In this document: piece after piece, positions 1-21,587 of the stretch
Position numbering within the stretch: the first letter of the stretch is position 1
Layout of the letters: each line of letters begins with the position of its first letter
Source of the DNA: a virus
Length of the DNA: 21,587 nucleotides
Reading direction: 5' to 3' (one strand)
IMG/VR virus record: IMGVR_UViG_3300044675_007475
Span: 1 to 21,587 of that record
The notes under the pieces: generated by a model
Seen by the model: only the letters and a program-made list of their open reading frames with translations
What the model was told of the DNA's origin: nothing
Databases searched by the model: none
Position numbers and translations under genes: made by a program

Positions 1-1
1 C

Positions 2-796
2 GCAGTGGAAACAGGCGATTTCTTGTCTGGTCTGGTTGCCCAAGCAGCTGACGCCACAGCGTTCGCCGACAAAATCCGCAAGCTCATTGAGCTCGGGCTC
101 TCAGAGAGAGCCTTGCGCCAGGTCCTTGATGCTGGTTTCGAAGCCGGCTCGGTCATCGCAGACAACATCATCGCAGGTGGCGCAACTGTAGTCCAGCAGG
201 TCAATACTTTGGTCGACTCCGTGGCTCAGGTTGCAGACCATGTCGGCGAGTTTGGTGCACGCACCTTCTACCAAGCAGGCATCACCCAAGGCGAGTCACT
301 GGTGGCCGGTATCCGTGCCGCATTGGACCAAGCACAAGCCGAGTTAAACGCTCGAATTGCAGCCCTCACCAGGTTTGAAGAAGGCCCGGCCACTTCAGGC
401 GCTAGCGCAGGCGCACCGCCTACCGGAGGGTCACCAACTCAACTGCTTCCGAAGACACCAAAGCTCGATTTGTCCCGATTGACCCCCAAATCGGTGCAGA
501 AAATCTCGGCTTTACCTTCCGCAGCAGCAAGGTCCTACACCGCCCTAGCCCAAGCGTTCGGAATTACGAAATTCGCTGAAGGCGGTATTGTTAACAAACC
601 CATGATGGGCCTAGTCGGCGAAGCCGGACCAGAAGCCATCATCCCACTCAGCGGCCGCAACAGCGGACTGGGGAACACCTTCAACATCACCGTCAACGCA
701 GGCATTGGAACAGACGGCGCAGCAGTCGGCCGTGTCATCGTAGACGCCATAAAGAAGTTCGAACGCACCAGCGGCCCAGTGTTTGCGAGTGCATAA
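2..796 (+). CDS. Tape measure protein, C-terminal part (5' partial)
   Basis: The reading frame is open to the left edge of the window, so this is the end of a longer protein. The last part shows the usual end of actinophage tape measure proteins: a Gly-rich hydrophobic stretch with GGIVNKPMMGLVGEAGPEAI, a beta-rich FNITVNAG segment and a closing amphipathic helix with VGRVIVDAIKKFE. Upstream is long Ala-rich helical sequence (TFYQAGITQGESLVAGIRAA) and a Pro/Gly/Ser linker. The tape measure sets tail length and is threaded through the tail tube. The stop codon overlaps the next start by one base (TAATG), as expected for the tape measure to minor-tail order. A GTG at 5 is not taken as the true start because nothing in the protein suggests an N-terminus there. 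Confidence 0.8.
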   Translation, partial: AVETGDFLSGLVAQAADATAFADKIRKLIELGLSERALRQVLDAGFEAGSVIADNIIAGGATVVQQVNTLVDSVAQVADHVGEFGARTFYQAGITQGESLVAGIRAALDQAQAELNARIAALTRFEEGPATSGASAGAPPTGGSPTQLLPKTPKLDLSRLTPKSVQKISALPSAAARSYTALAQAFGITKFAEGGIVNKPMMGLVGEAGPEAIIPLSGRNSGLGNTFNITVNAGIGTDGAAVGRVIVDAIKKFERTSGPVFASA

Positions 797-2022
797 TGCC
801 AGTTCCAAGCACAACCGTCGAAGTCGGGTTTGACCTCTCCGGCCTAGGTGGCCCGTTCTTTACCCTTGACGATTCAGTGCAAGGCGTACTCGATAACACC
901 CAATTTACCCTCGGCGGCACGCTGTTCTATGACGTCACCGACCGAGTCCGCAACATCAGTGTGACCAGAGGCAAAAGCCGTGAGCTGGACCGTTTCACAG
1001 CAGGCCAGACCGTGGTCGAGTTCAACAACAACGACCGAGCCTTCGACCCCCTCTTTGCATCGTCACCGTTCTTCGGCCAAATCATCCCACGCCGCGATGT
1101 GCGTATCCAGGCCAACGGCTCAGCGGTGTTCTACGGCTATGTTGACGACTGGAACCTCAACTACTCAACCGACGGCCTTTCAACTTGCCGCATGGACGCC
1201 AGTGACGCCTTCACCATTTTGGCCCAACAGGCTCTCACCGGTGGCTCAGCCACCAGCCAGCTAACCGGCGCCAGGTTTAATGCTATCCTCGACCGCCCCG
1301 AAATCCAATGGCCAGCAACCCAGCGCGACATCGAAGTCGGACAGGAGACACTCCAAGCCGATTTTATCGAGCCAAACACCAATGTTTTGGAATACCTGCA
1401 ACTGGTTAACAACTCCGAACCTGGCTCTTTCTTTGTCGGCGCCGAAGGTGACCTCACTTTCGTTGACCGCAGCGACGCCATATCCTCAACCGGTTTGCCG
1501 GTGTTCAGCGATGACGGCACAGGCATCCCGTTCGTAGAGCTGGGAGTCGTCTACGGCTCAGAACTGCTTTACAACCGCATCATCGTCTCGAGGCTCAACG
1601 GCGGCACCGCCATAGCTGACGACACAGACAGCCAAAACGCCTACGGCATCTCGGTTTTAGAAGTCGAAAACATACTAGTCGCGACGGACTCGGACGCTAC
1701 TTCCTTGGCCTCGTACCTACTAGGTCAATACTCGGAGCCGGAGTACCGCTTCGAGACGCTCGGAGTGGCCTTGGAAGACCTCTCTGATGCCAACACGGCG
1801 ACGGTGCTCGGTGTTGAACTTGGCGACGTCGTGCAGATTAAGTTTACCCCTAACGGTGTGGGGACTCAGATAGACAAGTACGCGAGGGTCATCGCCGTTG
1901 ACCACTCAATCGTCACAGGCTCACATAGGCTTGTGTTCGGCTTCCAGACTCTTGACTACGCGTCATTTATACTTGACGACAGTGAGTTTGGTAAACTAGA
2001 TACAGGAAGGTTAGGATTCTAA
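796..2022 (+). CDS. Minor tail protein (distal-tail/baseplate-like)
   Basis: This 408-residue protein directly follows the tape measure gene, where siphoviruses encode distal tail or baseplate proteins. The N-terminal half contains DVTDRVRNISVTRGKSRELD, then TVVEFNNNDRAFDPL and a VDDWNLNY strand, a pattern I associate with actinophage minor tail proteins that begin with a tail-tube-like beta domain. The rest is beta-rich with many Asp and Asn residues and no transmembrane segment or enzyme motif. The start is ATG overlapping the previous stop by one base, and the stop overlaps the next ATG by one base (TAATG), which indicates translational coupling. Assignment rests on position and this domain pattern; the exact role in the tail tip is inferred. 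Confidence 0.7.
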   Translation: MPVPSTTVEVGFDLSGLGGPFFTLDDSVQGVLDNTQFTLGGTLFYDVTDRVRNISVTRGKSRELDRFTAGQTVVEFNNNDRAFDPLFASSPFFGQIIPRRDVRIQANGSAVFYGYVDDWNLNYSTDGLSTCRMDASDAFTILAQQALTGGSATSQLTGARFNAILDRPEIQWPATQRDIEVGQETLQADFIEPNTNVLEYLQLVNNSEPGSFFVGAEGDLTFVDRSDAISSTGLPVFSDDGTGIPFVELGVVYGSELLYNRIIVSRLNGGTAIADDTDSQNAYGISVLEVENILVATDSDATSLASYLLGQYSEPEYRFETLGVALEDLSDANTATVLGVELGDVVQIKFTPNGVGTQIDKYARVIAVDHSIVTGSHRLVFGFQTLDYASFILDDSEFGKLDTGRLGF

Positions 2023-2747
2023 TGGGCTCAGGATATAAAGCATTCACAGCTGGTGAGGTACTTACAGCCAGCGACGTGAACAACTACCTCATGGAGCAAA
2101 GCGTCATGGTATTTGGCGGCTCAGCTGCCCGTTCCAGCGCGATAGGTACAGCCAACTTTGAAGAGGGCATGGTCTCCTACCTCACTGACACAGATAAAGT
2201 CGAAGCCTACAACGGCACGAACTGGGTATCTGTTGCACCTACTTCGACCCAGGGCCTTACCCTGATTAATACGACTTCATTTAGTGGAGTATCCAGTCAA
2301 TCAATCAATGATGTTTTTAGTGCAACTTATACAAATTATCAAGTATTAATAGAATTTAGACCAAGTGCAAACGCAGCAATAGATTTGCGTTTTAGAGTTG
2401 CAGGTGCAGATAATTCTACAAGTAATTACTCTAATGCTTTGTACAATTACACAAGTTCTGGTGGTGGTGGTGGACAGACTGCTGATAACGCTGTTTCTTA
2501 TGCAAGAGTTGATGCTGGTTTTACAGGAACAGATGGTGTCACTTTTTTAACTATCTTTAATCCGTTTGCTACCCAAAAAACAAGTATCATTACAAGAACA
2601 GAAGGATTTGGAAGTTCTAATCCAATTTTAACAACTTCTTTTGGTGGCAATGTTTTTAATGCTACAACAAGTTTTACAGGATTCAGTTTGATAAGAAGTT
2701 CTGGGACATTTACTGGTTCGGTTTCCGTCTACGGCTTTAACATTTAG
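2022..2747 (+). CDS. Tail fibre / receptor-binding-like protein with AT-rich C-terminus
   Basis: This 241-residue protein has two parts. Residues 1-80 (GYKAFTAGEVLTASDVNNYL, then a beta segment ending YNGTNWVSV) resemble the small N-terminal module found in actinophage tail and fibre proteins that attaches to the virion. Residues from about 85 onward are Ser/Thr/Asn/Phe-rich beta sequence with a Gly run (residues about 147-151) and a final SVSVYGFNI strand, typical of a jelly-roll-like fibre tip. The DNA changes composition at the same boundary: about 58% GC in the first part and about 30-33% GC after 2280 on the lines I counted. This fits a receptor-binding tip acquired by recombination. Function is inferred from position and architecture; no catalytic motif is seen. 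Confidence 0.6.
   Translation: MGSGYKAFTAGEVLTASDVNNYLMEQSVMVFGGSAARSSAIGTANFEEGMVSYLTDTDKVEAYNGTNWVSVAPTSTQGLTLINTTSFSGVSSQSINDVFSATYTNYQVLIEFRPSANAAIDLRFRVAGADNSTSNYSNALYNYTSSGGGGGQTADNAVSYARVDAGFTGTDGVTFLTIFNPFATQKTSIITRTEGFGSSNPILTTSFGGNVFNATTSFTGFSLIRSSGTFTGSVSVYGFNI
2263..2747 (+). other. AT-rich mosaic segment inside the tail fibre gene
   Basis: Counting bases by eye, the 60 bases from 2281 hold 18 G+C and the 60 from 2341 hold 20, against 35 in the 60 bases from 2101. Codon use switches to A/T-ending codons, unlike every neighbour, while the reading frame continues without interruption. The shift begins shortly after the conserved N-terminal module and ends at the gene's stop; the following gene starts AT-rich and returns to normal composition around 2850. 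Confidence 0.75.
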
Positions 2748-2756
2748 GAGGTAAAA

Positions 2757-2981
2757 ATGGCAACTGAAAAGATTTTTATACAAATAGATAACGACAAGAT
2801 TGAACTAACTGGTGCAGATAAAAATGATTTTATTGCAGACAGAGAAGAACGCGCTGTCCAATTTAGCCTACGCGAAGCCGAGTATGACGCTAAAAAACAG
2901 GCCCGTATCGACGCAATCACCAAGCTAGGCGAAGCCTCAGGACTCACCCCGGCCGAAATTGAAGCCATTTTAAACATCTAA
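2757..2981 (+). CDS. Small tail-associated acidic protein (unknown)
   Basis: A 74-residue acidic protein preceded by a strong Shine-Dalgarno sequence (AGGAGG at 2746-2751, ending 5 bases before ATG), the best ribosome binding site in this part of the window. The N-terminal half (KIFIQIDNDKIELTGADKND) looks like a short beta hairpin, and the C-terminal half is a helix with alternating charge, ending in GLTPAEIEAIL. Its size and place just after a fibre-like gene recall small tail-fibre chaperones or accessory proteins, but I recognise no family. Its first 80 bases share the AT-rich composition of the fibre tip gene, so it may have been acquired together with that tip. Confidence 0.72.
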   Translation: MATEKIFIQIDNDKIELTGADKNDFIADREERAVQFSLREAEYDAKKQARIDAITKLGEASGLTPAEIEAILNI

Positions 2982-3029
2982 CTGCTACACTTGTCGGAAG
3001 CCCCTGCGCCTGACGCACGGAGCAACCAG

Positions 3030-3515
3030 ATGAGGAAAAGCACTATAGCAGTAACTGCGCTTTTTACCTTCGCAATCACCACACCAGCTCTCGCCTTTAC
3101 TGAGCCATTCCCTGGTTCATATCGTGAGACCCGCGACATCACCTGCCCTGCCCAGTACCCGGTTAAAACCGGCGAAGGCACCATGGGCGGCGGCTACATC
3201 ACCACCTGCTGGACCAGCCAAGCTTGGTCGCTCCAAATGGCCGGCGGCGATGACTGGACCGCTTGGCTCAACGGCACCTATACACCGGCACCAACCCCAA
3301 CCCCGACCGTGACCGTTACCCCGGCACCGGTGGTCGTTGAGAGAGTGGTCACCGTAGACGGTGGCACCCGTGAGGTCATCAAGGAAGTCCCTGCGGCCGC
3401 GCCAGAACTGAAGACCGTTAAACAAATCAAGGCCGAAATCAAACGCTTGAAGAAGCAGCTGAAATCGCTTGAGACTAGACTAAAGAGGTCCACGAAATCG
3501 AAGCCCCTCAACTAG
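3030..3515 (+). CDS. Secreted protein with C-terminal coiled coil
   Basis: Starts at ATG 3030 (GGAG at 3019-3022), chosen over an upstream TTG because it places a classical signal peptide at the N-terminus: MRKST, then a hydrophobic core, then TTPALAF as the likely cleavage region. The mature part has two Cys residues about 20 residues apart in a Gly/Trp-rich segment (possible disulfide), then a Pro/Thr linker (PAPTPTPTVTVTPAP), a VVVERVVTVDGG strand and a Lys-rich coiled coil (residues about 130-155). It is probably exported and may act at the cell surface or in lysis or superinfection control. No homologous family is recognised. The frame ends 26 bases before the integrase TTG. Confidence 0.7.
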   Translation: MRKSTIAVTALFTFAITTPALAFTEPFPGSYRETRDITCPAQYPVKTGEGTMGGGYITTCWTSQAWSLQMAGGDDWTAWLNGTYTPAPTPTPTVTVTPAPVVVERVVTVDGGTREVIKEVPAAAPELKTVKQIKAEIKRLKKQLKSLETRLKRSTKSKPLN

Positions 3516-3541
3516 AGGCGCCTTGGCATCCGACCGAGACC

Positions 3542-4357
3542 TTGATTGCTGCGCTCGCTGACAAATACAAAAAGGTAGGCTACGGCCGCCAGCTGATTTT
3601 CAACGATTCAAGCCTTATCCGGAGACTTAGCGTCCACTTACAGCACGCCACACCTAGAGACCTCGAAGTCGTTGTCATGCAACCTGCAAGCAACAACACC
3701 AGAGCGCTGTACTGTGGGCGCTTTGTCTCAATCTACCGCTCTCTTATCGAGCTGGAGATGCTACCTAACTACAACCCTGCGCTAAAACTGCCCAAAATCA
3801 GGAAACGTCGCACACAGCCGCGCCCGTTGACACATGCCGAGGCTTCTGTCCTCATAACCCAAGCGAACCTGCCCCAGCGCCACTGGTTCATGCTGTCTTG
3901 CTTCGCTGGTCTGCGTGCCGGTGAAATCTCACAGGTCCGAGGTGTGGACCTTGAGGAAAGCAACGACGGTCACATGCTTCGTGTCCCTTATGGCAAAGGC
4001 GGCACCGACCTGGTTGTCCCAGCCCACCCGATGATTGTTGAGATGATACAATCGTACAAAACACTTGACCGCCTCTGGCCGACCATGAAGGCGCATAGCC
4101 TCTCGGTCGCAGCCTGCAAAGAGATGCGCCGACTCGGAGTCAAAAAGAAACTCCACTCCGGCCGACATTACTTCGCCACAAGCGCCTACGCCGCTTCAAA
4201 TGGCGACCTGCTAGCAGTATCCAAGTTAATGCGCCACGCAAGTGTCGCAACAACACAAATCTACGCCGAACTCGGGTCACAGGTAGCCCGTTCGCTAGTT
4301 AACAGCCTTCCACTACCTGATTTACCAAAGGAACAAAATGAGCCTCAAAACACTTAA
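3542..4357 (+). CDS. int: Tyrosine integrase / site-specific recombinase
   Basis: The 271-residue protein has the catalytic set of tyrosine recombinases: Arg125 in LRAGEIS, Lys152 in GKGG, His205 and Arg208 in HSGRHYFAT, His232 in MRHASVATT and the nucleophile Tyr241 in IYAELG. Residues 1-85 form a short core-binding domain; there is no obvious separate arm-binding domain, so it is small for a phage integrase and closer in size to XerC/D types. It would integrate the phage into the host chromosome, which implies a temperate lifestyle. The first conventional start is TTG at 3542 with a poor ribosome binding site, and the open frame runs 21 codons further upstream with protein-like sequence, so the start is uncertain. 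It overlaps the next gene by 20 bases. Confidence 0.87.
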   Translation: MIAALADKYKKVGYGRQLIFNDSSLIRRLSVHLQHATPRDLEVVVMQPASNNTRALYCGRFVSIYRSLIELEMLPNYNPALKLPKIRKRRTQPRPLTHAEASVLITQANLPQRHWFMLSCFAGLRAGEISQVRGVDLEESNDGHMLRVPYGKGGTDLVVPAHPMIVEMIQSYKTLDRLWPTMKAHSLSVAACKEMRRLGVKKKLHSGRHYFATSAYAASNGDLLAVSKLMRHASVATTQIYAELGSQVARSLVNSLPLPDLPKEQNEPQNT

Positions 4358-4592
4358 AGACGTAGCCCTGCGTTCTTTCGCCCTATTCTTAGCGATGGCC
4401 CTCCCAGCTATCGGTGTAGGTGCATTCGCAGGGGTTGAACCCGTAAACAGCGCACTAATCGCCGGCGGTCTCGCCGTGTCCCGTGTAATCACCGACTTGG
4501 CAAAAGCCTTCCTCGATGACGGCAAGCTGACACAAGAAGAAGTCGACGCTATCTTCAAACGTGCTAACAAGAAAGACGAAGTGACCAAATAA
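4338..4592 (+). CDS. Holin candidate
   Basis: An 84-residue protein with a Lys/Arg-containing N-terminus, two hydrophobic stretches (residues about 11-32 and 36-52) and a charged cytoplasmic tail with DDGKLTQEEVDAIFKRANKK. This size and layout are typical of phage holins, which open the membrane for the endolysin. ATG 4338 follows AAAGGA at 4327-4332. The stop overlaps the ATG of the M23 endolysin by one base (TAATG), so the two are translationally coupled; that pairing is the main support. It could instead be a structural membrane protein of the cassette. Confidence 0.62.
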   Translation: MSLKTLKDVALRSFALFLAMALPAIGVGAFAGVEPVNSALIAGGLAVSRVITDLAKAFLDDGKLTQEEVDAIFKRANKKDEVTK

Positions 4593-4987
4593 TGGCGCTC
4601 CCTATCGCTAACGGCAAAATCACCACAGCCTACAAGAAAAAGGGCAAAATGTGGTCCAAAGGGTATCACACCGGAGTCGACTTCGCAGTTCCTTCTGGCA
4701 CCGACATCTTGGCAGTGGCCGACGGGAAGATTGCGCCAGCTAACTGGGGCAAGTCCTACGGCACCCAACTAGTACAGAAAATCGAAGGCCAAGACGTCTG
4801 GGTTATCTACGCCCACCTAAGCAAAGCACTGGTCAAACCAGGCGACACAGTCGTCAAAGGCCAACACATCGGTGAAAGCGGCAACACCGGGAACTCATCC
4901 GGACCTCACCTGCATTTCGAAGCAAGAGACAACGTGCGCTGGTCGGCCGGTAAGGACGTCGACCCACAAGCAATCCTCAGCGCTTAA
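4592..4987 (+). CDS. M23-family peptidase endolysin
   Basis: This 131-residue protein is a complete peptidase M23 (LytM-type) domain and little else. The zinc ligands are visible: His26 and Asp30 in HTGVD, and His108 in the HLHFE motif, with His106 and His75 (YAHLS) as catalytic histidines. The domain cleaves peptide cross-bridges of peptidoglycan. There is no signal peptide and no cell-wall-binding domain, so it should depend on the upstream holin for access to the wall. It is very short for an actinophage lysin, which usually has several domains. The next gene starts with TTG directly after the stop. Confidence 0.87.
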   Translation: MALPIANGKITTAYKKKGKMWSKGYHTGVDFAVPSGTDILAVADGKIAPANWGKSYGTQLVQKIEGQDVWVIYAHLSKALVKPGDTVVKGQHIGESGNTGNSSGPHLHFEARDNVRWSAGKDVDPQAILSA

Positions 4988-6040
4988 TTGCGCCGCAGAG
5001 CACCTGCGCTTCTGCTGCTTGTCCTCGCCTTCGGCACTTTAACATCACCATCATGGTCCGACACCACCGTCGACCTCACCCCGGAACAACCATATATCGA
5101 TATCCCCGTCGAAGCCACCGCCCCAACCCAAATCACAATCAGCACCACCACCGGCACACCACAACAACCAGGTTTCATCGACAGCTGGGTTGAACTGTGG
5201 CAAAACGCCACCCGTATCGCATTCAATGATGACGGCGGGCACAGCGGCACCAACGTCCTAGCGTCATTTTTAACCCAACAAATCGAAGCCGGCCTCTACT
5301 TCGTCAGAGCCACATCTTTCGCGTGGGCAGCCAGCGGAGGCACCCAAACCCCAACCGGGTCCTACCTTTTAAACATCAGCGGCGTAGAAATCCCTACCCC
5401 AACACCCACGCCAACAGCATCAACTCAACCGACAGAGACAGCAACACCAGAACCCACAGCAACACCAGAACCGTCTGCAACCACTGAGCCTGAACCAACT
5501 CCAACCACGTCAGATACACCAACGCCTACCCCAACCCCAGAAGAAACTGCACAACCAACGCCAGAACCAAGCACACCCCAAACAGCAGAGCCCACTTCAG
5601 ACAATCAAGAACAAACCACGCCACCCGCTCCGATAGATGAGCCTCCAACAGAGGCCACAGCAGCAGAGGAAACCACAGAACCAGACCCAGGTATATTGGA
5701 AGAAGAGCCACAGCCAGAAACAAGTCCAGAAGCCCTCCCAACCGATGAACCCAGTCTACCAGTTGAAGAACCAACCGAAGACCTTGTCGACACCGGCTAC
5801 CTTCAAAGCGTAGACGTTGTCCTAGACGCAGTCGGCGCAGCAATCAGCGAAGCCGCCGCTGCCACAATAGAAGCCATCAGCGAAACCCTCACAGCCGTCG
5901 GCGAAACTGCCACTGCGGCCGCTGAGGCGTTCATGGCGATAGGCTCCGATATGACGGAGGAGCAAAGAGAGACCTCGCAGACAGTCGTAATCTCGGCTGT
6001 TGTAGTGACACAAATACAAGCATTAAGGCGCATCAAATGA
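4988..6040 (+). CDS. Secreted, C-terminally anchored surface protein with Pro/Thr/Glu stalk
   Basis: This 350-residue protein starts at TTG immediately after the endolysin stop. It has a signal peptide (Arg-rich, then ALLLLVLAFGTL, cleavage near SPSWSD), a beta-sandwich-like domain of about 110 residues (two WVELWQ/AWAAS regions and an FNDDGGHSGTN Asp-rich turn, as in PPC-like extracellular domains), a stalk of about 120 residues rich in Thr-Pro, Glu-Pro and Gln, an Ala/Glu helical segment, and a final hydrophobic stretch (VVISAVVVTQIQALRR) with a positively charged end that looks like a membrane anchor. It probably spans the wall of the infected or lysogenic cell. It could help lysis, block superinfection or alter the surface; no enzyme motif supports a choice. 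It overlaps the next ATG by four bases. Confidence 0.68.
   Translation: MRRRAPALLLLVLAFGTLTSPSWSDTTVDLTPEQPYIDIPVEATAPTQITISTTTGTPQQPGFIDSWVELWQNATRIAFNDDGGHSGTNVLASFLTQQIEAGLYFVRATSFAWAASGGTQTPTGSYLLNISGVEIPTPTPTPTASTQPTETATPEPTATPEPSATTEPEPTPTTSDTPTPTPTPEETAQPTPEPSTPQTAEPTSDNQEQTTPPAPIDEPPTEATAAEETTEPDPGILEEEPQPETSPEALPTDEPSLPVEEPTEDLVDTGYLQSVDVVLDAVGAAISEAAAATIEAISETLTAVGETATAAAEAFMAIGSDMTEEQRETSQTVVISAVVVTQIQALRRIK
5395..5775 (+). repeat. Low-complexity Pro/Thr/Glu codon repeat
   Basis: Degenerate short repeats coding for Thr-Pro, Glu-Pro and Thr-Glu units (for example aacacccacgccaaca and aacaccagaacccaca, the latter recurring near 5446 and 5461). They form the extended stalk of the surface protein. 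The repeats are imperfect, so slippage in length between related phages is likely. Confidence 0.7.
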
Positions 6041-6219
6041 AAAACTGGCTCACCAAGTACGTGGTGGGGTTGACATCAGACGTTTACACTTATGTCGGAC
6101 TCCTCATCGCGTACTTCACTCTAGAAGGCTCAGCTAAAGTCGTCACCGGGTACATCATCCTCGGCGGCTTTGTAATCTGGCTGGTGTCTTTCCCACTTCG
6201 AGAAAGAGGCGACGATTAA
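6037..6219 (+). CDS. Small membrane protein (two hydrophobic segments)
   Basis: A 60-residue protein that overlaps the preceding stop by four bases (ATGA). After a Lys/Trp N-terminus it has two hydrophobic segments (about residues 18-30 and 36-52, the second GYIILGGFVIWLVSF) and ends with a charged tail, RERGDD. This fits a second holin or antiholin in the lysis cassette, but the sequence alone does not distinguish that from other small membrane proteins. Confidence 0.65.
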   Translation: MKNWLTKYVVGLTSDVYTYVGLLIAYFTLEGSAKVVTGYIILGGFVIWLVSFPLRERGDD

Positions 6220-6229
6220 GTGTACACTT
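6218..6229. repeat. 12-bp perfect palindrome AAGTGTACACTT
   Basis: A perfect inverted repeat immediately after the stop codon of the 60-residue membrane protein and about 90 bases upstream of the next gene. Its symmetry and position suggest a protein-binding site (operator) more than a terminator, since there is no loop or T-run. Confidence 0.35.
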
Positions 6230-6310
6230 TTAGCGATGTACGCCTGTATGGGCTTCCTGCTTGTCATCGTGCTCAACTCCTGACACGCCGTCCGCTTGAG
6301 AACTTGCCTG

Positions 6311-6321
6311 CGTGGTAAGAT
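6311..6321 (+). promoter_or_regulatory. Possible extended -10 promoter (TGG-TAAGAT)
   Basis: TAAGAT at 6316-6321 preceded by TGG shares the TGGTANNAT pattern seen at the other putative promoters in the window. A -35-like TTGAGA lies at 6296-6301, but the 14-bp gap is too short, so any activity would depend on the extended -10. If used, transcription would begin around 6328, just before the ATG at 6332. Confidence 0.3.
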
Positions 6322-6631
6322 GGATGTCAACATGCTCATAGAAAACATCGAGAACACCTCAGTGATTCTCGGCTCAGCAGCCGTCATCATCGGCGTCCTA
6401 GCTGGTCTATTTAAATGGTTCGGCAATAAAATCAGCATGGTCATCGAGTACCAAATCAAACAAGACCTCAACGAAATCACAGCCAACACCAGGCAGCTAA
6501 TACCTAACGGCGGCACCCACCTGGCAGACCAAATCACCAGGCTCGAAATCTCCCAAGCCAAAACATGCGCAGAGATTCAATCGGTCGCCAAAGCCTTCTC
6601 TGAACACCTAGCAGACCACCGGAGCAAATAA
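6320..6631 (+). CDS. Single-pass membrane protein with C-terminal helix
   Basis: A protein of about 103 residues. An N-terminal segment (LIENIENTS) is followed by one hydrophobic helix (VILGSAAVIIGVLAGLFKWF) and a long charged helical tail (EYQIKQDLNEITANTRQL ... DQITRLEISQAKT), a layout seen in actinophage membrane proteins of the lysis region. ATG 6320 is given; ATG 6332 is equally possible and would be the used start if the promoter box overlapping 6320 is real. The stop overlaps the next ATG by one base (TAATG). The function is unknown; it may act with the holin. Confidence 0.63.
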   Translation: MDVNMLIENIENTSVILGSAAVIIGVLAGLFKWFGNKISMVIEYQIKQDLNEITANTRQLIPNGGTHLADQITRLEISQAKTCAEIQSVAKAFSEHLADHRSK

Positions 6632-6891
6632 TGGTGAGCCTGCGCGAAGCTTTAGAGACAGAGAAAGACAACGGCCCCTCAATTAGGCAATGCACAATCG
6701 GCACCTACATCAGAACCTTAGACCCAGACGACCGTGCAGCAATGGTCCAAGCACTGAATGACAAAACAATCAGCTCCGTGGCCATCGTGCGTGCAGTCAG
6801 CGCCACCGGCTCCAAACTCAGCGCCGAAGTCCTAGCTCGCCACAGACGCAGACTCTGCAAATGTGGAGAGGATGTGTGGCGTGTCTCTTAA
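6631..6891 (+). CDS. Small predicted DNA-binding protein
   Basis: An 86-residue protein made of short helices: SLREALETEK, a CTIGTYIRTLDPDDRAAM segment, then KTISSVAIVRAVSATGSKLS and VLARHRRRLCKCGE. The last part reads as a helix-turn-helix with a recognition helix followed by a basic RHRRR patch and a CKCGE knuckle, like small actinophage proteins that choose DNA sites. I know this general type but not its precise function. It overlaps the following gene by about 11 bases and is probably co-transcribed with it. Confidence 0.6.
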   Translation: MVSLREALETEKDNGPSIRQCTIGTYIRTLDPDDRAAMVQALNDKTISSVAIVRAVSATGSKLSAEVLARHRRRLCKCGEDVWRVS

Positions 6892-7252
6892 TGACGAACT
6901 CAACAAAGCCAAAAGCGAACAAGCCAACGGCTCAATCTACGTTCTCACCAATCCAGCTATGCCGGGCATTGTCAAGATTGGTTTTACCACCGGCGAAGTC
7001 GAAACACGCATGGCCGAACTGGACCGCACCTCGACTCCTGCTCCTTTTGTCTGCTATTACGCTGGTTTTGTGGAAAACGTGGCACTCCAAGAACAACGCA
7101 TCCACGCAATCTTCGCAGACCGACGTATCAGACCACAACGCGAGTTCTTCACCGTTTCCCCTGAGCAAGCGAAAGCCGCAATCGAACTAGTCGCAATCCG
7201 CGACGTCACCCCCACCCTCCCAGAACCTGAAGACAATGTCAAACCTAACTGA
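6881..7252 (+). CDS. T5orf172 / GIY-YIG-like domain protein
   Basis: The 123-residue protein carries a T5orf172-type (MUG113) domain: GSIYVLTNPAMPGIVKIGFT for the first two strands, R-AELDRTSTPAPF, then E-RIHAIFADRRI and the REFF motif. This family belongs to the GIY-YIG nuclease superfamily and is common in phages, where it may act as a small endonuclease or DNA-binding module. Start choice: GTG 6881 has GGAGAGG nine bases upstream; ATG 6872 and GTG 6863 are in frame but have no properly spaced ribosome binding site. The gene overlaps the glycosyltransferase by 17 bases. Confidence 0.75.
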   Translation: MSLNDELNKAKSEQANGSIYVLTNPAMPGIVKIGFTTGEVETRMAELDRTSTPAPFVCYYAGFVENVALQEQRIHAIFADRRIRPQREFFTVSPEQAKAAIELVAIRDVTPTLPEPEDNVKPN

Positions 7253-7841
7253 TATCACAGTCATCACCGCCACCATACCTGGCCGCGACCTACTGCTGCA
7301 GAGAGCCGTCAACTCGGTCAAAGCCCAGACCTTGCAACCGGACAGACACGCTATTATGTTAGACCAGCACAAAGCCGGCCATGCGGCGATTCTTGACCTG
7401 CTGCTCGCCGAGGTCACCACCAAATACGTGGCGATACTGGATGACGATGACGAGCTTCTACCCAACCACCTTGAACTTTGCTACAACAAAATCACCGAGA
7501 CCGGTGCCGACCTGGTCTACCCAGGTTTCAAATACTCTTCAACCCACGACCAAGGGCACCTCGAATGCCACTTCGGTGTCGAATGGGACAACAACCACCC
7601 ACACCAGACAGCTATCACCACGCTGGCCAAAACCGACACAATCCGAGAAGTCGGCGGTTTCTCAGTCGACTGGGACCCTGACAGTTTTAACGTGGACAGC
7701 ACCGGCAACCGACTCGGATTTGACTACCTACTTATCCTCCGCCTCGTTGAAGCTGGCAAAATCATCAAACACGTACCTGAGCGGACCTGGATTTACCACA
7801 TCGGACACCCGTCAACCCTCGGCATGCCAAGCCGCGCATGA
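7236..7841 (+). CDS. GT-A fold glycosyltransferase (family 2-like)
   Basis: A 201-residue single-domain glycosyltransferase. The N-terminus (DITVITATIPGRDLLLQRAVNSV) is the nucleotide-sugar-binding start of family 2 enzymes, and DDDDE at residues 69-73 (after YVAIL) supplies the metal-binding DxD motif. VGGFSVDWDPDSF and the later GFDYLLILRLVEAGK segment correspond to the acceptor side (the ED/DxR region). It would transfer a sugar from a nucleotide donor to an unknown acceptor in the cytoplasm; there is no transmembrane segment. It forms a tightly overlapped trio with another glycosyltransferase and a methyltransferase, suggesting joint work on one glycan or on a virion protein. Confidence 0.8.
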   Translation: MSNLTDITVITATIPGRDLLLQRAVNSVKAQTLQPDRHAIMLDQHKAGHAAILDLLLAEVTTKYVAILDDDDELLPNHLELCYNKITETGADLVYPGFKYSSTHDQGHLECHFGVEWDNNHPHQTAITTLAKTDTIREVGGFSVDWDPDSFNVDSTGNRLGFDYLLILRLVEAGKIIKHVPERTWIYHIGHPSTLGMPSRA

Positions 7842-8452
7842 GCGTCACCATCATCACCGCCCTCTACGGCGACGACTACGACCGTTACCTCGAAGGCTGG
7901 GAACAAGCTATCAAAGCCCTCAACCCCAAACCCGACGCTGTCCTTATCGGCACAGACCGCGGCCGCTACACCGAACTGCCCACCGTCATCGCAGCACCGA
8001 CACAGCGCTGGCGCAGCCCTTTCTACTGGAACCTCTGCGCCCAACAAGCCACCACCGACTGGGTCTGGGTCCTCGACATCGACGACCGGTTTAAACCCGA
8101 CGCCATGACAATCTTGAAAGACCGCGACTGCGACATCGTCCAAGTTGGCTACCAAGAACAAGACACCGGCACCGTGTACCTCCCACCTCACCTCACCAAC
8201 GACGAAATCACCAGTCGCACAGACTGCTATTTCGTTTGCGGCTCACCAATCAGACGCGAATGGTTGCTCGCCAACCCCTACCCCGACACCGCATACACCG
8301 ATTGGGCACAATGGCGCCAATCAGCCAGACGTGGAGCCCGGTTCGAGTTCGCAGACCGACCAGCTTACGACTACCGCAAAGACTTCGCCAACAGCATGTC
8401 AGGCTGGGCCGACATCGATTTCAGGAACAAAGAAGAGGCCCTCGCATTTTGA
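7838..8452 (+). CDS. Second GT-A-like glycosyltransferase
   Basis: A 204-residue protein starting at ATG that overlaps the previous stop by four bases (ATGA). The beginning, MSVTIITALYGDDYDRYLEGW, and the WVWVLDIDDRF segment with DIDD at residues 80-83 match the GT-A layout, with SPFYWNLCAQQATTDW just before as in family 2 enzymes. The second half is rich in Trp and Tyr (TDWAQWRQSARRGARF) and is less like typical family members. It probably adds a second, different sugar. The two enzymes share their layout but are not close copies of each other. Confidence 0.68.
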   Translation: MSVTIITALYGDDYDRYLEGWEQAIKALNPKPDAVLIGTDRGRYTELPTVIAAPTQRWRSPFYWNLCAQQATTDWVWVLDIDDRFKPDAMTILKDRDCDIVQVGYQEQDTGTVYLPPHLTNDEITSRTDCYFVCGSPIRREWLLANPYPDTAYTDWAQWRQSARRGARFEFADRPAYDYRKDFANSMSGWADIDFRNKEEALAF

Positions 8453-9057
8453 CCCTCGACCAGTTCATCGCCACCTACTGCCTCGGCTCACCCAACCTAG
8501 ACGGCACCGCCAACATCACCGGCTGGGGCTCAAACAGCCCGGCCCTTGACTACGTTGTCAACCAAACCAAACCCACAACCATCATCGAAGTGGGCTCCTG
8601 GGTCGGCGCCTCAGCAATCCACATGGCCACCGTCGCACAGAACCCAGACCTTCGCATCCTCTGCGTCGACACCTTCATCGGCAGCAACGCCGCCCTCTGG
8701 GAAGAACGCAAAACCACCGCCACCCTTGACATGCCCCAGCTAATCCAGTTCTATGTCAACATCACCAACCAGAACCTTAACGACCAAATCGCAGCCTTCC
8801 CCACCACATCATCGGCAGCGGCAGAGCTTCTCGCACAGAACGGCGTCCAAGCAGACATCTGCTACATCGACGCCGGCCACCGTGAACGCGACGTCTACGC
8901 CGACCTCCAAGACTATTGGCCACTGACCAAAAAAGTCCTAATCGGTGACGATTTCAGCCAGCGATGGCCCGGTGTTATCGCGGCCGCTGAGCGTTTCGCA
9001 CATGAACAACACCTCGACCTGCAAGTCATGGACGAGAAGTTCATCCTCTGGCGCTAG
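8449..9057 (+). CDS. Class I SAM-dependent methyltransferase (Methyltransf_24-like)
   Basis: Starts at TTG 8449, overlapping the previous stop (TTGA); longer upstream open frame is the shadow of the glycosyltransferase. The 202-residue protein contains motif I IIEVGSWVGASA (residues 45-56), an acidic LCVDTF strand end at about 71-76, and CYIDAGHRERDVYADLQDYW (about 134-153) followed by VLIGDDF. This order is typical of the Methyltransf_24/TylF-like group that methylates sugars or small molecules. With two glycosyltransferases in front, O-methylation of a transferred sugar is the simplest role. It is not a DNA methyltransferase: no DPPY or PCQ motif is present. Confidence 0.77.
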   Translation: MTLDQFIATYCLGSPNLDGTANITGWGSNSPALDYVVNQTKPTTIIEVGSWVGASAIHMATVAQNPDLRILCVDTFIGSNAALWEERKTTATLDMPQLIQFYVNITNQNLNDQIAAFPTTSSAAAELLAQNGVQADICYIDAGHRERDVYADLQDYWPLTKKVLIGDDFSQRWPGVIAAAERFAHEQHLDLQVMDEKFILWR

Positions 9058-9064
9058 TGTCGCG

Positions 9065-9094
9065 TTGCCCATGAAGCAATAACTGTGGTAGAAT
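9065..9094 (+). promoter_or_regulatory. Leaderless promoter for the XRE-purB unit
   Basis: TTGCCC (9065-9070), an 18-bp spacer ending TGTGG, and TAGAAT (9089-9094). Only six bases separate the -10 box from ATG 9101, so the transcript would begin at or next to the A of the start codon, giving a leaderless mRNA. No Shine-Dalgarno sequence lies before the ATG, which agrees. The 43-bp gap is the first real intergenic space after the glycosyltransferase trio. Confidence 0.65.
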
Positions 9095-9100
9095 GACCTC

Positions 9101-9313
9101 ATGACATTGGAAGAGTTTGCAAGCCGCGCCGACTGTCACCTATCGACCGCGAGCCGTTTACGTTCAGGCGAACGTTTGCCCAGCCTTTCTCTCTTGGCTC
9201 GGATTGGCCGCGAGTTTGAGCTCCCACTTAACGAGCTGATAATGAACTACGAGCGAGGACGTCCTGCGTTTGCCGAATACCTGCGCACCAATGTTTTTGA
9301 CCAGCCGGCCTGA
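9101..9313 (+). CDS. Small XRE/Cro-type helix-turn-helix regulator
   Basis: The 70-residue protein is a compact helix-turn-helix domain: LEEFASRADCHLSTASRLRSG forms helices 1-3 with the recognition helix at STASRLRSGER, then LPSLSLLARIGREFELPLNEL, the usual XRE tail. It is the size of Cro-like proteins, with no dimerisation or cleavage domain, so it is not a typical full-length CI. Its stop overlaps the purB ATG by one base (TGATG), so it is translationally coupled to purB. It may repress its own promoter or the early genes; the target is unknown. Confidence 0.72.
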   Translation: MTLEEFASRADCHLSTASRLRSGERLPSLSLLARIGREFELPLNELIMNYERGRPAFAEYLRTNVFDQPA

Positions 9314-10578
9314 TGCGTTACACTACCAGCGCAATGACCGAAATCTGGTCAGATGAAAACAGAACCCGCCTCTGGTGCGAAATCGAATGCCTAGTCCTCG
9401 AAGCCCAAGCAGCCCTCGGCGAAATCCCAGCCGCATGGGGACAGCAAGCCCGTAAAACACCACCACCGACACAGCGCCAAATCGCCGCCCTTGAACTTAC
9501 CAGCAAACACGAAGTCATCGCCTTCCTCGACGCCTGGAACTTAGACCACGCCCACATCGGCATGACCTCCTCCGACCTGGTCGACACAGCCCTGCACTAC
9601 CGCCTGATGCAAACCAGCCAGCACCTACTTGAAGCCTCAGCCGAATGGGTTCGCACCCTGGCCAAGTTCTCAGTCGAACACAAAGCCACCTACCGCGTCG
9701 GGCGCACCCACGGCCAAGACGCCACCGAAGACACCCTCGGGCACCGCTTCGCCGACTTCACCCTCATGGCAGCCAGAGCCCACAGGCGCCTGCACCAAGC
9801 CACACCAGACATCGCAACCTGCAAAATATCCGGCGCAACCGGCACCTACTCAGACATCTCACCAGAAGTCGAAGCCTACGTCGGGCGCAAACTGCACCTC
9901 ACACCAGCCCAATCAGCCACCCAAATCATCGCCCGCGACAGCCTTGTCGCTTGGGCCTCAGCTGTCGCCAATCTGGTCGACATCATCGCAGCAGTCGCAC
10001 TCGAAATCCGACTGATGTCACACTCAGCAATCGCTGAAACAACACCACCAAAAACCAAAGGGCAAAAAGGCTCCAGCGCTATGCCTCACAAAACCAACCC
10101 AATCCTGGCCGAGCAACTCACCGGCCTTGCCCGACTGACCCGTGCTTGCGTCGACCCGATAGCAGACGGTGTCTACCAATGGCACGAACGCGACCTCGCC
10201 CACTCGAGCGTCGAACGTATCGCTGTCCCTCAACTTTCGTCTATCGCGCATTACGCCCTACTCCGTGGCGTTTACCTGGTTGAGACACTCCAACCTAACC
10301 AGTTAGGAATGCGCGAGCGCCTCTTGGAGTCGCGTGGTCTTCTGGCGAGCCACCGACTCCTAGCTGCGTTGCAGAAGAACGGCACGGCACGCAAAGTCGC
10401 CCACGACATGGTCGAAGAAGTCTGCGCAGCGGTGCGAAGCGGCCGCAAACAAAGCCTGCTCCAAGCAATGAACGGCTCAGTCCTACCGGACACCTGGGCC
10501 GACGAAGCTATCCACCTGGACCCGCTCTGGGTGACCATGGAACTGCACACCACTTTCGGGCTTCCAACCCAAGACTGA
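9313..10578 (+). CDS. purB: Adenylosuccinate lyase (PurB), phage-encoded
   Basis: A full-length 421-residue PurB of the fumarase/aspartase superfamily. Expected catalytic residues are present: His66 (KHEVIAF), His81 (HIGMTSSD), His133 (GRTHGQ), the mobile signature loop KGSSAMPHKTNPI at 252-264 with catalytic Ser and Lys260, and WHERDLAHSSVER at 290-302. The N-terminus (MRYTTSAMTEIWSDENR) aligns with the start of bacterial PurB, supporting this ATG. PurB removes fumarate from adenylosuccinate to give AMP and from SAICAR to give AICAR; in Z-DNA pathways it also converts the succinyl-dGMP made by PurZ to dZMP. With a purZ gene 7 kb downstream in the same genome, that third use is the likely reason for its presence. 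A role as a general purine-synthesis booster is the alternative. Confidence 0.92.
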   Translation: MRYTTSAMTEIWSDENRTRLWCEIECLVLEAQAALGEIPAAWGQQARKTPPPTQRQIAALELTSKHEVIAFLDAWNLDHAHIGMTSSDLVDTALHYRLMQTSQHLLEASAEWVRTLAKFSVEHKATYRVGRTHGQDATEDTLGHRFADFTLMAARAHRRLHQATPDIATCKISGATGTYSDISPEVEAYVGRKLHLTPAQSATQIIARDSLVAWASAVANLVDIIAAVALEIRLMSHSAIAETTPPKTKGQKGSSAMPHKTNPILAEQLTGLARLTRACVDPIADGVYQWHERDLAHSSVERIAVPQLSSIAHYALLRGVYLVETLQPNQLGMRERLLESRGLLASHRLLAALQKNGTARKVAHDMVEEVCAAVRSGRKQSLLQAMNGSVLPDTWADEAIHLDPLWVTMELHTTFGLPTQD

Positions 10579-10585
10579 CCCTTGT

Positions 10586-10615
10586 GTATACGCTGTATAT
10601 GCACGACACGCATAC
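10586..10615. repeat. GTATAYGC direct repeats with inverted copy
   Basis: GTATACGC (10586-10593) and GTATATGC (10595-10602) are nine bases apart, and GCATAC (10610-10615) repeats the core in inverted orientation. They sit just upstream of the promoter at 10624, between purB and the next operon, where a repressor operator would be expected. Confidence 0.32.
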
Positions 10616-10623
10616 CCCCCTAT

Positions 10624-10653
10624 TTGACAACTGGGCAAGCGATATGGTTTAAT
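10624..10653 (+). promoter_or_regulatory. Early promoter (TTGACA, 18 bp, TTTAAT)
   Basis: A consensus -35 TTGACA (10624-10629), 18-bp spacer ending TGG, and TTTAAT (10648-10653). ATG 10659 lies five bases downstream and could be a leaderless start; the more likely translation start is ATG 10698, which has AAAGGGAG eight bases upstream. It would drive the 10698-11845 gene group. Confidence 0.62.
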
Positions 10654-10697
10654 TGACTATGAGGCAACAAAGCCTTAAAAGCAAAGGGAGCCAGACA

Positions 10698-10943
10698 ATG
10701 AAAGCCACAAAAGTACCTTCAAGCTACGACATCACCAGCGCAATCGACGAATACCAGGGCATGATTAGCCACAACGCTGCTCGCATCTCTGACCATTACC
10801 ACCAAATGAGCGGCGCCTTGGAAAGCGGCGAAGTAGCACAAATCGATATCGCAGCCGACCTGGTCATGGCTATCGAGCAACGAGTTAACCGCATTAAGCA
10901 CTACGCTTTGATGATTGAGACCTTGCGAAAGGACCTAGCATGA
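10698..10943 (+). CDS. Small helical protein (unknown)
   Basis: An 81-residue helical protein (YDITSAIDEYQGMISHNAAR, then SDHYHQMSGALESG and a long helix with DLVMAIEQRVNRIKHYALMI). ATG 10698 is chosen for its clear ribosome binding site (GGGAG at 10686-10690); in-frame starts at 10653 and 10659 overlap or abut the promoter. The residues form amphipathic helices that could dimerise, as in small phage regulators, but no known domain is recognised. It is the first gene of a coupled early group, with a four-base overlap (ATGA) to the next. Confidence 0.65.
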   Translation: MKATKVPSSYDITSAIDEYQGMISHNAARISDHYHQMSGALESGEVAQIDIAADLVMAIEQRVNRIKHYALMIETLRKDLA

Positions 10944-11134
10944 AGCACGCCCACAAAGACTTCACAATGCTAGACCTCGAAATCATCACCGACGCCTTAA
11001 TCGGCCTACAAATGGAACTCAAAGACAACCCCCGGCTGCAACGCGACTACGCCGAACGCTGGGGCGTTGAAGACGCAGAACTGCGCGTCATCTCAGCACG
11101 ACGCCTGCTCACCAAACTGATTGGAAGCCGATGA
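10940..11134 (+). CDS. Small helical protein (unknown)
   Basis: A 64-residue, mostly helical protein (DFTMLDLEIITDALIGLQME, then AERWGVEDAELRVISARRLLTKL). Both ends overlap neighbours by four bases (ATGA), so it belongs to the same coupled early group that leads into the stand-alone prim-pol. No domain is recognised; size and amphipathic helices would fit a helper of the replication proteins. Confidence 0.6.
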   Translation: MKHAHKDFTMLDLEIITDALIGLQMELKDNPRLQRDYAERWGVEDAELRVISARRLLTKLIGSR

Positions 11135-11646
11135 ACCGCGAAGAGCAAATCCAAGCCTACATCGACCTGGGCTGGCACCTGCTGCCCGTCCAGGCCAAAG
11201 GCAAACGACCAGCCACCAAACTGGTCCCACACGGCCACCTCGACGCCACAAACGACGAAGCCACAATCTGGTCATGGTTCGAACACAACCCCGACCTAAA
11301 CATCGGCATCGCCTGCGAAGCCTCCGGCCTGCTGGTCGTTGACTTCGACTTTGACAGCATGGACGAAGAAGCCGAGCTGCTCTACGGCCAAATGGACCTG
11401 TTGCACTACGACGACACCCTCAGCGTCCACACTGGCAAAGGCATCCACTACTATTTCGAAGCACCAATGGGCCTCACCCCACCAGGGAAGCTCGCTGACG
11501 GCATCGACATCAAATACAAGGGCTACGTCGTGGCACCGCCAAGCATCCACGCCAACGGCAAAGCCTACGAAATCGCCAAAGACACCGAACCTGCCTGGGT
11601 TGGCAGCCTCGGCTACGATTGGGTAAAACATGGGCTCCTGGTTTAG
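11131..11646 (+). CDS. Stand-alone prim-pol domain protein (bifunctional DNA primase/polymerase type)
   Basis: The 171-residue protein is a bare prim-pol catalytic domain (family of PF09250). Visible elements in order: IDLGWHLLPVQAKGKRPATK at the N-terminus, LNIGIACEASGLLVVDFDF where DFDF gives the metal-binding D-x-D, TGKGIHYYFEAP with the conserved His, and DIKYKGYVVAPPSIHANGKAYE, the closing nucleotide-binding strand. Such domains make primers and can extend DNA. No helicase follows, in contrast to the second prim-pol gene at 15247, so this genome has two. It overlaps the next gene by 17 bases. It is a candidate for the DNA polymerase activity that is otherwise missing from the window. Confidence 0.82.
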   Translation: MNREEQIQAYIDLGWHLLPVQAKGKRPATKLVPHGHLDATNDEATIWSWFEHNPDLNIGIACEASGLLVVDFDFDSMDEEAELLYGQMDLLHYDDTLSVHTGKGIHYYFEAPMGLTPPGKLADGIDIKYKGYVVAPPSIHANGKAYEIAKDTEPAWVGSLGYDWVKHGLLV

Positions 11647-11845
11647 CACCCCGCTGAAGAACAACGCGAAGCATCTCTACCGCACTGACAAAGGCAGCTT
11701 CACGTTGGTGCGCAACTGGCAGGGCGTGTGGTCAATCGCCTACCAGACCGAAGGCGACGCACGTTGGAATCACATCGGCACAGCTATCAGCTTGGACGAG
11801 GCGAAGCGGATTGTCGCTGACGCTGACGCCACCGGGCAGTACTAG
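11630..11845 (+). CDS. Small conserved-looking protein (unknown)
   Basis: A 71-residue protein beginning inside the end of the prim-pol gene in another frame. It has beta-like segments (SFTLVRNWQGVWSIAYQT, ARWNHIGTAI) followed by one helix (SLDEAKRIVADADA), an alpha/beta fold of the kind seen in small phage proteins of unknown role. It ends 12 bases before a GC-rich hairpin that probably closes this transcription unit. Confidence 0.6.
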   Translation: MGSWFSTPLKNNAKHLYRTDKGSFTLVRNWQGVWSIAYQTEGDARWNHIGTAISLDEAKRIVADADATGQY

Positions 11846-11856
11846 CCCCTCCGACG

Positions 11857-11892
11857 CTGGGCGGGTCCTTAAACCCTTTCGGGCTCGCCCAG
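11857..11892 (+). terminator. GC-rich hairpin, likely terminator
   Basis: CTGGGCG (11857-11863) pairs with CGCCCAG (11886-11892). Within the loop, GGGT and ACCC can pair to add a small inner stem. It lies just after a stop codon and before a new promoter, the place for a terminator. There is only a weak T-rich tail (CATTTT at 11898-11903), so read-through is possible. Confidence 0.5.
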
Positions 11893-11926
11893 TCCACCAT
11901 TTTCGACACGCCACACCCATATCTAC

Positions 11927-11956
11927 TTGACAATGAGGCAAGTAATATGATAAGAT
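11927..11956 (+). promoter_or_regulatory. Strong leaderless promoter (TTGACA, 18 bp, TAAGAT)
   Basis: TTGACA (11927-11932), 18-bp spacer, TAAGAT (11951-11956), then exactly six bases before ATG 11963. This is the same geometry as the promoter before the XRE gene, so the mRNA should again start at the start codon without a leader. It sits between a terminator-like hairpin and a new coupled gene series. Confidence 0.72.
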
Positions 11957-11962
11957 TGTCTT

Positions 11963-12280
11963 ATGGACAAATCAGTTAAGTGCAATAAGTGCGGTGCCGA
12001 AGACCTATTCTGGCGCCAGAGCAAAAACGGCCAATGGTACCTATGCGAGCCAAGTCACGTGCAATTTGGTGACCGCGCCCACAAGCTAATACCTTTCGCC
12101 CACAAATGCCCAACTGCCCCAAGCGCCTACGCTAAGGCAGTGGCTAACGCTGAGCAGGTAGTCAGTGGTATTCGCAGCCTGCTTGCAAGCAGCGACCTAA
12201 GCAACGACCACTACCTTGCCTACACCGCCTGGCTAGCCCAAGCCGAGAAAGACCTAAATGAACTGGTAGGAGACAAATGA
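11963..12280 (+). CDS. Zinc-finger-like small protein
   Basis: A 105-residue protein with an N-terminal zinc-binding pattern: CNKCG at residues 7-11 followed by single Cys at 28 and a late HKC at 48-50 (HVQFGDRAHKLIPFAHKCPT). The C-terminal half is a long helix with QVVSGIRSLL and LAYTAWLAQAEKDLNEL. It is probably a nucleic-acid or protein-interaction protein. It is the first gene after a leaderless promoter and has no Shine-Dalgarno sequence. The stop overlaps the next ATG by four bases. Confidence 0.68.
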   Translation: MDKSVKCNKCGAEDLFWRQSKNGQWYLCEPSHVQFGDRAHKLIPFAHKCPTAPSAYAKAVANAEQVVSGIRSLLASSDLSNDHYLAYTAWLAQAEKDLNELVGDK

Positions 12281-12417
12281 GCCACGACTGTTGCGAGCTG
12301 ACCTACCACGCCCCAGAGGATGACGACTGCGACTGTTGCAGACTCCTCTGCGAAGGCACCTGGTGCATGCCATGCGGCGAAATCGCCACCCTCTGTCAGT
12401 GCAATGTGGTAGAATAG
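12277..12417 (+). CDS. Cys-rich 46-residue protein
   Basis: A very small open frame that starts at the ATGA overlap with the previous gene. Of 46 residues, 10 are Cys, in DCC, CDCC, C-x5-C, CMPCG and CQC groupings, and many are acidic (EDDDCDC). This pattern suggests a metal-binding knuckle, such as a small zinc protein. Position in the coupled series, same strand, and use of the start overlap support a real gene; the length alone would not. The end of the frame contains the -10 box of the next promoter. Confidence 0.55.
   Translation: MSHDCCELTYHAPEDDDCDCCRLLCEGTWCMPCGEIATLCQCNVVE
12405..12415 (+). promoter_or_regulatory. Extended -10 promoter for the Rpf-like gene
   Basis: TGTGGTAGAAT repeats exactly the 11-base -10 region of the promoter at 9084-9094. 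There is no good -35 at 17-18 bp, so it would be an extended -10 type. ATG 12425 lies nine bases after the box, giving a leader of about two bases. Confidence 0.42.
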
Positions 12418-12424
12418 AGTTACC

Positions 12425-12745
12425 ATGCTTGACATGCTAGTTAGTGTCCTGCTCATCGCCCCGCCACGCGACCCCGTGGGAGGCTTAACAACTGACCTCC
12501 ACAGACTCGCCCAATGCGAGTCATCCCACAGAGCCACCGTCGTATCACGCACCGGCAAATACAGAGGCCTCTACCAATTCGACCTACCAACCTGGAAATC
12601 AGTCGGCGGCACCGGCGACCCAGCTAAAGCCTCACGCGCCGAACAAACCAAACGGGCCAAAATGCTCTACAAAAAACGCGGCTGGCAACCATGGCCACAG
12701 TGCAAAGTCAAGCTCAACCTACGCGACGAATGGAGGGACAAATGA
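12425..12745 (+). CDS. Rpf-like transglycosylase domain protein
   Basis: A 106-residue protein with the fold signature of resuscitation-promoting factors (transglycosylase-like domain): LHRLAQCESS with catalytic Glu32, GKYRGLYQFDLPTWKSVGG, ASRAEQTKRAKMLYKKRGWQPWPQC. Cys31 and Cys93 are placed like the disulfide pair of Rpf proteins. Such enzymes cut peptidoglycan glycan strands. The N-terminus has only a short hydrophobic stretch (MLVSVLLIAPP), so secretion is uncertain. It lies in the early/DNA gene region, away from the M23 lysin, which is an unusual place for a lysis or virion enzyme. Four-base overlap with the next gene. Confidence 0.78.
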   Translation: MLDMLVSVLLIAPPRDPVGGLTTDLHRLAQCESSHRATVVSRTGKYRGLYQFDLPTWKSVGGTGDPAKASRAEQTKRAKMLYKKRGWQPWPQCKVKLNLRDEWRDK

Positions 12746-12846
12746 GAGCACTCTACACCTGGGGGTTCATCATCTCCGGAGTCAGCTTCATCTTCTGCGC
12801 ATACCTACTCGCAGACCAATGGCTAGATAGTCGTTTCAAGCGTTAA
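12742..12846 (+). CDS. 34-residue single-pass membrane protein
   Basis: Starts at the ATGA overlap with the Rpf-like gene. The sequence MRALYTWGFIISGVSFIFC begins a hydrophobic helix of about 20 residues, followed by DQWLDSRFKR with a basic end. Coupling to a muralytic gene suggests a holin-like or anchoring helper, but this is inference from position and hydrophobicity. Confidence 0.55.
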   Translation: MRALYTWGFIISGVSFIFCAYLLADQWLDSRFKR

Positions 12847-12880
12847 AACACGCCCACCACGCCGACCGAAAGCCACCTGC

Positions 12881-12910
12881 TTGCATCGCAGGCACACAGT
12901 ATGTTTTAAT
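12881..12910 (+). promoter_or_regulatory. Promoter with -35 inside a small palindrome
   Basis: TTGCAT (12881-12886), 18-bp spacer, TTTAAT (12905-12910), and ATG 12921 ten bases later. The -35 box lies in the loop between CCTGC (12876-12880) and GCAGG (12888-12892), a 5-bp inverted repeat that could be an operator. Confidence 0.5.
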
Positions 12911-12920
12911 TAGAAACCTA

Positions 12921-13100
12921 ATGACAGACAAAACCCTGCGCCTTAAATCATTCACCGACCTACACCACTTCGACTGGCTCACCTGTAGCACATGTCGCCA
13001 ACTGGTCTGGTGGGACGTTAAAGACCGCAAACCAATGCCAGAACAATGCCCAAGCTGCAACAACATCCTGCTGCCCCTAACGACCACGGAGACCAAATGA
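12921..13100 (+). CDS. 59-residue zinc-ribbon protein
   Basis: A short open frame with two CxxC knuckles, TCSTC (residues about 22-26) and QCPSC (about 43-47), separated by RQLVWWDVKDRKPMPE. This is a classic zinc ribbon, probably for nucleic-acid or protein binding. It starts just after a promoter and overlaps the next ATG by four bases (ATGA). Confidence 0.65.
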   Translation: MTDKTLRLKSFTDLHHFDWLTCSTCRQLVWWDVKDRKPMPEQCPSCNNILLPLTTTETK

Positions 13101-13372
13101 GCAAAATCGACTTCAACTTCCCACACAGCACCCGCACTGAAGAAAACCGAGCAGCCTACTATCGACTTGTGGCCAGCTGCGACGAGAACCCACTGCCGAA
13201 AGGCTACACACGCCTCGGCAAGCTCGGCGAAGTCGACTTCACCTCAGTAGCCCTCCCAGCCGGAGTCTGGGCCCTGGTATTGCGCACCACTGAACCGAAA
13301 TGGAACAAGGTCGCATTTTACAACAACAAAGGCGACCTCCAAATGGACGTCCCAGAAGGGCTCACAAAATAA
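13097..13372 (+). CDS. Small protein (unknown), start internal to the longer frame
   Basis: A 91-residue protein. ATG 13097, at the ATGA overlap, is preferred over the upstream in-frame ATG 13046, which lies inside the zinc-ribbon gene. The protein has a short acidic helix (TRTEENRAAYYRLVAS), then a GYTRLGKLGEVDFTSVALPAG turn region and two beta strands (WALVLRTTEPKW, KVAFYNNKGDLQ), suggesting a small beta domain. No family is recognised. It couples to the next gene through TAATG. Confidence 0.62.
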   Translation: MSKIDFNFPHSTRTEENRAAYYRLVASCDENPLPKGYTRLGKLGEVDFTSVALPAGVWALVLRTTEPKWNKVAFYNNKGDLQMDVPEGLTK

Positions 13373-13461
13373 TGCCATTTTACAAAGGACTCCTCGGCTC
13401 ACTAGCCGCCGTCTTCGTATTCTCAGCAATCATCATCCTCATCGAAAGACTCAAAGGATGA
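13372..13461 (+). CDS. 29-residue membrane micro-protein
   Basis: A tiny frame at a TAATG overlap: a start MPFYKG, one hydrophobic helix (LLGSLAAVFVFSAIIILI) and a charged end ERLKG. Both ends overlap neighbours by one and four bases, matching the packing of proven genes. Hydrophobic helix plus basic ends suggests a membrane peptide. Confidence 0.5.
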   Translation: MPFYKGLLGSLAAVFVFSAIIILIERLKG

Positions 13462-13541
13462 CCAAACAGATTTGGTGGGCGCTAGGGGCAGCTGCGTATT
13501 GCCTCCTAGGGTACATCTTTGTCGATTGGGCCGTCATATGA
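13458..13541 (+). CDS. 27-residue membrane micro-protein
   Basis: Follows the previous micro-gene with an ATGA overlap and itself overlaps the resolvase start by four bases. The sequence is almost entirely one hydrophobic helix (IWWALGAAAYCLLGYIFV) with a DWAVI end. Together with the 29-residue gene it forms a pair of membrane peptides placed directly before recombination genes; function unknown. Confidence 0.48.
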   Translation: MTKQIWWALGAAAYCLLGYIFVDWAVI

Positions 13542-13900
13542 CAGCATCTAAACGCAAAGGCACCGCGGCCGAAACTGCGCTCGTCAAATACCTGCGAGAG
13601 AAGGGCTTCGGACAGGCCGAACGTCGCGCTCTCGCAGGGAACCACGACAAAGGCGACATCGCCGGCGCCGGCAACCTAACCTGGGAAGTCAAAAACCAAG
13701 GCACCTACAAACTAGCCGAATGGCTCACAGAGTTGCAGATAGAGAAACAAAACAACGGCACCGACCACGGCGTCGTAATCGCAAAACCTAGAGGTGTCGG
13801 ACTCGACAGCGTAGAACAATGGTACGCTATCCTTCCGGCCAAAGATTTCATCGAGCTTGCGAGAGACGCCGGCCACGGAGACGAAAGGACCACTGCGTGA
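13538..13900 (+). CDS. Holliday junction resolvase (Hjc-like, PD-(D/E)xK)
   Basis: ATG 13538 at the ATGA overlap is the likely start; the longer frame beginning at 13472 would run through the micro-protein gene. The 120-residue protein matches archaeal-type Hjc resolvases: KRKGTAAETALVKYLREKGF with Glu12, NHDKGD with Asp40, and WEVKN with Glu50 and Lys52 as the nuclease core, then LAEWLTELQIEKQ and VVIAKPRG. It would cut branched DNA formed during replication and recombination before packaging. It sits directly before a RecB/Cas4-like nuclease with a GTGA overlap, forming a recombination pair. Confidence 0.83.
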   Translation: MTASKRKGTAAETALVKYLREKGFGQAERRALAGNHDKGDIAGAGNLTWEVKNQGTYKLAEWLTELQIEKQNNGTDHGVVIAKPRGVGLDSVEQWYAILPAKDFIELARDAGHGDERTTA

Positions 13901-14670
13901 GTCCATCAATACAAACCAAAAGCATATCGGGCAACCGCCACTACGTGCACCCAAAGACCAACGAGCAAGTCCCAAGCGTCACCACAATCCTGGGCGTCGT
14001 AAACAAACCAGCACTGCCACGCTGGGCTGCCAAAATGACCGCCGAATACGCCGTCAACAACAAAAACACCTGGGCCAACCTGGATGATAAAGCCGCCACC
14101 GAGCTGCTCAAAGGCTCACCATGGCGCTCAATGAACGACGCCGCCGAGAAAGGCACCAGCATCCACGCCATCGCCGAGAAACTCCTACGCGGCGAGCAAA
14201 TCGACTTCATCCAACCAGGCACCGAACACGCCTGCCAATCAGTCGCCGAGTTTATCCAAGCCCTGCAACCAAAACCAGTCGCAATCGAAGCCACAGTCTG
14301 GTCACACAAATATAAATACGCAGGCACCCTCGACCTAATCGCCACCATAGACGACGAACTTTGGCTCATCGACTGGAAAAGCAGCAAAGGCGTCTACCCA
14401 GATTTCGCACTCCAACTCGCCGCCTACGCAATGGCAGACGAAATCATCTACCCAGACGGCACCTCAACACCGATGCCAGAAATCAACAACGCAGCAATCG
14501 CCCACGTCCCAAAACAAGAGAACTGGGCCTTCGTACCGTTAAACATAGGCGAGCCTGCACGCCAAGCATTCCTGCACGCACTAGGACTATTCGAATGGCA
14601 ATCAATCCATGCGAATAACGCGGTCGGTGCCAACCTAAGCACCAGCCCAGCAACAGCAAAAACCAACTAA
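13897..14670 (+). CDS. RecB/Cas4-like PD-(D/E)xK exonuclease
   Basis: GTG 13897 (GTGA overlap) is preferred over an upstream in-frame ATG lying inside the resolvase gene. The 257-residue protein contains VTTILGVVNKPAL near the N-terminus, WRSMNDAAEKGTSIHAIAEK with the family's conserved His, GTLDLIA with Asp146, LIDWKSSKG with Asp159 and Lys161, and QLAAYA (Gln173, Tyr177), which together are the RecB-type nuclease motifs. Phage members process DNA ends for recombination. It stands with the resolvase upstream and a gene of unknown replication-related role downstream. Confidence 0.82.
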   Translation: MSPSIQTKSISGNRHYVHPKTNEQVPSVTTILGVVNKPALPRWAAKMTAEYAVNNKNTWANLDDKAATELLKGSPWRSMNDAAEKGTSIHAIAEKLLRGEQIDFIQPGTEHACQSVAEFIQALQPKPVAIEATVWSHKYKYAGTLDLIATIDDELWLIDWKSSKGVYPDFALQLAAYAMADEIIYPDGTSTPMPEINNAAIAHVPKQENWAFVPLNIGEPARQAFLHALGLFEWQSIHANNAVGANLSTSPATAKTN

Positions 14671-14685
14671 CAAAGGACAAAGCAC

Positions 14686-15138
14686 ATGGCATCATGGAAC
14701 TTCCTACAGCCCCAAGCATCAGGCACATTCTTCAAACCAGCTGAAGCAGACGGCCACCTAATCCTCATCTTGAGAGTCGACAGAATCGAAAAACGCTTCG
14801 ACCAAATGAGAGGCGAAGAAATCGACCAAGCAACCGTCGACCTAGTCGACCTTGACGCCGACGCCACCCTACGCGAGAACATCCTGCTGACCCACAAAGG
14901 CATCGTCAGCCGCCTCTCAACATCAAGCCGCATGGTCCTCGGACGCATCGGCCAAGTGGACACCAAAAGCGGAAACAAAGCATGGGTCCTACAACCATTC
15001 GCACCCAACGACGAAGCCAAAGCCACCGAATGGGCTAAAAGCCACATGTCAGCACCAGCAGCAGCACCAGCAGCAGGCGACCAAGTCGCAGCAGCACAAC
15101 ACCTGCTCACCCAGCTAGGCGTGCAAGCAAAGCAATAA
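14686..15138 (+). CDS. Replication-region protein, possible ssDNA-binding (OB-like)
   Basis: The 150-residue protein has AGGACAA before ATG 14686. The first 110 residues are mostly beta strands (FKPAEADGHLILILRVDRIEKRF, ATVDLVDLD, RLSTSSRMVLGRIGQVDT, WVLQPFAPND), which would fit an OB-fold, followed by an Ala-rich linker and a short helical tail (QHLLTQLGVQAK). Position between the nuclease and the primase-helicase fits a single-strand binding or helper protein. I do not recognise a signature residue set, so the role is inferred. Confidence 0.65.
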   Translation: MASWNFLQPQASGTFFKPAEADGHLILILRVDRIEKRFDQMRGEEIDQATVDLVDLDADATLRENILLTHKGIVSRLSTSSRMVLGRIGQVDTKSGNKAWVLQPFAPNDEAKATEWAKSHMSAPAAAPAAGDQVAAAQHLLTQLGVQAKQ

Positions 15139-15146
15139 CACAGACC

Positions 15147-15225
15147 GGGGCGAGGACGGCGCTGGGGAAACGTCGTCCGAGCCTCTCTAAAACGGGTCGG
15201 CCGGCGTGAGCTCGTCGGTTGGCCC
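15147..15225 (+). ncRNA. Tandem-hairpin RNA element before the primase-helicase gene
   Basis: Two adjacent hairpins fill the 108-base gap. Hairpin 1: GGGGC-GA-GGACGGCG (15147-15161) pairs with CGTCGTCC-GA-GCCTC (15171-15185), with two G-U pairs, a nine-base loop CTGGGGAAA, and a symmetric GA/GA internal loop that could form tandem sheared G-A pairs. Hairpin 2: GGGTCGGCCGGC (15194-15205) pairs with GTCGGTTGGCCC (15214-15225), 12 continuous pairs including G-U, around loop GTGAGCTC, which contains the self-complementary GAGCTC. There is no T-run, so neither is a normal terminator. The TTG start of the next gene lies 21 bases later. It could be an mRNA leader, processing site or small RNA. Confidence 0.6.
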
Positions 15226-15246
15226 CCTACGCACTGAGAAAACAAC

Positions 15247-17496
15247 TTGAACCCAAACCTGCGCACCTTAATCGCGGCCGCGAAAGAATGGCACGACGCT
15301 GGTTTCTGCGTACTACCAGCAGCCGCCGACGGCACCAAACGACCAGCCACATCCTGGCGCGAATACATCAACGGCGACAAACAACGCCCAACCCTCGAAC
15401 AACTTAACGACATGCTCGCCACCGGGAACTTCGACGGCATTGGCGTCATCGCAGGAGTCGCCTCCGGCAACCTCGAAATGATAGAGCTGGAAGGCCCCTT
15501 CGAACAAGCCTGCGAAGCCCTCGAATCACTCGAACGCGACGCCCAAACCTTCGGTATCAAACCACTGCTCGACGACATCATCCGAGGCAACAGCGAAATC
15601 ACACCAACCGGCGGCATCCACTTCTTCTACCGCGTCACAGACGGCATCCTCAACGGCAACACCAAACTCGCCCAGAAAATAGAAGGCGACGCTATCAAAG
15701 TGATAGCAGAAACCAGAGGCCAAGGCGGCTGGGTCGTAGTCCAACCAAGCAGCGGCAAAACACACCCAAGCGGCCGCGCCTACCGAGCCCTCGACGGCTC
15801 ACCAGCCACCACACCACAAATCGCAGCCAACGACCGCGACGAACTCTACCGGCTTTTCAAAACACTCGACCAGACCGTCATCATCAGCGAACCCGAGTTC
15901 AAACAACCAACAGCACCACGCGAAGGCCTCTCACCGGGCGACGACTACAACCAACGCGCCACCTGGACCGAAATCCTCGCACCAGCCGGCTGGAAATCAC
16001 TCGGCCACAGCACACGCCAAGGACACCCAATCGAATACTGGCGCAGACCAGGCAAAGACGAAGGCATCAGCGCCACCACCGGCGGCCCAGGCAACCACCT
16101 CTACGTATTTTCAACCAGCACCAACCTCCCAGCCGAACAAGCCCTCAGCAAGTTCGCCGTCTACACCCACCTCACAGCATCCGGCGACTTCAGCAAAGCA
16201 GCCAAACAACTCCACAAAGACGGCTTCGGCAAACTCAACGAACCCACCGAGACCTTCACACAAATCGAAGACACCAAACCCTTCGCCTTCACCGACCTCA
16301 GCTGGATACTCACCGGCAACCCACCAGAAGTCGAACCACCAAGCTGGGGCAAACGGCGCGACGGCCTAAGCCTCTTCTACAACGCCAGAATCAACGGCAT
16401 CTACGGCGACCCCGAAACCGCAAAAAGCTGGCTCGCAATGTGCACAATCGCAGAAGCCCTCTACGAAGGTTCCAAATGCGTCTACCTCGACGCCGACCAC
16501 AACGGCCCCACCGAAATCACCAGCCGCTTCATGCTCCTCGGCGTAGACCGCAAACACCTCGCCAACCCAGACCTCTTCCGACTCTACGAACCAGACAGCA
16601 CCACCGAACTAGGCCTCTTCGTCCAAGAGATGCTCGACTGGACACCACAGCTCGCAGTCATCGACTCAATCGGCGAAATCCTCCCGATGCTAGGGCTCAG
16701 CTCAGTCGACAACGACGACATCACCAACGCCATACGAAAGTTCCTCAAACCAATCGCCCACAAAGCCGGCGCCTGCGTCATCACAATCGACCACCTACCC
16801 AAAGACAGCGAAGCCAGAAACAGCGGCTACGCAATCGGAGGAACAGCCAAAAAACGAGCAATCGACGGCGTCTACCTATCAGCCAGCGTCAAACACTCAG
16901 TCGCACCAGGCAGAGTCGGACGGGTTATCCTCAAAGTCGAGAAAGACCGAGCAGGCAAAGTCCGAGAACACAGCCCAGCCAACCACGCAGGAATCTTCGT
17001 CCTCGACTCCACCAACCCACAAAGAATCGACTGGCACATCGAACCAGAAGAAGCAGCAGCAGACGGCGGCATCATGCCAACCAACCTCATGGAACGAGTC
17101 AGCCAGTTCCTCGAAGAATGGACCGCAGAGAAACCACCAAGCATGAACAAAATACAAAGAAGCATCAAAGGCAACGACAGAGGAATAGCCCGAGCAGTCG
17201 AAATGCTACTAGCTGAAAAAAACATCATAGAAGAAAGACACGGCCAAGCACGCCTCTTTAAACTCGTCAAACCCTACCGACAAAAAGGAAACGACACCAA
17301 CCTCAGTCACTTCAGCCAACCTCAGCCCACCCTCAGCCTAGACATGGTCACAAACACTTCAGCCACTTCAGCCACCTCCCCCGTTTTACGGGGAGAGGCT
17401 GAGGTTGCGAACCCAATCAACTGCTCCATTTGTGGAGAGCGCATGGCTGAGGTTCTTATTTTAAACAACGAAACAAAACACTGGGGCTGCGGATGA
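15247..17496 (+). CDS. Prim-pol / helicase fusion (replicative primase-helicase)
   Basis: A 749-residue protein. Residues 1-190 form a prim-pol domain: AAKEWHDAGFCVLPAAADG, GIGVIAGVASGNLEMIELEG (E-L-E in the metal position), TPTGGIHFFYRV and GGWVVVQPSSGKTHPSG. Residues about 370-600 form a RecA/RepA-like ATPase: a Walker A-like YGDPETAKSW (near 386), YLDADHNG, a Walker B LAVIDSIGEILPML (near 468) and VITIDHLPKDSE. The C-terminal 150 residues include a winged-helix-like part and a final zinc pair CSICGERM. It should open and prime phage DNA. TTG 15247 is the first start after an in-frame stop and is needed to include the first prim-pol helix. It overlaps the next gene by four bases. Confidence 0.85.
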   Translation: MNPNLRTLIAAAKEWHDAGFCVLPAAADGTKRPATSWREYINGDKQRPTLEQLNDMLATGNFDGIGVIAGVASGNLEMIELEGPFEQACEALESLERDAQTFGIKPLLDDIIRGNSEITPTGGIHFFYRVTDGILNGNTKLAQKIEGDAIKVIAETRGQGGWVVVQPSSGKTHPSGRAYRALDGSPATTPQIAANDRDELYRLFKTLDQTVIISEPEFKQPTAPREGLSPGDDYNQRATWTEILAPAGWKSLGHSTRQGHPIEYWRRPGKDEGISATTGGPGNHLYVFSTSTNLPAEQALSKFAVYTHLTASGDFSKAAKQLHKDGFGKLNEPTETFTQIEDTKPFAFTDLSWILTGNPPEVEPPSWGKRRDGLSLFYNARINGIYGDPETAKSWLAMCTIAEALYEGSKCVYLDADHNGPTEITSRFMLLGVDRKHLANPDLFRLYEPDSTTELGLFVQEMLDWTPQLAVIDSIGEILPMLGLSSVDNDDITNAIRKFLKPIAHKAGACVITIDHLPKDSEARNSGYAIGGTAKKRAIDGVYLSASVKHSVAPGRVGRVILKVEKDRAGKVREHSPANHAGIFVLDSTNPQRIDWHIEPEEAAADGGIMPTNLMERVSQFLEEWTAEKPPSMNKIQRSIKGNDRGIARAVEMLLAEKNIIEERHGQARLFKLVKPYRQKGNDTNLSHFSQPQPTLSLDMVTNTSATSATSPVLRGEAEVANPINCSICGERMAEVLILNNETKHWGCG

Positions 17497-17765
17497 GAAA
17501 CAAACTACGCCTCGAATACTGCCAAAACTGCAACTCACCAATCCTCACAGGCGAGACCACCAGCCGACCAAGCTGGTACGTACGACTGGACCCAAGACCA
17601 GTCGCAGCGAGAGGCCCAGGTGTGTACTCCATTTGGACAGGCCCCACAGCTTACCCTGCGGCCGCCGAAGGGAAACCGCACCTGGTCCTTCACGACTGCA
17701 AAAACCCCTGCCCTTATTTCGAACTACCGGCAACAATAAAAGAAGACTTGGCAACCACCTGGTGA
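17493..17765 (+). CDS. Small zinc-binding protein (unknown)
   Basis: A 90-residue protein starting at an ATGA overlap with the primase-helicase. It has CQNCN at the N-terminus and HDCKNPCPY near the end, four Cys that could hold a zinc ion, around a beta-like middle (SWYVRLDPRP, GVYSIWTG). It lies just before purZ and is followed by a strong GGAGAG ribosome binding site for that gene. No known family. Confidence 0.6.
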   Translation: MRNKLRLEYCQNCNSPILTGETTSRPSWYVRLDPRPVAARGPGVYSIWTGPTAYPAAAEGKPHLVLHDCKNPCPYFELPATIKEDLATTW

Positions 17766-17782
17766 CCAAGGAAGGAGAGAAA

Positions 17783-18868
17783 ATGAAGATAGAAGCAGGT
17801 ACCCTCTCAGTCGTCGTGGGAGGACAGTTCGGAAGCGAAGGCAAAGGAGCCATCGCCGGCTGGTTAACCTCGGACAAAATCGAGCAACCAGAAGGCGGCG
17901 ACGTGCTTTGCATCAGAGTCGCAGGACCAAACGCCGGCCACACGGTGATGGGTCGCGGCCCAAACGGTGAGGAAGAAGGCACCTACCCATGGCGCCTTCG
18001 CAGCGTACCAGTCGCAGCAGTGACAAACGAGAACGCTATCCTTGCAATCGCAGCAGGTTCAGAGATTGACATGGAAGTTCTCACTTCAGAACTGACAGCG
18101 CTTGACGCAGCAGGCTACAACGCCACCGGTCGACTTAACATCGACGGCCAGGCCACAATGCTGACAGATGAACATAAAGAAGCAGAGTACCAAGCTGGTC
18201 TGACCGAGAAGCTCGGTTCTACCGGTAAAGGTATCGGGGCAGCCAGAGCAGCACGCATCATGCGCAAAGCGACACTCGCACACAGCGAACTAAAAGACAC
18301 GATTAACGTTGAGTCTTTAATCCGCCAAGTGCTACCAACTGGCCACGTGGTTATCGAAGGCACACAGGGCTACGGCTTAGGGCTACATGCAGGGCACTAC
18401 CCTCAATGCACCTCAAGCAACACCCGTGCGATTGATTTCTGCGCAATGGCAGGCGCCCACCCACTGGGCTCTTGGACTCGCGACTTCAAAGTCTGGGTCA
18501 CGCTGCGCACGTTCCCAATCCGCGTGGCAGGCAACTCTGGACCACTAGAAGACGAGACCACCTGGGACGCTTTAGGTCTTTCACCTGAACTGACCACAGT
18601 CACCCAAAAGGTCAGACGTGTCGGGATGTTCGACTACGACTTGGCCGCAGCAGCAGTGAGAGGCAACGGCGGACCAGCTGTCTGCGACATCGCGCTGACC
18701 ATGTTCGACTACGTCTTCCCTGAATACAAACACCGCCACGGCTGGTTGTATTTTAAGAATCTTTCTGATGACGCCCAGACCTACATCAGCGAAATCGAAG
18801 ACCAAACCGGCGCCACCGTCCGTCTACTCGGCACCAGCCCAAACACCGTGCTCGAGGTGATAGCGTGA
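17783..18868 (+). CDS. purZ: PurZ: succino-2-amino-2'-deoxyadenylate synthase
   Basis: ATG 17783 (GGAGAG just upstream) begins a 361-residue protein; a longer in-frame ORF upstream is rejected as overlap with the zinc gene. It is a PurA homologue with GGQFGSEGKG at residues 13-22: PurA has Asp where this has Ser18. Loss of that Asp is the mark of PurZ, which accepts dGMP (with its 2-amino group) and joins it to aspartate. Conserved features remain: NAGHT with His53, GSTGKGIGAAR (145-155), EGTQGYGLGLHAGHYP (192-207), RTFPIRVAGNSGP (242-254) and VRRVGMFD (277-284). At 361 residues it is shorter than bacterial PurA (about 430), as PurZ proteins are. The product would be cleaved by PurB to dZMP for 2-aminoadenine DNA. 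Confidence 0.88.
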   Translation: MKIEAGTLSVVVGGQFGSEGKGAIAGWLTSDKIEQPEGGDVLCIRVAGPNAGHTVMGRGPNGEEEGTYPWRLRSVPVAAVTNENAILAIAAGSEIDMEVLTSELTALDAAGYNATGRLNIDGQATMLTDEHKEAEYQAGLTEKLGSTGKGIGAARAARIMRKATLAHSELKDTINVESLIRQVLPTGHVVIEGTQGYGLGLHAGHYPQCTSSNTRAIDFCAMAGAHPLGSWTRDFKVWVTLRTFPIRVAGNSGPLEDETTWDALGLSPELTTVTQKVRRVGMFDYDLAAAAVRGNGGPAVCDIALTMFDYVFPEYKHRHGWLYFKNLSDDAQTYISEIEDQTGATVRLLGTSPNTVLEVIA

Positions 18869-19209
18869 CCTCAAAGCCAAAAAAAGACACCTTGGCGCTC
18901 GAAGCTTGGTGGCGTGACGATACCGAGCAAGAACTAGCCGGTGTGATGCCAAAAGCAATCGAATACGGCTCAAGCGACCTAAAACTGATGGGCCAAGCGA
19001 TGTTGATGTTCATGCCACAGTGCGAACACAAAGTCGACCCAGAGGAACTGGCAATCGCTTTCTACGCCCTGGGAAAGACAGCACGCCTAATCGGCGCCTA
19101 CGTTGACGGCCGTGTCCCAAGCGAAGACACCTGGCACGACCTCGCAGTCTACGCCAAAATGGCGAAGCGCGTAAGGGCGGTGGGACAATGGCCAGGCCCA
19201 ACCGCATAA
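18865..19209 (+). CDS. MazG-like nucleotide pyrophosphohydrolase candidate (MazZ role)
   Basis: Begins at a GTGA overlap with purZ. The 114-residue protein is all helical: AIEYGSSDLKLMGQAML, then DPEELAIAFYALGKTARLIGAY and SEDTWHDLAVYAKMAKRVRA. Glu60/Glu61 on one helix and Glu87/Asp88 plus Asp92 on the next could be the acidic metal ligands of the MazG fold, where motifs are spread as E-E...E and D. In Z-DNA phages a MazG-type enzyme (MazZ) turns dGTP into dGMP, the PurZ substrate. The tight coupling to purZ and the helix pattern suggest this role. The match is remote and the standard EExxE is not exact, so the identification is moderate. It overlaps the next gene by 22 bases. Confidence 0.55.
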   Translation: MTSKPKKDTLALEAWWRDDTEQELAGVMPKAIEYGSSDLKLMGQAMLMFMPQCEHKVDPEELAIAFYALGKTARLIGAYVDGRVPSEDTWHDLAVYAKMAKRVRAVGQWPGPTA

Positions 19210-19610
19210 CCCACACGCCAATCGTCTACCTGGCTTCACCGATAGACAACGGCGTGCTCTCAGGTGTGGACAAAGTCCGGGAGTTGTTGGTGCAGGACGG
19301 CTACGCCGTTTACTGGCCTCAACAAGCTTGGCAGGTCCACCCAGGCGCTATCCCGACCGAGTCACTGCAAGCGGCCAACCTGGCTGTGCTTGACATGGCT
19401 GACGGGATGATTGCTTGTCTGAAACCGGACAAGCTGAGCGTCGGCACCGTGCTTGAAATCATCGAGGCTCGGATGAAAGACATCCCGGTCATCGTGTGGG
19501 GCCAGATGAACCACAGTTGGGCGCTTGCCTACCTGAACGTCGAGTCCTACGCTGACCTACGCGACGCAGTTCGCCGATTGGAGGAGTTAGTTAATGACAG
19601 ACTTGACTAA
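19188..19610 (+). CDS. Nucleoside 2-deoxyribosyltransferase-like protein
   Basis: A 140-residue protein of the nucleoside 2-deoxyribosyltransferase/Rcl (DNPH1) group: IVYLASPID near residues 12-20, a VYWPQQAW strand, NLAVLDMADGMIAC at 64-77, and SVGTVLEI at 84-91 with the candidate catalytic Glu90. Members swap bases between deoxynucleosides or hydrolyse deoxynucleoside monophosphates to base and deoxyribose phosphate. In the purZ cassette it could salvage deoxyribose, or destroy unwanted dNMPs; which one cannot be told from sequence. It overlaps both neighbours (22 and 17 bases). Confidence 0.75.
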   Translation: MARPNRITHTPIVYLASPIDNGVLSGVDKVRELLVQDGYAVYWPQQAWQVHPGAIPTESLQAANLAVLDMADGMIACLKPDKLSVGTVLEIIEARMKDIPVIVWGQMNHSWALAYLNVESYADLRDAVRRLEELVNDRLD

Positions 19611-20022
19611 GGCCATGCAGTTTATTGGGAACGCCCCGACCAGGGCGTACGCCGATGACGCAGGGTTTGACCTTTACGTCGAAGGTGATTGGGCGATAGA
19701 GCCGTTCTCTTTTGTCGATGTCGACTTAAAATGTCGCATCAAGACACCAGAGGGCACTTGGGCTCTGTTGATTAGTAGGTCAAGCACTTTGCGCAAAAGA
19801 GGGCTCATGGTAGCGACTGGGGTTATCGACCCAGGCTACACCGGGCCACTTTTTGCCGGTGTCTTTAACTTGACCAAGGAGACAGTGCACGTCCCCCATG
19901 GAGACCGACTTGCTCAGTTAATTCTTTTCGACAACGTATCCGAGCGCTACACCCCTGAAGCAGTTGAAGAACTGCCAGAGACAGGGCGAGGCGCAAACGG
20001 CTTCGGGAGTTCAGGGAATTAA
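19594..20022 (+). CDS. dut: dUTPase (deoxyuridine triphosphatase)
   Basis: A 142-residue trimeric-type dUTPase. All five motifs are visible: motif 1 AYADDAGFDLY (18-28), motif 2 SRSS (61-64), motif 3 GVIDPGYTGPL (76-86) with catalytic Asp79, motif 4 PHGDRLAQLILF (101-112) and motif 5 RGANGFGSSG (132-141). It hydrolyses dUTP to dUMP, keeping uracil out of DNA and feeding dTMP synthesis. GGAGGAG at 19580-19586, seven bases before ATG, is a very strong ribosome binding site, so translation should be high. It completes the purZ nucleotide cassette. Confidence 0.93.
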   Translation: MTDLTKAMQFIGNAPTRAYADDAGFDLYVEGDWAIEPFSFVDVDLKCRIKTPEGTWALLISRSSTLRKRGLMVATGVIDPGYTGPLFAGVFNLTKETVHVPHGDRLAQLILFDNVSERYTPEAVEELPETGRGANGFGSSGN

Positions 20023-20023
20023 A

Positions 20024-20638
20024 ATGGAAACCGTCATCGCGTCAAGCTGCACAAGCTGCCACAAGTCATGCGAACCTAACTGGTTCCTATGCAGGCGTTG
20101 CCAAAAGCACCTAGCCAAACATCTTGACGCGATACCCAACCTGCACCGTTTCCTAATCAACCACCCAGAGACTCATGTCCGTGTGGCTTTAACAGAGTCA
20201 CGCCGTGGTTCATCTTTCGGCCCACCAGCACCCGTCGACTTGGACGTCCTCGGCTTGCTACACCCGAAGACCGATGCCAGGGCTGTGGCCTTGCGCTGGT
20301 TGAAAAAAGTGCAGAACCAAGCAGGCTTGGCAATCTCAGCAGGTTCAGCCCAGCAAGTTTGCCGCGGCCTTAAGCAGCAACTGCCTTGGATAGCAGAGCA
20401 TTTTGAAGAAGCCGCCCAGTTAAAGAAAGAACTGACTGCCGAGTACCAGAAGCTGGAGCGAGTTGTGCACGGCGAGCGCAAACCACCAAGGCCAGTGCCA
20501 TGCCCGGTTGTGCTACCAGAGACAGGGGCCTGCACCGGGCGTCTGTTCTTACACAAGGACGGCACTGTCAGCTGTAAAATCTGCGGCTCAGTCTGGGAAT
20601 ACGAGAATTGGGCACGCCTAGGGAGGCTCATGCAATGA
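20024..20638 (+). CDS. Double zinc-ribbon protein, possible transcription-related factor
   Basis: ATG 20024 follows the dUTPase stop by one base; a longer in-frame frame (from 19964) lies inside the dUTPase gene and is rejected. The 204-residue protein begins with an N-terminal zinc site (SCTSCHKSCEP ... FLCRRCQKHL), has a helical middle (DARAVALRWLKKVQNQAGLA, GLKQQLPWIAEHFEEA) and ends with a second ribbon in CPVVLPETGACTGRL ... VSCKICGSVW plus a short helix. Two ribbons around a helical core are common in actinophage proteins thought to bind DNA. The function is not recognised. Confidence 0.65.
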   Translation: METVIASSCTSCHKSCEPNWFLCRRCQKHLAKHLDAIPNLHRFLINHPETHVRVALTESRRGSSFGPPAPVDLDVLGLLHPKTDARAVALRWLKKVQNQAGLAISAGSAQQVCRGLKQQLPWIAEHFEEAAQLKKELTAEYQKLERVVHGERKPPRPVPCPVVLPETGACTGRLFLHKDGTVSCKICGSVWEYENWARLGRLMQ

Positions 20639-21165
20639 CAACAATCATCGGAGTTCAGACAGACCGAGGCTGTCTGCTAGCAGCAGACTCTAGGGTCACC
20701 ACAGACAAAGGCCGACCAGCCCAACACCTCTCAGTATCTAAAATCTCTAAAATCGGTCGCTATTTGGTAGCCGGTGCAGGTATGGCTCAACCCTGCGACG
20801 TTATTCAACACTGTTGGAAACCACCCTCAATCTCAAAAGCAGCCAACAAAGACCCCTTTCATTTTGCTGTCACCGAGCTGATTCCCTCTCTGCGCGAACT
20901 GCTTAACACCCACCAGGTCGCTGTTAAAAGCGAAGAAGACGGGTTCGAACTGCTTGTCGCCTTCCGGGGTCGACTGGTCGAAATCGACTCAGATTTTAAC
21001 GTCTCCATGAGAGATGACGGTATCTATGGCCTGGGCTCAGGGTCAGACTTTGCTATAGGGGCGCTGTTAGCTGGGGCAACCTGGAAACGAGCGCTCCAAA
21101 TCGCGGCCGCTAACGACGTCAACACCGGACCGCCGTTCCATGTCGTGCGTCAGATGATGGACTAG
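20635..21165 (+). CDS. Proteasome/HslV-like Ntn hydrolase
   Basis: ATG 20635 (ATGA overlap) is the start; this puts Met directly before Thr-Thr. After Met removal the N-terminal Thr1 would be the nucleophile; Asp17 in AADSRVT and a Lys at 35 (SVSKISKI) match the Thr/Asp/Lys set of proteasome beta subunits and HslV, followed by YLVAGAGMAQ as the usual Gly strand. At 176 residues it is the size of HslV. The motif YGLGSGSDFAIGALLAG late in the chain is also typical. It would be a self-compartmentalised peptidase or a related amidase, with no partner ATPase seen. It lies before an HNH nuclease, near the edge of the packaging/structural region. Confidence 0.82.
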   Translation: MTTIIGVQTDRGCLLAADSRVTTDKGRPAQHLSVSKISKIGRYLVAGAGMAQPCDVIQHCWKPPSISKAANKDPFHFAVTELIPSLRELLNTHQVAVKSEEDGFELLVAFRGRLVEIDSDFNVSMRDDGIYGLGSGSDFAIGALLAGATWKRALQIAAANDVNTGPPFHVVRQMMD

Positions 21166-21175
21166 ATACCTTGCT

Positions 21176-21186
21176 TATGGTACAAT
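21176..21186 (+). promoter_or_regulatory. Possible extended -10 promoter (TGG-TACAAT)
   Basis: TACAAT (21181-21186) with TGG directly before it fits the pattern of the other promoters in the window. The -35 is weak. Transcription would start near 21193, giving a leader of about 40 bases before the GTG of the HNH gene. It is in one of the few intergenic gaps (21166-21234) and may mark the start of a late operon. Confidence 0.42.
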
Positions 21187-21234
21187 GGAATTGTAGTCGT
21201 ACACCTATGCCTGCGTGTCGTTATAAGGCTAGTC

Positions 21235-21513
21235 GTGTTTAATAAGCCCTGCCTAGACTGTGGCCGTCTCTCAAAGTCATCCCGTTGCCCCGTTTGCCTT
21301 GCGAAATCGCGTGAACATTACAAAGGTTCATACGCTCGCCGAGCGCAGCTGGTGCGTGCTTCTGCTCAAGCTTGTTGGCTATGCCACCAAGGCTTTCGCG
21401 CTGATGACCCTTGGGTAGCCGACCATGTTTACCCGGGCGAAATCGACTCCCCGCTACTCCCGGCCCACCGGTCGTGCAACGCTGCACGTGCAAACCAAGG
21501 TCGAGGAGCTTAA
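21235..21513 (+). CDS. HNH endonuclease
   Basis: A 92-residue protein from GTG 21235 with weak AAGG upstream. It has an N-terminal zinc pair (CLDCG, CPVC), a second pair CWLCHQ, then the HNH core: ADHVYPG (first His), PAHRSCNAARANQ (His and Asn). This compact layout is typical of actinophage HNH proteins that sit next to the terminase genes and help packaging, which fits the position near the window end. It is followed by GAGGAG and a further start. Confidence 0.82.
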   Translation: MFNKPCLDCGRLSKSSRCPVCLAKSREHYKGSYARRAQLVRASAQACWLCHQGFRADDPWVADHVYPGEIDSPLLPAHRSCNAARANQGRGA

Positions 21514-21515
21514 GG

Positions 21516-21587
21516 ATGTATCTGGATATGTATGCACATAAATCCAAAAGTGGGTCGAAATCTGGGAATCTTACGGGGGGAGCGTAC
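21516..21587 (+). CDS. Start of the next gene (3' partial, unknown)
   Basis: ATG 21516 has GAGGAG eight bases upstream (21502-21507) and the frame runs open to the window edge. Only 24 residues are seen (MYLDMYAHKSKSGSKSG...). After an HNH gene in actinophages this is commonly a small terminase subunit, but the visible residues give no evidence of function. Confidence 0.5.
   Translation, partial: MYLDMYAHKSKSGSKSGNLTGGAY

Follow-up and report, generated by a model that had tools for sequence, protein, structure and literature searches.

The window, the whole stretch of DNA analysed here (21,587 nt), is a viral record that has no end repeats and is therefore probably a fragment. The span from 17783 to 20022 consists of exactly four overlapping, tightly packed ORFs, all on the + strand: purZ0 (17783..18868), for a predicted succino-2-amino-2′-deoxyadenylate synthetase of 361 aa; a gene for a helical partner protein of 114 aa (18865..19209); a dmtZ-like gene (19188..19610); and a dutZ-like gene (19594..20022). 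This cassette is conserved in about 80 loci. In L091 (8004–10868) purZ is followed by a reversed cassette and a second, partial purZ, an arrangement that is probably a palindromic assembly artefact. Downstream of dutZ, positions 20024–21513 of the window hold a gene for a phrog_1467/908-type protein, an HslV-like peptidase gene and an HNH-type gene; record G035 has proteins like these at one of its ends.

The sequence-only reading had singled out the first ORF as a PurA-like gene with Ser18 at the position of the catalytic Asp of PurA. Codon 18 is AGC in VVVGGQFGSEGKG, in agreement with that reading, and the other motifs said to be kept (NAGHT, GSTGKGIG and VRRVGMFD) are all found. The ATG at 17783 is preceded by a Shine-Dalgarno-like stretch, aaggaaggagagaaa; a TTG further upstream, at 17633, is also in frame. 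With 319.8 bits the protein passes the curated cut-off (300) of the NCBIfam PurZ model NF038379, while all PurA models failed (NF003295 for purA, 216.5 versus 368; TIGR00184, 135 versus 396). Its best PDB match is 7vf6 (E-value 9e-74), the PurZ0 of Gordonia phage Archimedes (PMC12884076). The closest named relatives are found in the Streptomyces phages Galactica, Keanu and Hiyaa (50–54% identity), followed by Gordonia and Arthrobacter phages (about 42–45%).

A phylogeny had been proposed as a way to place the protein with PurZ or with PurA. In a maximum likelihood tree of 64 sequences the window protein falls inside the viral PurZ0 clade (support 99/98), together with the PurZ0 proteins of Archimedes, Wayne and Galactica, and phiVC8 and SH-Ab 15497 form a separate clade (100/100). 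The likening to the PurZ of known Z phages thus stands as far as PurZ identity goes; the branch is that of PurZ0 and not that of S-2L and phiVC8. Membership of a common family, PF00709, is what could be said for a host-derived PurA that acquired Ser by chance and still makes adenylosuccinate. Such an origin is extremely improbable: the PurZ cut-off was passed and every PurA cut-off failed, all viral relatives with the N-terminus present have the Ser, and the cassette partners co-occur. We consider the protein to be almost certainly a member of PurZ0.

PurZ-like proteins with Ser at the catalytic position were also seen on bacterial contigs from several phyla, where they belong to a recurring gene group: an RNase_H_2 + DUF429-like protein (often with a kinase-like AAA domain), then the PurZ-like protein, then a dCTP-deaminase-like protein and, often, a deoxynucleoside kinase. 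Examples are L111 7958–12715 (Mariprofundus erugo), L103 7956–11855 (Thalassolituus maritimus) and L105 7833–12111 (Granulicella); further ones are L104, L106, L107, L109, L114, L116 and, in part, L115. These proteins branch away from phage PurZ in the tree, PADLOC gave only weak matches at the loci, and the part of the literature covered contained nothing relevant on such an operon.

In ATP-type PurZ the residue that reads the base of the phosphate donor is Q308 in S-2L and N297 in phiVC8 (PMC8342488). The window protein has Asp309 in this column; Asp is present in 87/87 viral PurZ0 proteins that have the column and in Pyrococcus PurA, and the residue is Asn in phiVC8 and SH-Ab. Since ATP-using PurZ carries Asn or Gln at this site and the window PurZ0 carries Asp, its predicted donor is GTP, not ATP, and the assay with ATP suggested in the sequence-only reading was probably the wrong choice. 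The work of Tong et al. (2023) reportedly conflicts with the order 'ATP and GTP, respectively' for PurZ0 and PurZ. It is in this order that the preferred donors of PurZ0 and PurZ are worded in PMC12884076, whose own introduction has PurZ using ATP; we have taken the donor sentence as inverted.

The 114-aa protein encoded next to purZ0 had been labelled MazG-like. This label was dropped as unproven: neither MazG nor DUF5664 was matched in Pfam, NCBIfam, hhalign or PDB Foldseek searches, and PDB phmmer did not supply a match either. There is a weak likeness to DUF6378 (E-value 0.037, under the family cut-off), and matches to HamA and YqeY were at chance level. A viral library gave strong matches, some of them to proteins of Archimedes and Ghobes, and then weak ones, a DUF6378 protein among them; PMC12884076 makes no mention of DUF6378 or MazG. 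The AlphaFold2 model is confident (pLDDT 91) and has four helices, with no match in PDB Foldseek, and eight columns are invariant across 43 members of the family.

No other neighbour of purZ0 is as constant as this family. It is present, normally adjoining purZ, in 87 of the 88 PurZ0 loci examined, a figure that measures constancy as the loci were found through purZ; Wayne is the sole exception and has DUF5664 there instead. Specificity is measured by a search of phage records: in 50,697 of them, tblastn with two different queries from the family returned 31 records each (Microbacterium 18, Gordonia 6, Streptomyces 5, Curtobacterium 1 and Micrococcus 1), and no match in Arthrobacter. For Microbacterium, Gordonia, Streptomyces and Curtobacterium these counts equal the numbers of purZ-positive records, and the Micrococcus record is purZ-positive as well. 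Among the 50,697 records the family is confined to non-Arthrobacter PurZ0 phages, as far as tblastn, which could miss distant relatives, can detect it. The swap for DUF5664 in Wayne hints that the 114-aa partner may hydrolyse dNTPs; with a dATP/dGTP pyrophosphohydrolase gene at the partner's place in that phage, this activity is directly testable.

The remaining two genes of the cassette bear out the labels given to them earlier. The deoxyribosyltransferase-like protein (19188–19610) matches PF05014 above the cut-off (8.7e-8), and the dUTPase (19594–20022) matches PF00692 (1.5e-25). Their characterized counterparts are DmtZ (AOE44404.1) and DutZ (AOE44406.1) of Ghobes, along with the Wayne versions; DutZ converts dATP and dGTP to monophosphates, and DmtZ hydrolyses dAMP and moves deoxyribose phosphate onto the Z base (PMC12884076). 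Overall identity of the window protein to Ghobes DmtZ is 29%, and the equivalents of Y6, D12, P57, N77, E103 and W124 are all kept, the first five as Y14, D20, P44, N64 and E90. The window dUTPase shares 42% identity with Ghobes DutZ and 46% with the C-terminal domain of the Wayne protein. Judged by these similarities, the two genes most likely encode the Z-pathway enzymes DmtZ, a dAMP hydrolase and deoxyribose-phosphate transferase to the Z base, and DutZ, a dUTPase-fold diphosphatase of dATP, dGTP and dUTP. The window thereby shares the genome trait of the PurZ0 subgroup, dutZ usually accompanied by dmtZ.

Several genes outside this span, namely a purB gene, an integrase gene and two primase-polymerase genes, had been missed in the sequence-only reading. 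The first, at 9313..10578 (+ strand, 421 aa), encodes a PurB-like adenylosuccinate lyase that matches PF00206 (8e-39) and the PDB adenylosuccinate lyase 8jbd (E-value 7e-69) and has an intact GSSAMPHKTNP loop; PurB-like genes are annotated also in Galactica, Archimedes and Sapo. The conversion of dSMP to dZMP is a host step in PMC12884076; in the window phage it is probably encoded by the phage itself. Between the lysis and replication genes, at 6863–9057, lie a T5orf172-domain gene, two glycosyltransferase-like genes and a methyltransferase-like frame. The replication/recombination block includes a gene for a Cas4-like exonuclease (13819..14670, + strand; phrog_298 exonuclease, 7e-52).

The tyrosine integrase (3542..4357, + strand, 271 aa) matches PF00589 (1e-8) and keeps the recombinase motifs R, HxxR, H and Y. 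Of the 30 records tested, which include several fragments, only the window has one; a weaker match came from L102, a Verrucomicrobia-binned contig that carries the same cassette. Most relatives of the integrase come from phages of Mycobacterium, Gordonia and Arthrobacter, which points to an actinobacterial and possibly temperate phage. The closest named relatives infect Actinomycetota, which makes a host from that group plausible. An attachment site at a tRNA was considered and rejected, as no tRNA gene was found in the window. The part of the literature covered contained nothing relevant on PurZ with temperate phages or metagenomes. In phiVC8, p28 (L018 3665–5953) carries the annotation 'Integrase', which is probably wrong: that genome has no PF00589 match, and the frame matches primase-polymerase profiles.

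Directly upstream of purZ, at the place of Pol I in other PurZ0 phages, the window has a gene (15247..17496, + strand) for a 749-aa protein with a Prim-Pol-like domain (PF09250, 5e-11), in which motif I is ExE, and a RecA-like ATPase. Counting the window, 39 loci have, ≤770 nt upstream of the purZ frame, a gene whose last domain is a RecA-like ATPase, and the Prim-Pol-like domain precedes the ATPase wherever the contig reaches far enough. In the main clade this primase reads ExE at motif I and has an E in motif III as well. The related primases of L010–L012, phage loci without PurZ that were found via the primase, have the same form, and their whole records are also without Pol I. This weakens the idea of a normal S-2L-like PrimPol; judging by its motifs, the ExE primase may be an initiator or helicase rather than a polymerase. 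A second, stand-alone Prim-Pol domain of 171 aa (11131..11646, + strand; PF09250, 7e-33) has an intact canonical DFD and occurs only in the window among the records tested.

The window record contains no Pol I, Pol B or Pol III alpha: PF00476, PF07733 and PF00136 have no match in it, nor in two relatives with the primase-upstream arrangement that are taken as closed assemblies because their ends are identical (G020, 34,080 nt with 99 nt repeated; G034, 32,186 nt with 123 nt). G020 has genes for terminase, portal, major head and adaptor proteins, a full head and packaging set. In G034 the primase gene is split into two frames (L125 5044–7245), owing either to an assembly error or to a broken gene. 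None of the 39 loci with the primase-helicase gene upstream of purZ also carries Pol I, and a PF00476 search of 43 whole records gave two matches, both outside this arrangement. A second group (G040–G044 and G046; 37–43 kb, unclosed) is likewise without Pol I; every record in it carries a single Prim-Pol gene, with a canonical DxD in 4/5 group loci in which the motif was read.

PurZ0 and DpoZ-1 (DNA polymerase I) co-occur perfectly in the published set (PMC12884076). DpoZ-1, which is a correlate in that set and not part of the family definition, is missing from the window, itself a fragment. The window could thus come from an ordinary PurZ0 phage with a Wayne-like DpoZ in the missing part of its genome, only the gene order being different. 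All named PurZ0 phages tested (L020–L022 included) have Pol I, and in the tree the Pol I-bearing loci L008, L009 and L052 fall inside the window's own group, so that Pol I must have been lost or gained more than once, or swapped. Against this reading are the 39 loci with the upstream primase gene, all without Pol I, and the two end-redundant genomes of the same arrangement that lack it, one with its head and packaging genes complete. On balance we find a hidden DpoZ unlikely, and the absence of DpoZ from this phage fairly probable.

Taken together, the genes of the window likely form a cassette for dZTP synthesis of the PurZ0 type in a tailed phage. Gene identities, catalytic residues and gene order can be read from the DNA, as can the absence of polymerase families from the records examined, and they are compatible with the following route. 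DutZ, perhaps with the 114-aa partner, would convert dATP and dGTP to dAMP and dGMP; PurZ0 would join dGMP to aspartate with GTP, giving dSMP; the phage PurB would release fumarate from dSMP to give dZMP; and host kinases would raise dZMP to dZTP. DmtZ would remove dAMP and could rebuild dZMP from free Z base. Synthesis of the genome would fall to the host replicase or a primase-polymerase. With no DNA polymerase of family A, B or C in the record and the two end-redundant relatives, A would be kept out of the genome by dATP starvation, not by a Z-selective polymerase. The enzyme activities, the overall pathway, the presence of Z in the virions and the identity of the genome-copying polymerase we infer from the gene content.

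That the dZTP pathway works is very likely. Complete replacement of A by Z is about as likely as not. With no DpoZ in the record or in its two closed relatives, keeping A out would fall to pool control by itself. In sequence records Z reads as A. The cassette might instead alter the nucleotide pool or give partial Z without a full exchange of A, for instance to starve the host or to dodge some nucleases. The record's lack of a Z-selective polymerase would fit this, but the core enzymes are all intact and stay together even where the sequences have diverged widely, and the same gene set goes with Z-genome phages (PMC12884076); we regard it as unlikely. Returning to a fully Z-containing genome, it is a tentative possibility that the PurZ0 lineage makes one without a Z-selective polymerase, by means of the dNTP pool and either the host replicase or the ExE primase-polymerase. 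As the window phage carries an integrase, the same genome could conceivably be Z in virions and A in the lysogen. A Pol I-less PurZ0 clade, if true, would mean that control of the nucleotide pool can lead to a Z genome in this lineage as well, and would offer a natural test of the acceptance of dZTP by a host replicase.

Among known systems, the cassettes of Ghobes and Archimedes (Gordonia) and Galactica (Streptomyces) have, in the same order as the window, genes for PurZ0 (45–54% identical to that of the window), the 114-aa family, the NDT-like protein and the dUTPase-like protein; Archimedes and Galactica also share the annotated PurB-like gene. Unlike the window, these phages encode Pol I, and an integrase is absent from those tested. 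Arthrobacter phage Wayne resembles the window in its PurZ0, its DmtZ and DutZ functions and an upstream primase-polymerase-helicase, and differs in having DUF5664 for the 114-aa family, a fused DmtZ-DutZ, and Pol I between primase and purZ. The Z-clusters of phiVC8 and SH-Ab 15497, phages with a Z genome, share the Ser-for-Asp PurZ with the window, whereas their PurZ forms the separate clade with Asn at the donor site, their partner genes are others and Pol I is present. Closest in the polymerase question is cyanophage S-2L, which has a Ser-for-Asp PurZ and is the Z phage described without DpoZ (PMC8599892). Its specificity is attributed to dATP removal, its PrimPol was shown to polymerize, and it sets the precedent for a non-selective polymerase combined with pool control (PMC8065100, PMC8342488); unlike the window, it has an ATP-type PurZ, and DatZ and MazZ in place of DutZ, DmtZ and the 114-aa family. 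Relative to the published PurZ0 set, what appears to be new, judging by gene content, is the cassette without DpoZ in the window and its uncultured relatives.
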